From Robertmurraya dakarensis (lineage in GTDB: Bacteria > Bacillota > Bacilli > Bacillales > Cytobacillaceae): 64,000 nucleotides of DNA. The notes beneath the pieces are model-generated. The model was not told the DNA's origin, searched no databases, and saw only the letters and a program-made list of their open reading frames with translations. Of the stretch, positions 1 through 64,000 are shown in pieces. The stretch spans positions 772,552-836,551 of the forward strand of contig NZ_LT707408.1 in the NCBI RefSeq assembly GCF_900156875.1. Direction: 5' to 3'. A program made the position numbers and the translations under genes. The number at the start of each line of letters is the position of its first letter. The first letter of the stretch is position 1.

Positions 1-4
1 AGGT

Positions 5-131
5 TGATTGGAACGGAAGGCACGAAGACTCCTGCGGGATGACGGGGCAGGGGAGACCCCACAGGCGCTAAGCGCCGAGGAGGCTCCCCGTACCGCCCGC
101 GGAAAGCGAAGTGCCTGGAGTGGAAATCAAC
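5..131. repeat. GC-rich interspersed Bacillaceae-type intergenic repeat
   Basis: A GC-rich block in an otherwise AT-rich intergenic region, containing GAAGACTCCTGCGGG near the left end and CCGCGGAAAGCGAAGTGCC near the right end, with GC-rich self-complementary parts between (GGCGCTAAGCGCC at the centre). From memory, this wording recurs in intergenic spaces of many Bacillus-group genomes as a roughly 110-120 bp element with no coding content. I see only one copy here. Its role is unknown; transcription termination or a mobile non-coding repeat are guesses. Confidence 0.7.
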
Positions 132-152
132 AACTCCATTTAACCAACTACT

Positions 153-205
153 AAAAATAAAGAGCTGTCAAAGGTCAGTTACCTGACTTTTTGGACAGCC
201 CCTTT
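153..205 (-). terminator. Rho-independent terminator of the DUF2243 operon
   Basis: Read on the minus strand, GCTGTC pairs with GACAGC around an inner stem (AAGTCAGG/CTGACCTT), and TTTATTTTT follows. It lies just downstream of the exported-protein gene that ends the minus-strand pair. Confidence 0.7.
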
Positions 206-223
206 GTAATTGGCAGGACTATA

Positions 224-697
224 CTATTCTTCTTTGGCTACTTTAATGGTTTCAGTAAATGAAACAATTTCCCCATTAATACTTAAGAATCGATGGTCAT
301 TTGTATTGAGTGTTACTTTTACCTCGTAAGTACCTGGCTTTAAATAGTCTAAGTTATAATATTGACCGTAAATTCGATTAACTTTTTTTCCATTAATAAA
401 TAAGTGTGCATGTCCTTCATTATATTTAATATCCGTGCTGCCTATTTTTTCAGGTGTAAACTGAAAGTTTTCTGTTTTAATCTTAAGCAGCCAGCTGCCA
501 GATTGATCCTGAATGACCGACCCATTAATTGTAGGAATTGGGTATGTATCAGGTACTTCATAGGGCTGTGCATGTGCAGTTAAATGATTTGTTCCTGTAA
601 TATGACTGCTTTGATTATGAAGGTAAAGCATGACAGTGACAAAAGAAAAAATAATAATGAAGCTGAGAGATCTGTATATTTTACCATCCATACTCAT
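224..697 (-). CDS. Exported or membrane-anchored beta-rich protein of unknown function
   Basis: A 157-residue protein with an N-terminal hydrophobic segment (about residues 10-26) that acts as a signal or anchor, so the rest is predicted outside the membrane. The C-terminal half holds the motif EGHAHLFINGKKVNRIYGQY followed by a short beta-type ending, a pattern I associate with small extracytoplasmic proteins found near copper or redox genes. It is the second gene of a two-gene minus-strand unit, 19 bases after the DUF2243 gene, with AAAGGTG upstream of its ATG. The His residues in EGHAH could bind metal, but that is inference. Function not recognised. Confidence 0.75.
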   Translation of the reverse strand: MSMDGKIYRSLSFIIIFSFVTVMLYLHNQSSHITGTNHLTAHAQPYEVPDTYPIPTINGSVIQDQSGSWLLKIKTENFQFTPEKIGSTDIKYNEGHAHLFINGKKVNRIYGQYYNLDYLKPGTYEVKVTLNTNDHRFLSINGEIVSFTETIKVAKEE

Positions 698-716
698 TGT
701 TCACCTTTCTGCTAAT

Positions 717-1184
717 TTACACATTAAGCTGTTCCATCTTGGATCCCTTGCTTCTTTTTATTAATAAGCCAGTAATCACTAGTAGTGCACCAAATGCAAG
801 GAAAGCAAGATCAAAAGCTAAAGCATTTGGGTCACCGGGTTTTACACGATGAATCTGAAGAAGATGGTGATTTATGATGCCTTCTACTAAGTTAAAAGTA
901 CCACCACCGATTAGGAAGCCACCAATCAATAATCTGACTCCTTTACTTAAGTTTGCTGGGTTTCCTGCAGTCCATAATAATATACCCCCTAGCACTAGAG
1001 TGATTGTCACTGCTAAATGGAATAGGCCGTCACTCACAATTTGTCCAGGCCTGTCTGTTGCCATAAATACACTATGCCATTGCAGGATCTGATGAAAGAT
1101 AATTCCGTCTAGAGCTCCTAAAAATCCAAATCCCATAAGGAAACTGCCACTAGAGATTAATCCTTTTTTTGCTTTTGTACTCAT
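717..1184 (-). CDS. DUF2243 family membrane protein
   Basis: A 155-residue integral membrane protein with four predicted hydrophobic helices. The motif GALDGIIFHQILQWH near residues 24-38 and a second His-rich segment (IINHHLLQIHR) are characteristic of DUF2243. Its function is not established. GAGGAG precedes the ATG. It is the first gene of a minus-strand pair and is divergent from the CstR-like repressor at 1397, so the 212-base spacer with the palindromic operator lies between them. Control of this gene by that repressor is possible but not shown. Conserved His residues suggest metal or haem handling, which is inference. Confidence 0.85.
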   Translation of the reverse strand: MSTKAKKGLISSGSFLMGFGFLGALDGIIFHQILQWHSVFMATDRPGQIVSDGLFHLAVTITLVLGGILLWTAGNPANLSKGVRLLIGGFLIGGGTFNLVEGIINHHLLQIHRVKPGDPNALAFDLAFLAFGALLVITGLLIKRSKGSKMEQLNV

Positions 1185-1299
1185 AACTTATACTCCTCTA
1201 AAAAATTCTGAACATTAGTACATTTTTGCCGAATGAAGTAATTTTTATTCAATGGAAAAAGTTACAGGTTTAATTTAAGTAATTGCATCTTGAGAAGAG

Positions 1300-1328
1300 T
1301 TGACATTATACCTATGAGGGTATAATAT
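1300..1328 (+). promoter_or_regulatory. CstR/CsoR-type operator overlapping a sigma-A promoter
   Basis: A perfect 8-base inverted repeat, ATTATACC-N6-GGTATAAT (1305-1326), sits between a TTGACA -35 box (1300-1305) and a -10 region (TATAAT 1321 or TAATAT 1323). CstR and CsoR proteins bind AT-flanked, G/C-core palindromes of this kind in promoters, so repressor bound here would block RNA polymerase. It lies about 70 bases upstream of the repressor gene, consistent with autoregulation. Confidence 0.75.
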
Positions 1329-1396
1329 TAAGCGTGTAATAAATTTTGTCTATAAACTAAATTTAAATATAAAAAACGTAAGAAAGGAGCATTCCT

Positions 1397-1657
1397 ATGG
1401 AATATAGTGACGGAATTAAAAATAGGGTAAAGCGAATGGAAGGGCAGCTTAGAGGTATTTTAAAAATGATGGAAGAAAACAGAGAATGTAAAGATGTCAT
1501 CACTCAGTTGTCAGCCGTTCGTTCAGCCGTTGATCGAACAGTTGGTTTGGTTGTTAGTACGAATCTTGTTGACTGCGTTTTGGAGGCCGATAAAAATAGG
1601 GATGAAACGGATGATATTATAAAAGAAGCTGTCAATCTATTAGTGAAAAGCAGATAA
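1397..1657 (+). CDS. cstR: CstR-type persulfide-sensing repressor (CsoR/RcnR family)
   Basis: An 86-residue all-helical DUF156 repressor. Cys31 and Cys60 are present, while the residue after Cys60 is Val, where copper-sensing CsoR proteins have the ligand His, and no third ligand Cys follows. That pattern fits CstR, which forms Cys31-Cys60' di- or trisulfide links on exposure to persulfide and leaves DNA, and does not fit a copper sensor. AAAGGAG precedes the ATG. Two rhodanese genes follow on the same strand, which supports a sulfur-stress role. A homologue with the same cysteines is encoded at 61724. The metal-free, persulfide role is inferred from residues and context. Confidence 0.85.
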   Translation: MEYSDGIKNRVKRMEGQLRGILKMMEENRECKDVITQLSAVRSAVDRTVGLVVSTNLVDCVLEADKNRDETDDIIKEAVNLLVKSR

Positions 1658-1718
1658 TTTTTTTGTGTAAAAAAATACCCATATGCGTATTTGACAGGCA
1701 AATAGGAGGAATAATAAT

Positions 1719-2081
1719 TTGGAATACCTAAATTATATTTTATTAGCATTAGTAGTTATTTTCTTCATTCAGCGTCTTATTCCGACGAAAGGTGTTAAAA
1801 ATATATCAACAGCTGAACTAAAAGCAGAATTAAAAGATAAAAATAAGCAATTTGTCGATGTTCGAACACCAGGGGAATTTAAAGGAAATCATATTAAAGG
1901 TTTTAAGAATATTCCGTTGCAACAACTTACTACTATGGCCAACCAAGAGCTCTCAAAAGAAAAAGAGGTAGTAGTCATCTGTCAAAGTGGAATGAGAAGC
2001 CAGCAAGCAAGTAAAGTATTGAAAAAATTAGGATACACGAATATAACAAATGTCAAAGGCGGAATGAATGCCTGGAACTAA
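1719..2081 (+). CDS. Membrane-anchored rhodanese-domain protein
   Basis: A 120-residue protein with an N-terminal transmembrane segment (about residues 6-22) and one rhodanese domain (about 30-118). The active-site loop is CQSGMRS, with the catalytic Cys that carries the persulfide sulfur. Translation starts at TTG with GGAGG eight bases upstream; no better start exists in frame. It is the second gene of the cstR operon, 61 bases after the repressor. The single domain and anchor suggest sulfur transfer at the inner face of the membrane; the acceptor is unknown. Confidence 0.85.
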   Translation: MEYLNYILLALVVIFFIQRLIPTKGVKNISTAELKAELKDKNKQFVDVRTPGEFKGNHIKGFKNIPLQQLTTMANQELSKEKEVVVICQSGMRSQQASKVLKKLGYTNITNVKGGMNAWN

Positions 2082-2107
2082 TTCAACAACAACGGGGGAA
2101 GACAACT

Positions 2108-2413
2108 ATGAAAACAATCACTGCTAAAGAAGTAGAAACTCTATTAAATGAAGGAAGATCACTAAATATCATTGATGTGCGAGAGGTTGATGAGGTAGCA
2201 GCAGGGAAAATACCTGGGGCTGTAAATATTCCACTAGGACTCTTAGAGTTTCGTATGCATGAGTTAGATAAATACAATAAGTATATCATTGTTTGTCGTT
2301 CTGGGGGCAGAAGCAGCCAAGCAGTTGGGTTTCTCGAAAGCTATGGATATGCTGTTACGAATATGACGGGCGGCATGATGTCATGGGAAGGCCGAGTTCA
2401 ATCAGGAAACTAA
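2108..2413 (+). CDS. Cytosolic rhodanese-like sulfurtransferase
   Basis: A 101-residue single rhodanese domain with active-site loop CRSGGRS and the C-terminal TGGMMSWEG that closes the fold. It has no signal or membrane segment, in contrast to the preceding membrane-anchored rhodanese, so the operon encodes one anchored and one soluble enzyme. The gap to the previous gene is 26 bases and contains GGGG-rich ribosome-site sequence. A terminator follows at about 2447. Together with CstR the pair likely moves persulfide sulfur during sulfide or polysulfide stress; substrates are not known from sequence. Confidence 0.87.
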   Translation: MKTITAKEVETLLNEGRSLNIIDVREVDEVAAGKIPGAVNIPLGLLEFRMHELDKYNKYIIVCRSGGRSSQAVGFLESYGYAVTNMTGGMMSWEGRVQSGN

Positions 2414-2445
2414 TTAATAAGTTAATTTGCACTTATTAAAGTTGA

Positions 2446-2476
2446 CAAAAAAGGGACCTTTGGGTTCCTTTTTTTG
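2446..2476 (+). terminator. Rho-independent terminator of the cstR-rhodanese operon
   Basis: An AAAGGGACC / GGGTTCCTTT hairpin with a short loop, ending in a run of seven T, directly downstream of the second rhodanese gene. Confidence 0.8.
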
Positions 2477-2756
2477 CTTAAATAAAGATTTCTTAGTTAA
2501 AAATAAATGTTCCAGTTAATACCAATTTATTGGAAGATAACTAGCGAAATTATTTGAAAATTAGCCTTTATACAGAGTATTCAGGCTTGAGAAGGGATGA
2601 GGAGAGTATAAATATCATTGGTAGCGTTTTCACTAACTAATTGGAGCTTATGCACATGAATTTTTTAAAAGCCCTTGAATATGATTCCGATCGTGTTAAG
2701 ATAAAAAGGCATTATAAAAACACGAACAAAAATACGAACAGATGTGGAGAGATGGC
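2477..2756 (+). other. Intergenic leader of the proline operon
   Basis: Between the rhodanese terminator and the reductase start I find no T-box: the conserved AGGGTGG-type antiterminator core is absent. A possible small upstream reading frame covers the last 100 bases (2650 or 2656 onward). I cannot fix a promoter; TTGAAA- and TATAAT-like words occur but none is convincing. Confidence 0.4.
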
Positions 2757-2763
2757 ATGTTAG
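2656..2763 (+). CDS. Possible 35-residue upstream ORF overlapping the proline-operon start
   Basis: ATG at 2656 (or in-frame ATG at 2650) follows GGAG (2643-2646) and opens a frame of 35-37 codons. It runs through the reductase ribosome site and ends with TAG at 2761-2763, overlapping the reductase ATG at 2757. The peptide is basic and Asn-rich with no proline run, so it is not an obvious proline attenuator. The overlap would allow translational coupling. It may be fortuitous. Confidence 0.25.
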   Translation: MNFLKALEYDSDRVKIKRHYKNTNKNTNRCGEMAC

Positions 2764-3623
2764 ATCATACAACAATTGCTTTTTTAGGCGCAGGATCCAT
2801 GGCAGAGGCAATGATTTCAGGAATCGTAAATAAAGGCGTTGTTCCAAACCAAAAAATTTTTGCGACTAATAGAAAGAACAAAGAAAGACTTAAAGAGTTA
2901 GAAATGAATTATGGAATAAAAGGGATTCATCAAGAAAACATTCCTTTTGATCAAATAGATATTTTTGTACTAGCAATGAAACCGAAGGATGTCGGTAATG
3001 CACTATCATCATTAAAAAACTCAATAAAGCCCAATCAACTAATTTTATCCGTTCTAGCTGGTGTTACAACCTCTTTTATAGAAGCTCAACTTCACGAAGG
3101 CCAGCAAGTAGTACGTGTAATGCCAAATACATCTAGTATGGTTGGAGAGTCCGCAACAGCAATTTCCCCTGGCACATACACCACTGCCAAAAATGTTCAC
3201 ATTTCAGAGCGATTACTCCAAAGTATTGGAGAGGTATATACAATTGAGGAAAGTAAAATGGATATTTTCACTGGTTTAGCAGGAAGTGGTCCGGCATACT
3301 TTTATTATTTGATGGAGCATATGGAACAGGCCGGATTTAAGGCAGGATTAGATGAAAAAACAACCCGTAGTATTATTGCACAGACGGTAATGGGTGCAGC
3401 AAAGATGGTTCTGGAAAAGGAAGAGAAACCGGAAGAATTGCGTATAAAGGTGACTTCACCAAATGGAACAACTGCGGCTGGATTAGATGCATTAAACCAA
3501 AATGGCGGTGGTTACGCGATAGCTCAGGCGGTGCTAAGTGCTGCCAAGCGTTCTAGTGAGATTAGTGAGCAGTTTGAGACCTCAGAACATGAGGATGTTA
3601 AAGAAGAAGTAGTTAATAAATAA
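2757..3623 (+). CDS. proH: Pyrroline-5-carboxylate reductase (ProH-like)
   Basis: NADPH-dependent enzyme that reduces 1-pyrroline-5-carboxylate to L-proline, the last step of proline synthesis. The N-terminal Rossmann motif is GAGSMAEAMISG, and the C-terminal dimerisation domain carries TSPNGTTAAGLDAL. I chose ATG 2757 over 2742 because GGAGAG at 2746-2751 is well spaced for it; the product is 288 residues. An acidic C-terminal tail of about 20 residues extends past the family core. The kinase and dehydrogenase genes follow at once, and this reductase-kinase-dehydrogenase order is that of osmoadaptive proHJA operons, not of T-box-controlled proBA. A second reductase lies at 22217. Confidence 0.88.
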   Translation: MLDHTTIAFLGAGSMAEAMISGIVNKGVVPNQKIFATNRKNKERLKELEMNYGIKGIHQENIPFDQIDIFVLAMKPKDVGNALSSLKNSIKPNQLILSVLAGVTTSFIEAQLHEGQQVVRVMPNTSSMVGESATAISPGTYTTAKNVHISERLLQSIGEVYTIEESKMDIFTGLAGSGPAYFYYLMEHMEQAGFKAGLDEKTTRSIIAQTVMGAAKMVLEKEEKPEELRIKVTSPNGTTAAGLDALNQNGGGYAIAQAVLSAAKRSSEISEQFETSEHEDVKEEVVNK

Positions 3624-3659
3624 TATATTTTTAATTTAAGAAATTGCAGGAGTGATTGA

Positions 3660-4793
3660 ATGATACCGGCTGATGATAAAAATAAAAGAATTGTGATAAA
3701 AATAGGAAGCAGTTCTTTAACAAGCAGGCATGGGGAAATAAGCCGACGTAAGCTAGAAAAACTCTCAGATGAAGTTGTTTTATTAAAGGATGAAGGATAC
3801 GAGGTGGTTCTTGTTTCCTCGGGAGCAGTTGCAGCTGGTTATCGTAAATTGGGCCTTATTGATCGGCCAGAATCGTTACCTGAAAAACAAGCTGCTGCTT
3901 CTATTGGGCAGGGGCTGTTAATGGAAGCTTACTCTGATTTATTTATTTCACACGGTTATGTGGCTTCCCAAATTCTCATTACCAAAAGTGATTTTTCTGA
4001 TGAGTACCGGTATAACAATGTTCGAAACACCATTAATGTTTTACTTGAAAGAGGGATCATCCCTATTGTAAATGAAAACGACACCGTTACCGTAGATCGG
4101 TTGAAATTCGGTGATAATGATACGTTAGCTGCAAAGGTGGCTGGATTGGTTGAAGCAGATCAGTTGATCATTTTATCTGACATCGATGGACTTTATGACT
4201 CTGATCCGAATACCAATGAAAATGCTAAGCTGCTAGAAAAGGTTTATGAAATTACAGATGATATCGAAAATGCTGCAGGGGACTCTGGAAGCGAAGTAGG
4301 AACAGGCGGTATGAAGTCAAAGATTGAAGCTGTAAAAATCGCCATGGCCGCAGGGATATCAACCTTCCTGGGGAAAGCCAGCATTTCAAATATTCTTGTT
4401 GATGCTGTTAATGAGGAAGCTAGAGGAACTTATTTTATCGTAAATGCTGAAAGTAAAAATTTAAATCGAAAGAAACAATGGATCGCCTTTAATTCTGGTC
4501 CAGAGGGCGAGTTATTAATAGATAATTTGGTAAAAGAAGCAATTACCAAACAAAAAAGAGGCATCTTGCTTTCAGATGTTTTAAAAAGTAAGGGGAGTTT
4601 TGAAAAAGGATCCGTTATTACAATTATCGATCCAGAAGGTGAAAAGGTCGGGCTTGGTGTCGTCAATTATTCTGCTAATGAATTAAAGAATTTATGCAGG
4701 TATTCAGCTGAGAGTCTAAAAAACAAAGCAATCGTTGTCGACATAGAAGGTCTTGTGTGCGAAATAGAACTAAATAGCCTGGCGGGAGTTTAA
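3660..4793 (+). CDS. proJ: Glutamate 5-kinase with PUA domain (ProJ/ProB)
   Basis: Phosphorylates L-glutamate to gamma-glutamyl phosphate, the committed and usually proline-inhibited step. The 377-residue protein has an amino-acid kinase domain (about 10-260; VIKIGSSSL and LVSSGAVAAG near the N-terminus, NENDTVTVD in the middle) and a C-terminal PUA domain (about 285-365), the usual bacterial architecture. GGAG lies upstream of the ATG. It is the middle gene of the proline operon, 36 bases after the reductase and 12 before the dehydrogenase. Osmoadaptive ProJ forms tend to be less proline-sensitive; that cannot be judged from sequence alone. Confidence 0.9.
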   Translation: MIPADDKNKRIVIKIGSSSLTSRHGEISRRKLEKLSDEVVLLKDEGYEVVLVSSGAVAAGYRKLGLIDRPESLPEKQAAASIGQGLLMEAYSDLFISHGYVASQILITKSDFSDEYRYNNVRNTINVLLERGIIPIVNENDTVTVDRLKFGDNDTLAAKVAGLVEADQLIILSDIDGLYDSDPNTNENAKLLEKVYEITDDIENAAGDSGSEVGTGGMKSKIEAVKIAMAAGISTFLGKASISNILVDAVNEEARGTYFIVNAESKNLNRKKQWIAFNSGPEGELLIDNLVKEAITKQKRGILLSDVLKSKGSFEKGSVITIIDPEGEKVGLGVVNYSANELKNLCRYSAESLKNKAIVVDIEGLVCEIELNSLAGV

Positions 4794-4805
4794 GGGAGGA
4801 TTACT

Positions 4806-6068
4806 ATGTCAACTGCTACTGAAAAATCAACTGTTGAGCTGCAAGCGATAAAAGCAAAACGAGCAGCCAAAGCAGTGAGTCTTTTAACTACAGATGAAAA
4901 AAATGAAGCTCTTCTTTATATAGCAAAAGAGTTAGCTGATAATAGCGAAAGAATTCTAGAAGCGAATAATGAGGATTTAGAATCTGCACGACGAGCTGGT
5001 TACGACGAAGCATATTTAGATCGATTAGCACTTACAAAGACAAGAATAGTTGAATTCTCCGAAGGATTAAAACAAGTAGCTGATCTTTCTGACCCAATCG
5101 GGGATGTCTTGTCCAATTGGACTTTGGAAAATGGGCTGGAAGTTGAAAAAGTTAGGGTCCCTTTAGGGGTAATTGGAATGATCTACGAAGCGCGTCCTAA
5201 TGTAACTGTCGATGCAACTGGCCTTGCCTTAAAATCTGGTAATGCGATCGTTTTAAAAGGGGGATCTTCTGCGTTAAACACCAATAAAATGATTGTTGAA
5301 ATCATCAAGGCAGCATTGGAAAAAACAAAAATCCCGGCAGATGCTGTTCAATTTATCGCAAGCACAGACCGGGAAGCAACACAGGAACTGTTTACGATGA
5401 AGGAACATATTGATGTCCTAATCCCCCGTGGTGGCGGAGCTTTAATTAAGGCAGTAGTAGAAAATGCCACAGTTCCGGTTCTAGAAACAGGTGTTGGAAA
5501 TTGTCATTTATATATTGATAAAGAAGCAGATCCGAAAAAGGCAATGGAAATTATGGTTAATGCAAAGACAGACCGGCCTGCTGTCTGTAACGCATTAGAG
5601 ACTCTAATTGTTCATAATGAATGGTTGAAACTTCATCAAGAATTACTTATAGAAACATTAGAAAAACACAAAATTGCAGTAAATGGTGATAACCAAATTG
5701 TCAGCTTAATTCCTGGATCAAAATTAGCAGACGAAAATGATTGGGCAAACGAATATTTAAGGCTAGAAATTGCGATCAAAACAGTAAATTCTTTAGATGA
5801 AGCGATTGAACATATAGAAATTTACGGTACAAAGCATTCCGAAGCGATCATTACGGAAAATAAAGAAGCCGCTTCGAAGTTTATGAAGCTGGTTGACGCT
5901 TCTGCGGTATATCATAATGCTTCTACCAGGTTTACAGACGGTGGAGCACTAGGCTTTGGTGCTGAGATTGGCATTTCTACTCAAAAATTACATGCAAGAG
6001 GTCCAATGGGGCTTCCAAGTTTAACGACAATAAAATTAATGATGAACGGAAATGGGCAAGTAAGATAA
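4806..6068 (+). CDS. proA: Gamma-glutamyl phosphate reductase
   Basis: Reduces gamma-glutamyl phosphate to glutamate semialdehyde with NADPH; the product cyclises to pyrroline-5-carboxylate. The 420-residue length is standard. Visible markers are the YEARPNVTVDAT segment, the nucleotide-binding LKGGSSA, and the catalytic-Cys motif RPAVCNALETL. GGGAGG precedes the ATG. It ends the three-gene proline operon and is followed by a strong bidirectional terminator. Having all three enzymes in one unit without a T-box suggests a dedicated, probably osmotic-stress, proline route. Confidence 0.93.
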   Translation: MSTATEKSTVELQAIKAKRAAKAVSLLTTDEKNEALLYIAKELADNSERILEANNEDLESARRAGYDEAYLDRLALTKTRIVEFSEGLKQVADLSDPIGDVLSNWTLENGLEVEKVRVPLGVIGMIYEARPNVTVDATGLALKSGNAIVLKGGSSALNTNKMIVEIIKAALEKTKIPADAVQFIASTDREATQELFTMKEHIDVLIPRGGGALIKAVVENATVPVLETGVGNCHLYIDKEADPKKAMEIMVNAKTDRPAVCNALETLIVHNEWLKLHQELLIETLEKHKIAVNGDNQIVSLIPGSKLADENDWANEYLRLEIAIKTVNSLDEAIEHIEIYGTKHSEAIITENKEAASKFMKLVDASAVYHNASTRFTDGGALGFGAEIGISTQKLHARGPMGLPSLTTIKLMMNGNGQVR

Positions 6069-6071
6069 ATT

Positions 6072-6108
6072 AAAAAGGTAGCGCAGGGAGACCTGCTCTA
6101 CCTTTTTA
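6072..6108. terminator. Bidirectional terminator between proA and kinB-like gene
   Basis: AAAAAGGTAGCGCAGG and CCTGCTCTACCTTTTT form a 16-base stem (one mismatch) around GAGA, with A/T runs on both sides, so it can serve both converging genes. Confidence 0.85.
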
Positions 6109-6113
6109 ATTTC

Positions 6114-7409
6114 TCACTGCTCTTTATAGATTGGAAACGTAAGGTAGACAGTTGTTCCAACATGTTCTTCACTCGAAACTCTTACAGCTCCTCCCATTCC
6201 TTCTACAATTTTAAAAACGACCATCATTCCTAGACCTGTACCTTTTTGATCCTTCAAAGAAAAATAGGGTTCGCCTAACCTGGCAATATGTTGAGGGCTC
6301 ATACCATATCCGGTGTCTGTTATATGAATCAGTATGGAAGTATCTGTGGAAGACGTAAGGATAGACAATGTTCCTCCGTTTGGCATAGCTTCGATCGCAT
6401 TTTTACAGACATTTAAAAGAACCTGGCGAAATTTATGAGGATCGCCCATAATTTTACCTGAATGGAAAAAAGCTTTATAGACTTCAACATCGTTTTTTAA
6501 AGCTAAGGGAGTTATAATTTCTTTGCATTTCTCTATTTCTTCTTCTATTCCAAATACTATTTGTTTTTCTTGATGGGGTTTTGCAAAAGTTAAGTAATCG
6601 TTAATAATATTTGATGCGCGCGTTGTCTCCTCAAGAGCGAGTGAAGAATATGTCTTTATATTTTCAGGAATTTTTTGATCTTCTAAGATTAATTGAAGAA
6701 AACCTTTCACTGCTGTCAGAGGATTACGGACTTCATGGCTGATGCTGGCTGCAAGATGACTAACAATTTCCATTTTTTCATATTTTACCGCTTCTAATTG
6801 CAGTACGTATATTGTGCGCAGTATTTCTAATAAATAGGAAACAAAATAGGTAGATAAAGACAATATAAATGCGTACGTTCCATAATGAATAAAATCAATA
6901 AAATCATAATAAATTGCTGGAAGCAGAAACCCGATTATAGAGTATCCCAAAGCGAGAATTGTAGTGACGGCAAGTCTCCAGCGCATGTGTTTATTAAAGA
7001 ACTTATCCGACATTTTTATAATAATTGTGGAAAAGAGGATGACTAGCAAAATGGTTAACCAGATACCATCACCACCCAGCGGTATACGGATTGAAACGAG
7101 TGTGATGGCGAGTCCAATGGTTACATATTTTCCGCCGTAAAGACCTCCTAATAAGAAGGGGATAAAACGTAAATCATAGATAAAGTGTTCGTCTATAGGA
7201 ACAGAAAGTAAGATACATTGGATAATAGCTGCTGATGATAGTAGAAAGATGTGAGTTTTTCGGTATTTAATTTGGAGTGAAGTATGTTTTTTCCACAGCA
7301 GCATATTTGCTAAAAGTATCAGGAGAAGGATAAAAAGAAGATTGATTAGCAATCCTGTCAACAAAACCATAGAAACATCTCCTATTAATTCGAAGGTAGC
7401 GATTGCCAT
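6114..7409 (-). CDS. kinB: Sporulation sensor histidine kinase, KinB-like
   Basis: A 431-residue membrane kinase. The N-terminal half has about six hydrophobic helices of the LytS/YhcK 5TM type (the RFIPFLLGGLYGG motif near 81-93). Then come the dimerisation/phosphoacceptor domain with H-box SISHEVRNPL (His225) and an ATPase domain with N-box NVCKNAIEAM, G1 DTGYGM and G2 GTGLGM. This layout and length match KinB, which feeds phosphate into the Spo0F-Spo0B-Spo0A phosphorelay. No kapB-like lipoprotein gene is adjacent, unlike in B. subtilis. It converges on the proline operon. The signal sensed is unknown. Confidence 0.82.
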   Translation of the reverse strand: MAIATFELIGDVSMVLLTGLLINLLFILLLILLANMLLWKKHTSLQIKYRKTHIFLLSSAAIIQCILLSVPIDEHFIYDLRFIPFLLGGLYGGKYVTIGLAITLVSIRIPLGGDGIWLTILLVILFSTIIIKMSDKFFNKHMRWRLAVTTILALGYSIIGFLLPAIYYDFIDFIHYGTYAFILSLSTYFVSYLLEILRTIYVLQLEAVKYEKMEIVSHLAASISHEVRNPLTAVKGFLQLILEDQKIPENIKTYSSLALEETTRASNIINDYLTFAKPHQEKQIVFGIEEEIEKCKEIITPLALKNDVEVYKAFFHSGKIMGDPHKFRQVLLNVCKNAIEAMPNGGTLSILTSSTDTSILIHITDTGYGMSPQHIARLGEPYFSLKDQKGTGLGMMVVFKIVEGMGGAVRVSSEEHVGTTVYLTFPIYKEQ

Positions 7410-7669
7410 TATTTTATCGTATTAAGAAGATTTTGACAACAATACGGATGTTTTTACAAAATAGACGCGTTAATTGTCGAACTGAATAAAAGATAGTCAG
7501 TTTGTTAAGCTAAATGTCGGAATGTTATGAAAAATAATAAACCGGTTGACGTTAAAGAATTGAGATGATATAGTAAACATTGTTGTTGCACTAATATATT
7601 GCATATGTGATTGTAGTCGTAATACAATGAGGGCATTAGATAAGATTAAAAAGTAAAAAAATTATATAT

Positions 7670-7743
7670 GCGGGTGTAGTTTAATGGTAAAACCACAGCC
7701 TTCCAAGCTGTTGTCGTGGGTTCGATTCCCATCACCCGCTCCA
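7670..7743 (+). tRNA. tRNA-Gly (anticodon TCC)
   Basis: A full cloverleaf can be folded. The acceptor stem pairs GCGGGTG with CACCCGC, the anticodon arm is CAGC-CTTCCAA-GCTG with TCC at the anticodon, and the T arm holds GGTTCGATTCC. CCA is encoded (7741-7743). It stands alone, with a terminator-like hairpin just after it. Confidence 0.95.
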
Positions 7744-7752
7744 ATACATAGG

Positions 7753-7797
7753 CAACGCAGTATTTCGTTTCGAAATGAACGAGGTATTGCGTTTTTT
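7753..7797 (+). terminator. Terminator after tRNA-Gly
   Basis: AACGCA and TGCGTT form the base of an imperfect hairpin whose inner arms TTTCGTTT/GAAATGAACG pair partly; TTTTTT follows. Confidence 0.6.
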
Positions 7798-7839
7798 AAT
7801 TTCAAAAAAAATCGGCTCTAATTTGCCGATTCATGAATT

Positions 7840-8508
7840 CTAACATTTTATAATTGAGTAGCGGCCATTGCCACCATGAAGCTGTATAAACATATTCATT
7901 AAGGAGAGTACCATCTGCTCTGCATCTTCGTCCTTCATAGACGGTCTCAAGTACACGATATGGATGGCTTGTGTCGTCTCATTGCTAACCGCGCTTCTCT
8001 TTGAATCAACAAAAGGACTGCCAAAAGGACCCTGTTGATCAGCCGAAACGATTAGGCTTTCTAAACTATTCATTCTTCCGTTTAAACCTAAGTATTCTTC
8101 TCCTTGGTCTCCTGCTCTTATCATCAAATCGCCTTCTAATGAATTCATATCATAGATGCCTAAAGGGATTTGGTATTGCAGTGAGAAAAAATTATTTAAA
8201 TCAATTGCACTGTTCACAGGGGTTAGAAAATTATGTTTCTGAACCCGTCTGTACATCGCCTCGGCCGAATGTCGATAACGGTTAGGGTCTTTGCCAAGTG
8301 CTTTAAATAACGATCTCCACTCTGAAATACCTTCCAATGATGTAACGGTCTTATCTTCAAGTTCAAAATATAGGGACTCTTGAAATAGCTGCAGACGGCC
8401 CTTAAGCATTTGCGGGGACTCAGCCACTTCAATATTTTCGTATTGTATGATACCGATCTTAAAATTGGATATCCTGGAGCAAATATGCGGTGATATCATA
8501 ACTTCCAA
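7840..8508 (-). CDS. B3/4 domain protein (PheRS beta-subunit-like tRNA-binding or editing domain)
   Basis: A 222-residue cytosolic protein whose whole length matches the B3/B4 module of the phenylalanyl-tRNA synthetase beta chain, for example WRSLFKALGKDPNRYRHSAE followed by NSAIDLNNFFSLQ. Free-standing B3/4 proteins are thought to hydrolyse mis-acylated tRNA or related aminoacyl esters, but no firm function is known. The start is TTG with GGAGGT seven bases upstream; the alternative ATG three codons later is less well spaced. It is a single gene between the tRNA and the divergent queG. Confidence 0.8.
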   Translation of the reverse strand: MEVMISPHICSRISNFKIGIIQYENIEVAESPQMLKGRLQLFQESLYFELEDKTVTSLEGISEWRSLFKALGKDPNRYRHSAEAMYRRVQKHNFLTPVNSAIDLNNFFSLQYQIPLGIYDMNSLEGDLMIRAGDQGEEYLGLNGRMNSLESLIVSADQQGPFGSPFVDSKRSAVSNETTQAIHIVYLRPSMKDEDAEQMVLSLMNMFIQLHGGNGRYSIIKC

Positions 8509-8636
8509 TCATTCCACCTCCAAAAACAACTGAAAATAGTTTATCATAATAATGGTTGTTTTGATAATTAAGTGAAACTCGAAACACAAATACTTTCACT
8601 TATATAGATCACTTGATAGGAAAGGAGGGAATTGCT

Positions 8637-9773
8637 ATGAATATTAATCAATTAAAGGAAGAAATTATTCAATACAGTAAGAGTATCGGAATTGATAAAA
8701 TTGGTTTTACGACCGCAGCAACCTTTGATGAATTAAAAAATCGACTGCTTCGTCAACAAGAGCTTGGATACCAATCCGGTTTCGAAGAACAGGATATCGA
8801 AAAAAGAGTAGATCCTGCACGTTTGTTGGAAGAACCAAGGTCTATTATTGCTATTGCTTTGGCATATCCGTCAAAAATGAATGGAAGAGTCGAGAGCAAA
8901 AAAGGAGAACGAAGAGGGATTTTCTGTCGTGCTTCCTGGGGATTGGATTATCATCATATCGTCAGAGATCGTCTTAATAAGCTGGAAGAGTTTATTGTTT
9001 CTAAGGTACCCGAAGCGAGGTTAAAATCCATGGTCGACACAGGAGAGCTTTCAGACAGGGCGGTAGCAGAAAGAGCTGGGATTGGCTGGAGCGGCAAGAA
9101 CTGTGCGATTATTACGCCTGAATTTGGTTCATATGTTTATTTAGGAGAAATGATCACCAATCTGCCGTTTGCTCCCGACGAACCAATGGAAGATCGCTGC
9201 GGAGAATGCCGCAAATGCCTTGATGCCTGCCCGACGGGAGCATTAGTTCAAGGAGGACAAATCAATGCGAAGCGCTGCGTTGCTTTCCTAACACAGACGA
9301 AAGACTTTGTGCCAGATGAATTTCGCGAAAAGCTGGGTAATCGTATTTACGGTTGTGATTCCTGTCAGACTGCTTGTCCTGAAAATAAAGGAAAGAATTT
9401 TCATTTTCATGAAGAAATGGAGGCTGATCCCGAAACCGTAAAGCCTTTACTTAAGCCGCTGCTAAGGATAAGTAATCGTGAGTTCAAAGAAAAGTACGGA
9501 TCATTGTCCGGATCATGGAGAGGGAAAAAACCAATACAGCGTAACGCTGTTATAGCACTTGCGCATTTTAAAGACGATACAGCAATTGAAGAGCTGACAT
9601 ATGTGATGAACGAGGATCCAAGACCAGTCCTTCGTGGAACAGCTGCTTGGGCACTCGGGAAAATTGGTGGATCTATAGCAGAGGAAGAACTTCAAAGAGC
9701 TCAAAGCGTAGAAAAAGATGCAGAAGTATTAAAAGAGATTGAAAAGGGATTATCGTTACTCGTAAAAAAGTAA
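8637..9773 (+). CDS. queG: Epoxyqueuosine reductase
   Basis: Catalyses the last step of queuosine synthesis in tRNA, epoxyqueuosine to queuosine, using a cobalamin cofactor and two [4Fe-4S] clusters. Cluster ligands are visible as CGECRKCLDACP and CDSCQTACPENK in the middle of the protein. The C-terminal 90 residues form HEAT-like helices seen in this family. AAAGGAGGG precedes ATG 8637, giving 378 residues; the upstream ATG 8613 lacks a ribosome site. Gene order queG-amidase-trmL matches yhbA-yhbB-cspR of B. subtilis, and two of the three genes act on tRNA. Confidence 0.93.
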   Translation: MNINQLKEEIIQYSKSIGIDKIGFTTAATFDELKNRLLRQQELGYQSGFEEQDIEKRVDPARLLEEPRSIIAIALAYPSKMNGRVESKKGERRGIFCRASWGLDYHHIVRDRLNKLEEFIVSKVPEARLKSMVDTGELSDRAVAERAGIGWSGKNCAIITPEFGSYVYLGEMITNLPFAPDEPMEDRCGECRKCLDACPTGALVQGGQINAKRCVAFLTQTKDFVPDEFREKLGNRIYGCDSCQTACPENKGKNFHFHEEMEADPETVKPLLKPLLRISNREFKEKYGSLSGSWRGKKPIQRNAVIALAHFKDDTAIEELTYVMNEDPRPVLRGTAAWALGKIGGSIAEEELQRAQSVEKDAEVLKEIEKGLSLLVKK

Positions 9774-9941
9774 GAGCATTTTTGTTCTTGCTTTTTTTTG
9801 TAGAAGCAGTAATTTCTATATATATTTAATGAATCAGAAATGACATCGCTCTCCCCATTGTTGACGGAAAATCCTGTTTTTCTATTATATGCAAATTCAG
9901 CACTTCTTTTACATATGCATGAAGGGAAAGGAGTGTTGATC

Positions 9942-10829
9942 ATGCGAGAGCAATTGCAGGAATTATTAGTGAACCGAGTGAATCAATGTGTGACAAATAC
10001 AAGAAATAATAAGTTTACGTGTGACAAAATTGAGAATAAAAAGGAATGTCTATTAAAAAGACAAGGAGAAATTATAAAGGCGAAAGCAACAGGACAAATT
10101 GAACGGAAGGAATCAGAGGACGATATTGAAAAGGTCTATTATAACACTCATTTTCAATATTTAATTAAACACAAGCAGCATATCTATCTGGAAGAGGAAA
10201 TTGAGAAAAGGGTAGCAGAGTTCTATAAGAATGTTCTTGTTGATGACCGGGAGTTGAATCCATATCAGCATGCAAATATCGGAGCGATGGATGATCTAAA
10301 TGACAATTTGATAGAAGAAGAGAATGATGAGCGGGTTTCATTTGTCTATAACCGGTTAGATGCTGTAAAATACGCCGAAAGATGGTGGAATGATTATAAT
10401 CCGCAATTTAAGAAATTTGATGTGGACTGCACGAATTATATTTCTCAATGTCTCCATGCTGGAAATGCTCCAATGAGAGGCTATCCCAGCCGAAGCAAAG
10501 GGTGGTGGATGAGAAATAATAATTGGAGTTTTAGCTGGTCTGTTGCCAATTCTTTAAGATGGTATTTACCAGGCGCTAAGATTGGCCTCAGAGGTCAAGA
10601 AGTAAAGGATGCTGCGGAGTTAGAATTGGGTGATGTGATTTGCTACGATTTTGAAGGAGACGGCCGTTATGACCATACGACAATTGTTACAGGTAAGGAT
10701 TCTGATGGAATGCCCCTAGTGAATGCTCATACATTTAATAGCAGAAAGCGTTATTGGGCATATGAAGATTCAACAGCCTACACTCCGAATATTAAATATA
10801 AGTTTCTTCATATCGTCGATGATAGGTAA
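9942..10829 (+). CDS. yhbB: Putative amidase-domain protein, YhbB-like
   Basis: A 295-residue protein. The N-terminal 100-130 residues are charged and helical; the C-terminal part is a papain/NlpC-like amidase domain with catalytic Cys163 in DVDCTNYISQC and His in YDHTTIVTG, near residue 250. No signal peptide is seen when ATG 9942 (AGGAG eight bases upstream) is used; a longer in-frame start at 9840 would add a hydrophobic stretch but has no ribosome site. Homologues are linked to the spore and wall, and the substrate is unknown. It lies between queG and trmL as in B. subtilis. Confidence 0.82.
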   Translation: MREQLQELLVNRVNQCVTNTRNNKFTCDKIENKKECLLKRQGEIIKAKATGQIERKESEDDIEKVYYNTHFQYLIKHKQHIYLEEEIEKRVAEFYKNVLVDDRELNPYQHANIGAMDDLNDNLIEEENDERVSFVYNRLDAVKYAERWWNDYNPQFKKFDVDCTNYISQCLHAGNAPMRGYPSRSKGWWMRNNNWSFSWSVANSLRWYLPGAKIGLRGQEVKDAAELELGDVICYDFEGDGRYDHTTIVTGKDSDGMPLVNAHTFNSRKRYWAYEDSTAYTPNIKYKFLHIVDDR

Positions 10830-10895
10830 AGCATTTTTATGCTGAAAAAAGAGTGGTATAATAGCTTCTATAGTTAAACATAGAGGTGAAAAAGA

Positions 10896-11369
10896 GTGGC
10901 CATCCACATCGTTTTATATCAGCCAGAAATTCCGGCAAACACAGGAAACATTGCTCGAACTTGTGCAGCTACCGATACTACGCTGCATCTAATACATCCA
11001 CTTGGCTTTTCAACAGATGATAAAAGGCTAAAGAGAGCAGGACTCGATTATTGGGAATATGTTCATATCGTTTATTATAATTCCTTAGATGAATTTTTTG
11101 AAAAGACACAAGGAGGAGAGGTTTTTTACTTAACAAAGTTTGGTTCTAAGCCTCATACTGCCTTTGATTATAGCAGCCAAGATAAAGATTATTATTTTAT
11201 GTTCGGCAAAGAAACAACTGGCCTTCCAAAGGAGTTGTTAGCGCAGCATCAAGAGCGCTGTCTAAGGATTCCGATGAATGACCAAGTGCAGTCCATAAAT
11301 TTATCCAATTCAGCTGCAATTTTAATATATGAAGCGCTGCGTCAGCAGAACTATCCTAATTTAAAATGA
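10896..11369 (+). CDS. trmL: tRNA (cytidine/uridine-34-2'-O)-methyltransferase
   Basis: A 157-residue SPOUT (trefoil-knot) methyltransferase that methylates the ribose of the wobble nucleotide of tRNA-Leu using S-adenosylmethionine. Family marks are YQPEIPANTGNIARTCAAT at the N-terminus, MFGKETTGLP in the middle and RIPMNDQVQSINLSNSAAI near the C-terminal knot. The start is GTG with GAGGTG upstream. It follows the amidase gene as cspR does in B. subtilis, and a strong terminator follows. Confidence 0.93.
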   Translation: MAIHIVLYQPEIPANTGNIARTCAATDTTLHLIHPLGFSTDDKRLKRAGLDYWEYVHIVYYNSLDEFFEKTQGGEVFYLTKFGSKPHTAFDYSSQDKDYYFMFGKETTGLPKELLAQHQERCLRIPMNDQVQSINLSNSAAILIYEALRQQNYPNLK

Positions 11370-11378
11370 TAATAATAA

Positions 11379-11416
11379 GAATCTTGATAGGCTCCTATCG
11401 AGATTCTTGTTTTTTT
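11379..11416 (+). terminator. Terminator after trmL
   Basis: AATCTTGATAGG and CCTATCGAGATT pair (one G-T) around CT, then CTTG and seven T. Confidence 0.85.
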
Positions 11417-11513
11417 GGTAAAAAGCTCGAGAGAAGTTTCACCTTATTTACATTTTTCTGATTTATTACTATAGTAATGAAGAGAAGAGAAAGTAAAAGA
11501 GAGGAAGTCAAAC

Positions 11514-12263
11514 ATGAATAACGTTATTGAAACAATCCTTAATCATCGTTCAATTCGAAGTTTTGAAGATCAGCTTTTGACAGCTGAGCAAATTGAAGCC
11601 ATCGTTGAAAGCGCACAAGCGGCATCTACTTCAAGCTATATCCAAGCTTATTCCATCATCGGGGTGACGGACAAAGAAATTAAGAAAAAACTAGCAGAAA
11701 TTGCAGGAAATCAATCTTATGTTGAGAACAATGGTCATTTCTTCGTTTTCTGTGCGGACTTATATCGTCATACTGTTGCTGGCGAAATGGAAGATCAGTC
11801 TGTTGACACATCGCTAGAGAGTACGGAAAAGTTTATGGTAGGACTAATCGATGCAGCTTTAGCAGCGCAAAATGCAGCGATCGCTGCAGAATCAATGGGT
11901 CTTGGAATTTGCTATATTGGAGGTATTCGCAATAACTTAAATGAGGTTACAGAATTATTGAAAACTCCTGAAAGAGTCATACCGCTTTTTGGTCTAGCTG
12001 TTGGGGTTCCGAAGAAATCTTCCAGTAAAAAGCCTCGTCTTCCTATGAAGCATATCTATCATGAAAATACATATGAGCAGAATCAAGAGCTGTATCGTGA
12101 ACAATTAGAAAGTTACAATGATACGATTTCAAATTATTATTCCGAAAGAACGGCTGGAAAACGAAATGATACGTGGACAGGTCAAATGGTTGGCATGTTA
12201 GATAAAAAATCACGTTTATATATGAAAGAGTTCGTAGAAAGCAAAAAAATGAATTTAAGATAA
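11514..12263 (+). CDS. nfrA: NADPH-dependent nitro/flavin reductase, NfsA/NfrA type
   Basis: A 249-residue FMN enzyme of the nitroreductase fold. It starts with the typical HRSIRSFED segment, has the FMN-loop SAQAASTSSYIQAYSIIGV, and carries a GLGICYIGGIR motif in the middle and AVGVPKK before the C-terminal extension that wraps the partner subunit. Such enzymes reduce nitroaromatics, FMN or quinones with NADPH and guard against disulfide and oxidative stress. AGAGGAAG precedes the ATG. It is monocistronic, with a terminator right after. Substrate preference cannot be told from sequence. Confidence 0.87.
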   Translation: MNNVIETILNHRSIRSFEDQLLTAEQIEAIVESAQAASTSSYIQAYSIIGVTDKEIKKKLAEIAGNQSYVENNGHFFVFCADLYRHTVAGEMEDQSVDTSLESTEKFMVGLIDAALAAQNAAIAAESMGLGICYIGGIRNNLNEVTELLKTPERVIPLFGLAVGVPKKSSSKKPRLPMKHIYHENTYEQNQELYREQLESYNDTISNYYSERTAGKRNDTWTGQMVGMLDKKSRLYMKEFVESKKMNLR

Positions 12264-12270
12264 ATAATAA

Positions 12271-12303
12271 AAAAAGCTGCTGATAAGATATCGGCAGCTT
12301 TTG
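12271..12303. terminator. Terminator between nitroreductase and small membrane protein gene
   Basis: AAAAGCTGC and GCAGCTTTT pair around an inner GATAAGATATC stem; A/T runs lie on both sides. Confidence 0.75.
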
Positions 12304-12329
12304 CTTGTCCATTCCTAAAAAAGAATTTC

Positions 12330-12422
12330 TTATTTATTTGCACCAGGCTTATCGTTGTAACCAGCAGTAAAGATGGCAGATAAAAATGCAACCATAACAG
12401 CAAGGATTATAACTAATTTCAT
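12330..12422 (-). CDS. 30-residue single-pass small membrane protein
   Basis: A short frame with a near-perfect AAGGAGG seven bases before ATG. It encodes a hydrophobic N-terminal helix (MKLVIILAVMVAFLSAIFTA) and a short polar tail ending GANK. Below 60 residues, so easily missed by ORF callers. The strong ribosome site and clean membrane topology make it likely real. It sits alone between nitroreductase and prkA on the opposite strand. Function unknown. Confidence 0.65.
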   Translation of the reverse strand: MKLVIILAVMVAFLSAIFTAGYNDKPGANK

Positions 12423-12593
12423 TATGTATGCCTCCTTATTTTTTTATCTATCAACATAATCAAAAAACTCCATTTAACTTTATTATAGCTTATAACGGTT
12501 TGAGTGTGAATCTCTGATGATGGATTTTTTTTGACATTGTTATGTTACAAGCAAATTACATTGGTTTAAGAGAAAAAACTAACCTCCGTTTAC

Positions 12594-12622
12594 GCATGTT
12601 CACATAATGGCGTGCATAGATT
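12594..12622 (+). promoter_or_regulatory. Sigma-E-like promoter of prkA
   Basis: GCATGTT (12594-12600), exactly 14 bases, then CATAGATT (12615-12622). The sigma-E consensus is KMATATT-14-CATACANT, so six of seven and seven of eight positions agree. It is 39 bases before the prkA ATG. Expression in the mother cell during sporulation is inferred. Confidence 0.65.
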
Positions 12623-12661
12623 ATATTAATCGTCTCTGATCAAGCTACAGGGGAGGTCCAT

Positions 12662-14557
12662 ATGGATATATTAAAAAAGATTGAGTCACACAGACACGAA
12701 GAAGAGAAGTTGAGATGGGAAGGGACTTTTGCGGAGTACTTGGAGATTATTAAAGAAAAGCCATGGGTTGCACAGTCAGCACATTCACGCGTTTACAATA
12801 TGATTAAGGATGCTGGGGTAGAGGAAGTTGATGGAAAAAAGCGTTATAAGTTTTTTGGTACTCAATTGTTTGGGCTAGAAGAAGCGCTTGAGAAATTAGT
12901 GGAAGAATATTTTCACCCAGCTGCTAAAAGGTTAGACGTACGTAAGAGAATTCTCTTATTAATGGGTCCTGTCAGTGGAGGTAAGTCTACTTTAGTTGCG
13001 ATGCTAAAAAGAGGATTAGAGACGTATGCTCGTACAGATAGAGGGGCGATATTTGCCATTAAAGGATGTCCCATGCATGAGGATCCGCTGCATCTTATTC
13101 CACATCATTTACGCCAAGATTTTTATGATGAATATGGAATTCGAATCGAGGGGAATTTATCACCGTTAAATACGATGCGCCTAGAGCAGGAATATGGCGG
13201 TAGAATTGAGGATGTTATTGTTGAAAGGATCTTCTTCTCCGAGGATAAGAGGGTGGGGATTGGAACGTTTAGTCCATCAGACCCTAAATCTCAGGATATT
13301 GCGGATTTAACAGGAAGCATTGACTTCTCAACTATTGCAGAATATGGATCTGAGTCAGATCCAAGAGCTTATCGCTTCGATGGAGAACTAAATAAAGCGA
13401 ACCGCGGGATGATGGAGTTCCAAGAGATGTTGAAATGTGATGAGAAATTCTTGTGGCATTTATTATCTCTAACGCAGGAAGGTAATTTCAAGGCGGGAAG
13501 GTTTGCGCTTATATCTGCTGATGAACTTATTGTTGCTCACACAAATGAAACAGAATATCGTTCTTTTATCTCAAATAAGAAAAATGAAGCTCTTCATTCA
13601 CGTATTATCGTGATGCCTGTACCATACAACTTAAAGGTAAGTGAAGAGGAAAGAATCTATGAAAAAATGATTCGTGAAAGTGATGTGGCCGATGTTCACA
13701 TTGCACCGCATACCTTGAAGGTTGCAGCAATGTTTACGATTCTAACTCGCTTAAAAGAGCCGAAAAAAGGCGATATTGACTTAGTTAAGAAAATGCGGCT
13801 ATATGATGGTCAAAATGTAGAAGGCTTTAATTCTGCGGATTTAGCTGAACTAAAGAAAGAATATACAGATGAAGGAATGAGCGGAATTGACCCAAGATAT
13901 GTCATTAACCGAATTTCTTCAACGATTATTCGAAAAGAAATGTCTTCCATTAATGCTTTAGATGTACTGCGTTCTTTGAAAGAAGGACTGGATCAACATC
14001 CGTCCATTACAGATGAACTGCGCGAACGCTATTTGAACTTTATTTCTGTAGCTCGCAGAGAGTATGATGATATTGCTAAGAAAGAAGTTCAAAAGGCATT
14101 CGTTTATTCTTATGAAGAATCAGCAAAAACTCTTATGGATAATTATCTCGATAATGTCGAAGCTTATTGCAATAAGGTTAAGCTTCGTGACCCATTAACA
14201 GGGGAAGAGATCAATCCAGACGAAAAGCTTATGCGTTCTATTGAAGAACAAATTGGTATTTCTGAGAATGCAAAAAAAGCGTTTCGTGAAGAAATCCTTA
14301 TTCGAATCTCAGCTTATGCTAGAAAAGGAAAAAGGTTTGACTACAACTCTCATGACCGCCTGAGAGAGGCCATTCAGAAAAAGCTATTTGCCGATTTAAA
14401 AGATGTGGTGAAGATTACTACATCTACAAAAACACCGGATGAGCAGCAATTGAAGAAGATTAATGAAGTAGTTGCACGATTAATTGATGAACATGGTTAT
14501 AATTCTACATCTGCGAATGAGTTATTACGTTATGTAGGCAGCTTACTAAATCGATAG
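12662..14557 (+). CDS. prkA: PrkA family serine protein kinase
   Basis: A 631-residue protein of the PrkA/YeaG family with an N-terminal AAA-type ATPase core (Walker A GPVSGGKST near residue 105) and a C-terminal region resembling eukaryotic-type kinases; in Bacillus a role in sporulation and protease-like activity have been reported. The pattern EYFHPAAKRLDVRKRILLL precedes the P-loop as in the family. GGGGAGG precedes the ATG. A sigma-E-like promoter lies directly upstream, and yhbH follows, a pair conserved as yeaG-yeaH in enterobacteria. SpoVR, the third member of that module, is at 31723. Confidence 0.93.
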   Translation: MDILKKIESHRHEEEKLRWEGTFAEYLEIIKEKPWVAQSAHSRVYNMIKDAGVEEVDGKKRYKFFGTQLFGLEEALEKLVEEYFHPAAKRLDVRKRILLLMGPVSGGKSTLVAMLKRGLETYARTDRGAIFAIKGCPMHEDPLHLIPHHLRQDFYDEYGIRIEGNLSPLNTMRLEQEYGGRIEDVIVERIFFSEDKRVGIGTFSPSDPKSQDIADLTGSIDFSTIAEYGSESDPRAYRFDGELNKANRGMMEFQEMLKCDEKFLWHLLSLTQEGNFKAGRFALISADELIVAHTNETEYRSFISNKKNEALHSRIIVMPVPYNLKVSEEERIYEKMIRESDVADVHIAPHTLKVAAMFTILTRLKEPKKGDIDLVKKMRLYDGQNVEGFNSADLAELKKEYTDEGMSGIDPRYVINRISSTIIRKEMSSINALDVLRSLKEGLDQHPSITDELRERYLNFISVARREYDDIAKKEVQKAFVYSYEESAKTLMDNYLDNVEAYCNKVKLRDPLTGEEINPDEKLMRSIEEQIGISENAKKAFREEILIRISAYARKGKRFDYNSHDRLREAIQKKLFADLKDVVKITTSTKTPDEQQLKKINEVVARLIDEHGYNSTSANELLRYVGSLLNR

Positions 14558-14569
14558 TCCACTACAATT

Positions 14570-14600
14570 GGGGCTGGCAGATTACCTGTCAGTCCTTTTA
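14570..14600 (+). terminator. Terminator after prkA
   Basis: GGGCTGGCAG and CTGTCAGTCC pair with two G-T pairs around ATTAC, followed by TTTT. Confidence 0.65.
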
Positions 14601-14685
14601 ACATCATGTATTTATTATTAAGTACGCAAAATATAATTTTTATAGTAGATAGTGATATATTTGCGTCTATTTGTCTAAATAATTT

Positions 14686-14714
14686 GTAAATTATTTGAAT
14701 CACTCGCATAGGAT
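14686..14714 (+). promoter_or_regulatory. Possible sigma-E promoter of yhbH
   Basis: GTAAATT (14686-14692), 14 bases, CATAGGAT (14707-14714). The -10 is close to CATACANT and the spacing is exact, but the -35 matches only five of seven positions. It lies about 110 bases before the yhbH ATG. Confidence 0.4.
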
Positions 14715-14825
14715 AAAGTAATAAACAATTTATTATCATTGTTTATGCACCCGCGATATTGTATGCAGTTCAATTGGAAAGTGTGCATTCTAAAAATTTA
14801 AAAAACATTTTAAGGAGGGGTTTGA

Positions 14826-15998
14826 ATGTCTGATGCAAATAACCATCAATTTGTCATTTCGAGAGAAGATTGGTCCCTCCACCGAAAAGGCCATGATGAT
14901 CAACAACGACACCAGGAAAAGGTTCAGGAAGCAATCAAAAATAATTTACCAGATCTAGTAACAGAAGAAAGTATTGTAATGTCGAATGGTAGAGAAGTAG
15001 TAAAGATCCCAATTCGCTCATTGGACGAATATAAAATCCGCTATAATTACGACAAAAACAAACATGTTGGCCAAGGGGATGGAGATAGCCAAGTTGGGGA
15101 TGTTGTTGCGCGAGATGGCTCAGGTGATCCAAAAGGACCGGGGAAAGGTCAAGGTGCAGGAGATCAGGCAGGTGACGATTATTTCGAAGCAGAAGTATCC
15201 TTAATGGATATCCAGGAAGCATTATTCAAGGAATTGGAACTTCCAAATTTAAAGAAGAAGGAACAAGACAACATTGTCATTGAGGATGTTGAATTTAATG
15301 ACATCCGGAAAACAGGTTTAATGGGGAATATCGATAAGAAGAGAACGATGATGTCAGCCTTTAAACGAAATGCAATGACAGGTAAAGCGGCTTTTCATCC
15401 AATTTATCGAGAAGACTTAAAATTTAAAACATGGAATGAAGTCGTTAAACCTGAATCCAAAGCTGTTGTTCTTGCGATGATGGACACGAGTGGTTCTATG
15501 GGGATCTGGGAAAAGTATATGGCACGCAGCTTCTTTTTCTGGATGACAAGATTTCTGCGTACTAAGTATGAAACGGTTGAAATTGAATTTATTGCACATC
15601 ATACGGAAGCGAAGGTTGTGAGTGAGGAAGACTTTTTCTCAAAAGGTGAAAGCGGTGGAACGATTTGTTCTTCAGCATACCGTAAAGCATTAGAATTAAT
15701 CGAAGCTAAATATAGCCCATCGCGCTATAATATTTATCCGTTCCATTTTTCAGATGGTGACAATTTAACATCAGATAATGCTCGATGTGTAAAATTAGTA
15801 GAAGAATTAATGAAGGTATCCAATATGTTTGGATATGGAGAAGTAAATCAGTATAACCGCCACTCGACCCTCATGTCCGCGTATAAAAACATCAAAAATG
15901 AAGACTTCCGATACTATATCCTCAAGCAAAAAGCCGATGTATTCCATGCCATGAGAAGCTTCTTTAAGAAAGAAGAAGAAGGTAAAGTATTAGCTTAG
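14826..15998 (+). CDS. yhbH: Sporulation protein YhbH (DUF444)
   Basis: A 390-residue DUF444 protein. After a charged and Gly-rich, low-complexity N-terminal 130 residues comes a von Willebrand A-like domain beginning [11 protein letters not shown] (a MIDAS-type DxSGS metal site, near residue 220) and ending with the segment [18 protein letters not shown]. Known homologue of E. coli YeaH; in Bacillus it is a sporulation gene. AAGGAGGGG precedes the ATG. It follows prkA with its own likely promoter. PrkA, YhbH and SpoVR families co-occur widely, which suggests one pathway; the molecular role is unknown. Confidence 0.92.
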
Positions 15999-16000
15999 CC

Positions 16001-16035
16001 AATACGATAGGTGCAAAGCACCTATCGTATTTTTC
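16001..16035. terminator. Terminator after yhbH, usable on both strands
   Basis: AATACGATAGGTGC and GCACCTATCGTATT form a perfect 14-base stem with an AAA loop and T5 after it. Confidence 0.88.
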
Positions 16036-16062
16036 TGAGTGAAATGGTTTTTATTTTCTTTA

Positions 16063-16476
16063 CTAAGAGGCGACTTTAATAGCTCTGCCAAATGGAACCT
16101 TTGGCAAGTATTCATCAGGGACAAGCCAAAACATTTCATAGTTGACTCTATCCATCTCCTCACTAAAGTAGCCGGTTACATCGGTAATATAAAATAATGT
16201 ATCAATCTTCTCTTGTTCAGCCCATTCAAGCACTAATGTGTACGAGGATTTCCCGTGTGAGTAATATTTAATACTGTCCGCTTTAACTGGAGTGATGCTT
16301 CTAATTTTATAGTCAGCTTGAACAAGGATAGTATCTGGTTTAACCGTTTCAAACAGTTTTACAATATTATTAATCACAATCGTTTGAACATCCTTGGTTG
16401 AAGTGTCAACTGCCAGGGCAATTTTTTTTCCTTGGCGTTCCTGGATCATGGATAATATCTTCTTTTGCCACTTCAC
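16063..16476 (-). CDS. Small VWA-like (DUF2201 C-terminal-like) protein
   Basis: A 137-residue soluble protein. The segment KKIALAVDTSTKDV, then ILVQADYKIRSI and LFYITDVTGYF, follows the strand-helix order of von Willebrand A folds such as the C-terminal domain of DUF2201 proteins, although the MIDAS motif is degenerate (DTSTK in place of DxSGS). It converges on yhbH, another VWA-type protein. I see no metallopeptidase domain, so it would be only the VWA part. An alternative is an unrelated Rossmann-like fold. Function unknown. Confidence 0.55.
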   Translation of the reverse strand: MKWQKKILSMIQERQGKKIALAVDTSTKDVQTIVINNIVKLFETVKPDTILVQADYKIRSITPVKADSIKYYSHGKSSYTLVLEWAEQEKIDTLFYITDVTGYFSEEMDRVNYEMFWLVPDEYLPKVPFGRAIKVAS

Positions 16477-16595
16477 TTAGATCAACCCCCTTATCAAATA
16501 ACAACAGTACTTATTTTACTTTTGAAGGAGCTGGATTATTATAAAATTTAGAGGAATTTTTATAATGAATTCATCGAAGTTGATAATAATCTGTT

Positions 16596-16620
16596 TTTTT
16601 CTGTTGAATGAACAGAAAAA
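16596..16620. promoter_or_regulatory. Palindrome upstream of the selenoprotein candidate
   Basis: TTTTTCTGTT-GAATG-AACAGAAAAA is a perfect 10-base inverted repeat about 65 bases before the candidate's ATG. It could be an operator, or a weak terminator for transcripts of the minus-strand gene's upstream region. No T-run follows it on the plus strand, so an operator is the likelier reading. Confidence 0.4.
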
Positions 16621-16685
16621 TTGCCATACAATTGTAGGTGAAGTAAGGAGCATGATTGCTGAAAAATCATGATAAGGAGCACAAT

Positions 16686-17198
16686 ATGAAGCAAAAATTA
16701 TTATTCCTATTGCTCATTTCAGTCATATTATTAACGGCATGTGGGCAAACAAAATTGGAAGAACAAATTACACTATTAGATCAAAGTGAAAATGAAGTGA
16801 CGTTCCCTACTGAAAAACCGGCACTATTCTTTTTCATCACTACCTACACCTGAGGCCTTTGCCAACAGCAGCTAGTTCAGCTGCATAGTCAAATCGATAA
16901 GTTAGAAGATCTTGATGTAGAAATGTATATTATAAGCAATGATTTGCCTGAAGAACAAGTACAATTATACAATGATCTAGAACATTATTTCGGCTACAGC
17001 GTAACGTTTGTATCCGATCCAGACATGAAGTTAATTGAAATCTTGGGGATGGATAATACGGAGTCTGCTTATCGAGGATACGCATTAATGGATGAGGAAG
17101 GTAAGGTCATTTTTAATAGCAAAAATGACTACTGGGGAGACCAGTTTGATCAAACAGTAGAAGAAATCAAAGAGGAATATGCTAAATTAACAAAGTAA
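16686..17198 (+). CDS. Predicted selenocysteine-containing thioredoxin-fold lipoprotein (UGA at codon 56)
   Basis: Read with UGA 16851-16853 as selenocysteine, this is one continuous 170-residue frame. It has a lipoprotein signal peptide with lipobox LLTAC (Cys19), a beta strand PALFFFITTYT, the redox motif U56-G-L-C59, helix QQQLVQLHSQIDKL, strand VEMYIISND and a C-terminal half (SDPDMKLIEILGM, GYALMDEEGKVIF) typical of AhpC/TSA or TlpA-like redoxins. Sec replaces exactly the first Cys of CxxC, where redox selenoproteins carry it. AAGGAG precedes ATG 16686. A hairpin 20 bases after the UGA fits a bacterial SECIS. Likely an outer-leaflet thiol reductase or peroxidase. Alternative: a nonsense-mutated pseudogene, unlikely given the position and intact downstream frame. 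Confidence 0.82.
16868..16884 (+). promoter_or_regulatory. bSECIS-like hairpin for SelB-dependent UGA decoding
   Basis: GCAGCT (16868-16873), loop AGTTC, AGCTGC (16879-16884) form a perfect 6-bp stem. The loop starts 20 bases after the UGA and its second base is G followed by U, as in the E. coli fdhF element where a GU in the apical loop contacts SelB. Distance and loop composition fit the known bacterial consensus. Stem strength is modest. Confidence 0.7.
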
Positions 17199-17207
17199 AA
17201 TGGTTAG

Positions 17208-17240
17208 AAAAATCGCAGGGTAAGCATCTGCGATTTTTTC
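17208..17240 (+). terminator. Terminator after the selenoprotein candidate
   Basis: AAAATCGCAG and CTGCGATTTT pair around a nine-base loop and end in T6. It closes a one-gene unit that includes the UGA and the frame beyond it, which supports a single transcript. Confidence 0.85.
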
Positions 17241-17259
17241 TTTTCCAAAAAATACATTA

Positions 17260-17385
17260 CTAGTTTTTCATATCTTTTTTAGTCATATCGCTGCGAATAT
17301 TAATATCCTTTGAAAACTCGGTATCATTTTTCTTGTTATTAGGATACTTGTTTTGACGTTCGCGGTTGTCATTTTTATTGGTCAT
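17260..17385 (-). CDS. 41-residue hydrophilic protein of unknown function
   Basis: ATG with GGAGAG upstream opens a 41-codon frame. The peptide is highly charged and Asn/Lys-rich, with no hydrophobic segment, and contains KKNDTEFSKDIN. It resembles small Bacillus spore or stress proteins in composition, but I cannot assign a family. It converges on the selenoprotein candidate's terminator. Confidence 0.55.
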   Translation of the reverse strand: MTNKNDNRERQNKYPNNKKNDTEFSKDINIRSDMTKKDMKN

Positions 17386-17568
17386 GTAATAATCTCTCCT
17401 TTAATATCAATTCACGGTTATTATGTGCAATTTTCTGGGGAATATAAAACATGTTTACTTGTCTGGATATAGAGTATGTAACTTATTCCACCTTTTTTTA
17501 TGAGGAATAGATTCATGTTTAATAATAATCATAAGAATAAGGAACATATCAAATAAAGGGGATCTAAA

Positions 17569-18381
17569 ATGAACCTAACTCCAAAGCAAATCGTCCAATT
17601 ACATGGATTTAATAACCTGACAAAATCATTATCCTTTAATATGTATGATATTTGTTATACAAAGACGAGAGAAGAAAGAGAAGCTTACCTTGCTTATATT
17701 GATGAACAGTATAATGCGGAGAGGTTAACGAATATTTTAAGTAATGTTACGGATATCATTGGTGCACATATCTTAAATGTTGCCAAACAGGACTTTGAGC
17801 CGCAAGGTGCTAGTGTAACGATTTTAGTTTCAGAAGCGCCGGTTGATGAAAAACAGGTCGAGGCCTTTGAGGAATCGCCTGGCCCAATTCCGGGATCGGT
17901 TGTTGCTCAATTAGATAAGAGCCACATAACCGTTCATACTTACCCTGAATTTCATCCTGATGAAGGGATTAGTACATTTCGTGCAGATGTTGATGTTTCG
18001 ACATGCGGGGAAATTTCGCCATTAAAGGCGTTAAATTATTTAATTCATTCCTTTGAAACGGATGTTATGACAATGGACTATCGCGTTAGAGGCTTTACAC
18101 GAGATGTAAACGGACATAAAATATTTATCGACCATGAAATTAATTCTATACAAAATTATATACCTGATGAAGTAAAGAAGTTATACGATATGATCGATGT
18201 AAATGTGTATCAGGAAAATATTTTTCATACGAAATGTAAATTGAAACAATTTGATTTAGATAACTATTTGTTTGGGTACTCGAAAAAGTCATTGTCAACA
18301 GAAGAGCAAATTTCGATTACAGATAAATTAATTGGTGAAATGGAAGAAATATTCTATGGGAAAAATATGATAAATCATTAA
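17569..18381 (+). CDS. speD: S-adenosylmethionine decarboxylase proenzyme, long E. coli-type
   Basis: Makes decarboxylated AdoMet, the aminopropyl donor for spermidine. The proenzyme self-cleaves between Lys117 and Ser118 in [13 protein letters not shown], turning Ser118 into the pyruvoyl cofactor. DVSTCGEIS carries the catalytic Cys146. The 270-residue length and sequence are those of the enterobacterial SpeD class. B. subtilis instead uses a short (about 125-residue) form. No speE or speB lies beside it. The gene is monocistronic with a terminator after it. Possible ancient transfer or lineage-specific class switch. Confidence 0.9.
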
Positions 18382-18412
18382 CAAATTATGATTAATAAAT
18401 GTGCACTTAGTT

Positions 18413-18448
18413 AATGCCGGATCTCAGAAGAGGTTTGGCATTTTTTTT
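18413..18448 (+). terminator. Terminator after speD
   Basis: AATGCC and GGCATT flank a partly paired interior (CTC/GAG), followed by a run of T. Confidence 0.65.
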
Positions 18449-18537
18449 GAATAAAGTTGATTTCTTTCTAAATAATCCAAAAACGCGCTATAATGATAAT
18501 AATAGAAGCACTAAAAGAGAATAGTAAGGGGGAAAAC

Positions 18538-19155
18538 ATGGACATTCAAAAACTGCAACAAATCCTTTCTAATCGAAAGAGAACAATGCTAGGAAGTGAA
18601 CGGTATTCAAAGTTTGCTGTCCTCGTGCCTATTGTTGAAATGAATAATGAGTTAAATATTTTGCTGGAAGTTCGTTCATATCAATTAAGAAGGCAGCCTG
18701 GAGAAATTTGTTTTCCGGGTGGAAAAATAGATCAAACAGACAGGGACGAACAGCACACTGCCATCCGTGAAACATCAGAGGAACTAGGGGTGTTAGAAAA
18801 GGATATTATCCATGTTTCGCCTCTAGATTATATGGTTAACCCGTTTGATGCAATTATTTACCCCTACGTTGGCACTATCAAAGATCCCTCTCGCATCACA
18901 CCTAATCCTGCGGAAGTAGCGGAAGTTTTCACCATACCGTTATCTCATCTAAAAAACATGAAACCTGAAACGTATAAAATTAACTTCAAAGTTGAACCAG
19001 AAGAGAACTTCCCGTTTGATCAAATCATTGGAGGAGAGAAATATAAATGGAGACCTAGTATTTTAGATGAGCATTTCTATTTCTATGAAGGTAAGGTTAT
19101 TTGGGGTTTAACAGCCAGAATACTAAGTCATTTTATTGAATTAATTAAAAAATAA
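18538..19155 (+). CDS. CoA pyrophosphatase-like Nudix hydrolase
   Basis: A 205-residue Nudix enzyme. The NuCoA signature RQPGEICFPGGKID sits directly before the Nudix helix TAIRETSEELGV; this combination marks hydrolases that split CoA or oxidised CoA into phosphopantetheine and 3',5'-ADP. ATG 18538 follows AAGGGGG and gives the usual family length; the earlier ATG at 18493 has no ribosome site. It is a single gene between terminators. Activity on CoA is family knowledge; the true substrate is not proven. Confidence 0.85.
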   Translation: MDIQKLQQILSNRKRTMLGSERYSKFAVLVPIVEMNNELNILLEVRSYQLRRQPGEICFPGGKIDQTDRDEQHTAIRETSEELGVLEKDIIHVSPLDYMVNPFDAIIYPYVGTIKDPSRITPNPAEVAEVFTIPLSHLKNMKPETYKINFKVEPEENFPFDQIIGGEKYKWRPSILDEHFYFYEGKVIWGLTARILSHFIELIKK

Positions 19156-19161
19156 ATCTGC

Positions 19162-19197
19162 AAAATCATCTCATATTTTTTGAGGTGATTTTTTTTG
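19162..19197 (+). terminator. Terminator after the Nudix gene
   Basis: AAAATCATCTCA and TGAGGTGATTTT pair (one G-T) around a T-rich loop, then T run. Confidence 0.8.
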
Positions 19198-19328
19198 TTT
19201 CTAAATTAAAATAATTATAAATTAGTATTGAATATTAAAAAGAAATATATATAATATATATAAGAACTATTTACACATTTGAAATCAACTTACCTGAAAA
19301 GTTTTATTTATAAAGGGAGATGAAAATA

Positions 19329-19436
19329 TTGATAAAAAAAATATGTCCCAGCTGTCACAAAGAAATGATTCAGTTAAAGCATTCGGCAAGATGTGAATGT
19401 GGAGGTAAAATATTAACCAGACCTAAAAAGAACTAG
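19329..19436 (+). CDS. 35-residue zinc-ribbon peptide
   Basis: TTG at 19329 lies nine bases after AAAGGGAG; an in-frame ATG at 19320 overlaps that ribosome site and is less likely. The peptide holds CPSC and, twelve residues later, CECGG, a pair of Cys-x-Cys knuckles able to bind one zinc, flanked by Lys-rich ends. A terminator follows eight bases downstream, so this is a complete tiny gene. No family name known to me. Confidence 0.6.
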   Translation: MIKKICPSCHKEMIQLKHSARCECGGKILTRPKKN

Positions 19437-19445
19437 TGGAATAGA

Positions 19446-19473
19446 AAAACTTGGCATCGCGCCAAGTTTTTTG
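19446..19473. terminator. Bidirectional terminator
   Basis: AAACTTGGC and GCCAAGTTT pair around ATCGC, with A5 before and T6 after; it separates the zinc-ribbon gene from the converging aldo/keto reductase. Confidence 0.85.
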
Positions 19474-19478
19474 TTCTT

Positions 19479-20312
19479 CTAAGGTTGATCATACTTCTCA
19501 GGGTTCGTACCTATACGTTCATCTTTGTTAAGTTCGTTTATTTGCTGAATTTCGTCTTCTGTTAATTTAAAGTCAAAGACATTCGCATTTTCGATAATTC
19601 GGTGTTCTTTGATTGATTTTGGTATGGTCACCACTTCATTTTGCAAATCCCAGCGAATAATAACCTGTGCAGGAGTTTTATTGTACTTTTTGCCAATTTC
19701 AATCAGTGTTGGTTCGTCTAGCAGTACCCCTCTTTTCAATGGAGACCATGCCTCAAGCTGGATTCCTTCCTGCTTACAGAAATCATGTATTTCCTTCTGT
19801 GTTAAGTGAGGATGGTATTCAATTTGATTCACCATTGGTTTAATGTCAGCTTCACTTAATAAATCCTTCAAATGGTGCAAATGAAAGTTGCTGACTCCGA
19901 TTGCGCGAATTTTGCCTTCATTATAAAGCTTTTCTAGAGCTCTCCATGTGTCCTTGTATTTACCTGCAACGGGCCAGTGAATTAAATAAAGATCCAAATA
20001 ATCTACTTGGAGTTTTTTTATACTAGTTTCAAAAGCTTGAAGGGTTGTATCGTATCCTTGGTCATCATTCCAAACTTTTGATGTAAGAAACAACTCCTCT
20101 CGAGGAATACCAGATTCCTTGATTGCCTGGCCGACGCCTTCTTCATTTTGATAGATAGCTGCAGTATCAATGTGAATATAGCCATGTTTTAAGGCCGCCA
20201 TAACAGCATTAATGACTTCAGAACCTTCGTTTACTTTAAAAACACCAAGGCCGATCCAAGGCATTTTCACACCATTATGTAATGTAGTTGTATCTTTAAG
20301 ACTGCTCGGCAT
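19479..20312 (-). CDS. Aldo/keto reductase, YvgN-like glyoxal/methylglyoxal reductase
   Basis: A 277-residue NADPH-dependent TIM-barrel oxidoreductase. The catalytic tetrad is visible: Asp49 and Tyr54 in DTAAIYQNE, Lys79 in TSKVW, His112 in LIHWP. The C-terminal nucleotide site IPKSIKEHRIIEN is intact. AAAGGAGG precedes ATG 20312; the upstream ATG 20363 has no ribosome site. The closest B. subtilis type is YvgN/YtbE, which reduce reactive aldehydes such as methylglyoxal. Monocistronic. Confidence 0.88.
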   Translation of the reverse strand: MPSSLKDTTTLHNGVKMPWIGLGVFKVNEGSEVINAVMAALKHGYIHIDTAAIYQNEEGVGQAIKESGIPREELFLTSKVWNDDQGYDTTLQAFETSIKKLQVDYLDLYLIHWPVAGKYKDTWRALEKLYNEGKIRAIGVSNFHLHHLKDLLSEADIKPMVNQIEYHPHLTQKEIHDFCKQEGIQLEAWSPLKRGVLLDEPTLIEIGKKYNKTPAQVIIRWDLQNEVVTIPKSIKEHRIIENANVFDFKLTEDEIQQINELNKDERIGTNPEKYDQP

Positions 20313-20486
20313 TACGATTCCTCCTTTTAACTTCCTTTTATATTTTCTCATAAACGCATCCATCTATTAACAATTTTTTCTGTACTCTGCATTTTCTTAT
20401 TATATTCGTTTAGAGACAGTTTTGAAGGGTATGTATTGTAATAGAGCAGGGCAATGAAAAACATCGTGAAGAAAGAGGTGTGGGTT

Positions 20487-20693
20487 ATGGATCACTTCTC
20501 GATAAAATTCATACTCTATAAAATAAAAAATGGCGATACCATTTGTTGTATTGCAAAAAAATTTGGCATAACCATTGAGATGATTTTAGAAGCCAATAAA
20601 AATAAGAGTCCCAGACAATTAACGGTTGGAGATACACTAAGAGTTCCAATAATTGTATTTGTTGAAGTATTACATAGAGAAAGAAGCTGGTGA
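20487..20693 (+). CDS. LysM-domain small protein
   Basis: A 68-residue protein that is essentially one LysM domain: YKIKNGDTICCIAKKFGITI, then ILEANKNKSPRQLTVGDTLRVP. LysM binds the glycan of peptidoglycan or acts in coat assembly. There is no signal peptide, so it may work in the mother cell at the forming spore, as SafA-type LysM proteins do; this is inference. ATG 20487 is preceded by AGAGGTG. It converges on a coat-protein gene. The two adjacent Cys in DTICCIA are unusual in LysM. Confidence 0.8.
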   Translation: MDHFSIKFILYKIKNGDTICCIAKKFGITIEMILEANKNKSPRQLTVGDTLRVPIIVFVEVLHRERSW

Positions 20694-20702
20694 ATATATT
20701 TA

Positions 20703-20733
20703 GGGATCCTCAAAAGAGGATCCCTATTTTTTA
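20703..20733. terminator. Bidirectional terminator
   Basis: GGGATCCTC-AAAA-GAGGATCCC, a perfect 9-base stem, followed by TATTTTTT. It serves both the LysM gene and the converging coat gene. Confidence 0.88.
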
Positions 20734-21390
20734 TTGAAGCATATTGCCTTGGCTGTTCATATTAGGCGCGCTAGTTGTAGGTGCATATGCATTAAGCATA
20801 TTTTGAGCATCTTGATCCTTTAATTGAGCCACTTGATAATATCCTTTTTTGTTTTGATATAAGAATAACTCGTATGCCATTTCAAGGTGATTTGGAATGC
20901 TGTCTGCAAGAACACGACGAAGAACGGGGTTGGCCATTTCAGCTGCTGCCGTTGTCATAGCACTTGCATTGGATTTTGCACTGGCCATCATTAGACTTGA
21001 AATACATTTGTCCCCAAGCTGAGATATATTTTGGTTTGGTTTACTTGGTTGAGACGGAGAAGTCCCTAATGTATAGTCATTGGATTGATTCATTTGGTAG
21101 CTTGAAGTAGGGTGTGCCGGATCTTGACCTGTTTTAAAAGATTGAACTGTAATATTATATTGATCTGTAATAAATTGTTTTTGGCGATTGAGTATATCCA
21201 TTAACTCAGGATCTTTAATATGTTGTTCGAACATGAGATATTGGTTTAATGTACCAATTAAACATGACATAACCTCATGAGCGTCAAAAAGTTCATGACC
21301 TCCACGGTTCATTTGAGTGGGCATATTATTTGTCGGCTGCATATTTGTCATGGGCTGTTGTTGATTATTGTTAAAAGGTTGCTGCTGCAT
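20731..21390 (-). CDS. yhcQ: Spore coat protein of the CotF/YhcQ family
   Basis: A 219-residue protein with a Gln/Asn/Met/Pro-rich N-terminus of about 30 residues, then the CotF-type four-helix domain: GGHELFDAHEVMSCLIGTLN and later LADSIPNHLEMAYELFLYQN. These are ferritin-like helical coat proteins made in sporulation. GGAGG precedes GTG/ATG at 21393/21390; I take the ATG. YhcQ is the nearest B. subtilis type, and yhcT and yhcU homologues lie 6 kb away, so part of the yhc neighbourhood is kept. Confidence 0.82.
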   Translation of the reverse strand: MQQQPFNNNQQQPMTNMQPTNNMPTQMNRGGHELFDAHEVMSCLIGTLNQYLMFEQHIKDPELMDILNRQKQFITDQYNITVQSFKTGQDPAHPTSSYQMNQSNDYTLGTSPSQPSKPNQNISQLGDKCISSLMMASAKSNASAMTTAAAEMANPVLRRVLADSIPNHLEMAYELFLYQNKKGYYQVAQLKDQDAQNMLNAYAPTTSAPNMNSQGNMLQ

Positions 21391-21515
21391 CACTCTACCT
21401 CCAGAAAATGAAATATTGTATGCCTCAAGAGGTCATACAAGAGTAGTATGCTTCAATTGTAGAAGTGAGAATACCTTTAAAAATTTGTTAATACTGAAAT
21501 TGAATAAACTCAAAT

Positions 21516-22151
21516 TCAATTCTTTGGATATCTGGAAACGAATGGGTTATTTGTAATCCAGAATCTCCACGGATAGTTTTTGGCTTCCCCGGAATTTTCA
21601 ATGCCGATTCTTTTCCCGCTGGAAATTTGCTTAGGTTTAAAACCCTCTCCGATCATAAGTGGTGGAGAAAGGAAGGTTCTTCCATAGTCATTCATATTAA
21701 TCCCAATGGCTTTTGTTAATTTTCCAGGACCATTTGTCAAATTCTTTATAACTTCTGTTTTTCTGCGCTTCTTCATCAAGTCTATCCCGTTAAAGGGCTG
21801 TAGTGCTCTAATCAAAACGGCTTCAGGTTTCCCGCTCTCTCCACTAACGATATTTACCAGGCAATGGGTGTGCATGGAATAGGTATAACAAAATCCCGCG
21901 TCGTGGAACATTACTTCAGTTCTTTTTGTTCTTCGGTTCTGGTAGCTGTGTGCTGCTTGATCACCCGGGCCAATATATGCTTCAGTTTCAACGATATAGC
22001 CTGATGCAACTCCTTCTGCCGTTTCTTTTATTAATAAACAGCCTAGTAAGCTTTGTGCAAGTTGGATTGATGGCTGCTGATAGAAAGCTTCCGCGTGTAA
22101 GGATACTTGTATTACGTTACTTTCATCAGTGTATAATGGGAAGATGTTCAA
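21516..22151 (-). CDS. DNA-3-methyladenine glycosylase (AAG/MPG family)
   Basis: Removes alkylated purines from DNA to start base-excision repair. The 211-residue length fits. The active-site segment VETEAYIGPGDQAAHSYQNR contains the catalytic Glu and the conserved Tyr/His; GPGKLTKAIGI is the other family mark. The start is TTG with AGGGGG upstream. B. subtilis YxlJ is the homologue. It is divergent from the second P5C reductase. Confidence 0.9.
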   Translation of the reverse strand: MNIFPLYTDESNVIQVSLHAEAFYQQPSIQLAQSLLGCLLIKETAEGVASGYIVETEAYIGPGDQAAHSYQNRRTKRTEVMFHDAGFCYTYSMHTHCLVNIVSGESGKPEAVLIRALQPFNGIDLMKKRRKTEVIKNLTNGPGKLTKAIGINMNDYGRTFLSPPLMIGEGFKPKQISSGKRIGIENSGEAKNYPWRFWITNNPFVSRYPKN

Positions 22152-22216
22152 CTCATATCCCCCTGACTTTATTTTTTCATATTCTTATTATGAACGTATT
22201 GGAGGAATGTCAGTAA

Positions 22217-23017
22217 ATGATTAAGAAGCTCGGTTTTATCGGCTGTGGAAAAATGGCTCAAGCTATGATTGAAGGGATCTTGTCCTCAAATCTTTTACAG
22301 CCTGAAAAAATAAAGATTAGTGCCAAGACAAAGGAAACTGTGGAAAAGGTAAACATGAAATACTCCGTACTTACTACAAATAACAATAAGGATGTCGCAG
22401 CATGGGCAGATTTTCTATTTCTAGCTGTAAAACCGGATCAACATGCTGAAATTATTAGGGAAATAAAGGAAAGCATATCAGATGACACGGTCATTATTAC
22501 AATCGCTGCTGGAATTACCTTATCGGCGCTTGAGAAAGATTTTGAAAGGAAAATCAAGGCAGTCCGTTCTATGCCAAACACTCCATCGTTAGTAGGAGAA
22601 GGGATGAGTGTTCTTAGTGGAAATTCTTACATTACTTCAGAAGAAATGAGTGAAGTTAAGGCTATTTTCGAATCGTTTGGAAAAATGGAATTGCTGCCTG
22701 AGGCATTAATGGACACCGTACCTGCTATCAGCGGTTCATCACCGGCCTATGTGTATTTGTTTATCGAAGCTTTAGCGGATGGTGGAGTCAAAGCCGGATT
22801 GCCAAGGGATTTAGCTTACCGGCTTGGTGCTCAAGCGGTACTCGGTGCAGCTAAAATGGTCTTAGAGACCGGGATTCATCCTGGAGCGTTAAAGGATCAG
22901 GTTTGTACACCAGGCGGGGCTACCATTGAAGCAGTAGCAGCACTTGAGCAGCAAGGGTTTCGCGGGGCTATATTACAAGCAATGGAAAGATGCCATGAGA
23001 AGACCAAAACTTTATAA
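22217..23017 (+). CDS. proC: Pyrroline-5-carboxylate reductase (second copy)
   Basis: A 266-residue paralogue of the reductase at 2757. The N-terminal dinucleotide motif is GCGKMAQAMIEGIL, the middle has AVRSMPNTPSLVGEGM, and the C-terminal domain has VCTPGGATIEAVAAL. Lacking the acidic tail of the first copy, it is nearer to the housekeeping ProI/ProG forms. It stands alone, 19 bases after a GGAGGAATG ribosome site region, so it is not linked to other proline genes. Having two reductases, one in an operon and one alone, fits separate osmotic and anabolic supply. Confidence 0.9.
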   Translation: MIKKLGFIGCGKMAQAMIEGILSSNLLQPEKIKISAKTKETVEKVNMKYSVLTTNNNKDVAAWADFLFLAVKPDQHAEIIREIKESISDDTVIITIAAGITLSALEKDFERKIKAVRSMPNTPSLVGEGMSVLSGNSYITSEEMSEVKAIFESFGKMELLPEALMDTVPAISGSSPAYVYLFIEALADGGVKAGLPRDLAYRLGAQAVLGAAKMVLETGIHPGALKDQVCTPGGATIEAVAALEQQGFRGAILQAMERCHEKTKTL

Positions 23018-23029
23018 CTGAGGAAGGAA

Positions 23030-23066
23030 GAAATCCAATAATAGAAATTTTTTATTGGATTTCTAA
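23030..23066 (+). terminator. Inverted repeat, probable terminator after proC
   Basis: GAAATCCAATAA and TTATTGGATTTC form a perfect 12-base stem. The T-rich stretch after it is interrupted, so termination is probable and not certain. Confidence 0.55.
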
Positions 23067-23130
23067 AATTTTTACTTTAAGTTTAAATATTGGAAAAGCA
23101 AATATCACAAATGGTGACCTGAACGAACTT

Positions 23131-23238
23131 ATGAAGGAAGAACATTTTGACTATTTTATTTTGTTCGTTACACAATTAATGAAAAACTTTGAAGATTATC
23201 TAAAACAAGACGGTTTTTCAAAAAGTAATCACAAATGA
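23131..23238 (+). pseudogene. Short open frame or gene remnant
   Basis: An open frame of about 35 codons from ATG 23131 stays open for another 30 codons upstream without a usable start. It would encode a helical, acidic peptide (MKEEHFDYFILFV at the start). No ribosome site precedes the ATG. It may be the tail of a decayed gene or chance. Confidence 0.2.
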
Positions 23239-23311
23239 GCCTGCTAGTGACAGAAAAAAAAGAGTTATATCCACAATTATCATCCCAGATGGGAAGAAGG
23301 AGGGTTCTTAA

Positions 23312-24256
23312 ATGATTGAGAACCAAATTTTGATTGAAAGTACTTATCCATTAAAAGGAACGATCACGATACCGGAGGGGAGGAAGGAAACTTTTCCAGC
23401 TGTTTTGATTATTAGCGGGACTGGTCAAGGAGATAGAGATGGTAATGTTAAGGGAATAGAGATCAATTTGTATAAAATGTTAAGCGATTTTATCACTTCG
23501 CTAGGGTTTATAACTTTACGTTATGACAAAAGAGGCACGCATGAAAGTGGAGGCAATTATTATGAAACAGGTGTATTTGACCTTATAGAAGATGCATTAG
23601 CAGCCGTTTGCTATTTAAAAGATCATCCTCGGGTAGATTCTGATCAAATTATTATACTTGGCCATAGTGAGGGAGCTTTGCTAGCCCCAGCTGTTCACCA
23701 AAAGGAAGCAGTAGCTGGATTAATTCTATTGGCAGGATTTTTTGGTCCATCCAGTGAAATGTTGACGATGCAAAATGAACTGCTGCGAAAAGAAATTAGA
23801 AATACCAAAGGATTTAAAGGGTTGTTCTTTAAACTTTTAAAAGTTGCCGATAAAATAGAAAAACAGCAGGCGTCACTGACTCAGAAAATTATGGAATCAA
23901 CTGAACCAGTTTTGAAGTATAAGGGTACAAAAATTAACGCCAAATGGTTCCGAGAACAACAGAGCTATAATGTTGGTGACTATTTAAGAGAGGTTACTGT
24001 ACCAGTAATCGCCATTACAGGTGATAAGGATGTCCAGGTGCCGCCTGAAGATGTAAATAAAGTAGGCGAAATGGTTTCAGGTAAAGTGGAATATCATATT
24101 GTTCCTAATATGAATCATCTATTAAGAAAGTATGAAACTAACCACACAATGTTAGGGCTCATGAAGGAATATAAAACTCTTGTTGGTCAGCCTACTCATC
24201 CTTATTTGGAAGAACTTTTACGAAAGTGGCTGGAGAGAAATTTTTTATCTGAGTAG
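23312..24256 (+). CDS. Alpha/beta hydrolase (serine peptidase S9/S33-like or esterase)
   Basis: A 314-residue alpha/beta hydrolase. The oxyanion region is ISGTGQGDRDG, the nucleophile elbow is GHSEGALLAP (Ser), the acid is Asp in TGDKDVQVP and the base is His in NMNHLLRK. No signal peptide, so it is cytosolic. GAAGGAGGG precedes the ATG. The family contains many bacterial dipeptidyl-peptidase-like and esterase enzymes with unknown substrates. It is a single gene with no informative neighbours. Confidence 0.82.
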   Translation: MIENQILIESTYPLKGTITIPEGRKETFPAVLIISGTGQGDRDGNVKGIEINLYKMLSDFITSLGFITLRYDKRGTHESGGNYYETGVFDLIEDALAAVCYLKDHPRVDSDQIIILGHSEGALLAPAVHQKEAVAGLILLAGFFGPSSEMLTMQNELLRKEIRNTKGFKGLFFKLLKVADKIEKQQASLTQKIMESTEPVLKYKGTKINAKWFREQQSYNVGDYLREVTVPVIAITGDKDVQVPPEDVNKVGEMVSGKVEYHIVPNMNHLLRKYETNHTMLGLMKEYKTLVGQPTHPYLEELLRKWLERNFLSE

Positions 24257-24322
24257 GCGTCACTTTGGAACATTCATAATAACCTTAACGGTGTGATTTT
24301 TAAAGCTCTGATTTTGTTCCAC

Positions 24323-24898
24323 TCATACTCTTTCTGTTTTACGAATAACCGTTAAGTACGTCATGATGCCTACAAAAATTATTGTAATAAAAGAGTAGAG
24401 GAATTTCTCTAAACCGACCACCTTTAACCCCAAGAGAATGACAATACCATCAATCATAAATATTAATAAACCAACATTGATCGATACCATCTTTGAAAGT
24501 ATTTGTGCAAGAAGATCGGTTCCACCGGTGCTTGTTTCATAGCGAAGCATAATGCCGATGCCGCAGCCAATAAGGATTCCGCCTATTATGGCACTAGGGA
24601 GTATGTTAAGTGTAAATTGATGTCTTAGGAACGAGAGGACATCAATAAGGAATGACGAAACAAGTAAGCCGTGAATGCTATAGTAAAAATAGCGTTTATT
24701 AAAAAACCAAGATAGTATATATAGGGGAATACTTAAGAAAATCATTGTGAGCCCTGTCGGAAAATGATAATAATAGTGAAATATTAAACTAATACCAATT
24801 AGACCGCCATCGAGCAAATGGTGCGGAACGATAAAACCATTAACTCCAATGCCAAGAACTGCACTTCCGATTATAATTGCTAATATCTTTTGTCCCAC
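24323..24898 (-). CDS. YitT-family membrane protein (DUF161), short form
   Basis: A 191-residue membrane protein of about five to six helices matching the YitT membrane domain: NGFIVPHHLLDGGLIGISL near residues 20-38 and ETSTGGTDLLAQIL near 126. It lacks the C-terminal soluble DUF2179 domain found in full-length YitT homologues (about 280 residues), so it is a membrane-only version. The start is GTG with GGGGTGA upstream. Substrate and role are unknown for the family. Confidence 0.82.
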   Translation of the reverse strand: MGQKILAIIIGSAVLGIGVNGFIVPHHLLDGGLIGISLIFHYYYHFPTGLTMIFLSIPLYILSWFFNKRYFYYSIHGLLVSSFLIDVLSFLRHQFTLNILPSAIIGGILIGCGIGIMLRYETSTGGTDLLAQILSKMVSINVGLLIFMIDGIVILLGLKVVGLEKFLYSFITIIFVGIMTYLTVIRKTERV

Positions 24899-24954
24899 TC
24901 ACATCACCCCAACTTGTCCCTTGCAATATGATATGAGAGTCCAAATTAAAATAG

Positions 24955-25006
24955 AAATAAAAAAGAGTGAAGTGATCACAGCGTAGCTAATGACCGTTCA
25001 CTCTTT
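24955..25006 (-). terminator. Terminator of the purine permease gene
   Basis: On the minus strand AAAGAGTGAA pairs with TTCACTCTTT over a long loop, then TTTTATTTC follows. It is seven bases after the permease stop. Confidence 0.65.
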
Positions 25007-25012
25007 CTCCGT

Positions 25013-26314
25013 TTAATGTGGCAAGAAGACTAGCTGATAAAAGAAAAGTACTGCAAATAGATAAACCAACGGATGAACTTCACGCCATTTTCCTTTCGCA
25101 ACCTTCATCAAAGGGTAGGAAATAAAGCCAATCGCGATACCTGTAGCAATAGAAGAGGTCAGCGGCATACTTAAAATAATTAAGAATGCAGGAAATGCTT
25201 CATCCAATTCATTCCATTTGATTGCAGAAATGGACCCCATCATTAAGCTTCCCACAATGATCAAGGCTGGGGCGGTAATCGCTGATAATCCAGAAACAGC
25301 ACTTACTAGCGGCCCAAAAAATGCGGACAATAGAAACAATCCAGCAACGGTTACAGAAGTTAATCCTGTACGTCCTCCAGCTGCAACACCAGCTGATGAT
25401 TCGATATAAGCAGAAGTAGGACTTGTACCGAATGCAGCTCCAGCAGTAGCTGCTATGGAATCTGACAGCAAGGCTTGTCTCGCCCGAGGCATGGTATTTC
25501 CTTTCATCAGACCTGCTTGTTGTGCAACCCCAATCATTGTCCCGGTAGTATCAAAAATCGTTACAAGCAGAAATGAAAATACGACAGCATAAAGCCCGTG
25601 GGTAATCACATCTCCAAGAGCTTCAACCGGGTTCCAGACAATGATCCCTTCTGGCAAGCCTGGCCATGCAACTAAGCCTTGTTCGAAGGAAAGCTGACCC
25701 GTAAAATACGCAACTAAGCCAGTGGCAATCATTCCGAAGAAAAGAGCGCCATGTACGCGGAAGGTCATCAACACTAACGTCACTGCAAGACCAAAAATCG
25801 TAAGATACGCAGATGGCTCTCGCAGGTCGCCAAGCGTAACAAGATTAGTGGGATGTGCCGTGATAATGCCTGTTAGACGAAGTCCAATAAAGGCAATAAA
25901 AAGACCAATTCCAGCAGTAATGCCCAATTTCAAGTTCTCTGGGATTGCTGTAATTAATTTTTCTCGGAAGGGTGTTAAAGACAAAATGATAAAGATAATT
26001 CCTGCAATAAAGACGGCTGAAAATGCTGTTACATAATCAATATTTCCATGTGTTCCTACTACAGAGTATGCAAAATACGCATTTAACCCCATACCCGGAG
26101 CAATCGCAATAGGGTAGTTGGCGAATAATCCCATCCATAATGTACCGATTATGGCAGCAATAATGGTTGCAGTAAACACCTGATCAAAGGGTACCCCTGC
26201 GTCTGCCAGAATAATCGGATTCACGACAACTATGTACACCATCGTTAGGAAAGTTGTAATTCCCGCTAATACTTCCGTTTTAACATTTGTTTGATTTTCT
26301 TTGAGTTTAAACAT
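25013..26314 (-). CDS. pbuG: NCS2-type guanine/hypoxanthine permease
   Basis: A 433-residue purine:proton symporter with 12-14 helices, of the AzgA-like PbuG/PbuO branch of nucleobase transporters. Visible family motifs are PGMGLNAYFAY near the N-terminus, TIFDTTGTMIGVAQQAG and GTSPTSAYIESSAGVAAGGRTG. GGAGGT precedes ATG 26314; the upstream ATG 26350 is not needed. I looked for a purine riboswitch upstream, as in front of B. subtilis pbuG, and found none. Monocistronic. Confidence 0.9.
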   Translation of the reverse strand: MFKLKENQTNVKTEVLAGITTFLTMVYIVVVNPIILADAGVPFDQVFTATIIAAIIGTLWMGLFANYPIAIAPGMGLNAYFAYSVVGTHGNIDYVTAFSAVFIAGIIFIILSLTPFREKLITAIPENLKLGITAGIGLFIAFIGLRLTGIITAHPTNLVTLGDLREPSAYLTIFGLAVTLVLMTFRVHGALFFGMIATGLVAYFTGQLSFEQGLVAWPGLPEGIIVWNPVEALGDVITHGLYAVVFSFLLVTIFDTTGTMIGVAQQAGLMKGNTMPRARQALLSDSIAATAGAAFGTSPTSAYIESSAGVAAGGRTGLTSVTVAGLFLLSAFFGPLVSAVSGLSAITAPALIIVGSLMMGSISAIKWNELDEAFPAFLIILSMPLTSSIATGIAIGFISYPLMKVAKGKWREVHPLVYLFAVLFFYQLVFLPH

Positions 26315-26518
26315 GAAAGACCTCCAAATACGAACAATAAAGCATATCAATAATATTCCTTATTAAGTTAAAATTCAAGATGTTATTTCGATATAGCACT
26401 TTACGGAAGGTCCATTGTCTTTAAAATTGAAAACAAGATATTTGTTTAGGACAAATTTCTACTTGGGAATAGATAATCAAGCAACAAAAATATCGGCTGT
26501 TTTGGCCGTTTATATAAA

Positions 26519-26550
26519 TGGGGCGCCAACCTCCTGATGGCGCTCTTTTG
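26519..26550. terminator. GC-rich hairpin downstream of the pseudouridine synthase
   Basis: GGGGCGCCA and TGGCGCTC pair around ACCTCCTGA. TTTT follows on the plus strand; the minus-strand trailer CCCCATTTATAT is a weak T-tract. Probably ends the minus-strand gene. Confidence 0.45.
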
Positions 26551-26562
26551 CATGGTTGAGCT

Positions 26563-27444
26563 TTACCACGGATGCGGAGCTGAAATAGACAGCTTTTCGA
26601 GCGTAAATGGATGAACAAATTCCAGTTTCGCAGCATGTAGTGCTTGGCGATGATAGCTTGGTTTTCCTCCATATAATAGATCCCCAACCAAAGGGTGCCC
26701 AATATGGCTGAAGTGAACGCGTATTTGATGAGTACGGCCAGTATCAAGCTGGCATCTAACAATAGTGGTATTATTTTTTTTATTTGTCTCTGTTACTTCA
26801 AAGCGGGTTACTGCTTTTTGTCCATTAGGAGAGACCCTTCTTCTTGTAGGATGATGCCGATCACGTCCAATTGGAGCATCAATTTTTCCTTTTTTCTTTT
26901 GCATGATACCGTGGACAATGGCGGTATAGGTTCTTTTGATGTTTCTTTCTTGTAACATCCTATCTAAGATAGCTCCTGCAAAAGAATTTTTAGCAAATAA
27001 AATAACACCAGATGTATCACGATCTAAACGGTGGATGTGTTTAACAGGACAATGCTCTCCATTTGCCTGAAGATAGAAGGCAATTCCATTTGCAATCGTG
27101 TTAGTTTGTCCGGGTGAATTCGGATGGGTATCGATTCCAGGAGGTTTATTAACAACCAGCATTAACTCATCCTCAAAAAGGATATCTACGTCCATATAGG
27201 AAGGAGTGACCCCAAAGTCTTCTTCTTGAAAAAGCTTCAGTCTAATGCAGTCGCCTTTTGTAAGATTATGAGTCCAGAGGTCAGATTTACCATTAATCAG
27301 CATTTCTTTATTCATTCTAATAAAGTGAGTTTGTTTTTTGGGAGCTTTCCATACTTCTTGAAAAAGCTGTTCCGGGGTAAGTCCCTCCCAAACCGGGGGA
27401 ATGGACATTACCAGCCACTCACCTTTTTTCTCAAAATTTATCAT
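26563..27444 (-). CDS. yhcT: RluA-family 23S/tRNA pseudouridine synthase, YhcT-like
   Basis: A 293-residue enzyme isomerising uridine to pseudouridine in RNA. The catalytic motif HRLDRDTSG contains the Asp nucleophile; LDTGRTHQIRVHF and GDLLYGG complete the family pattern. An N-terminal S4-like segment is weak. AAAGGAG lies before the double ATG 27447/27444; I take the second. It is divergent from the yhcU-like gene at 27566, the neighbour of yhcT in B. subtilis. The target site in RNA is unknown. Confidence 0.88.
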   Translation of the reverse strand: MINFEKKGEWLVMSIPPVWEGLTPEQLFQEVWKAPKKQTHFIRMNKEMLINGKSDLWTHNLTKGDCIRLKLFQEEDFGVTPSYMDVDILFEDELMLVVNKPPGIDTHPNSPGQTNTIANGIAFYLQANGEHCPVKHIHRLDRDTSGVILFAKNSFAGAILDRMLQERNIKRTYTAIVHGIMQKKKGKIDAPIGRDRHHPTRRRVSPNGQKAVTRFEVTETNKKNNTTIVRCQLDTGRTHQIRVHFSHIGHPLVGDLLYGGKPSYHRQALHAAKLEFVHPFTLEKLSISAPHPW

Positions 27445-27565
27445 CATTAACTCCTTTAAAATATGCATTCTGGCGATAATTACCACCGTCTAAACCACAT
27501 GAATTATGTTATTCTAGTCGTATATGAAAATTGGACTATACGGAATAGACAAAGGTGGGTTTTAA

Positions 27566-27964
27566 GTGAAGATTGTGTTTGCGTCTACACCAGACCAGGA
27601 AGAAATGATAGAGGACTTAGTACAAACATTTTACCAAGAAATATTCCCTCTGTACTTCTCTGATCAAGACATAAGTGATTTTAAAAGGCAGAAGGTATTA
27701 CATACCACTACGAGACATTATGAGTATTTTGGTACACTAAAGGAAGCATATCAAGTTATTACCAGTTTGCAAACGTTAATATCCATTTTAGAATCGTCGA
27801 AGCCTGAACCTCATCATGAAGCTCTCTTCGAAAATAATGTGCAGACATTAAAGGATTTTGGTTTATGTTTCCCATTTAGCTATTGTCAATTTATTGACGG
27901 GAAAAACGATCAAAGTGAAGTGATCAGTGCATATACAAAAGCAGCAAATGAGCTTCTCGTATAA
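27566..27964 (+). CDS. yhcU: YhcU-like protein (DUF5365)
   Basis: A 132-residue soluble, mostly helical protein with no known activity. It matches in length and position (beside yhcT) the B. subtilis YhcU family. It starts at GTG with AAAGGTGGG upstream. There are no metal-binding clusters or membrane segments. A very stable terminator follows. Assignment rests on synteny and overall resemblance, so is moderate. Confidence 0.7.
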   Translation: MKIVFASTPDQEEMIEDLVQTFYQEIFPLYFSDQDISDFKRQKVLHTTTRHYEYFGTLKEAYQVITSLQTLISILESSKPEPHHEALFENNVQTLKDFGLCFPFSYCQFIDGKNDQSEVISAYTKAANELLV

Positions 27965-28010
27965 GGTACAAACTATTAACATGGAAGAAAATCCCTGTTG
28001 TTAACTCGTG

Positions 28011-28066
28011 ATAAAGGTGACAGGCAGCTGTAATTTATTTTACAGCTGCCTGTCACCTTTATTTGT
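28011..28066. terminator. Exceptionally long perfect-stem bidirectional terminator
   Basis: A 23-base perfect inverted repeat, arms at 28011-28033 and 28040-28062, core GGTGACAGGCAGCTGTAA, six-base loop. The right arm's end GTCACCTTTATTT is repeated at once (28051-28063 and 28065-28077). It separates yhcU from the converging thioredoxin gene. Confidence 0.85.
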
Positions 28067-28078
28067 CACCTTTATTTA

Positions 28079-28549
28079 TTATTTACTATTCTGATTGAAC
28101 CATTCTTCAAATACTTCTTTCTCTTGAAAACCTGTAATTCTCTCGGTTTCTTTTCCGTCTTTATACTGAACAATAGTTGGTGTCTCGGTAATCCGATAGT
28201 CATCCCAGCCATCCTCAAATTCAAGGAGATTGAATTGAACAAGATCAATACCCATTTCTTCAGATAATGGCGCTACAATAGGGGTTGTCCGTACACAATG
28301 AGGACAAGTCGGACTGAAAAAATAAACGGTAACATCTTCATTGTTGTTAAGCTTTTCTTCTAATTCATCTGGAAGGATAATATTCTGGTAATGGGGATCA
28401 TCCAATTGAGCAGCTGTCTCTGGATGAAGCGTATCCTTTTTATAGACATTGTCTTCGGAAACTTTCTCTTCATTTTGCATTTTTGTTAAAAATCCAACAG
28501 CAACAAATAAAGCAATGACGATTACTAGAAAAATGATCACTTTTTTCAT
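28079..28549 (-). CDS. Membrane-anchored thioredoxin-like protein (CPHC)
   Basis: A 156-residue protein with an N-terminal membrane anchor (about residues 4-20), a 35-residue linker and a thioredoxin domain with active site CPHC (Cys82, Cys85) in YFFSPTCPHC, followed by the cis-Pro loop ETPTIVQY. The domain is outside the membrane. It is four bases downstream of the BdbC gene, so the pair acts as DsbA/DsbB-like oxidant and re-oxidase. B. subtilis pairs BdbC with BdbD; here the partner is a short, linker-type thioredoxin more like BdbA in size. Confidence 0.85.
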   Translation of the reverse strand: MKKVIIFLVIVIALFVAVGFLTKMQNEEKVSEDNVYKKDTLHPETAAQLDDPHYQNIILPDELEEKLNNNEDVTVYFFSPTCPHCVRTTPIVAPLSEEMGIDLVQFNLLEFEDGWDDYRITETPTIVQYKDGKETERITGFQEKEVFEEWFNQNSK

Positions 28550-28553
28550 GGTA

Positions 28554-28982
28554 TTAAGCTACCTCCCTTGATTTCTTCCAAATTAACAGGCTGCAAATAA
28601 AAATGATGATAAAGGCGACGAGTGCAAGGAAAGGGATTGTAACAAACCCAAGCCAATCGATATATTGTCCTGTACAAGGAACGCGGCCACAGGCTGGAGC
28701 AGAGTCTGCTAGAAAGCTTATCTTTTGAATAGAGTAATGATAGATAGAAATTCCAGCGCCAACTACTGATAATACCATTGTATATAAAGCAATGCGATAA
28801 TCCTTTAAAACAGTGGCTATCCCTAATAATATAACAAATGGGTACATGATAATTCTTTGATACCAGCATAATTCGCAAGGCTCAAACTGTCTAATTTCAG
28901 AAAAGTACAGACTTCCAAACATAGCAAGCACGGAAGCTGCCCATGCGAAAAAAATATAAGATTCTCGACGGTCCTTTTTCAT
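28554..28982 (-). CDS. bdbC: Disulfide bond oxidoreductase, DsbB/BdbC family
   Basis: A 142-residue four-helix membrane protein that passes electrons from a thioredoxin-like partner to menaquinone. Cysteine pairs are visible: Cys36-Cys39 in EPCELCWYQRI and Cys98-Cys103 in PACGRVPC. ATG 28982 with AGGTG upstream gives the standard length; the longer frame from 29042 runs through the hairpin element upstream and is not needed. It is the first gene of a two-gene unit with the thioredoxin at 28079. It forms disulfides in exported proteins, including competence proteins in B. subtilis. Confidence 0.9.
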   Translation of the reverse strand: MKKDRRESYIFFAWAASVLAMFGSLYFSEIRQFEPCELCWYQRIIMYPFVILLGIATVLKDYRIALYTMVLSVVGAGISIYHYSIQKISFLADSAPACGRVPCTGQYIDWLGFVTIPFLALVAFIIIFICSLLIWKKSREVA

Positions 28983-29014
28983 ATATACACCTGTTCTTTC
29001 ATAGAGTGAAACTT

Positions 29015-29140
29015 CCATCAGTGGGGTTTTCTTCATCCCCACTGATGGTTAGTTGAACTAATCGGGCTTTTACGGGCAGTTGATCCCTCACCAATCTAAT
29101 TTGTATAATCAAAACCTTGGGTAGGGGTCTTACTGCCCGT
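29015..29140. repeat. Two-hairpin structured element upstream of bdbC
   Basis: A perfect 12-base inverted repeat, CCATCAGTGGGG (29015-29026) with CCCCACTGATGG (29037-29048), is followed by a small TTAGTT/AACTAA repeat. A second, longer imperfect hairpin follows, with base ACGGGCAGT (29072-29080) and ACTGCCCGT (29132-29140) and inner arms GATCCCTCACC/GGGTAGGGGTC. It sits in the leader of bdbC. It could be a folded 5' leader RNA or a non-coding mobile repeat; similar wording seems familiar from other Bacillus intergenic regions, but I cannot verify it. Confidence 0.6.
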
Positions 29141-29377
29141 TAACCTGCGATAAGTTAGTCCTCATTATTTTATGCTGTGGTGGTTAATTTTTCAAACTAA
29201 AAGTGATATCATATCTTATTGTTACCTTTTTTGTAACTAAATTGGGAAAAAATATACATTTGCACGTCCTTAACATAATCTTTACATAAAAATACATAAA
29301 ACAAAGCGTTTCTTTAAAGGGAAGCATGACTATGTTATCGAAATGTTTTTAAGTGGAAACGAATTGGAGGTTGTTGA
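29141..29377 (+). other. Promoter region of pgcA
   Basis: AT-rich spacer. TTAACA (29270), TTTACA (29281) and ATACAT (29292) occur at an 11-base period, which resembles the PhoP-binding TT(A/T/C)ACA repeat. There is no convincing sigma-A pair. Nothing coding seen. Confidence 0.35.
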
Positions 29378-31111
29378 ATGAGCTGGAAGGTAAAAGCAGA
29401 CAATTGGAAAACATTTGGAGGGTTAGATCAAGAGTTAAAATTACAGTTGCAAAATTATGATGAAAAGGAATTAGAAGAAGCGTTTTATAAGAACTTAGAG
29501 TTTGGGACAGGTGGAATGCGCGGCGAAATTGGAGCAGGAACTAATAGGATGAACATCTATACAGTTCGGAAAGCTTCAGCAGGCTTGGCAGCGTATATTG
29601 ATTCCGTAAGTGAAGAAGCAAAAAAGCGCGGCGTAGTAATCGCATATGATTCGCGTCATAAATCCAAAGAATTTGCTATGGAGGCGGCAGCGACCCTAGC
29701 AACAAGAGGGATTCAAACCTATGTTTTTGATGAGCTTCGTCCAACACCAGAGCTCTCATTTGCTGTTCGCTATTTAAATGCATATGGTGGTATCGTCATC
29801 ACAGCGAGTCATAACCCACCTGAATATAATGGCTACAAGGTTTATGGTCCAGATGGCGGCCAGCTTCCACCAAATAGCGCAGATGTTGTGATTTCCAAAG
29901 TGAATGAAATAGAAAATGAACTTCAAATAGATGTATTGAATGTTAACGAATTAAAGGAAAAAAACTTAATCAAGATAATTGGAGAAAAAGTTGATCAAGC
30001 CTATACTGAAAAGCTCGTATCGATTTCAGAGAATCAAGAAATTGCGAAGAATTCAGATGTCAGCATTGTGTTTACTCCGTTGCATGGGACTGCAAATAAA
30101 CCGGTAAGAAGAGCATTAGAGGCTCTACAGTACAAAAATGTGCATGTGGTCAAAGAACAGGAGCTTCCAGATCCGCAATTTTCTACAGTGAAAAGCCCAA
30201 ATCCAGAGGAACATGCTGCTTTCGAGCTCGCTATCCAAAAAGGGGAAGAAGTCGGAGCAGATATATTAATTGCTGCGGATCCAGATGCAGATCGACTCGG
30301 AATTGCGGTTAAAGACTCTGACGGAGAATATGTGGTTTTAACTGGAAATCAAACAGGTGCATTATTGCTAGAATACATATTGTCCAACAAGAAGCAAAAA
30401 GGAACTCTGCCGCAGAATGGGGTCATGCTAAAAACAATCGTAACTTCTGAACTTGGAGCTGAGGTAGCATCTTCCTTTGGCGTCAAAACGGTTAATGTCT
30501 TGACAGGATTTAAATTTATCGCTGAAAAAATTAAAGAATATGAAGCAACAGGTGAGCATCAATTTTTATTTGGTTATGAAGAAAGTTACGGGTATTTAAT
30601 TGGAGATTTTGCACGTGATAAGGATGCTGTTCAAGCAGCTCTATTAGCTGCAGAGCTTTGTGCCTATTACAAGCAAAAAGGAATGTCCTTGTATCAAGCT
30701 TTGCTTGGGATTTATGAAAAATATGGCTACTACCAAGAAGGCCTCCGGTCGATGACTCTTAAGGGGAAATCAGGAGCTGAATTGATTCAAGAAACGTTGT
30801 CATCCTTCCGAAAAGATCATATTAAGCAATTAGATAGCATGAAAGTTGTGATGGTGGAGGATTATTTAACAAGTGTTCGTCATGTAACAGATAAGTCCGA
30901 TGAAGAAATTCATTTACCAAAATCGAATGTACTTAAATATACCTTTGATGATGGTACGTGGGTCTGCTTAAGGCCATCTGGTACAGAGCCAAAAATTAAA
31001 TTCTATTTTGGTGTAAAAGGAAAAAGCCTTGAGGAAAGCAAATTGAAGCTTGCTGCTGTTGAGAACAGCTTTATGAAGATTGTTGATGAAAGAATGAACC
31101 AGGCTAACTGA
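29378..31111 (+). CDS. pgcA: Alpha-phosphoglucomutase / phosphomannomutase
   Basis: A 577-residue member of the alpha-D-phosphohexomutase family, interconverting glucose-6-phosphate and glucose-1-phosphate. The phospho-Ser loop is [16 protein letters not shown], the metal loop is [10 protein letters not shown], the sugar loop is [10 protein letters not shown] and the phosphate loop is [12 protein letters not shown]. Length and motifs match B. subtilis PgcA (YhxB), which supplies UDP-glucose for glycolipid and teichoic acid decoration. GGAGG precedes the ATG. Monocistronic with a terminator. Confidence 0.94.
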
Positions 31112-31125
31112 ACAAAATAAATTGT

Positions 31126-31162
31126 AAGACACGGTCATATATTTTAGACCGTGTCTTTTTTT
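31126..31162 (+). terminator. Terminator after pgcA
   Basis: AAGACACGGTC and GACCGTGTCTT form a perfect 11-base stem with T7. Confidence 0.9.
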
Positions 31163-31190
31163 GGTGGAATTCGTTTTTAGTTCTGATGGG

Positions 31191-31439
31191 TCAGGTTAAG
31201 GTCGTATCCAGCAGTTCCTCATTAGTCGAAAGATCGTTTGCATGGTCGATGTATCTTAGTAAAGAATATAAATGTTTCTCAATAACACTGTAATCTTTCT
31301 CAAAATTATATGCGTGTAAAAAATGTTCGATTTTTTTGGATAAAAAATGGTCTTTTGTTCTGACCATTAGGATCAACAAGTTGTCCCATTGGGAACGATG
31401 CGTGTAATACAATGCTCGATCATAATCGATTTGATTCAT
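31191..31439 (-). CDS. yhdB: YhdB-like protein
   Basis: An 82-residue soluble protein beginning with the conserved DYDRALYYTHRSQWDNLL segment that I recognise from B. subtilis YhdB. Helical, Tyr- and His-rich, with no metal-binding cluster. It is divergent from spoVR, as the two genes are neighbours in B. subtilis. A ribosome site (AAAGGAGG) precedes the ATG. Function unknown; probably sporulation-linked by context only. Confidence 0.8.
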   Translation of the reverse strand: MNQIDYDRALYYTHRSQWDNLLILMVRTKDHFLSKKIEHFLHAYNFEKDYSVIEKHLYSLLRYIDHANDLSTNEELLDTTLT

Positions 31440-31663
31440 CCTAGTCTCTCCTCCTTTTTAAGGAGTTGAATATAGTGTATGGAGGAAAGACAGAAAATCA
31501 CTAAGAAAATGTTGGACACATTGATCTTAAGGGATTTTCATCATTTACCTGAATAACCATTAATGAATTAGCACTAAATAAGATAAATGACTAACATCGA
31601 ATTAACAGGTTTGTATATTTTTTTAGAAGAAAGAAACTTTTCTCTATGTAATTTACTTGAAAA

Positions 31664-31692
31664 TCATCATTTTTGATTCTTCCTCATAGATT
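31664..31692 (+). promoter_or_regulatory. Sigma-E-like promoter of spoVR
   Basis: TCATCAT (31664-31670), 14 bases, CATAGATT (31685-31692). The -10 and the spacing are as in the prkA promoter and the -35 matches five of seven positions. It starts about 25 bases before the spoVR ATG. Confidence 0.5.
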
Positions 31693-31722
31693 AGATATAA
31701 GACTAGAAGGGGGAGGAGTCGG

Positions 31723-33138
31723 ATGAGAGCAGAGGAAAGAAAAGCCTTGGAATATGCCATTGAGGAAATTACGGAAATCGCAACTGGTTTTGGGTTGGAT
31801 TTCTATCCAATGAGATATGAAATTTGTCCAGCTGACATTATTTATACATTTGGAGCATATGGGATGCCGACGCGATTTTCTCATTGGAGCTTCGGTAAAC
31901 AGTTTCATAAAATGAAATTACATTATGATTTAGGGCTTTCGAAAATTTATGAGCTGGTTATTAATTCAAATCCATGCTACGCATTTTTACTTGATTCAAA
32001 TTCCTTAATACAGAACAAATTAATTGTTGCACATGTGCTGGCACACTGTGACTTTTTCAAGAATAATGTCCGTTTTCAAAATACGAAGCGAGACATGGTT
32101 GAAAGTATGGCGGCAACAGCAGAAAGAATTCGGCAGTATGAAATTCAATACGGAAAAAGAGAAGTTGAAACCTTTTTGGATGCTGTTTTAGCAATCGAGG
32201 AACATATCGATCCGTCCTTAATGCGTCCTAAGCTTAGCTGGACAATGGATGATGTTGAATATGAAGAAGAGGGAGATGTAAAGCAAAGTCCATATGATGA
32301 TCTTTGGAATTTAGACAAGAAGGATGATAAGAATTCCAAGCCTAAAAAGAAGATTAAGAAATTTCCACCGCAGCCTGAAAAGGATATTTTGCTGTTCATT
32401 GAAAGTTACAGCAGAGAATTAACTGATTGGCAAAGAGATATTCTAACAATGATGAGGGAAGAAATGCTTTATTTCTGGCCTCAGTTAGAGACGAAAATTA
32501 TGAACGAGGGCTGGGCATCGTACTGGCATCAAAGGATACTGCGAGAAATGGATTTAACTTCTGCTGAGGCGCTAGAATTTGCAAAGTTAAATGCAGGGGT
32601 CGTGCAGCCATCTCGAACGGGTATTAATCCATATTATTTAGGTTTAAAAATTCTAGAGGATATCGAGGAACGTTATAATAATCCAACAGAGGAGATGAAA
32701 AGAAGAGGAGTTCAACCGAACTCAGGCCGCGAAAAGATTTTCGAGGTCCGTGAAGTCGAATCAGATATTTCCTTTATTCGCAATTATTTAACAAAGGATC
32801 TGGTTATGCGTGAGGATATGTATTTATTCCAAAAGCAAGGCAGAGATTATAAAATAGTAGATAAAGCATGGGAAGAGGTACGGGATCAACTGGTCAGCAT
32901 GAGAGTAAATGGAGGATTCCCTTATTTAACTGTTACCGACGGTGATTATCTCAAAAATGGGGAATTATATATTAAGCATGGGTTTGAAGGAATTGAATTG
33001 GATATAAAATATCTAGAAAAGGTTATGCCTTATATTCACCAACTTTGGGGCAGGGGAGTTCATATCGAAACAGTAATTGAAGATCGAAACTTATTATTCA
33101 CATATGACGGAAAAGGAATTCACAGGAAATATTTATAA
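31723..33138 (+). CDS. spoVR: Stage V sporulation protein R
   Basis: A 471-residue SpoVR/YcgB-family protein, required for normal spore cortex in B. subtilis. The N-terminal half has the [20 protein letters not shown] motif and [12 protein letters not shown] with conserved His/Cys, and the middle contains [10 protein letters not shown], a metal-hydrolase-like pattern (E, H). An acidic/basic linker lies near 180-205. AGGGGGAGGAG precedes the ATG. It belongs by co-occurrence to the PrkA-YhbH-SpoVR module; the other two are 16-19 kb away here. Biochemical role unknown. Confidence 0.93.
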
Positions 33139-33148
33139 TATTAGGAAT

Positions 33149-33176
33149 GCTCTCAAATTTGAGGGCTTTTTTTATT
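33149..33176 (+). terminator. Terminator after spoVR
   Basis: GCTCTCAAA and TTTGAGGGC pair (one G-T) and T7 follows. Confidence 0.8.
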
Positions 33177-33199
33177 TTTTTAGTATAAACAGCCTGGGT

Positions 33200-33215
33200 G
33201 TTGCAAAAAAGCAAC
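33200..33215. promoter_or_regulatory. Upstream activator site 1 for the sigma-54 regulator
   Basis: GTTGC-AAAAAA-GCAAC, extended by T/A to a 6-base arm palindrome. It lies about 230 bases upstream of the -24 box. Same half-sites and spacing as site 3. Confidence 0.6.
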
Positions 33216-33318
33216 AATAATCATGTGGGAGAAAAATTGATAAAGCCTTATCTAATGGGGTTTTCAGAGAAACTGACATGATTCTACTTTATTCGATAAC
33301 CTCCTAAAGATGATAGTT

Positions 33319-33354
33319 ATGCAAAAATGCAACACTCGTTGCGTTGTTGCAACA
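33319..33354. promoter_or_regulatory. Upstream activator sites 2 and 3
   Basis: Site 3 is GTTGC-GTTGTT-GCAAC (33339-33354). Site 2 is a degenerate copy, TATGC-AAAAAT-GCAAC (33319-33334). Their centres are 20 bases apart, two helical turns, so bound dimers would lie on one face, about 75-110 bases before the -24 element, a usual enhancer distance. Confidence 0.65.
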
Positions 33355-33428
33355 TTTTGAATGTAAATTTATAATAATAATTATTAAGAAATGTTAGAAA
33401 TATTGCTATTTTGTCACTATTTTTTACT

Positions 33429-33445
33429 TTGGCACACTTCTTGCA
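33429..33445 (+). promoter_or_regulatory. Sigma-54 (SigL) -24/-12 promoter
   Basis: TTGGCAC-N5-TTGCA, an essentially consensus sigma-54 promoter with GG (33431) and GC (33443) correctly spaced. It lies about 40 bases before the regulator ATG, so the regulator is under sigma-54 control itself. Confidence 0.88.
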
Positions 33446-33485
33446 TTATAAAAAAACGAGTGTATCACTCAAAAGGAGTAAGGGA

Positions 33486-35525
33486 ATGTTTGTAAAAGAT
33501 GCAATGACTCGAACTTCTATTAAATACTTCGAAAACGATTATATTAACGAAATTGCAAAACAGGTTCTAAAGGATAATGTGAAAGGTGGACTGGTATACA
33601 ACATTAAGGATGAGCTATCAGGCTACTTTACAGAGCACAGCTTGTTAGACGGACTGGTTCAAGAGAAAGTAATGCTGTCAGAGATTCTTAAAAAAGAAAT
33701 TGTCTTTCTTGATGAACACCAGGAGTTAAGGAAGGTGAATTTCTCTGACCACGAGCTGATGCCAGTGCGCAACAAATACAAGCGGATAACTGGATTTTTA
33801 ACAAAAGAGCAATATTTAAGCTCTTACTTAAAAGTTACCCAGGTAGAGCTAAGCCAAATGGATGCAATTTTCAATTCAGCTCACAATGGTATCCTTTCTA
33901 TTGATAAAGATGGCACTATTACTTCGATAAACCCTGCAGCAGAGGAAATGGCATTAACAACGAAAGAAAAAGCTATAGGGAAATTTTTGACTGATGTCGT
34001 GACGAACGGGGGCTTGCTAAGAGTCGTTCGGACAGGAGAAGGGCATTCTGAGAAATATAAAGTAGGAAACAGGATTTACATTTCACACCGGACACCTATT
34101 TTTGATGGCGATAACCTAGCAGGAGCCGTTGGCGTATTCCAAGACATCTCTGAAATTAACTTTATGGCGGACGAGTTAGAAGCTGTCAAAGGGATCTTAA
34201 AAGAGCAGGAAACGATCCTTAATCATTCGAGCGATGGTATTTGTGTCACAGATGTAAATGCGAACATGATAAAGAGCAATCAAAGGTTTCAGGAAATGTT
34301 CTCAGAAGTGCAGGTGTCAAATCAATTACCAGCTGTGGTAAAGGATCTTGTTGTACTCGTTTCTGAAACTGGCGAGCAGCAGAATGTTATGGAAACGAAT
34401 AAGTCAGATCGAAAACCATTAATTCTCTCAGCCATGCCGATCAAGAATAGTCACGAAAAGCTTGAGCGTATTGTGGTAAATGTAAAGGATGTAACTGAAT
34501 TGGAAGCGCTTCGCTGTGAATTGAACCATACAAAACCGGATTCGGGTAATGTTCAACTGTCTGAAAACAGCAATCATTTTATTGCAAATTCAGCTGAAAT
34601 GACTAAACTAATTGAAACAGTCAGCCAAGTTGCTAAAGTTGATGTGACTGTATTATTGAACGGTGAGTCAGGGGTCGGGAAAGAAGAAGTTGCTAAACTA
34701 ATTCAACAATCAAGTCCTAGAAGCGAGAAACCTTTTATTAAGGTGAACTGTGGTGCGATACCGGAAAGTCTCATTGAATCAGAGTTATTTGGCTATGAAG
34801 GTGGAGCTTTTACCGGGGCATTAAAGGGTGGAAAAGCAGGGTTATTTGAACAAGCGAATAATGGTACTTTGTTCTTAGATGAAATTGGTGAGGTACCATT
34901 GCAACTTCAAGTAAAACTACTGCGTGTCTTACAAGAAATGGAGATTACCAGAGTAGGAGGAACTCGACCTATCAACATTGATGTTCGCATCATCGCTGCT
35001 ACCAATCGAAATTTACAAGAACTAGTGATGGAGGGAACCTTTCGTGAGGATCTTTTCTACCGTCTTAATGTTATTCCAGTTTCAATACCGCCACTGAGAA
35101 AAAGAGTGGAAGATATCCCGCTTCTTATAGAGTCGTATTCAAAGATTTTCTCAGCTAAATATCAAAAGCATCTTCATTTTTCGAAAAGCGCTATCAAAGT
35201 TCTTGTCGAGTATAAATGGCCAGGAAACGTGAGGGAATTAGTAAATATCATGGAGAGAATTTACGTGACCTCAATAGGATCTGAAATACAAAAAGAGGAT
35301 GTACTTAATATTCTAGGTAAAAAACTAGATTATCAAAGTAATAGCAATAAGGCCGTAGTAGTAAATGAAGTCCTGCCATTGAAAGCCGCAATAGACGAGT
35401 TAGAAAGGGAATTAATTTATAAAGCGTCATTAACTGAACGTTCCTATCGAGGAATAGCAAGGCTTTTAGAGGTGAATCCATCTACTATTGTGAGAAAGGT
35501 AAAAAAGTTAGGAGGGGATCTATAG
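33486..35525 (+). CDS. Sigma-54-dependent enhancer-binding activator with CBS-like and two PAS domains
   Basis: A 679-residue regulator. Residues 1-110 resemble a CBS-type sensor (VKDAMTRTSIKYF at the start), 120-225 and 240-345 are PAS domains, 372-615 the AAA+ domain with Walker A GESGVGKE, the sigma-54 contact GAFTGA (440-445) and Walker B TLFLDEIGE, and 653-675 a Fis-type helix-turn-helix. It resembles RocR/BkdR-type activators of SigL in Bacillus. ATG 33486 follows AAAGGAG; the earlier ATG 33411 lies upstream of the sigma-54 promoter and cannot be used from it. Its own gene heads the catabolic run, so it probably activates itself and the genes downstream when a ligand binds CBS or PAS. 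Confidence 0.9.
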   Translation: MFVKDAMTRTSIKYFENDYINEIAKQVLKDNVKGGLVYNIKDELSGYFTEHSLLDGLVQEKVMLSEILKKEIVFLDEHQELRKVNFSDHELMPVRNKYKRITGFLTKEQYLSSYLKVTQVELSQMDAIFNSAHNGILSIDKDGTITSINPAAEEMALTTKEKAIGKFLTDVVTNGGLLRVVRTGEGHSEKYKVGNRIYISHRTPIFDGDNLAGAVGVFQDISEINFMADELEAVKGILKEQETILNHSSDGICVTDVNANMIKSNQRFQEMFSEVQVSNQLPAVVKDLVVLVSETGEQQNVMETNKSDRKPLILSAMPIKNSHEKLERIVVNVKDVTELEALRCELNHTKPDSGNVQLSENSNHFIANSAEMTKLIETVSQVAKVDVTVLLNGESGVGKEEVAKLIQQSSPRSEKPFIKVNCGAIPESLIESELFGYEGGAFTGALKGGKAGLFEQANNGTLFLDEIGEVPLQLQVKLLRVLQEMEITRVGGTRPINIDVRIIAATNRNLQELVMEGTFREDLFYRLNVIPVSIPPLRKRVEDIPLLIESYSKIFSAKYQKHLHFSKSAIKVLVEYKWPGNVRELVNIMERIYVTSIGSEIQKEDVLNILGKKLDYQSNSNKAVVVNEVLPLKAAIDELERELIYKASLTERSYRGIARLLEVNPSTIVRKVKKLGGDL

Positions 35526-35529
35526 AATA

Positions 35530-36945
35530 ATGAATAAACTGCACTCTATTGTTTCCCCTAAGACAATTGCTATCGTCGGGGCCTCCGAAAAATTTCATAA
35601 AAACGCTGGAAGAGTAATGGTAAATCTCGAAAAATCGAATTATTCCGGTCATGTTTATTTAGTAAATCCTAACTATGATAATATTTCGGGGATTCCTTGT
35701 TACCATTCAATTCTGCACATTGAGGATGATTTAGATCTAGTTTGTGTCATCGTACCTGCTGATCAAATTCCGGGAATTTTACGAGATTGCGTTAAAAAAA
35801 GCGTTAAAAATGTAATCATTCTTAGTTCTGGATTCTCTGAATATGGTCCAGAAGGGGCCCGCAGGGAAGAAGAGCTTAGGGAAATTATAAAAGATACTGA
35901 TATTACCATATATGGACCAAACACTCCTGGTTTTTATAAATTCGTCGAAAACTGGGGAATCTCTTTTTCTCCGCGCTTTGAACCTAGACAGTTTAGAAAA
36001 GGGTCGGTTGGTATCATCAGTCATGGAGGCAGTCTTGGAAGGGCTGTTCTTGATGCTAACCAAAGAGGACTGGGTTTTTCCTACTGGTTTTCACCAGGAA
36101 ATGAGCTTGGTGTAAAAACAAATGACTGTTTTGAATTCCTAATAGATGAACCATCAACCGAAACGATTATTATTATTGCGGAATCTATCTCAGAAGAAGA
36201 ACGATTTTTCCGGCTGCTGCATGAAGCTTATCTTAAGCAGAAACCTGTTATTTTCTTACCGATTGGAAATTTTGAAATTTCACGCAAGGCTGTTAAATAC
36301 CATCTTGGCAGTATCAATGAGAATACAATCCCATGGGAAATTGTCAATCACCCAGGATTAATTAAGGTTGAAAGTTTGAATGAATTAGTTGCGGCAGCGT
36401 GGATGTTCGATACGTATGGATATGGCAAGGGTGGTCGTACAGCTATTTTTTCCTGGGCTGGCGCAGCGTCCATCTACTTGGCAGATTTATGTAGTAAATA
36501 CGGGATATCACTGCCGCCGCTATCAGAAGAGTTATCTGAAACATTAAAGAAGATAACTGGTGTGGACAAGCACTTTATGAACCCACTCGATATAACGACG
36601 GTCGTATATGATGATTTGAAAAAACTAACAGCGAGTTTACTTGCTCTGTGTCATTCGGGAGAATATGACAATGTGATCATTCCGTTTCCCTTTCAAGTAG
36701 ATTATGAGAATGAAGTTCTCTCTCTCCAGATAAGAGCATTAATGGAGGAAGAAAAGTGCATATTTATTCCCATCTTTATGTCACAAGGCTATCGTGGGGA
36801 AAACGCGATTGAAATATTGAAAGAAACAAAAAAACCCTATTTCTTTCATGAAAGTACAGCTATTAAGGCATTAGGTTCATATCTCGCATATACAAAAGTC
36901 AAAATAGGGGAGGAAGTAGAAAATGAAAAAGTTAGTAAGCGTTAA
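35530..36945 (+). CDS. ADP-forming acyl-CoA synthetase alpha-subunit-like protein
   Basis: A 471-residue protein with an N-terminal CoA-binding Rossmann domain (PKTIAIVGASEKFHKNAGR) and two succinyl-CoA-synthetase-like flavodoxin domains. A His in the KYHLGSI segment (near residue 260) aligns with the phosphohistidine loop of this family. The ATP-grasp beta part, needed for ADP/ATP chemistry, is absent, and no ORF for it is in the window. It starts four bases after the regulator and overlaps the CoA transferase A gene by 23 bases, so translation is coupled. It may use a distant beta subunit, or have another CoA-linked role. Confidence 0.8.
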   Translation: MNKLHSIVSPKTIAIVGASEKFHKNAGRVMVNLEKSNYSGHVYLVNPNYDNISGIPCYHSILHIEDDLDLVCVIVPADQIPGILRDCVKKSVKNVIILSSGFSEYGPEGARREEELREIIKDTDITIYGPNTPGFYKFVENWGISFSPRFEPRQFRKGSVGIISHGGSLGRAVLDANQRGLGFSYWFSPGNELGVKTNDCFEFLIDEPSTETIIIIAESISEEERFFRLLHEAYLKQKPVIFLPIGNFEISRKAVKYHLGSINENTIPWEIVNHPGLIKVESLNELVAAAWMFDTYGYGKGGRTAIFSWAGAASIYLADLCSKYGISLPPLSEELSETLKKITGVDKHFMNPLDITTVVYDDLKKLTASLLALCHSGEYDNVIIPFPFQVDYENEVLSLQIRALMEEEKCIFIPIFMSQGYRGENAIEILKETKKPYFFHESTAIKALGSYLAYTKVKIGEEVENEKVSKR

Positions 36946-37609
36946 AGACGCCATACAATTGATCAATGATGGAGATACCCTGCTTGTTGGCGGGTTTGGC
37001 CTGTCAGGATCACCCTTAACGATCATTGATGAAATTGCTGCATCAGACAAAAAGGACTTAACCGTTGTCAGCAATAACTTAGGTGAAGAAGGAAGAGGTT
37101 TAGGCAAGCTTCTTGTTGCCGGTAATTTAAAAGGTGCAAAAGGATCTTATTTTACAACCAACCGGGATGCTGTAAAAGCTTGGTCTAAGGGTGAGCTTGA
37201 AATAGAACTCATTCCTCAAGGAACTTTAGCGGAAGCCATTCGCTGCGGTGGAGCTGGTATTGCAGGATTTTATACAAAAACTGCGGCGGGTACAAAGCTT
37301 GCTGAAGGGAAAGAAGAGAGAATCTTTGATGGAGAAGCATATATTCTCGAAAAAGCGATAAAAGGTGATGTAGCACTTATAAAAGCACTCAAGGCTGATA
37401 CGCTAGGCAACCTAATCTATGATAAAACTGCTAGAAATTTCAACCCGGTTATGGCGACAGCAGCTAAAGTTGTTATTGCTGAAGTAGATGAAATTGTGGA
37501 AGCGGGTTCATTTGCACCAGAAGATGTTGTGACACCACATATATATGTTGATTATATCGTGATGAACAGATACATCAAGAAAGGAGGAAGATACGTTGAG
37601 TCAGTCTGA
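36923..37609 (+). CDS. scoA: 3-oxoacid CoA-transferase subunit A
   Basis: A 228-residue alpha subunit of a family I CoA transferase, starting VSVKDAIQLINDGDTLLVGGFGLSG and containing EVDEIVEAG. With subunit B it moves CoA between acyl-CoA (often succinyl-CoA) and a free acid such as acetoacetate. GGAGG lies before the ATG; the start overlaps the upstream gene and the end overlaps subunit B by 14 bases. In this operon it offers an ATP-free way to activate the imported acid. Substrate unknown. Confidence 0.9.
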   Translation: MKKLVSVKDAIQLINDGDTLLVGGFGLSGSPLTIIDEIAASDKKDLTVVSNNLGEEGRGLGKLLVAGNLKGAKGSYFTTNRDAVKAWSKGELEIELIPQGTLAEAIRCGGAGIAGFYTKTAAGTKLAEGKEERIFDGEAYILEKAIKGDVALIKALKADTLGNLIYDKTARNFNPVMATAAKVVIAEVDEIVEAGSFAPEDVVTPHIYVDYIVMNRYIKKGGRYVESV

Positions 37610-38240
37610 ACGTATTAAAATTGCAAAACGAGTAGCTGAGGAATTGAAAGAAGGAGAAGCCGTAAATTTAGGTGTAGGGATTCCAACGATGATCCCTGAT
37701 TATCTTGGAGATAAAAAAGTGTTTCTTCAATCAGAAAACGGTCTGTTGGGTATGGGTCCAACTCCTGCTGATGAGGACATTGATATGGATTTAATTAGTG
37801 CAAGTAAAAAGCCTGTAACTTATGAAATTGGAGCATCTCTTTTCGATAGCTCAGATTCTTTCAAGATGATACGCGGTGGTCATATCGACGTTGCTGTCCT
37901 AGGAGCATTGCAGGTTGATGAAACTGGTGAGGTTGCTAACTGGGCTGTCCCGGGAGAAACGATCCTTGGAGTAGGCGGTGCCATGGACTTGGTTGCAGGA
38001 GCAAAAAGGATGATCATTGCTTCTACACATGTATCAAAGGATGGCAGTCCGAAATTGGTGAGTAAGCTTACATTCCCAAGCAGCGGCAAGCGGAAAGCGG
38101 ACATGATTGTAACGGAACATGCTGTTTTCAAATTTAGAGAAGGAAAAATGTATCTTGTAGAAATTCTTTCAGATATTTCAATCGATCAATTGAAAGAAAT
38201 AACAGAAGCAAACTTCGAAATACTTGAGAAAGTTAAATGA
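37596..38240 (+). CDS. scoB: 3-oxoacid CoA-transferase subunit B
   Basis: A 214-residue beta subunit with the catalytic Glu (Glu47) in QSENGLLGMGP, the residue that forms the thioester intermediate, and GGAMDLVAGAKR further on. The start is TTG, with AAAGGAGG upstream, inside the end of subunit A. It completes a heterodimer or heterotetramer with the subunit A at 36923. It overlaps the next reading frame's upstream extension by a few bases. Confidence 0.9.
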   Translation: MSQSERIKIAKRVAEELKEGEAVNLGVGIPTMIPDYLGDKKVFLQSENGLLGMGPTPADEDIDMDLISASKKPVTYEIGASLFDSSDSFKMIRGGHIDVAVLGALQVDETGEVANWAVPGETILGVGGAMDLVAGAKRMIIASTHVSKDGSPKLVSKLTFPSSGKRKADMIVTEHAVFKFREGKMYLVEILSDISIDQLKEITEANFEILEKVK

Positions 38241-38257
38241 AAAAGGGGGATTTTAAA

Positions 38258-39256
38258 ATGAAGAAGATTTTAGTAGTAGTAATGTCAGTATTTTTGCTCA
38301 TGTTAGCAGCATGTTCATCATCAGAAGAAGCAGGAAACACAGGTGGAGATTCAGGCGCAGCTCCAGATGGACCACCAAGAGATATGGCATTTGGTTCAGC
38401 AACAGTTGGCGGATTCTGGTACACATTATCAGGTGCAATGAGTGAAAAGATGAAAAACGTTTACCCAGATTCTTCAGTAACAATTGTTGAAGGTGGATCA
38501 GTTTCGAACCTTTTAGGATTAGCTAATGGCACATTTGCTTTAGGTTTTAGTAATGGACAAACAGTACCGGAAGCATTAAATGGAATCAATGCATTTGAAG
38601 AACCAGTTACCAATGTAAGCACAGTGGCAACACTCTATCCGAATGTTATGCATATTGCTGTTCGTGCAGATTCAGATATTTATACTGTTGAAGATTTAAA
38701 AGGAAAGAAAGTAAGTCCTGGAATTAAAGGTTACAGCGGAGAGTTAGCGTTCATTGACATTCTAGAAGCTGTAGGCATGAGCTATGATGATCTTGGCGGA
38801 ATTGAATATATCGGTACAGCAGACGCAGCAGATTTAATGCGTGATGGTCATATTGACGCAATCGCAGGTATGTTATCAGCACCAGTTTCTACCTACCAGG
38901 AGTTAGATACAACATTAGGAATTCGCTTAATACCATTAGATGAAGAAGTAATTACAAAGCTTCATGAGAAAAACGAAGGCTACTTAGAGTTCACAATTGA
39001 AGGCGGAACTTATGAAAATATTAAAGAAGATATCCCTACAGTAGCTGGATACTCTGTTCTACTAGTAAATGATGATTTAATGGACGAGGAAACTGTCTAC
39101 CAGCTTACTAAAATGGTGGTTGAAGAAGCTGACACTTGGAAAACGATTTCTTCAGTTATGAATGACTTTAATGCAGAATACTCAGTTAAGAATAATGTTG
39201 GTAAGTTACATCCAGGTGCGGAGAGATACTATAAAGAAGTTGGGGCATTAGAATAA
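38258..39256 (+). CDS. TAXI-family TRAP transporter substrate-binding lipoprotein
   Basis: A 332-residue solute-binding protein. Signal peptide with lipobox LAACS (Cys19), then the TAXI pattern AFGSATVGGFWYTLSGAMSE near residue 47, and EYIGTADAADLMRDGHID in the middle. TAXI proteins present small carboxylates or amino acids to a fused DctQM permease. ATG 38258 has GGGGG upstream; the longer ATG 38237 overlaps scoB and would spoil the signal peptide. The partner permease is 54 bases downstream. Ligand cannot be read from sequence. Confidence 0.92.
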   Translation: MKKILVVVMSVFLLMLAACSSSEEAGNTGGDSGAAPDGPPRDMAFGSATVGGFWYTLSGAMSEKMKNVYPDSSVTIVEGGSVSNLLGLANGTFALGFSNGQTVPEALNGINAFEEPVTNVSTVATLYPNVMHIAVRADSDIYTVEDLKGKKVSPGIKGYSGELAFIDILEAVGMSYDDLGGIEYIGTADAADLMRDGHIDAIAGMLSAPVSTYQELDTTLGIRLIPLDEEVITKLHEKNEGYLEFTIEGGTYENIKEDIPTVAGYSVLLVNDDLMDEETVYQLTKMVVEEADTWKTISSVMNDFNAEYSVKNNVGKLHPGAERYYKEVGALE

Positions 39257-39310
39257 GGGACTAATCTTATCCTAACAAACTAAAACCATCCTAAAAAAGA
39301 AGGTGATTCT

Positions 39311-41278
39311 ATGTCTAAGCATGTTCAACCAGAACTAGAAAATGAGAAAAAACAAATTGAATATGATGAGGATGGTAATGATGCTGGCAAGCTGCGTTCG
39401 TTAAAGGGCGCAGCTGGCATGATCATTTCAGCCGCAGCTATCATTATGTCGCTGTTTCACGTTTATACTGCTCTCTTTGGAGTATTTGAATCGATTTTAC
39501 AGCGTTCAGCCCATTTATCCTTTGCGTTAATATTAACATTTGCACTTTACAAGCCTGCAAAAAAAGCTCTTAGTAAAGAGGGCATTCCATGGTATGACTG
39601 GATTTTCATTCTGCTTTCAGCTGGAGCCTATTCTTATTTTGTTTTCAATGCGCAGGAAATTGCTTCACGCATGAGCTATATTGAGAAGCTGACTCCATTT
39701 GAAATTGGAATCGGAATTGTAGCCGGTATCCTCTTAATTGAGGCGACACGACGTGTAATAGGTAACACTTTGGTTATTATTATTGGAATTTGTATCGTAT
39801 ATGGTGTATGGGGACATCTTCTTACTGGAACATTGTCTCACCGAGAATTTACTCTTATGTGGATTGTCGATCATCTCTTTTATACAACAACAGGGATTTT
39901 CAGTACTCCTTTAGGAGTTTCATCCACTTTTATTTTCCTATTTATTTTGTTTGGAAAATTTCTAGAGGTTTCCGGTGCTGGTCAATTCTTCATTGATTTA
40001 TCAGTAGCTGGCATGGGGAAATATCGTGGTGGTCCTGCCAAAACAGCAATTGTTGCAAGTTCGATTTTAGGAACAATCTCTGGAAGTGCAGTTGCCAACA
40101 CAGTAACAACAGGTGCCTTCACAATTCCTCTTATGAAAAAGACAGGTTATAAAGGACACTTTGCTGCAGCAGTAGAAGCGGTTTCATCTACTGGTGGGCA
40201 GATCATGCCTCCGATTATGGGTGCTTCTGCGTTCATCATTGCCTCTTATTTAGGGGTTCCGTATATGGATATTGCCATCGCTGCTATTATTCCAGCACTT
40301 CTTTATTATCTATGTCTATTCTTCCAAGTAGATTTACGCGCACAGCGTAATGGCTTGGTAGGGTTAAAGAAATCTGAGCTTCCAAATTTTTGGAAGGTAT
40401 TTTCAAAAGGATTCCTATTCTTTATTCCGCTTGTTGTTATTGTTGTGATGCTTGTTGGGGGATCTTCTCCAATGAGAGCTGGATTATTCTCGATTGCTGT
40501 AATTGTCCTGATCGCAGCGTTGAAAAGTGCAACAAGATTATCGATTCCAAAAATTGCGAAGGCATTGGACTTGGGTGCAAGAGCTTCTGTTGAAACAGCA
40601 GTAGCTTGTGCAGCATCTGGTTTTATTATCGGAATTATCGGTTTAACGGGCATTGGATTGAAATTTAGCAGTATCATCATTGAACTATCAGGCGGGATTT
40701 TAATAATAACGCTTATCTTCACCATGATCACAAGTATTATCCTAGGGATGGGACTGCCAACTGTTGCAGCATATATCGTTCAAGTTCCACTTACCATTCC
40801 TGCTTTAATTGAACTTGGTGTGTCACCGCTTGCAGCTCATATGTTTGTATTCTATTTTGCTGCTTTATCTGCTATTACACCACCGGTTGCACTTGCAGCA
40901 TTTGCTGGAGCAGGTCTTGCCGGTTCAGATCCGATGAAAACAGGGCTTACAGCTGTCCGTCTAGGATTAGCGGCATTCATTGTACCGTATATGTTCGTTT
41001 ATGGAGAAACATTGCTATTAGTAGGTAGTACGCCGGATATTATACTGTCAGTAATCACATCAATCATTGGAATTATCGGGCTTGCTTGGGCAGCAGAAGG
41101 CTGGTTAATACGACATGCATATTGGTATGAAAGAGTCGTTTTAGCTGCGGGAGCAATTCTCATGGTTATTCCAGGAATTACAACAGATGTAATTGGCATT
41201 GTTTTACTTGCACTAGGTTTTGTATTCCAAAAGTTTATTAGAAAAGACGTTAAGACAAATCAGACAATCGCAAGCTAA
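39311..41278 (+). CDS. TRAP transporter fused permease (DctQ-DctM type)
   Basis: A 655-residue membrane protein: a soluble N-terminal tail, a small-subunit-like part of about four helices, and the large DctM-like part with motifs GTISGSAVANTVTTGAFTIP, GGQIMPPIMGASAFIIA and GMGLPTVAAYIVQVPLTIPA. The fused 4TM/12TM form is the usual partner of TAXI binding proteins. TRAP uptake is driven by a sodium or proton gradient. AAGGTGA lies before the ATG. It is the importer of the operon. Confidence 0.93.
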   Translation: MSKHVQPELENEKKQIEYDEDGNDAGKLRSLKGAAGMIISAAAIIMSLFHVYTALFGVFESILQRSAHLSFALILTFALYKPAKKALSKEGIPWYDWIFILLSAGAYSYFVFNAQEIASRMSYIEKLTPFEIGIGIVAGILLIEATRRVIGNTLVIIIGICIVYGVWGHLLTGTLSHREFTLMWIVDHLFYTTTGIFSTPLGVSSTFIFLFILFGKFLEVSGAGQFFIDLSVAGMGKYRGGPAKTAIVASSILGTISGSAVANTVTTGAFTIPLMKKTGYKGHFAAAVEAVSSTGGQIMPPIMGASAFIIASYLGVPYMDIAIAAIIPALLYYLCLFFQVDLRAQRNGLVGLKKSELPNFWKVFSKGFLFFIPLVVIVVMLVGGSSPMRAGLFSIAVIVLIAALKSATRLSIPKIAKALDLGARASVETAVACAASGFIIGIIGLTGIGLKFSSIIIELSGGILIITLIFTMITSIILGMGLPTVAAYIVQVPLTIPALIELGVSPLAAHMFVFYFAALSAITPPVALAAFAGAGLAGSDPMKTGLTAVRLGLAAFIVPYMFVYGETLLLVGSTPDIILSVITSIIGIIGLAWAAEGWLIRHAYWYERVVLAAGAILMVIPGITTDVIGIVLLALGFVFQKFIRKDVKTNQTIAS

Positions 41279-41290
41279 GGGGGAGAAAAA

Positions 41291-42136
41291 ATGCAAACAA
41301 TTACAGTCGTCGGTTCTGGTGTAATGGGGAAAGGCATTGCTTATACGAGTGCCATTTCGGGATTTAAAGTATTTCTAAATGATATTAGTGAGGAGGTTTT
41401 AGGAAGAGCTAAGGAAGAAATCTTCGGACTTTTAGAAGGCAGCCGTCAAAAAGGGTTCATAACGGAAGAGCAATATGCATCTGCAACAGAAAATCTTACT
41501 TTTGAGACAGATTTAGAGCAGGCTGCAAAGGATGCTGATTTGGTAATTGAGGCGGTTCTGGAAAAAATAGAGTTAAAGATTGATATCTTTAAAAGGCTGG
41601 ATAAAATTTGCCGACCTGAGACGATTTTAGCAACAAATACTTCAACAATGAGTCCAACTGAAATTGGTGCACAAACATCTCGTCCTGAAAAAGTAATTGC
41701 TATGCATTTCTTTAATCCAGTTCACAAAATGAAGCTGATCGAATTAATAAGAGGCCTCGAAACATCGGATGAGACAGTACAAATCGTAAAAGAGGTTTCT
41801 GAAAGATTGAAAAAAGAAACGGTTGAGGTAAATGAATTCCCAGGTTTTGTTACATCTCGGATGAATTGCATGATTGGAAATGAAGCAATGAACATGCTGA
41901 TGGAGGGTGTAGCCTCTGCTGAGGATATTGATAAGGCTTTGAAGCTAGGTCTTAATCATCCAATGGGTCCGCTTGAATTAGCTGATTTAGTTGGCCTGGA
42001 TACCCGCCTGCGTAATATGGAATATTTGTATCAAACACTTGGTGAAAAATACCGTCCAAGTCCAATTCTACTTAAATATGTAAAAGCAGGACGATTAGGT
42101 AAAAAGAGCGGAAGCGGTTTTTATAACTACTCATAA
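41291..42136 (+). CDS. 3-hydroxyacyl-CoA dehydrogenase (3-hydroxybutyryl-CoA type)
   Basis: A 281-residue NAD-dependent enzyme oxidising 3-hydroxyacyl-CoA to 3-oxoacyl-CoA. The N-terminal dinucleotide motif is GSGVMGKGIAY, and the conserved AMHFFNPVHKMKLIEL carries the catalytic His; the C-terminal dimerisation domain has NHPMGPLELADLVGLD. The short, single-domain length is that of PaaH/Hbd proteins. GGGGGAG precedes the ATG. It is 13 bases after the permease and begins the beta-oxidation enzyme set. Confidence 0.92.
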   Translation: MQTITVVGSGVMGKGIAYTSAISGFKVFLNDISEEVLGRAKEEIFGLLEGSRQKGFITEEQYASATENLTFETDLEQAAKDADLVIEAVLEKIELKIDIFKRLDKICRPETILATNTSTMSPTEIGAQTSRPEKVIAMHFFNPVHKMKLIELIRGLETSDETVQIVKEVSERLKKETVEVNEFPGFVTSRMNCMIGNEAMNMLMEGVASAEDIDKALKLGLNHPMGPLELADLVGLDTRLRNMEYLYQTLGEKYRPSPILLKYVKAGRLGKKSGSGFYNYS

Positions 42137-42154
42137 AAAGCAGGAGGGAAAGAC

Positions 42155-42934
42155 ATGCAACAATATGAAAATATCCTTGTTACGAATGAACAAGGGATCA
42201 TGTGGCTGACACTGAACCGACCTGAAACACGAAATGCTTTGAATAAGGAAACATTACAAGATATTGAAAATGCGTTTCAATGGGCAGAAGGAATAGAGGA
42301 TATAAAAGTCATTGTTATCCAAGGTGCTGGGGAAAAGTCATTCGCAGCAGGAGCTGATATCAAACAGCTTCGTGAACGCAATATGCTAGAAGCATTTCTT
42401 CCTGGCATGCAGGGTGTTTATAAAAAAATTGAACAATCCAGCAAAGTGACGATTGCTGCAGTACAAGGATTTGCTCTAGGCGGCGGATGCGAACTTGCAA
42501 TGGCATGCGATATCAGAATTGCTACAAAAAAAGCAAAGTTTGGTCTTCCGGAATTAAATCTAGGGATTATCCCAGGAGCTGGCGGAACGCAGCGTCTATC
42601 GAGAATTGTTGGTAAAGGCAGAGCTTTAGATATGGTGCTTACGGGAAAAATCATCGATGGAGAAGAAGCGGAGAGAATCGGCTTAACCACCTACTTAGCT
42701 GAAGAAGGCAGACTAGAGGAAAAAGCTCAAAATGTTGCACAGGAAGTCATGAAAAAAGGCCCTGTTGCTATTAAACTAGCAAAGCTTGCCATTCATAAAG
42801 GATTTGACGTAGACCTTGAAACAGCGATGATGATTGAAAAGCTGTCCCAGGCGATTGCGTTTGGTACTGAAGATAAAAATGAGGGCACACAAGCATTCAT
42901 TGAAAAACGCAAAGCAGAATTTACTAATCGATAA
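42155..42934 (+). CDS. Enoyl-CoA hydratase
   Basis: A 259-residue crotonase-fold enzyme that hydrates 2-enoyl-CoA to 3-hydroxyacyl-CoA. The oxyanion-hole segment is FAAGADIKQL, the first catalytic Glu region is GGGCELAMACD, and the second is PELNLGIIPGAGGTQRL. All key residues appear present. AGGAGGG precedes the ATG, 18 bases after the dehydrogenase. Chain-length preference is not evident. Confidence 0.92.
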   Translation: MQQYENILVTNEQGIMWLTLNRPETRNALNKETLQDIENAFQWAEGIEDIKVIVIQGAGEKSFAAGADIKQLRERNMLEAFLPGMQGVYKKIEQSSKVTIAAVQGFALGGGCELAMACDIRIATKKAKFGLPELNLGIIPGAGGTQRLSRIVGKGRALDMVLTGKIIDGEEAERIGLTTYLAEEGRLEEKAQNVAQEVMKKGPVAIKLAKLAIHKGFDVDLETAMMIEKLSQAIAFGTEDKNEGTQAFIEKRKAEFTNR

Positions 42935-42949
42935 GAGGAGCGGATTATA

Positions 42950-44110
42950 ATGGATTTTAAATTTTCAGAGGATATTGAATTCCTAAGAAGTAATGTACGC
43001 AAATTTGTAAAAGAAGAAGTAGATCCATACGCAATGGAAATTGAAGAAAAAGATGAAATTCCTGAGAAAATCGTAGAAATGTCGAAGGAAATGGGGCTAT
43101 TTGGCTTAAGTATCCCTGAAGAGTACGGCGGTCTTGGACTTGATATGGTTGGAAAGTGTGCGATTTTCGAGGAAATCGGTAAGACACACAATGGATATAC
43201 AACTTTAATTGGTGCTCATACAGGAATTGGTTCTGTAGGGATCGTTGAATTAGGAAATGAAGCGCAAAAGCAAAAATACTTGCCAAAAATGGCGACAGGA
43301 GAATGGATTGGTGCTTTTGCTTTAACTGAACCAAGCGCTGGATCTAACGCAGCAGCAATCAAAACAACGGCAGTGAAAAAAGGCGACAAATATATCATTA
43401 ATGGTTCAAAGCATTATATCACCAATGCTGTTGAAGGTAACATCTTCACTGTCATGGCTGTAACGGATAAAGAAAAGGGTGCAAAAGGGATTACGTCCTT
43501 TATCGTTGAGAAAGATTTCCCTGGATTTGTCTTAGGTAATGTAGAACAAAAAATGGGCCTAAGAGGTTCACACTCAGCAGAATTATTCTTTGAAAATTTA
43601 GAAGTTCCGGAAGAAAATGTTCTTGGTGAAGTAGGAATGGGCTATGTTAACGCATTGAAAATCCTTGCTAACGGCCGTGCTGGACTTGCAGCTAGAAACC
43701 TTGGTTCATGTGAAAAGCTTATGGAATATTGTCTGCAATATGTTCAAGAACGTGAACAGTTCGGCAAACCAATTTTCGAGATTCAATCTGTTCAAAATAT
43801 GTTAGCTGAAATGAGCATGCATATCGAAACATTAAGATCACTGACGTATCGTGTTGCTTGGATGGCTGACCAGGGTCAGAGAGTCGTCAAGGAAGCAGCT
43901 ATTGCGAAACTATACGGTTCTGAAGTCTATAACAAAGTGGCAGACTTAGCTGTACAAATTCATGGTGGTATGGGTTACATGAGAGATTATCCAATCGAAA
44001 GATACTACCGTGATGCACGTATCACAAAAATCTATGAAGGAACATCTGAAATTCAGCGTAACATTATTGCGGGTGAACTAAAACGCGAAACATCATATGT
44101 GGGGGTATAA
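42950..44110 (+). CDS. Acyl-CoA dehydrogenase (short-chain type)
   Basis: A 386-residue FAD enzyme introducing the alpha-beta double bond into acyl-CoA. Flavin-contact motif [20 protein letters not shown], substrate-loop [13 protein letters not shown], and the C-terminal [17 protein letters not shown] with the catalytic base Glu of short-chain enzymes. AAGAGGAG precedes the ATG. It sits 15 bases after the hydratase. It needs electron-transfer flavoprotein, which is not encoded in the window. Confidence 0.93.
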
Positions 44111-44113
44111 TCT

Positions 44114-45279
44114 TTGAATCAAGCATACATCGTTGAAACGGTCAGAACAGCAATTGGTAGAATGGGTGGATCCATTAAGGATGTAACAGTGGATCTTTTA
44201 GCAGAAAAAGTTATTCGTGAAGTATTAAATCGTTCAAATCCTGAGGTTGAAGTTGATGAAGTGGTGCTTGGACAAGCTAAACAAAGTGCGGACACATCGA
44301 ATCTTGGACGCTTAGCTGCACTAAGAGCTGGGTTGCCAATTTCAACAACGGGCTTTACGGTTCATCGACAATGTGGATCTGGCTTACAGGCGATTAACAC
44401 AGCAGATATGCAGATTAAACTTGGCTATCAAGATGTTGTGATTGCTGGTGGTGCAGAAAGCATGAGCACAGCTCCATATTATATTCGAAATGCCCGTTAT
44501 GGTTTTGGAGCGGGCAATGGACTGCTGCTTGATCCGAATACAGAGAGCCAGCCTTGTTCTCAGCCGATCGAGCAATATGGCAACTTAACAATGGGATTGA
44601 CAGCCGAGAATTTGGCAGAGAAATATAATATTTCACGTTCCGAACAAGATGAATTTGCAATGCGCAGCCAGGAATTGGCGCAAGCAGCAATCGAATCTGG
44701 GCGTTTTGAGAAAGAAATCGTACCTGTTGATGTGAAAAAGAAAAAAGAAACCATTCCTTTCAAGGTGGATGAACATCCAAGAGCTACGACTCTTGAAAAG
44801 CTTGGCAAGCTGAAAGCGGTATTTAAAGATGGCGGTACAGTAACAGCGGGGAATGCCAGTGATTAATGATGACAGAAGAGAAAATGAATCATTATGGGGT
44901 GAAGCCAAAGGCAAAGATTATTGCCCAGGCTGTAAGTGGTGTTTCACCTGAAATTATGGGAATTGGTCCTGTAACTTCTACTTTTAAAGCGTTAAAGCAA
45001 TGCGGGCTTTCCATGGATGATATTGGTCTCATTGAGTTAAATGAAGCATTTGCTGCGCAGTCAATCGCAGTTATTCGTGAAGCCGGTATGAACATCGACC
45101 GCATCAATGTTAACGGAGGTGCAATTGCATTAGGACATCCAATTGGAGCAACTGGTGCAATCCTTATGACGAAGCTTCTGCATGAAATGGAACTTAGAGG
45201 TGAAAAGTACGGCTTAGTAACACTCTGTATCGGTGGAGGCCAAGGTATTTCAACAATCATTGAAAACCTGCAGGTATAA
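44114..45279 (+). pseudogene. Acetyl-CoA acetyltransferase (thiolase), broken or split by an internal deletion and frame change
   Basis: Two reading frames make one thiolase. Residues 1-250 (44114-44866) hold the nucleophile Cys in HRQCGSGLQAIN and end at GGTVTAGNASD with TAA. The second frame (44866-45279, 137 codons) carries NEAFAAQ, GHPIGATGA and the second catalytic Cys in LCIGGGQG. At the junction the family motif SG(I/L)NDGAAA is missing: 16-25 bases appear deleted and the frame shifts. TAA and ATG overlap as TAATG, so a coupled two-polypeptide product is conceivable but lacks the conserved loop. Either a recent pseudogene, a sequencing error, or a split enzyme. Confidence 0.75.
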
Positions 45280-45292
45280 TTTGATAGCAGCT

Positions 45293-45342
45293 CTCTGGAC
45301 CAAGGTGCATTTCGCTTGGTCCAGAGGGCATTTACGTTTTTT
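45293..45342 (+). terminator. Strong terminator at the end of the beta-oxidation operon
   Basis: CTCTGGACCAAG and CTTGGTCCAGAG form a perfect 12-base stem around a ten-base loop; GGCATTTACG and T6 follow. It ends the run that starts at the sigma-54 promoter. Confidence 0.85.
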
Positions 45343-45367
45343 CTAGAATAGGGGGCAGGGTAACAAA

Positions 45368-46378
45368 GTGAATAGACTTCAAATTATTCAAATTCTCCCC
45401 ATGTATCACCCTGATGGGGAAGTTTTGTTAAACAGTTTAGCAGATGTAAAAAAGTTTACTGAATTTAATGAAGAAGAGATTATTGAGTACTTGAAAAATC
45501 ACCGAGTAGATGGGATTATATTACGGGCACCAGCAAAAATTACCCCTGCTATACTTGATCATTGCAAAGATATTAAGGCCATCTCAGGAGCTGGCGTAGG
45601 CCTTGATAATATCGCTGTTGATTATGCTACGAAAAAAGGGATTCCTATTCTTCATGCTCCTAAAATTAATACGGGAGCCACAGCTGAGCATGCTGTTAGT
45701 TTATTATTAGCAGTGATGAAGAATATTTCACAATTCAATCAAGAAACGAAAATGGGGAATTTTGCATTTCGTGATGGCAGGTCCACACTTGAATTGTCTG
45801 GAAAAACAATAGGATTGATTGGGTTCGGTACGATTGCCCAAAAAACAGCAAAAATATTAGTCCATGGTTTTGAAATGAAAGCGCTGGCCTATGTAAGAAA
45901 TATAACAGAAGAAAGAATCACTTTGGCAGAAGATATTGGAGTTGAATTGACTACTTCAATGGAAAAAGTGTTTCAAGAAAGTGACGCAGTGAGTTTGCAT
46001 ATTCCTTTAACGGAAGCTACTAGTAAGCTAGTAGATGAGAGACTGCTTTCTATGATGAAACCATCAGCTGTTCTCATCAACACAGCCCGCGGTGGAGTTA
46101 TTAATGAAAATGATTTAGCTGCAGCTTTGAAAGAAAAACGGATTTTGGGTGCGGGAATCGATGTGTTTACGGAAGAACCACCACAGGAGGATCATCCATT
46201 CTTTAACCTTGATAATGTAACGCTTACTCCTCATATGGGAGGAATAAGTCTTGAAGCAACAAGAGAAACATCAACTATTATTGCAAAAAATTTAGTTCGC
46301 GTTATCAATGGAGAAACCCTCCCAGTTATAGCGAATCATAAGGCACTGCAAAGCAGGAAAATTCAAGAATTAATCTAA
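45368..46378 (+). CDS. D-isomer-specific 2-hydroxyacid dehydrogenase
   Basis: A 336-residue NAD-dependent enzyme of the 3-phosphoglycerate dehydrogenase type, without the C-terminal ACT domain. Dinucleotide motif GLIGFGTIAQKTAK, catalytic Arg in LINTARGGVINE, Glu in DVFTEEPP and His in LTPHMGG. It starts at GTG with GGGGGCAGGG upstream. It follows the terminator of the preceding operon on the same strand, so has its own promoter or readthrough. It probably handles a D-2-hydroxy acid that belongs to the same nutritional scheme; not serine synthesis by context. Confidence 0.87.
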   Translation: MNRLQIIQILPMYHPDGEVLLNSLADVKKFTEFNEEEIIEYLKNHRVDGIILRAPAKITPAILDHCKDIKAISGAGVGLDNIAVDYATKKGIPILHAPKINTGATAEHAVSLLLAVMKNISQFNQETKMGNFAFRDGRSTLELSGKTIGLIGFGTIAQKTAKILVHGFEMKALAYVRNITEERITLAEDIGVELTTSMEKVFQESDAVSLHIPLTEATSKLVDERLLSMMKPSAVLINTARGGVINENDLAAALKEKRILGAGIDVFTEEPPQEDHPFFNLDNVTLTPHMGGISLEATRETSTIIAKNLVRVINGETLPVIANHKALQSRKIQELI

Positions 46379-46515
46379 AGAATGCTCCTTTAATAAAGTT
46401 TTTTTAGTAAAATTTAAAGAATATTGTGGAGATTTTAAAGATTATATGCAAGAATAGTATGAATAAATGTACAGTTGTGCGGATGGATTGATTTTGATAG
46501 AGGGGAAGGATAAAA

Positions 46516-47601
46516 ATGAATCACTGGAAAATCGCATTAATTCCTGGCGATGGGATTGGACCTGAAGTAGTTTCACAAGGTGTAAACGTCTTGAAAGCTA
46601 TTGAGGAGCTGGACCCAAGCCTGTCATTCTCATTTAAAGAGTTTCCGTGGAGTTGCGAATATTATGTGAATAATGGAATAATGATGGATGACGATGGATT
46701 GGAACAACTACAGGAATTTGATGCTATATACTTAGGAGCAGTTGGTTATCCAGGAGTACCAGACCATATTTCTTTATGGGATCTGCTTCTTAAAATTCGT
46801 AAAGGCTTCGATCAATACGTGAATATTAGGCCTATTAAACTTTTGCATCCAGATCTAACTCCTTTAAAGGAAAAAGGAGAAAAGGAGATTGACTTTTTAG
46901 TAATTCGTGAGAATAGTGAAGGCGAATATGCGGGTGCTGGTGATTGGCTGTTTAAAGGGAAAGCAGAGGAAGTTGTGTTACAGACAGGTGTTTTCTCAAG
47001 AAAAGGCACAGAACGTATTATCCGCTATGCTTTTGAGGAAGCACGTAAGCAAAAGAAGACCTTAACTAGTATTAGTAAAGCAAATGCACTTAATTATTCA
47101 ATGGTGTTTTGGGATGAGGTATTTGAAGAAGTTAGCAGGGAATATCCTGATGTTCAAACATATTCTTATTTAGTCGATGCGGCAAGTCTCTTTTTTGTTC
47201 TTCAGCCGGAAAGATTTGAAATTGTCGTGACTTCCAATCTATTTGGTGATATTTTAACAGATTTAGGAGCGGCAATAACAGGGGGCTTAGGCTTAGCGGC
47301 TGGAGCAAATGTTAATCCTGAAAGAACATACCCTTCCATGTTTGAGCCTATACATGGATCGGCACCGGATATTTCAGGCAAAGGACTCGCGAATCCGCTT
47401 GCAGCGATCTGGTCTGTAAGCCAGATGATGGACTTCTTCGGTGAGGAAGAATGGGGAAAGAGAATACTAACGACGATGCAGGAGCTCCTGAACGATAAAG
47501 AATTATTAACTCCTGATTTAGGAGGAGCATCCTCAACTGAACAAACAGGAGAAGCATTTATCGAGCTATTAAGAAAGGCGAGCTTAGAAAAACAACGATA
47601 G
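46516..47601 (+). CDS. Tartrate/D-malate/isopropylmalate dehydrogenase family enzyme, YcsA-like
   Basis: A 361-residue metal-dependent oxidative decarboxylase. ALIPGDGIGPEVV at the N-terminus, LVIRENSEGEYAGAG, and the C-terminal FEPIHGSAPDISGKG NAD site are standard. Its features (EFPWSCEYYVNNGIMMDDDG region) fit the tartrate/D-malate dehydrogenase branch (TtuC, DmlA, YcsA) more than LeuB. It follows a 2-hydroxyacid dehydrogenase by 137 bases and precedes a permease by 18, which fits catabolism of a hydroxy-dicarboxylate. GGGGAAGG upstream of ATG. Confidence 0.87.
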   Translation: MNHWKIALIPGDGIGPEVVSQGVNVLKAIEELDPSLSFSFKEFPWSCEYYVNNGIMMDDDGLEQLQEFDAIYLGAVGYPGVPDHISLWDLLLKIRKGFDQYVNIRPIKLLHPDLTPLKEKGEKEIDFLVIRENSEGEYAGAGDWLFKGKAEEVVLQTGVFSRKGTERIIRYAFEEARKQKKTLTSISKANALNYSMVFWDEVFEEVSREYPDVQTYSYLVDAASLFFVLQPERFEIVVTSNLFGDILTDLGAAITGGLGLAAGANVNPERTYPSMFEPIHGSAPDISGKGLANPLAAIWSVSQMMDFFGEEEWGKRILTTMQELLNDKELLTPDLGGASSTEQTGEAFIELLRKASLEKQR

Positions 47602-47619
47602 CATTCATAAAAACAATGG

Positions 47620-48987
47620 ATGAGAAGTGAAAAAATGGTACGTTTTACGCTGATATTAAGTTTATCTTTTATATATATCCTTCAAGCATTTGTTAAGAGT
47701 GATACATTAGAGGTTATTTTTACAATAGTGGCAGTAACATTGTTTCTTACGATGCTGCCCCTATTAGACTTAAAAGGAAGACTCTTTACCTTAACCCTAT
47801 TTCTGCTGGGAATGATCATTCACTTTGCAGTAGGTGATACAGGGATTGGTTTGTTTGAGGGAATCACACAAAATATGGCGCTGCTTGCTATTATCATTTT
47901 AGCTCCATTGTTGTCGATCCCTTTAAAAAGGGAAGGAATTATAGAAACGGTTGTTTCGTATTTAAATGAAATGAAGAGTAATCCGCAGAAAATCTACCTT
48001 GGTTTAACATCCTTTATGTTAGCTCTCTCTCCTGTATTAAATATGGGGGCACTGCGGATTGTTCATGGATTTGTCGAGAATATAAAGATACCATCTAGAT
48101 TTCTATCAAGGTCGTATTTTGTTGGATTTACGCACGCTAACATTTGGTCTCCTTTTTTTGCCTCAGTCGGAATCGTTTTGTACTATATGGAGATGACCTA
48201 CCTGTCCTATGTACTGGTTGGAGTCATATTTGCTATTTTGCAAATTGCAGTGGGGGTTTTCTTATTTCGTCCCAGAAACCTAGAAGTATTCAATGAGGTA
48301 GCTGTAAGTGCGGAAGTTTACGATAAAACGGGGAGAAAAAAGGACTTAACTAAATTGCTTATTTTCGTGTTTGGACTCGTGTTTTTATTAATAGTATTGG
48401 AGCAAATATTTAGAATTTCAATGCTGCTGCTCGTAACGATTATTTGTGTAATGATTCCAATGCTTTGGTTTTTTCTAAGATGGAAGACAAGTATTGTGAA
48501 AGAGGAAATGCATCTTTATAAAGACAAATTGCTCACACAGTCAAAAACGGAAATTTGTATGTTTTTAAGTGCTGGATTGTTTGGAAATGCGATCTCCCAT
48601 ACGCCTGTTAAGGATTTTATAGAACAGATTATGCAATGGTCGGCCACACAATCTGTTGGGATTTTATTTCTATTTATCCTTTTATTCGTTACCGTAATGG
48701 CTTTTATGGGAGTACACCAAATTATTGTCACCCCGCTAATCTTAATTTCTCTTAACTTTGCGGAAATTGAAATTTCACAAGTAACGATTGCTTTCATGTG
48801 TATGTTTTCCTGGATGTTAGCGGCGGCAATATCCCCTTTAAATGCATTAAATATCATTGTAAGTCAGTGTGTTAAAAAAGATGGACTGACAGTAGCATTT
48901 CGTTGGAATGGAAAGTATTTTTTAGTAGTCACAACGATTGCTTTCATTTATGTATTTATCTTGGATTGGACAAAACACCTTTTTTAA
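47620..48987 (+). CDS. 12-TM permease, TRAP-DctM/CitM-like (unassigned)
   Basis: A 455-residue integral membrane protein with about twelve hydrophobic helices, a loop with NMGALRIVHGFVE and a C-terminal FSWMLAAAISPLNALNIIVSQ segment; the paired reentrant-loop look is that of ion transporter superfamily permeases for carboxylates. An internal ATG at 47635 is also possible, and the ribosome site is weak for both. It ends a gene run with the dehydrogenases and has a terminator after it. A second importer for the same region's substrate is a fair inference; I cannot name a family. Confidence 0.75.
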   Translation: MRSEKMVRFTLILSLSFIYILQAFVKSDTLEVIFTIVAVTLFLTMLPLLDLKGRLFTLTLFLLGMIIHFAVGDTGIGLFEGITQNMALLAIIILAPLLSIPLKREGIIETVVSYLNEMKSNPQKIYLGLTSFMLALSPVLNMGALRIVHGFVENIKIPSRFLSRSYFVGFTHANIWSPFFASVGIVLYYMEMTYLSYVLVGVIFAILQIAVGVFLFRPRNLEVFNEVAVSAEVYDKTGRKKDLTKLLIFVFGLVFLLIVLEQIFRISMLLLVTIICVMIPMLWFFLRWKTSIVKEEMHLYKDKLLTQSKTEICMFLSAGLFGNAISHTPVKDFIEQIMQWSATQSVGILFLFILLFVTVMAFMGVHQIIVTPLILISLNFAEIEISQVTIAFMCMFSWMLAAAISPLNALNIIVSQCVKKDGLTVAFRWNGKYFLVVTTIAFIYVFILDWTKHLF

Positions 48988-48998
48988 CAAACTAAAAT

Positions 48999-49044
48999 TA
49001 GCTGAATGAAGTTCAGACTGTTTGAACATCACTCAGCTTTTTTA
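48999..49044 (+). terminator. Terminator after the permease
   Basis: AGCTGA pairs with TCAGCT and an inner TTCA/TGAA stem is present, followed by TTTTTTA. Confidence 0.7.
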
Positions 49045-49208
49045 TTTATTTTAATTGAGAAGAATATGTTAATGAAAGAAAGAGGAAAAGATAGCAAATA
49101 AACACTGACAAATTTACTTGCGCAGCAGCATCGTTCTTGAGGAAGTAAAGAAAGAAGGCATAATGTCCCAACACCTGAAGAAGCACTAGTTCTTTATATG
49201 GTTAATTG
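49045..49208 (+). other. Intergenic region without a clear gene
   Basis: AT-rich spacer between the permease terminator and a small minus-strand gene. A stretch near 49125-49190 reads like a short coding remnant (helical, Glu/Lys-rich) but has no start or ribosome site and ends at TAG within 25 codons. Nothing else seen. Confidence 0.35.
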
Positions 49209-49337
49209 TTATAGGTCTCTTGTGTTATCTAACAATTGATCAATCTCAATATTAAATAATAAAAATTCTGCTTGATCTTCCTCTATATCCACCGTATTTT
49301 CCAATAGTTCATCAATATCTGTTCTTACGATATTCAT
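49209..49337 (-). CDS. 42-residue acidic peptide of unknown function
   Basis: ATG with GGAGG ten bases upstream opens a 42-codon frame. The product is acidic and helical, and has an internal repeat: DIDELLENTVDI near the start and IEIDQLLDNTRDL at the end, suggesting two similar helices. There is no membrane segment or Cys. It resembles neither the Spo0E-type phosphatases nor SASPs that I can identify. It lies in a 550-base gap before a two-component system. Confidence 0.55.
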   Translation of the reverse strand: MNIVRTDIDELLENTVDIEEDQAEFLLFNIEIDQLLDNTRDL

Positions 49338-49598
49338 AACAATCATACCTCCAATAATTCCCAATTGGTAATTTTATATATACCCATAATTTCTTATGTT
49401 TAATCCAATTATTTGACGTGTTCAGTATAGGATTCGTTTCTTATAATTTCAGAATGGGGGTAGATATTAAAAAAAAATATAAAAAATATTTTCTATCCTA
49501 TTAATAATTGAAAATCGCTGCAATAAAAGTTGATAAATATTTAATTTAGATTTAAGTTAAGTTTAAATGGATATTTAGGTTTTGAGGGGTTGAAATTT

Positions 49599-50303
49599 AT
49601 GAATGTTCTAGTAATAGAAGATAATGAGAGTGTCTGTTCCATGATCGAGATGTTCTTTTCAAAAGAAGGAATCATTGGAGAGTATGTAAATGATGGTATA
49701 CAAGGTTATAACCGGTATAAAGAGGGAAGCTGGGATCTCTTAATTATTGATTGGATGCTTCCAGGCATGGATGGAGTGACCATTTGCAGAAAAATAAGGC
49801 AAGAAAATGATTCCATTCCAATCATTATGCTAACGGCAAAGGATAGCGAATCTGATCAAGTGCTCGGCCTTGAAATGGGAGCAGATGATTATGTAACAAA
49901 ACCATTCAGCCCGCTGGCATTAATGGCAAGAATAAAGGCAGTTACACGAAGAGCCAATAATAATGCGGGTAATAGCACGGAAAAAGGTCTGCTAAAAACG
50001 CAGCATTTTAAGATAAGTAAAGAGGCAAGGGAAGTGTATTTAAATGGGGAACAGATCACGAATTTGACTCCAAAAGAGTTTGATTTGCTCTATTATTTTG
50101 CACAACATCCTAAGCAGGTCTTTACAAGAGATCAATTGCTTGAAAGAGTTTGGGGCTATCAGTTTTACGGTGATGAACGAACAGTGGATGTTCATATCAA
50201 AAGGTTAAGGAAAAAAGTCGGGACAGATACACAGCCTTTCTTTCATACTGTTTGGGGAGTAGGGTATAAGTTTGATGAAACGATCCAAACAAGTGAAGGT
50301 TAA
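49599..50303 (+). CDS. OmpR-family response regulator
   Basis: A 234-residue regulator with an N-terminal receiver (phosphoacceptor Asp51 in LLIIDWMLPGMDG, switch residues in MLTAKD, Lys in YVTKPFSP) and a winged-helix DNA-binding domain with RVWGYQFYGDERTVDVHIKRLRKK-type recognition helix. ATG 49599 has GAGGGG nine bases upstream; the TTG at 49590 abuts it. Its 3' end overlaps the kinase gene by 29 bases. An HtrA gene follows the pair, so envelope or secretion stress is the probable signal, by analogy with CssRS; this is inference. Confidence 0.88.
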   Translation: MNVLVIEDNESVCSMIEMFFSKEGIIGEYVNDGIQGYNRYKEGSWDLLIIDWMLPGMDGVTICRKIRQENDSIPIIMLTAKDSESDQVLGLEMGADDYVTKPFSPLALMARIKAVTRRANNNAGNSTEKGLLKTQHFKISKEAREVYLNGEQITNLTPKEFDLLYYFAQHPKQVFTRDQLLERVWGYQFYGDERTVDVHIKRLRKKVGTDTQPFFHTVWGVGYKFDETIQTSEG

Positions 50304-51708
50304 ATATTTTCATCAACAGCTATTAAGCCATATGAGTGTGCTTGTCGTCGCTTTTTTAATCCTTGGTCTCGTGTTTGCACATTATGTGGAAAGATTAGTC
50401 TACCAAAACAAAGTAGAGGAGCTTGTTGCATACGGAGAAAATATCATTTCCGAATTGACCGCAGGGAATTCATTGTCATTAAGAGTACTTGATCAATATA
50501 GTGCAGTCCTTGGCGGCAGGAAGATTAATTTCAGTATTTTTGATGAAAAAGGAAATATCCTTTATCCAGCTGGAAGATTTGTCCCCGATTTGCGCCTTGC
50601 TGATGAGGTTCTAGAACAAATTTCAAAAGGGGAAGCGCTTGTAGTAAAAAATAAGACGCAGCATTCTGATCAAAATGTAACACTTGTAGCTTTACCCCAT
50701 ATCGTAAGGGGGCAACTTGCAGGCGGAATTTTCCTAACGGCCCCGATTAGCGGATCAAGAGAAATGATCAGTCAGTTTAACCAATATTTATATCTTACAG
50801 TCCTGCTGGCATTTATCGTTGCTATCATCCCCAGCTGGATATTATCAAGAGTTCATGTAAACAGAATCAAACGGCTGCAAGAAGCAACCTCAATGATCGC
50901 CTCGGGGGATTATTCAGTCCATTTGCCACCGTCTGATTTTGATGAAATTGGCGAACTTGCTCAAGACTTTAATCATATGGTCAAAAGATTGAATACCTCA
51001 ATGGAGGAAATTGAAAATTTAGAAAATAGAAGAAGAAATTTCATGTCAGATGTTTCACATGAATTGCGTACCCCTTTGACAACTATAAGCGGTGTGATTG
51101 AAGGGTTACGCAATAATATGATCGCTGAAGAAGAGAAGGAAAAAGGGATCAATTTAGTCAGTCAGGAAACAAAAAGATTAATTAGACTTGTCAATGAAAA
51201 CCTGGACTATGACAAAATTAGATCGAATCAAGTCAAACTCAATATAGTGGATATACAGCTGATTGAAGTATTTGAAATTATTCAAGAAACACTTTCATTG
51301 CAAGCTGAAGAAAAAAATAATGTAATAAAACTAGATATAGAAGAAAATGTTTGGATACAAGCAGATTATGATCGGCTTATACAAATTCTTATTAACATAA
51401 CAAAGAACAGCATTCAGTTTACAAATGACGGAGAAATATGGTTGAGAGGCAAATTTGAGAACGGGAAAACCATCATTGAGATAGAGGATACAGGTATTGG
51501 GATTGATTCGAAGGAAGTGGAGAAGATTTGGCACAGATTCTATAAAGCGGAAGTATCTAGGAAGAGTAGTCCATTTGGTGAGTTTGGATTAGGTTTATCG
51601 ATTGTCAAACAGCTTGTTCATCTACACCATGGAAATATTGGGGTCTTCAGTGAAAAGAATAAGGGAACAAAATTTGTCATTACCCTTCCGTATAAAAAGA
51701 ATAAATAA
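50275..51708 (+). CDS. Sensor histidine kinase (HAMP, HisKA, HATPase)
   Basis: A 477-residue kinase with two transmembrane segments (about 20-36 and 170-190) enclosing an extracellular sensor of about 130 residues, a HAMP domain (LSRVHVNRIKRLQEATSMI), the H-box FMSDVSHELRTPLTT, and an ATPase with N-box QILINITKNSIQF, G1 EDTGIGID and G2 FGLGLSI. It overlaps the response regulator, so the two are made together. A terminator follows, then the HtrA gene with its own start signals. Confidence 0.88.
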   Translation: MKRSKQVKVKYFHQQLLSHMSVLVVAFLILGLVFAHYVERLVYQNKVEELVAYGENIISELTAGNSLSLRVLDQYSAVLGGRKINFSIFDEKGNILYPAGRFVPDLRLADEVLEQISKGEALVVKNKTQHSDQNVTLVALPHIVRGQLAGGIFLTAPISGSREMISQFNQYLYLTVLLAFIVAIIPSWILSRVHVNRIKRLQEATSMIASGDYSVHLPPSDFDEIGELAQDFNHMVKRLNTSMEEIENLENRRRNFMSDVSHELRTPLTTISGVIEGLRNNMIAEEEKEKGINLVSQETKRLIRLVNENLDYDKIRSNQVKLNIVDIQLIEVFEIIQETLSLQAEEKNNVIKLDIEENVWIQADYDRLIQILINITKNSIQFTNDGEIWLRGKFENGKTIIEIEDTGIGIDSKEVEKIWHRFYKAEVSRKSSPFGEFGLGLSIVKQLVHLHHGNIGVFSEKNKGTKFVITLPYKKNK

Positions 51709-51715
51709 CCTGAGA

Positions 51716-51745
51716 TGAACCGCAGATCATATTGCGGTTCTTTTG
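51716..51745 (+). terminator. Terminator after the histidine kinase
   Basis: GAACCGCA and TGCGGTTC form a perfect 8-base stem, then TTTT. Confidence 0.75.
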
Positions 51746-51884
51746 GTATAATTGTCCATAATATTTCCTTAATCCTTCCAAGTGCCGTCACGGTTTGTTA
51801 ATTAATTGTTCATATTTCCTGGATACGATATATGTAAGTGATAAAGACAGGACTACATAATCTAGTCTTTAGGAGGAAATATCA

Positions 51885-53120
51885 ATGAATGATTATCAAT
51901 ATCCTAATGAGCCTAAAAAAATCAATGAATCCGGAAATATACATCGAAAAAAGACTTTTTTTAAAGGGATGTTGTCAACCGTTACAGCAGGGGTAGTCGG
52001 TTCGGTGTTAACTTTAACGGTTGTTACACAAACTGATCTCCTCCAGCAAACGAATCAATCAGACTCGGTGGCTGGAACTGAAATAGTGGAAAAAACCACT
52101 AGCTCCTCTAATATTCTGGCAACACCAACATCAACCTCAGCTGGAAAATCATCAATAGCTGATATAGTTGAACAAGCTTCTCCTGCTATCGTTGGGATCG
52201 TTAATTTTAAGCAACAAAGCAATCGTTTTGCGCAAACATTAGAAAACGTTGAGAGTGGTTCAGGAACAGGTGTTATTTTTAAGAAAACAAAAGATGCAGC
52301 TTATATTGTTACAAACAATCATGTGATTGAAGGTGCCTCTGAGATTGAAATTTCCTTGCATAATGGTAAGAAAATCCCAGCTCAATTAATTGGTGCAGAT
52401 GCATTAACAGACCTAGCTGTTCTAAAAATAGAGCCAAAGTATGCTGATAATGTATTAACGTTTGGAGATTCATCGATGTTAAGAGCTGGGGAGGAAGTAC
52501 TTGCGATCGGAAATCCATTAGGCCTTGAGTTTTCTCGTACTGTTACACAAGGAATTGTTAGTGCAGTGGACCGAACGATATCTGTTTCAACATCTGCAGG
52601 CGAATGGGACCTAAATGTTATTCAAACAGACGCAGCAATTAATCCAGGAAATAGCGGCGGTGCTTTAATGAACACCCAAGGTGAAGTGATTGGTATTAAT
52701 AGTTTAAAAATATCAGAAAGTGGTGTGGAAGGATTGGGATTTGCGATTCCAAGTAATGATGTTCTTCCGATTGTAAATGAAATTATTGAAAATGGACAAG
52801 TAGAACGACCGTATTTAGGTGTGAGTCTAGCCGACCTTCAGGAAATTCCATTAAGATATCTTCAAAGTTTACCAGAAAAAGTGAATGAAGGAGCGATGGT
52901 AACTTTTATCGATCCTGATTCGGCGGCTCGGAAAGCGGGGTTAAATGTTCAGGATGTTATTGTAGCGATTGATGGCAAAGAGATCTCATCCACAACGGAG
53001 CTAAGAAAGTATTTATACTCTGATCTTGAGGCAGGAGATCATGTATCTCTAAAAGTTTATCGAGGGAATGAGTTAAAAACGGTAGAGGTCACTTTAGAGA
53101 GTACTTCAAGCGATTTATAA
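51885..53120 (+). CDS. HtrA/DegP-like membrane serine protease
   Basis: A 411-residue protein with a cytosolic N-terminus, one membrane segment (about 30-48), a low-complexity Ser/Thr linker, a trypsin-like domain (about 95-290) and one PDZ domain (about 310-405). The triad is His146 (TNNHVIEG), Asp176 (TDLAVLK) and Ser257 (NPGNSGGAL). It degrades or refolds misfolded exported proteins. AGGAGG precedes the ATG. The adjacent two-component system suggests regulated expression. Homologous to B. subtilis HtrA, HtrB and YyxA; which one is unclear. Confidence 0.92.
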   Translation: MNDYQYPNEPKKINESGNIHRKKTFFKGMLSTVTAGVVGSVLTLTVVTQTDLLQQTNQSDSVAGTEIVEKTTSSSNILATPTSTSAGKSSIADIVEQASPAIVGIVNFKQQSNRFAQTLENVESGSGTGVIFKKTKDAAYIVTNNHVIEGASEIEISLHNGKKIPAQLIGADALTDLAVLKIEPKYADNVLTFGDSSMLRAGEEVLAIGNPLGLEFSRTVTQGIVSAVDRTISVSTSAGEWDLNVIQTDAAINPGNSGGALMNTQGEVIGINSLKISESGVEGLGFAIPSNDVLPIVNEIIENGQVERPYLGVSLADLQEIPLRYLQSLPEKVNEGAMVTFIDPDSAARKAGLNVQDVIVAIDGKEISSTTELRKYLYSDLEAGDHVSLKVYRGNELKTVEVTLESTSSDL

Positions 53121-53128
53121 ACAGAATT

Positions 53129-53162
53129 AACCAAGCCGGCTCATAAAAGGCTTGGTTAATTT
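53129..53162. terminator. Bidirectional terminator after htrA
   Basis: AACCAAGCC and GGCTTGGTT form a perfect 9-base stem, with A/T-rich flanks on both sides, between htrA and the converging gene. Confidence 0.75.
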
Positions 53163-53173
53163 TAATTTATCCA

Positions 53174-53836
53174 CTATTCTTTGGCTTCTTCCGAGGAGCC
53201 ATCCTTGACCTTTTCTTCAACACCCTTCTTAAACTCCTTCAGTTCGTTATGTAGGTCTTCATGTTTAATATTTAATGTACTGATGATGTTGTGGAAGGAT
53301 TGGCCCTCTTTTTTCATAGAAATGATTTCATCTAAGTCCTTGTTACTTAGTTTTGCCATTGCTGCAGCGCCAATTAAGAAGCGCAAAGACATTTTATCAT
53401 CTAAGTAAGCTTGAATATCTTCGGGTTTCTTATTTGAATAGGCTGCCAAATAATCGATCACAGCACCTTCATGATTCTCTAAAAACTGATTCCATTCCAC
53501 CATGGAGTTTATTTTCTTCAGTTCCTCCAAATCAACTCCAAGTTCTTTAGCGGTGTTTTCCCAAGTTTTTTTCTCTTTGTAAATGGTCAATACATCATCA
53601 ACACTTTTATCTGCTTTTTTTGCTAGAATTGCTCCCGTGAAGATTTCTTCTTTTGTGAATCCTTTTTCTGTCAGTTCCTTCACTTTATCTTCTTCAATTA
53701 GCCTATGGTGATGTTTGTCTGGCTTCTCCACTTTTTGTTCATTTTCAGATTTCTCAGGTGAAGCATCCGCAAATGTGCCTGGATGAACCGAAAATCCAAT
53801 TACGATAGCGGCAAAAATAAATAGTAGTTTTTTCAA
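53174..53836 (-). CDS. Secreted helical protein of unknown function
   Basis: A 220-residue protein with a classic signal peptide (MKKLLFIFAAIVIGF, cleavage probably after TFADA) and a highly charged, Lys/Glu-rich helical body. Two or three helix-turn segments recur with the pattern KS-VDDVL / K-LDEIISMKKEGQSFHNI, each predicting a hydrophobic strip every 3-4 residues, as in DUF-type stress or wall-associated proteins. AGGAGAG lies upstream of the ATG. Single gene; no enzyme motif. Function unknown. Confidence 0.7.
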   Translation of the reverse strand: MKKLLFIFAAIVIGFSVHPGTFADASPEKSENEQKVEKPDKHHHRLIEEDKVKELTEKGFTKEEIFTGAILAKKADKSVDDVLTIYKEKKTWENTAKELGVDLEELKKINSMVEWNQFLENHEGAVIDYLAAYSNKKPEDIQAYLDDKMSLRFLIGAAAMAKLSNKDLDEIISMKKEGQSFHNIISTLNIKHEDLHNELKEFKKGVEEKVKDGSSEEAKE

Positions 53837-53984
53837 TATATTTCTCTCCTTTGTTAATCAAGTACGAGAAATAGGTTATCCAAAAGTTTCATAATTATTG
53901 ATTTTTTAATCTTTTTTTTATAGAAGAGTAAATGAGGTTTTCGATAAATCAATAAAGGGTATGGATAGAGGAGGTTATTATTAC

Positions 53985-54014
53985 ATAAAAAACTCCCCCG
54001 AGTGTGGGGGAGTT
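53985..54014 (-). terminator. Terminator of the CorC-like gene
   Basis: AACTCCCCC and GGGGGAGTT, a perfect 9-base stem, followed by TTTTTTATG on the minus strand. Confidence 0.85.
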
Positions 54015-54018
54015 ATTA

Positions 54019-55389
54019 TTAAGACATCACTGAGGTGTCCGTTAAAGTGACTTGCTGAACAAGCTCCTTCTCTTCTTGCATTTCCTGTTCTTCTTCCATT
54101 TTCGTTACTTCAACGTATTTAATATGATGATCTTCCATTTCTAGTATCGTGAATGCATATGAACCGAAAATAAGGGTGTCGCCTTCTTTTGATTCAAATT
54201 TTTCTGTTAAGATCCAGCCGCCGATCGTATCTACATCTTCATCATTAATATCAAGACCAAGGAGGTCATTTACCTCGCTTACTAATACTTTTGAATCAAA
54301 GATATAGTGATTTTCACTAATTTTACGGACTTCTGAAATTTCATCATTATCAAATTCATCACGTATTTCGCCGACTATTTCTTCGATAATATCCTCGACG
54401 GTAACTAATCCGGATGTGCCGCCGTATTCATCCATCAAAATGGACATATGAATACGTTCTTTTTGCATCTTTATCAGCAAATCACCGATTGGCACTGTGT
54501 CAATTACGCGAATGATCGGCCTAATATAGGATTTAATTGACTGAAATGCAAGTTCGGGTTTTTTCAATAAATCGGTCATAACTTCTTTTATATTAACCAT
54601 ACCGATAATATGGTCTTTATCACCGTCAATAACTGGATACCTAGTAAACTTTTCATTGTATACAATTTCCATGAAAGCTTGAATGGACTCATCCTTTGAC
54701 AATGAAACAATTTCAGTTCGAGGCACCATTATTTCCTTTGCAATTCGATCATCGAATTCAAAGATTTTATTTACATACTTAAACTCAGATTGGTTGATTT
54801 CGCCACTTCTATAGCTTTCTGACAATATTAATCGAAGTTCCTCTTCAGAATGTGCTTCTTCTTCACTTTCTTTTGCAGGTTTTAAGCCAAACCACCCTAC
54901 AATTATTCGAGCAGATCCATTTAATGTCCAAATAAATGGATAAAATAGGCGATAAAACCAAATCAGTGGACGAGACACTAATAGAGTTATCTGTTCTGCT
55001 TTTCTGATTGCAACCGTTTTTGGTGCTAGCTCTCCTACAACAACATGCAGAAAAGTAATAAGCACAAAAGCGATTACAATAGCAAGCAAGTGAGACATTG
55101 CATCGGGAACATTAAATCGGGAGAAAAGCGGGTCCAACATATGCGCGATTGTTGGTTCACCTAACCAGCCGATTCCTAATGCAGTAACGGTAATTCCTAG
55201 CTGACAAGCGGAAAGATACTCATCAAGATGAGTTGTTACCTTTTTAGCTGCAATAGCGCTCCTGTTGCCTTCTTCAATCAATTGTTCTATTCTTGAGCTT
55301 CTTATCCTAATGATTGCAAATTCTGAAGCGACAAAAAATGCCGTAAAAGCAATCAAAATGGCTAATAGAACCAAGTTAAATATGTCCAA
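54019..55389 (-). CDS. DUF21/CBS/CorC membrane protein (hemolysin C family)
   Basis: A roughly 456-residue protein with an N-terminal DUF21 membrane domain of three to four helices (AFFVASEFAIIRIR near the start), a pair of CBS domains (MVPRTEIVSLSKDESIQAF...) and a C-terminal CorC/HlyC domain (MDEYGGTSGLVTVEDIIEEIVG). The family (YrkA/YhdP/MpfA in Bacillus) is linked to magnesium efflux or homeostasis. The start is uncertain: TTG 55389 with AAGGAA upstream gives the usual N-terminus, while the frame stays open to 55437, where GGGAGGTGA would lie inside it. 61 bases after the MerR-type gene on the same strand. Confidence 0.85.
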   Translation of the reverse strand: MDIFNLVLLAILIAFTAFFVASEFAIIRIRSSRIEQLIEEGNRSAIAAKKVTTHLDEYLSACQLGITVTALGIGWLGEPTIAHMLDPLFSRFNVPDAMSHLLAIVIAFVLITFLHVVVGELAPKTVAIRKAEQITLLVSRPLIWFYRLFYPFIWTLNGSARIIVGWFGLKPAKESEEEAHSEEELRLILSESYRSGEINQSEFKYVNKIFEFDDRIAKEIMVPRTEIVSLSKDESIQAFMEIVYNEKFTRYPVIDGDKDHIIGMVNIKEVMTDLLKKPELAFQSIKSYIRPIIRVIDTVPIGDLLIKMQKERIHMSILMDEYGGTSGLVTVEDIIEEIVGEIRDEFDNDEISEVRKISENHYIFDSKVLVSEVNDLLGLDINDEDVDTIGGWILTEKFESKEGDTLIFGSYAFTILEMEDHHIKYVEVTKMEEEQEMQEEKELVQQVTLTDTSVMS

Positions 55390-55450
55390 ATAAGTTTCCT
55401 TAGCTCGCAAGAAAACGAGTAAGGAGTCACCTCCCAATAATTAAAAAAAT

Positions 55451-55876
55451 TTAGTGATACCTAGTTAATCTTGAAAGGGATTTTTTTAACAATTCACTTT
55501 CAGAATTAAGCAATTCTGTTTGTTCTTCATTAAGGCTTTCAATTAATGGCAGCAGAACGTCCAAGTCACTCGTTAGCTGCTTCATTTGCTGTGTTACTAA
55601 GTGAATGTGTTTTTCTAATTCCCCTTGTTGGATTTCTTTGAGCTTCTTTATTTCTAGTTTTCTCTTAATCTCTTCTAAAGAGTAGTGTAAGCTCTTACAC
55701 TCCTCAATAAATTTTAAATCTTCAACAGCGTGTTGAGAATATATTCTGTAATTTGATTTTGAACGGTTTGCTTTTAAAAGTCCGAGACTTGTATAATAAT
55801 CAATCGTTCTTTTTGACACGTTCGCAATATGAGCTAACTCGCCAATACGATAGACTGCCCCATCATACCACCTCAA
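55451..55876 (-). CDS. MerR-family transcriptional regulator
   Basis: A 141-residue regulator. The winged-helix DNA-binding part is YRIGELAHIANVSKRTIDYY to about residue 75, followed by a coiled-coil dimerisation helix (about 80-130) without a metal-binding Cys. The only in-frame start, TTG 55876, lies before a GAGGTGG that would be the natural ribosome site. Just after that site an ATGATG is out of frame by one base next to a GGGG run, so the true start may be hidden by a one-base indel. It probably regulates the CorC-like gene just downstream. Confidence 0.75.
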   Translation of the reverse strand: MRWYDGAVYRIGELAHIANVSKRTIDYYTSLGLLKANRSKSNYRIYSQHAVEDLKFIEECKSLHYSLEEIKRKLEIKKLKEIQQGELEKHIHLVTQQMKQLTSDLDVLLPLIESLNEEQTELLNSESELLKKSLSRLTRYH

Positions 55877-56105
55877 CTTTTATCAAAATGGCTCTGTTAA
55901 CGTGGTTTCCTGCGGTTCATAACTCATTAGAATTATAGTCTACAGAGCTTTATTTTCTTATTATAAATTCTCCAAACCATACAGTCAAACGTAGCGGTTT
56001 CGGAATGAATTTGTTACCTCTATTTTATTATAAAAATAGGTTTATATGAATAATTTTCATAAAATTTCATATAAATATCAAAAAATTCCGACTGATGCCC
56101 AGCTA

Positions 56106-56648
56106 TTAATCTTTCCATTCATTTTTCAACATGCCGTACACGATCAAGTTGTGAAAATCTCCATTTAGTTTCTCTCCATCTCGAATGATGCCCTCTCTTA
56201 TAAATCCGAAGCGCTCGGGGATCGCGCGGCTCTTTTCATTCTTTTCTCCACAGCGAATTTCAATTCGATGTAGTCCTAATTGATTAAAAGCAAAATGAAT
56301 GAGAGCCCGGACAGCACGGCTTATGATTCCTTTTCCTTGAGCGTTTTCTGCTAGAAAATAACCGATCGATGCTTGCAGGTTAAACCAATCGATGTTGTGC
56401 AGTCCGATGCTGCCAACTAAAACCCCTTTATAGCGAATGCCTGTGTGAATATTGCTCTTTTCTAAAAATTGCTGGTGCCACATTGGAATAATGGAGTGGT
56501 ATTGGTAAGGACTAGTAATGCTGTCTACCCAAGGCAGCCATTCCCGTAAATAATACCGATTACGTTCTACAAGCTCAAATAACTCTTTGGCATCGTATAA
56601 GTGGAATAATTGCAATTGAATTTCTTTATCTACATTGATTGCAAACAT
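56106..56648 (-). CDS. GNAT acetyltransferase of the RimJ/RimL type
   Basis: A 180-residue acetyl-CoA-dependent N-acetyltransferase. After a strand-rich N-terminus with NRYYLREWLPWVDSI, the acetyl-CoA-binding motif AQGKGIISRAVRALIHFAFN and the C-terminal ERFGFIREGIIRDGEKLNG are the RimJ/L signature. GAGG lies upstream of the ATG. Targets are often ribosomal-protein N-termini or small amines; not predictable. Single gene between convergent and divergent regulators. Confidence 0.87.
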   Translation of the reverse strand: MFAINVDKEIQLQLFHLYDAKELFELVERNRYYLREWLPWVDSITSPYQYHSIIPMWHQQFLEKSNIHTGIRYKGVLVGSIGLHNIDWFNLQASIGYFLAENAQGKGIISRAVRALIHFAFNQLGLHRIEIRCGEKNEKSRAIPERFGFIREGIIRDGEKLNGDFHNLIVYGMLKNEWKD

Positions 56649-56828
56649 CTTTCTTACCTCCGTAGAAAGCAGCTTTTTACTATCCTATGTTTTTATAAAG
56701 GTATTTGATTTTATGGCCTGCCTATATAAGATGTCGTTGTTTTTCTTGAAAATCGATGTTCTTTCCATTTATAATGGAAATATATGGTGTAAAATTACAC
56801 GATAAGGCTAAAAGGGAATGAAAATGTA

Positions 56829-57287
56829 TTGACTCGAGATGAAATTATTTTAAAGACCTCAGAAAAATTACGTCTTATTAGAACTGAAGCTGGGTACACA
56901 CAGGATAAAATGGCAGAGATATTAGGGATATCCAAAAAGACACTTGTTCAAATTGAAAAGGGCAGGGTGTATGCAAATTGGCCGACTGTTGTTACGATTT
57001 GTGCACTTTTTCGCGACACTGAGACCGTTCAATTTTTATTTGGAAATGAACCGCTTGAGGTATTGGAAACAATTGTAAGAGATGGCATTGATTATCGTAA
57101 AGAAAAAACACTTGGAGGAAAGGTTTGGTGGCGTGAACTAAACCGTAAAAATGGTTTTATCCTTCAGCAAAACATTCTTAGCCAGCATTTTCGAATATTG
57201 GATGATGAATATTTTCGGATTTTCAGCAGTATGGATGAAAGTGCTGCCAAAGAAAGATTTGAGGAACTAATAACCGAAGAAATGTAA
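56829..57287 (+). CDS. XRE-type helix-turn-helix regulator
   Basis: A 152-residue regulator with an N-terminal Xre/Cro DNA-binding domain (residues about 10-60; GYTQDKMAEILGISKKTLVQ) and a C-terminal region of about 80 residues with many aromatic residues (GGKVWWRELNRKNGFILQ), which probably mediates dimerisation or ligand response. The start is TTG with AAAGGGA upstream. It is followed 25 bases later by a small membrane protein and a YbjQ-type protein, likely one operon. The target is probably local; unproven. Confidence 0.8.
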   Translation: MTRDEIILKTSEKLRLIRTEAGYTQDKMAEILGISKKTLVQIEKGRVYANWPTVVTICALFRDTETVQFLFGNEPLEVLETIVRDGIDYRKEKTLGGKVWWRELNRKNGFILQQNILSQHFRILDDEYFRIFSSMDESAAKERFEELITEEM

Positions 57288-57312
57288 CTAAATTAAAAGG
57301 AATGGCGAAAAG

Positions 57313-57516
57313 ATGGGAAAATTAAAACAGATGCTGCTTATGATGATCGTCATTGGTCAGCTTCTTGGTATTGTTATGCTTTTTATTAACATAAAAATTG
57401 CTATTTTCGTCTTTATTGTTTACGGTCTTGCCATGCTCGGAATTTTCATTGTATTAATAGTTGAACGGTTGAAGGAAAAAGAGGAGGATGACGAAAATGA
57501 TTATCGTAACTACTGA
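57313..57516 (+). CDS. 67-residue two-helix membrane protein
   Basis: Two predicted membrane helices (about 7-26 and 28-50) followed by a highly charged Glu/Asp-rich tail (ERLKEKEEDDENDYRNY). It lies between an XRE regulator and a YbjQ-type gene and overlaps the latter's start region by about 20 bases, which suggests coupled translation. AAAGGAATGG precedes the ATG. No family recognised. Confidence 0.72.
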   Translation: MGKLKQMLLMMIVIGQLLGIVMLFINIKIAIFVFIVYGLAMLGIFIVLIVERLKEKEEDDENDYRNY

Positions 57517-57811
57517 TTTTGTACCTGGTAAAGAAGTAAAAGAGTTAAAAGGATTTGTGAGAGGAAGTACAATCCAGTCAAAGCATATAGGCAAGGACAT
57601 AATGGCGGGTTTAAAGACCATTGTTGGCGGAGAGATCAAGGAGTACACCGAAATGATGGAAGAGGCCAGGCAAAAAGCAATTGGACGAATGGTCGAAGAT
57701 GCTAAGGCAAAAGGTGCAAACGCAATTATTGCTGTACGTCTTGAAACCTCAGCAGTCATGCAAAATGCATCTGAAATCATTGCATATGGTACAGCAGTAA
57801 TCGTTGAATAA
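57497..57811 (+). CDS. YbjQ/UPF0145 family protein
   Basis: A 104-residue soluble protein from ATG 57497 (GAGGAGG eight bases upstream; ATG 57488 abuts it). The family pattern is VRGSTIQSKHIGKDIMAGLK, then GGEIKEYTEMMEEARQKA and AKGANAIIAVRLETS. It forms small pentameric beta-rich domains of unknown function, sometimes called heavy-metal-binding domains. It ends the XRE-membrane-YbjQ unit. The metal-binding claim is weak: there is no Cys in the protein. Confidence 0.87.
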   Translation: MIIVTTDFVPGKEVKELKGFVRGSTIQSKHIGKDIMAGLKTIVGGEIKEYTEMMEEARQKAIGRMVEDAKAKGANAIIAVRLETSAVMQNASEIIAYGTAVIVE

Positions 57812-57944
57812 TCTTAAAAGCCTCTTAAAAGTGTTCATAAAAATTTCAATTAATAGTCACAAAATATTCGAAAACAAACAGAAGGCTCGACTTTAGTTAT
57901 GTTACTTTAGAAGTAATAAAACTTCTAAAGGGGGCAAGGCTCAA

Positions 57945-58031
57945 ATGGGAGAACTTAGTGTGACATTAATTATAGCAAGTATCATGGTACTTGGATATTA
58001 TATTGGATATACAATCGTTAAAGCTGATTAA
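57945..58031 (+). CDS. 28-residue single-pass small membrane protein
   Basis: AAAGGGGGC precedes ATG with 10-base spacing. The product is a nearly continuous hydrophobic helix (LIIASIMVLGYYIGYTIV) with a polar end KAD. A terminator starts at the stop codon, so this is a complete mini-gene. Several Bacillus small membrane proteins have this form; I cannot name a homologue. Confidence 0.62.
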   Translation: MGELSVTLIIASIMVLGYYIGYTIVKAD

Positions 58032-58062
58032 CTGCCTGCAATATGCAAGCAGTTTTTTTTTT
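58031..58062 (+). terminator. Terminator after the 28-residue membrane protein
   Basis: ACTGC-CTGCA and TGCA-GCAGT pair with one bulge around ATA; T9 follows. Confidence 0.8.
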
Positions 58063-58195
58063 GCATGAATAACCTTAAATAAGGGAATAGATTATAAAGG
58101 TGTTAATAATAGAGGACTAACGAATCTTGTTAAATGTTTAATTTATTTATTACCTTCCTAGCTGGTGATTACTACAAAAAGAAGGAGGTATTCTC

Positions 58196-59575
58196 ATGGA
58201 TCGATTTAGAATTGAAAAAGATACACTTGGCGAGGTTAAAGTTCCAGCTGATAAATATTGGGGGGCACAAACACAGCGGAGTAGAAATAACTTTAAAATA
58301 GGCTCAGAAAAAATGCCATTAGATGTTATTTATGCTTTTTCTCATATAAAAAAAGCAGCTGCAATTGTGAACCATGGGCTTGGAAAACTTTCTGACAGCA
58401 AGATGAAAGTGATTACTGCCGTTTGTGATGAAATTCTTCAAGGGAACTATGACGATCAGTTCCCGTTAGTGGTCTGGCAAACAGGAAGCGGTACACAAAC
58501 GAATATGAATGTAAATGAAGTCATAGCTAATCGGGCTAATCAGAAACTTAAAAATGAAAAGGTGGATGAGACTGTTCATCCAAATGATGATGTCAATATG
58601 TCTCAAAGCTCTAATGATACCTTTCCTACGGCCATGCATATTGCTGGTTATCAACGGATAACGGAAAAACTTTTGCCTGTATTGTCTGAGATGAAAAAGA
58701 CTCTGCAAGAAAAAGAGAAGGCCTTTATGGGTACAGTCAAAATAGGGAGAACCCATCTTCAAGATGCAACCCCTATTACTGTAGGCCAGGAAATCAGCGG
58801 CTGGCGGATGATGATTGAGAAGAATGAAAGAATGATTCATGAATCAATGCAGCACTTGCTTGATTTAGCAATAGGAGGAACAGCGGTCGGTACTGGTATT
58901 AATGCGCATAAAGAATTTGGAGCAAAAGTGGTAAATGAATTAAAAAAGCAGACAGGATATCCTTTCCGCTCGGCTGAAAATAAATTTCACGCATTGACTA
59001 GCCATGACGAAATAGTCCATGTACATGGGGCATTAAAAGCTTTAGGTGCAGACTTGATGAAGATTGCGAATGATATTAGATGGCTGGCAAGTGGCCCGAG
59101 AAGTGGAATTGGTGAACTGAATATTCCTGCTAATGAACCTGGAAGTTCTATTATGCCAGGAAAAGTTAACCCAACCCAAAGTGAAGCGCTGACGATGGTC
59201 GTTTGCCATGTCTTCGGTAATGATACAGCAATCGGGTTCGCTGCCAGTCAAGGGAATTTTCAGCTAAATGTTTTTAAACCGATGATCATTTATAATTTAA
59301 TCCAAAGTATCGAGCTGCTCACTGATGGAATGAAGTCTTTTAATGATAACTGCCTAAAGGGTCTTGAGATAAATCAACAGGTTATTGAAAAGCATGTAGA
59401 GGAATCCTTAATGCTAGTCACGGCACTCAATCCGTTCATAGGGTATGAAAAAGCAGCAGAGATAGCGAAGCTTGCCTATCGTGAGAATACAACTTTAAAG
59501 GAAGCAGCGTTAAAAACAGGATATGTGACGGAGGAGCAATTTGAACAATGGGTAGATCCAAGTAAGATGGTATAG
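58196..59575 (+). CDS. fumC: Class II fumarate hydratase
   Basis: A 459-residue fumarase of the citric acid cycle, converting fumarate to L-malate without an iron-sulfur cluster. The signature [17 protein letters not shown] with the catalytic Ser loop, the N-terminal [16 protein letters not shown] and [13 protein letters not shown] are all present. AAGGAGG precedes the ATG. B. subtilis citG is the counterpart. Monocistronic, followed by a strong hairpin. Confidence 0.95.
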
Positions 59576-59588
59576 GGGAACACAAGGA

Positions 59589-59621
59589 AAAGCCCCCTTC
59601 GTTTTGAAGGGGGCTTGAAGC
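59589..59621. terminator. GC-rich bidirectional terminator between fumC and the SASP gene
   Basis: AAGCCCCCTTC and GAAGGGGGCTT form a perfect 11-base stem around GTTTT-type loop; T4 follows on the minus strand, so it suits the SASP gene best. Confidence 0.8.
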
Positions 59622-59657
59622 CATATCATATTAAATTGTTCTAACTAAGAACCTTAA

Positions 59658-59873
59658 TTATTGTCCACCGAATTGTCCGCTCATTTGTTGTTGAGCAAGA
59701 GAAACTAAACGCTTAGTGATTTCTCCACCTACAGATCCATTTGCACGAGAAGTAGTGTCTGCACCTAGATTTACTCCAAACTCACTAGCAATTTCGAATT
59801 TCATTTGATCTAAAGCCTGCTGAGCTCCTGGTACTAAAAGTTGGTTAGAATTTGAAGAATTGTTGTTTGCCAT
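59658..59873 (-). CDS. sspB: Alpha/beta-type small acid-soluble spore protein
   Basis: A 71-residue SASP that coats and protects spore DNA and is degraded at germination. Features are the GPR protease site [11 protein letters not shown] (cleaved between Glu and Ile), the conserved [20 protein letters not shown], and the Gln-rich ends. GAAGGAGAG precedes ATG 59873; the longer frame to 59951 is not needed. A sigma-G-like promoter is about 170 bases upstream, so the leader is long for this class. Expressed in the forespore. Confidence 0.93.
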
Positions 59874-60183
59874 TGATGTACACTCTCCTTCATAATTTTT
59901 GTTTTTGGTTGGGTTAGCTGGAGTTGCACCAGCAGGCAAGTAATTTGCCACCTAAACTAGGTTTAACCCATCGTTGTAAAAGTTAAAGCTTTAATGCTGC
60001 TTGTTGAGTTGCTTTTGTTTGAGTTGCTGTGCTGTTTACTTGTTATTATGGAGAGATAATCAGTTTTTATTCAAAAATAAACAATGGAAATTATTCCCAT
60101 GTGATTATTACTTTGTATCACATACACAAGGTTAAAAATATGCAAACTAGGAGTAAAACAGAAAGAATGAGGTTGAAGTTCAT
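59874..60183. other. Divergent intergenic region of sspB and a zinc-ribbon gene
   Basis: 310 bases without a confident gene. It holds the sigma-G-like promoter of sspB (60044-60073), its long leader with an AACCTAGTTTAGGTT inverted repeat near 59953-59967, and the promoter area of the plus-strand gene at 60184. Confidence 0.5.
60044..60073 (-). promoter_or_regulatory. Sigma-G-like promoter of sspB
   Basis: On the minus strand TGAATA (60073-60068), exactly 17 bases, CATAATA (60050-60044). The sigma-G consensus is TGAATA-17/18-CATACTA, so only one base differs. It is 170 bases from the sspB ATG. Confidence 0.65.
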
Positions 60184-60426
60184 ATGGGAATGTGTCCACT
60201 CTGTAACGGCTTTGAAATCCTGCAATTGGCTTGCCCAAACTGCGGAAATGGTTTAGAGGATAGTGGCAGATTAATGGACTACTACGATGACTATAGTCCA
60301 TATATGCCAATAGACCAAATGAAGTTGGAAGATGGTTATCCTACAGATGAAAGACTTGGGCAGTGCCCTCATTTATGTAAATGTCAAAATTGCGGTTATG
60401 ATGAAATCAAATTTGTAAATGAATGA
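60184..60426 (+). CDS. 80-residue zinc-ribbon protein
   Basis: The protein has four Cys-x2-Cys-type knuckles: MCPLC and ACPNC in the first third and the QCPHLCKCQNC cluster near the C-terminus, with a Tyr/Asp-rich stretch (YYDDYSPYMPIDQM) between. It can bind two zinc ions. There is a weak ribosome site (GAGG) before ATG 60184; an in-frame ATG at 60190 is also possible. Common as a small conserved Bacillus protein, of unknown function. It converges on the msmX-like gene. Confidence 0.72.
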   Translation: MGMCPLCNGFEILQLACPNCGNGLEDSGRLMDYYDDYSPYMPIDQMKLEDGYPTDERLGQCPHLCKCQNCGYDEIKFVNE

Positions 60427-60456
60427 AAAAAGAGGGCTTATTCTCTATAGCCCTCC
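60427..60456 (-). terminator. Terminator of the ABC ATPase gene
   Basis: On the minus strand GAGGGCT pairs with AGCCCTC around a ten-base loop and TTTTTT follows. It is immediately past the ATPase stop. Confidence 0.8.
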
Positions 60457-60460
60457 TCCC

Positions 60461-61555
60461 CTATGTAATTCTTCGTAAAGATTCCTTATCGAAGAAATGT
60501 CCTTTGTCCATGTCGAAAATTAAATTGATCTTGGTTTCTGTTGTTATTTCCGTATGGGTATTTAACCTGGCAACGAAATTTTGGCCGTTCAAAATGCCAT
60601 AGAGAAGTGATTCTGCTCCCGTTATTTCAACCATTTCAATTTTAGTAGACAATGCTGTATATGGGGATTGTATTCCACTTTCTTCTTGATAAATATGTTC
60701 TGGCCGAATCCCGAAGATGATTGGTTTATTGTTGTAGCTTTGTTTTCGCAGGGCAGCCCATTTTGCATCTGGTATTAAAAAGGAATGGTTTCCAATCATT
60801 AAATGTTTTCCATCAATCTCTCCATGAAAAAAGTTCATAGCGGGGGATCCGATGAAATCAGCAACAAATACATTTTCAGGTTTTTCATATACCGCTGTTG
60901 GAGGACCAACTTGTTGGATTTCTCCATCCTTTAAAACAACGATTCTAGATGCCATGGTCATAGCTTCAGTTTGATCGTGGGTAACATAAATCGTCGTAGT
61001 TTGCATCTGTCTATGAAGCTTCGTAATCTCAGCACGCATTTGAACGCGAAGCTTTGCATCCAGGTTTGAAAGGGGCTCATCCATCAAAAATACTTTTGGT
61101 TCGCGTATGAGTGCTCTTCCTAATGCCACACGCTGACGTTGTCCGCCAGACAGCGCTTTTGGTTTGCGATGCAGAAGCTCTTCTAAACCTAAAGTGCGGG
61201 CTGTACGCTGCACACGTTCATCAATTTCTTTTTTAGGGTACTTCCGTAATTTTAAGTTGAACGCCATATTATCATAAACAGTCATATGGGGATAAAGGGC
61301 ATAATGCTGAAAAACCATAGCGATATCGCGATCCTTTGGAGGTGTTTCGTTTACTCGTTTGCCATCTATAAAAAAATCCCCATTTGAGATATCTTCAAGC
61401 CCCGCAATCATCCGTAGTATTGTGGATTTTCCACAGCCTGATGGGCCGACAAAGACGATGAATTCCTTATCATGTATATGTAGATTGAAATCTTTTACAG
61501 CGACGGTCTTTTGATCATAAATCTTATAAATATGTTCTAATTTCAATTCAGCCAT
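60461..61555 (-). CDS. msmX: Multi-sugar ABC importer ATPase, UgpC/MsmX type
   Basis: A 364-residue ATPase with Walker A GPSGCGKST, signature LSGGQRQRVALGRAL, Walker B VFLMDEPLSNLD and a C-terminal OB/TOBE domain of about 120 residues that regulates sugar-importer ATPases. It stands alone, without permease or binding protein, as msmX does in B. subtilis, where one ATPase serves several oligosaccharide importers. TTG/ATG start has GGAGG upstream on the minus strand. Confidence 0.88.
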   Translation of the reverse strand: MAELKLEHIYKIYDQKTVAVKDFNLHIHDKEFIVFVGPSGCGKSTILRMIAGLEDISNGDFFIDGKRVNETPPKDRDIAMVFQHYALYPHMTVYDNMAFNLKLRKYPKKEIDERVQRTARTLGLEELLHRKPKALSGGQRQRVALGRALIREPKVFLMDEPLSNLDAKLRVQMRAEITKLHRQMQTTTIYVTHDQTEAMTMASRIVVLKDGEIQQVGPPTAVYEKPENVFVADFIGSPAMNFFHGEIDGKHLMIGNHSFLIPDAKWAALRKQSYNNKPIIFGIRPEHIYQEESGIQSPYTALSTKIEMVEITGAESLLYGILNGQNFVARLNTHTEITTETKINLIFDMDKGHFFDKESLRRIT

Positions 61556-61723
61556 TGATTGCCTCCGTAATTAAAACGCCTGCAGACAGCCCGTTTTTAC
61601 TTGTTACAGCTTCTATGTTAGTTGATAATTACTTTGTTTTCTTTTATTATAACAATTATCGACAGATACACTAACGTAAATAAAAAGAACGAGATATTTT
61701 TTCAAAAAAGGGAGGGAAGGATT

Positions 61724-61984
61724 GTGGAATATACACAGGAGTTAAAAAACCGTCTTAAGCGTCTTGAAGGACAAGTGCGTGGAGTAATTCGTATGATGGA
61801 GGAAGGGCAACACTGTAAAGACGTTGTCACACAATTATCAGCAGTACGTTCTGCAACAGATCGAGCTATCGGATATATAGTAGCAAAAAACCTAGAGACG
61901 TGCATTCGAGAAGCTGATGAAGAAGGTAAAAATGCAGAAGACGCTATTCAAGAAGCTGTTAATATGATTGTAAAAAGCAGATAA
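61724..61984 (+). CDS. CstR-like repressor (CsoR/RcnR family), second copy
   Basis: 86 residues from GTG 61724 with GGGAGGG upstream. Same length as the copy at 1397 and with Cys31 and Cys60 in matching places (HCKDVVTQLSAVR; NLETCI), again without the His that follows in copper sensors (Ile here). It is therefore also CstR-like and not an obvious CsoR. No rhodanese or metal gene lies next to it, and I see no matching palindrome upstream, so its target is unclear. A terminator follows at 62010. The two paralogues may have different operators. Confidence 0.82.
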   Translation: MEYTQELKNRLKRLEGQVRGVIRMMEEGQHCKDVVTQLSAVRSATDRAIGYIVAKNLETCIREADEEGKNAEDAIQEAVNMIVKSR

Positions 61985-62009
61985 AATAAATCCTTGTAAA
62001 GAGCGTAGT

Positions 62010-62045
62010 AAAAAGACACCATCAATATTTAGATGGTGTCTTTAT
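62010..62045. terminator. Terminator after the second CstR-like gene
   Basis: AAAGACACCATC and GATGGTGTCTTT form a perfect 12-base stem around AATATTTA. Confidence 0.88.
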
Positions 62046-62058
62046 TCATGGTCCATTA

Positions 62059-62232
62059 TTAATCAGCTTCATATGGCGGTGCCTCTTCTTTTGGAAGCGG
62101 GGGAGCTTCTTCGATATTACTTGTTCCTTCTCGATTGTGCACAGACCCTCCAGAAAGTCCTTCGTTAATCATTCGATCGATATCGACATACCTTTCCTCA
62201 CGGCCTTCATATTGTACGTCTTCCTTTTTCAT
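62059..62232 (-). CDS. 57-residue acidic, proline-rich peptide
   Basis: AGGAGGAGG precedes ATG. The product is acidic, starts KKEDVQYEGREERYVDID and ends with the Pro/Glu-rich EAPPLPKEEAPPYEAD. No hydrophobic or Cys residues. It has the look of a small conserved Bacillus cytosolic protein; I cannot assign a family. Excellent ribosome site makes it likely real. Confidence 0.62.
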   Translation of the reverse strand: MKKEDVQYEGREERYVDIDRMINEGLSGGSVHNREGTSNIEEAPPLPKEEAPPYEAD

Positions 62233-62301
62233 TTTGAATTCCTCCTCCTCTTCAAGGTTTTATGTTATTTTTCCTTTAAAAGAGGAATCCATTCAAAAAG
62301 C

Positions 62302-62514
62302 TTATTGATCGTAGACGTGAAAAAGCATTAATTCATGAATCTGTTTAATTAACAGTTCCTCGTCTTCTTGCAAAGGCGGTTCTGAAGTCCACTCAATTTT
62401 CCCATCTGGATGATAGATGCCGCTCAATTTTTTCTTTTTAAAGTAAAAAGAAATACGCCAGCCAGGCATTTGTTTGTTGCTGTATAGCGAATTGTACTGA
62501 AAATGTGTGATCAT
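62302..62514 (-). CDS. yheE: YheE-like protein (DUF5342)
   Basis: A 70-residue protein with an aromatic-rich N-terminal half (MITHFQYNSLYSNKQMPGWRISFYF) and a helical C-terminus. Length and place, directly after yheD on the same strand, match B. subtilis YheE. AGGAGG precedes the ATG. No known function; linked to the spore-associated YheC/YheD by position. Confidence 0.78.
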   Translation of the reverse strand: MITHFQYNSLYSNKQMPGWRISFYFKKKKLSGIYHPDGKIEWTSEPPLQEDEELLIKQIHELMLFHVYDQ

Positions 62515-62569
62515 CGTCTATTCCCTCCTATGTTCATTTTAACTCTGAAAACGTTAAAATGACATCCAT

Positions 62570-63760
62570 TTATGAGGGATTCTTAAACCCAGCAAGGTTA
62601 AAAAATAAGGTGCAAAGATTTTGGATACGGCTGGCTTCTATTTCTTCTTCATCAAAACTCATGGGTTTTGCATTGACTTCGTAGATCACATACTTTCCGG
62701 TTTCTGTCATTCCAGCATCGATAGAAAATTCTCCGAAAAATCCTTTTTTATTTGATAGTAATTCCCCGCATCTATTTACAATCACTTGAAAAAAATGATC
62801 ATGTTGTTGATTTTGTACTCTTGAATAAGGAACTAGTCTGCCGCCGTTTGGCAGGTGCGTAGTAATATTTTGTTTGTCAGCTTGCCTGATTCCTACTCCA
62901 GTGACCAAATATTCCCCGTTCTGAAAGTGAGATAGTACTCTAAAATCGAATCGTTCGCCGTTAAGAAGTGCCGGTGATACGGCGCATTGTGCGATATAGT
63001 GTTTTTTCCTTAATATAGCAAAGCGCTCCTTCAAAAATTCATTGAGATCACGATAAGAATATTGATGGCTTAATCCAACTAAACTCAGGGAACCATCCTG
63101 TTCAACTGTTAAACGATAAATACCTTTCCCTTTTGATAAGGTGTTGGGTTTTAAGTAGACGTTTCGATGTTTACTGATAAATAATCTAAATAAAGCTTCA
63201 TCATTTATCAGAATTGTCTCTGGAAAGTATTTTCCTATATCCTCATCATTTTTAAACAGTTTATATAAATCAAATTTCTTCAGGAAAGAAGGGTTAAAAA
63301 AAGGAATTCCTTTTTCTCGAAAAATGTTGACTGCGAGTTGGAATTCCGATGTTTGTTCTGCTTGCCGAAAAGGGATTCGATTGTAAACAACGTGAGGGAA
63401 GGGGACTGTGATTTTAATCCAAGCATCTTTATCGGGTAAATAACAGAACCCTTCAATTGATTTTGTACCTAATCCCTCGGGTGTAAACACAAAGGATAAT
63501 CCTCCTTTTTGGATGACTTCCTTTTGAATATTTTTAAATAGCAGACCATTTCCAGCTAAACTTTTGTTGTTTTTTCGACTAGTCATAATCCCAATAAGTG
63601 GTCCGAGCAGGTTACCATCATGACAGGAAATCTGAAAAGAAATAGAACCCTCGTTCAGGTTTTTCTTAAAGGGGATAGCAAGCCCGGTCTTTCCAAATAC
63701 ATAATTTTCATTCGATAACTGCTGATACCACTCTTTTCTAAAAGGGTCATAGAAGATCAT
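62570..63760 (-). CDS. yheD: YheD-like endospore coat-associated ATP-grasp protein
   Basis: A 396-residue protein of the YheC/YheD family. The C-terminal 230 residues are an ATP-grasp domain: nucleotide lysine/Gly loop VYLKPNTLSKGKGIYRL, Arg/Glu ligands near RFDFRVLSHFQNG and the metal site FGEFSIDAGMTETGKYVIYEVNAKP. The N-terminal part is the YheC-type extension. These proteins are reported on the spore surface and in coat assembly; the ligase substrate is unknown. Its ATG overlaps the upstream gene's stop (ATGA), and GAGGAAA is the ribosome site. Confidence 0.85.
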   Translation of the reverse strand: MIFYDPFRKEWYQQLSNENYVFGKTGLAIPFKKNLNEGSISFQISCHDGNLLGPLIGIMTSRKNNKSLAGNGLLFKNIQKEVIQKGGLSFVFTPEGLGTKSIEGFCYLPDKDAWIKITVPFPHVVYNRIPFRQAEQTSEFQLAVNIFREKGIPFFNPSFLKKFDLYKLFKNDEDIGKYFPETILINDEALFRLFISKHRNVYLKPNTLSKGKGIYRLTVEQDGSLSLVGLSHQYSYRDLNEFLKERFAILRKKHYIAQCAVSPALLNGERFDFRVLSHFQNGEYLVTGVGIRQADKQNITTHLPNGGRLVPYSRVQNQQHDHFFQVIVNRCGELLSNKKGFFGEFSIDAGMTETGKYVIYEVNAKPMSFDEEEIEASRIQNLCTLFFNLAGFKNPS

Positions 63761-64000
63761 TTGAAAATTTCCTCAGGTCTAGATATCGATTGTTCTGTGA
63801 GGAAAATAGAAAAAGCCAGAGAGAGTTTCCGAGTTAACATATCATATTCTTTTAATTGCGGGTGTTTGAAAATAGATCTGCCAGGTTTCGAGTTTGCTTC
63901 AAATAGCCATACATTTCCTTCACGATCAATGCCCAAATCGAAACCAATTTCTCCAATAATCCCGTTCATTTGGTTTTCTAAGCAAGAGCTTAGATCAAGG
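63757..64000 (-). CDS. yheC: YheC-like ATP-grasp protein, 3' part only (cut by the window edge)
   Basis: The frame continues past 63969 to the window edge without a stop, so the true start is outside. The visible part, IIGEIGFDLGIDREGNVWLFEANSKPG, is the C-terminal metal/ATP site of an ATP-grasp domain like YheD's. It overlaps yheD by four bases, so the two are translationally coupled, as are yheC-yheD in B. subtilis. Confidence 0.82.
   Translation of the reverse strand, partial: LDLSSCLENQMNGIIGEIGFDLGIDREGNVWLFEANSKPGRSIFKHPQLKEYDMLTRKLSLAFSIFLTEQSISRPEEIFK

Follow-up and report, generated by a model that had tools for sequence, protein, structure and literature searches.

The window (the whole 64,000-nucleotide stretch of the Robertmurraya dakarensis genome that was analysed) is predicted to encode a selenocysteine-containing lipoprotein with a peroxiredoxin fold (Table 1). 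An earlier note on this DNA had described an intact 170-codon frame with one UGA at U56-G-L-C59, and the frame was re-read exactly as stated. A ribosome-binding site, a lipobox and a hairpin that follows the final TAA frame the interval as one gene; a consensus scanner did not pick up the hairpin. Promoter-like sites number 9, against 6.1 (s.d. 2.9) in shuffles. The signal peptide, the lipobox and its Cys are all found, as expected for a lipoprotein. C19 is invariant in an 18-member homologue alignment (18/18 rows) and in a 79-member alignment (79/79), whose rows had been selected with a lipobox pattern present in 78 of the 80 named loci. The protein would thus be exported, lipidated on C19 and anchored at the outer face of the membrane, and the conservation of C19 in homologues is consistent with the location outside the membrane that had been proposed from the lipobox.

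Table 1. Features of the predicted selenoprotein gene and its flanks (positions in the window)
Feature	Position	Strand	Basis
Predicted selenoprotein gene, 170 codons + TAA; peroxiredoxin-fold lipoprotein	16686..17198	+	Frame read, Pfam, predicted fold
UGA, predicted selenocysteine U56; sole in-frame TGA, codon 56, then G-L-C	16851..16853	+	
Ribosome-binding site AAGGAG	16674..16679	+	Read in sequence; most homologue starts preceded by G-rich sites
Lipoprotein signal peptide, lipobox LTAC, predicted lipidated Cys C19	16686..16742	+	Homologue conservation
T52 codon, invariant in 79-row alignment, at peroxiredoxin Pro place	16839..16841	+	Aligned to AhpC chains
C59 codon, second of UxxC pair, at peroxidatic Cys place	16860..16862	+	Aligned to AhpC
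Predicted bacterial SECIS: six-pair stem, 16868-16873 with 16879-16884, loop AGUUC	16868..16884	+	Conservation, covariation, bSECIS model
R130 codon, invariant in 79-row alignment, at peroxiredoxin active-site Arg	17073..17075	+	Aligned to AhpC chains
Terminator-like hairpin, 13 pairs, T-rich 3' arm, directly 3' of TAA	17207..17239	+	Fold -15.1 kcal/mol

Open reading frames called mechanically split at the UGA (16656-16853 and 16923-17198), as they would if the codon were a plain stop and the locus held a pseudogene or two neighbouring genes. We consider this extremely improbable. Between the window gene and 43 homologues of subfamily 1, differences at codon positions 1, 2 and 3 were 0.35, 0.15 and 0.59 after the UGA and 0.37, 0.18 and 0.62 before it, a pattern which indicates protein-level selection on the sequence downstream of the codon. 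Protein-like substitution on both sides of the codon speaks against a stop, as do its retention through four subfamilies at identities to the window protein as low as 25%, the covariation of the SECIS stem and the association with selA.

Among 61 genomes (the window's own and 60 relatives), 19 had a match at E ≤ 0.001. The TGA is present in 19 of the 23 listed matches, and the four listed without it comprise three redoxins (20-21 bits) and the leading part of a single broken copy. Both U56 and C59 occur in all 18 rows of the first homologue alignment. A scan of named genomes found 94 relatives, 80 of which were kept; in all 80 loci TGA stands at the Sec codon and is followed, three codons later, by a Cys codon (TGT or TGC), in a scan whose query, the peptide overlying the SECIS, is biased towards Sec forms, a filter that the profile searches did not have. 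The 19 of 23 listed matches and the 80 of 80 named loci together indicate that the placement of the UGA is not due to chance. Named members come from Cytobacillus, Mesobacillus (including Mesobacillus selenatarsenatis SF-1), Neobacillus, Robertmurraya, Planococcus, Salinibacillus, Halalkalibacter, Alkalihalophilus pseudofirmus OF4 and Ammoniphilus, and the fourth subfamily, a group of 17 loci scoring 57-88 bits, has UxxC too. Homologues therefore keep the UGA at the same place with intact sequence after it, which was one of the checks proposed at the outset.

In a tree of 38 members and nine outgroups, every member falls on one side of a branch with support of 99/96. This fits a single origin of the family, with the care that two long outgroup branches call for; subfamily 2 was not recovered as one group in the same tree. 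The gene is dispensable, as shown by two genomes that have selA: in G022 the frame of the copy is broken (L024, L033), and in G722 a fragment lacking the active site is all that is present (L174). It is absent from all six other genomes sampled from the genus of the window, four of which have selA, and a plasmid search gave no match. A fragment cut by a contig end, from a different family of the phylum (L189:1411-1659), shows UxxC and QQLVEL together with the same hairpin, and from this sequence the protein family probably extends outside Bacillales. Two records, L045 (titled Pseudomonas sp. ISL-84) and L101 (titled Chryseobacterium sp. ISL-80), contain Bacillales-type genes, and their titles look wrong.

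The earlier note had suggested looking for relatives in which Cys replaces Sec. No such form was found among the matches listed for 193 genomes of the taxonomic family (E ≤ 1e-6), 397 of the order (E ≤ 1e-13) or 398 of the phylum (E ≤ 1e-6), all three sets being samples in which at most 18 (family) or 9 (order, phylum) candidates were scored per genome. The search profile was built from the 18-row alignment with C in the Sec column, and Cys forms should therefore score no worse. In the family sample, every listed match of at least 147 bits has the TGA. The next matches score at most 51 bits, none with TGA; one is the front piece from G022 and the rest span approximately residues 43-163, a peroxiredoxin-like coverage. 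In the order sample, the TGA is found in every listed match of at least 57 bits, bar the 72.5-bit C-terminal fragment of G722. All nine matches below 55 bits lack it, and of three that were inspected (L186-L188), two are AhpC-like and one is another peroxiredoxin-like protein. Four weak matches with TGA were found in the phylum sample: three (L149, L154 and L190) are Sec-peroxiredoxins of the TxxU type and the fourth is L189.

Downstream of the UGA, and inside the coding sequence, lies a putative SECIS hairpin, whose stem begins 14 nt and whose loop begins 20 nt from the codon. The bSECIS model, as outlined in a 2026 review, has an upper stem of 4-16 bp, a loop of 3-9 nt with G in the first two positions, a UGA-to-loop distance of 16-37 nt and a minimum free energy of -7.5 or lower (PMC13188914). 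The window hairpin falls within the constraints given there, with six pairs, a 5-nt loop, G in second position and a distance of 20 nt (PMC13188914). Folds of 54 nt range from -8.9 to -13.3 in 18/18 homologues; in one of these (L025) the lowest-energy fold differs, though the SECIS stem can form.

The hairpin was compared across the 94 distinct sequences present among 104 genes. Its five inner pairs form in 94/94 and all six in 91/94, giving 561 paired cells out of 564. Four stem pairs never vary and the loop GU is invariant, while pair 18-34 is GC in 76 sequences, UA in 12, CG in 3 and unpaired in 3, and pair 21-31 is GC in 60, AU in 33 and GU in 1. Sliding the partners out of register loses most of the pairing. 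Of five covariation measures compared with 500 shuffles, three lie above every shuffle (the number of paired cells, the number of double-change cells and the covariation score), whereas the pair count is reached by 473 shuffles and the pair-type count by 230. Because relatedness inflates such scores, more weight is given to codon usage under the hairpin. Where residue 65 is Glu its codon is GAG (57/57, against 27% of the Glu codons in the rest of these genes), the codon of Leu66 ends in TG in 104/104 (against 27%), and that of Leu63 starts with C in 104/104 (against 56%); the named-genome scan constrained the peptide and not these codons. These frozen synonymous codons indicate that QLV[EQ]L reflects, at least in part, constraints on the SECIS RNA.

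The machinery for selenocysteine insertion, which the earlier note had asked to be sought, is complete in the window's genome (5.48 Mb, 11 contigs), each component scoring above its cut-off: selA (564.5 bits, cut-off 267.9), selB (361.9 bits, cut-off 242.25), selD (400.2 bits, cut-off 125), which has an in-frame TGA of its own, and one tRNA-Sec (57.1 bits, cut-off 47). Steered by the SECIS hairpin, SelB would deliver Sec-tRNA at the UGA of codon 56. A formate dehydrogenase alpha gene with TGA also scores above its family cut-off and, together with a SelW-like CxxU frame, indicates that Sec decoding is in general use in this genome. That frame adjoins selD (L009:1100-1396, minus strand; Pfam Rdx, 75.2 bits) and, as listed, has two further TGA codons 5' of a probable start that lies further in. 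An in-frame TGA is found in two formate dehydrogenase alpha-like genes (L194 and G000:C11:3471889-3472644), one of them above the family cut-off and the other a partial match, and several others are without TGA.

Selenoproteins had been described as rare in Bacillaceae, a view that does not hold here: selA is above cut-off in 172/193 genomes of the family sample, and in 181/397 of the order sample. It is present in every genome with the UGA-bearing gene, namely 102/102 in the family sample versus 70/91 others, and 77/77 in the order sample versus 104/320 others (the samples overlap by 12 UGA-bearing genomes, for 167 in total). Decoding of the UGA as Trp, or suppression without a SECIS, is scarcely credible; we found no support for either, TGA also ends the frame of some members as an ordinary stop (L017, L023 and L086), and both the selA link and the SECIS stand against them. 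Pseudogene, split-gene and Trp-decoding readings were accordingly rejected on UGA conservation, the substitution pattern, the SECIS, the selA link and the TGA stops. By computation, the conserved UGA, SECIS and sel machinery make selenoprotein status near certain, and for the joint reading, a true selenoprotein that is a lipoprotein with a peroxiredoxin fold, we estimate a probability of about 0.92.

The AhpC/TSA-like body recognized in the earlier note is supported by Pfam AhpC-TSA (PF00578; 48.3 bits, cut-off 26), which spans the UGA over residues 33-142. Pfam Redoxin is also above its cut-off across the UGA, and 79/79 members match the AhpC/TSA superfamily at E ≤ 0.001. The predicted fold is that of a peroxiredoxin, with Sec three residues before the position of the peroxidatic Cys and the peroxiredoxin Arg kept, in a model that has Cys for Sec and is silent on chemistry. 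The peroxiredoxin active site consists of PxxxT(S)xxC plus an Arg. The 2026 review also gives PxxxTxxU (PMC13188914). In the window protein the motif is instead TxxxUxxC, in which the Arg is kept and the Pro and Thr places differ. As judged by alignment, the active-site layout is a mixture of features of peroxide- and disulfide-reducing kinds.

The window protein scores above no NCBIfam cut-off, and the best E-value of the 79 members to any NCBIfam model is 1e-9, in a search that did not give cut-offs. Two redoxin-fold models come near. NF040769 (SelL-related redox protein) is matched weakly by 71/79 members (E ≤ 0.001, best 5.5e-9), with the window protein at 25.6 bits against a curated cut-off of 120. 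NF053656 (TUGYCR motif thioredoxin fold (seleno)protein) has weak matches in 22/79 (E ≤ 0.001, best 7.4e-6), and is not among the matches of the window protein at E ≤ 10. ResA, StoA and TlpA are extracytoplasmic, as this family is predicted to be, and have a CxxC-type pair at the start of a helix; weak NCBIfam matches were seen to ResA (26/79) and StoA (8/79). TlpA-type proteins have a cis-Pro where the peroxiredoxin-type Arg sits here, and the window family is further distinguished by Sec in every member seen. SCO1/SenC is likewise a redoxin-fold lipoprotein, and its gene lies upstream in subfamily 2, but Sco has CxxxC rather than UxxC and only 1/79 members matches SCO1 weakly. Sec-peroxiredoxins (TxxU) share the fold and the active-site Arg, but have Sec at the peroxidatic place and not three residues earlier, where peroxiredoxins have Thr/Ser. 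L149, L154 and L190, from other members of the phylum, have Sec at the peroxidatic place and provide a useful contrast.

Selenoproteins of this general kind are already known, since Prx-like UxxC (PF00578) and Redoxin UxxC (PF08534) families are listed by domain in Table 1 of the 2026 review (PMC13188914). The Prx-like thiol:disulfide oxidoreductase selenoprotein (PF00578, UxxC/UxxU; WP_010940744.1) belongs to the AhpC/TSA superfamily and has UxxC with Sec first, as here (PMC13188914); the window protein has both PF00578 and UxxC, a comparison made by description. A 2006 survey places the Prx-like selenoprotein in Deltaproteobacteria and, as a single 'distant' case, in Clostridia, and counts three selenoproteins in three families for Bacillales (PMC1794560). 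The window family differs in being a predicted lipoprotein, mostly of Bacillales, for which no Cys form was found. A literature search by title and abstract returned no description of such a protein, with earlier mention possible in Haft and Tolstoy 2025 and Haft and Gwadz 2023. The terms sought do not occur in the deep-Sep paper (PMC12013277), and among the entries covered in Table 1 of the review none names a Bacillales lipoprotein (PMC13188914).

We propose that U56 acts as the attacking selenolate in a domain with TxxxU56xxC59 and R130. It would reduce a disulfide or peroxide substrate and then form an Se-S bond with C59 as the resolving residue, and an envelope thiol reductase of the ResA/CcdA type may reset this bond. 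Given a selenoprotein, the favoured substrate is a disulfide of an envelope protein, to which we give even odds. The main rival is an extracytoplasmic peroxidase, in which U56 would meet H2O2 or a lipid peroxide, C59 would resolve and R130 would orient the peroxide. The fold and the invariant R130 at the peroxiredoxin Arg make this possible, if short of probable, while T52 and U56 occupy the peroxiredoxin Pro and Thr places and Sec is off the peroxidatic place that it holds in L149, L154 and L190. Some other substrate seems quite unlikely.

For the disulfide substrate, gene neighbourhoods offer a candidate in one subfamily. A steady pattern was seen in subfamily 2 only, where every member with sufficient sequence (18 of 18) has a sco1-type motif upstream (a 19th, L098, starts at a contig end). 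In 14 named loci, sco1 and the UGA gene share a strand and are separated by 16-125 nt, with ctaG ahead of sco1 (13 by motif, L088 by a separate reading); in A. pseudofirmus OF4 the Pfam matches are Caa3_CtaG (193 bits) and SCO1-SenC (122.5 bits). This linkage is pointing to redox of envelope thiols or of an oxidase copper site, and in the sco1-linked subfamily the disulfide substrate is perhaps Sco1 or the CuA site. That all members act as thiol-disulfide reductases in oxidase copper-site assembly, as partners of Sco1 and CtaG, is doubtful: the motif is absent within up to 2.4 kb upstream of all 85 members of other subfamilies, the window gene included, and the link is confined to a subfamily that is not one group in the tree. 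The window gene has no telling neighbour. By eye, a formate-dehydrogenase-like gene (12 loci) and an MFS transporter gene (14 loci) lie 3-5 kb upstream in subfamily 1, and a glycerophosphodiester-phosphodiesterase-like gene lies downstream in 3/17 loci of subfamily 4 (L162, L170 and L173).

Combining these lines, we tentatively envisage an obligate-selenium family of single origin that uses Sec only, in which QLV[EQ]L owes its conservation mostly to the SECIS RNA and not to the protein, and which acts outside the membrane, with subfamily 2 as a reductant of the Sco1/CuA copper site of a terminal oxidase; it is rather unlikely that all of these parts hold together. If the role in subfamily 2 is true, aerobic respiration there would lean on selenium, and the family provides a testable link between selenium and the assembly of the oxidase copper site. 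Ordinary annotation would break the gene at the UGA, and detection methods could miss a large family for which no Cys form was found and whose nearest ordinary relatives have Thr/Ser at the Sec place. The family adds a predicted extracytoplasmic selenoprotein to the aerobic Bacillales, and is well suited to the question of why Sec is retained.
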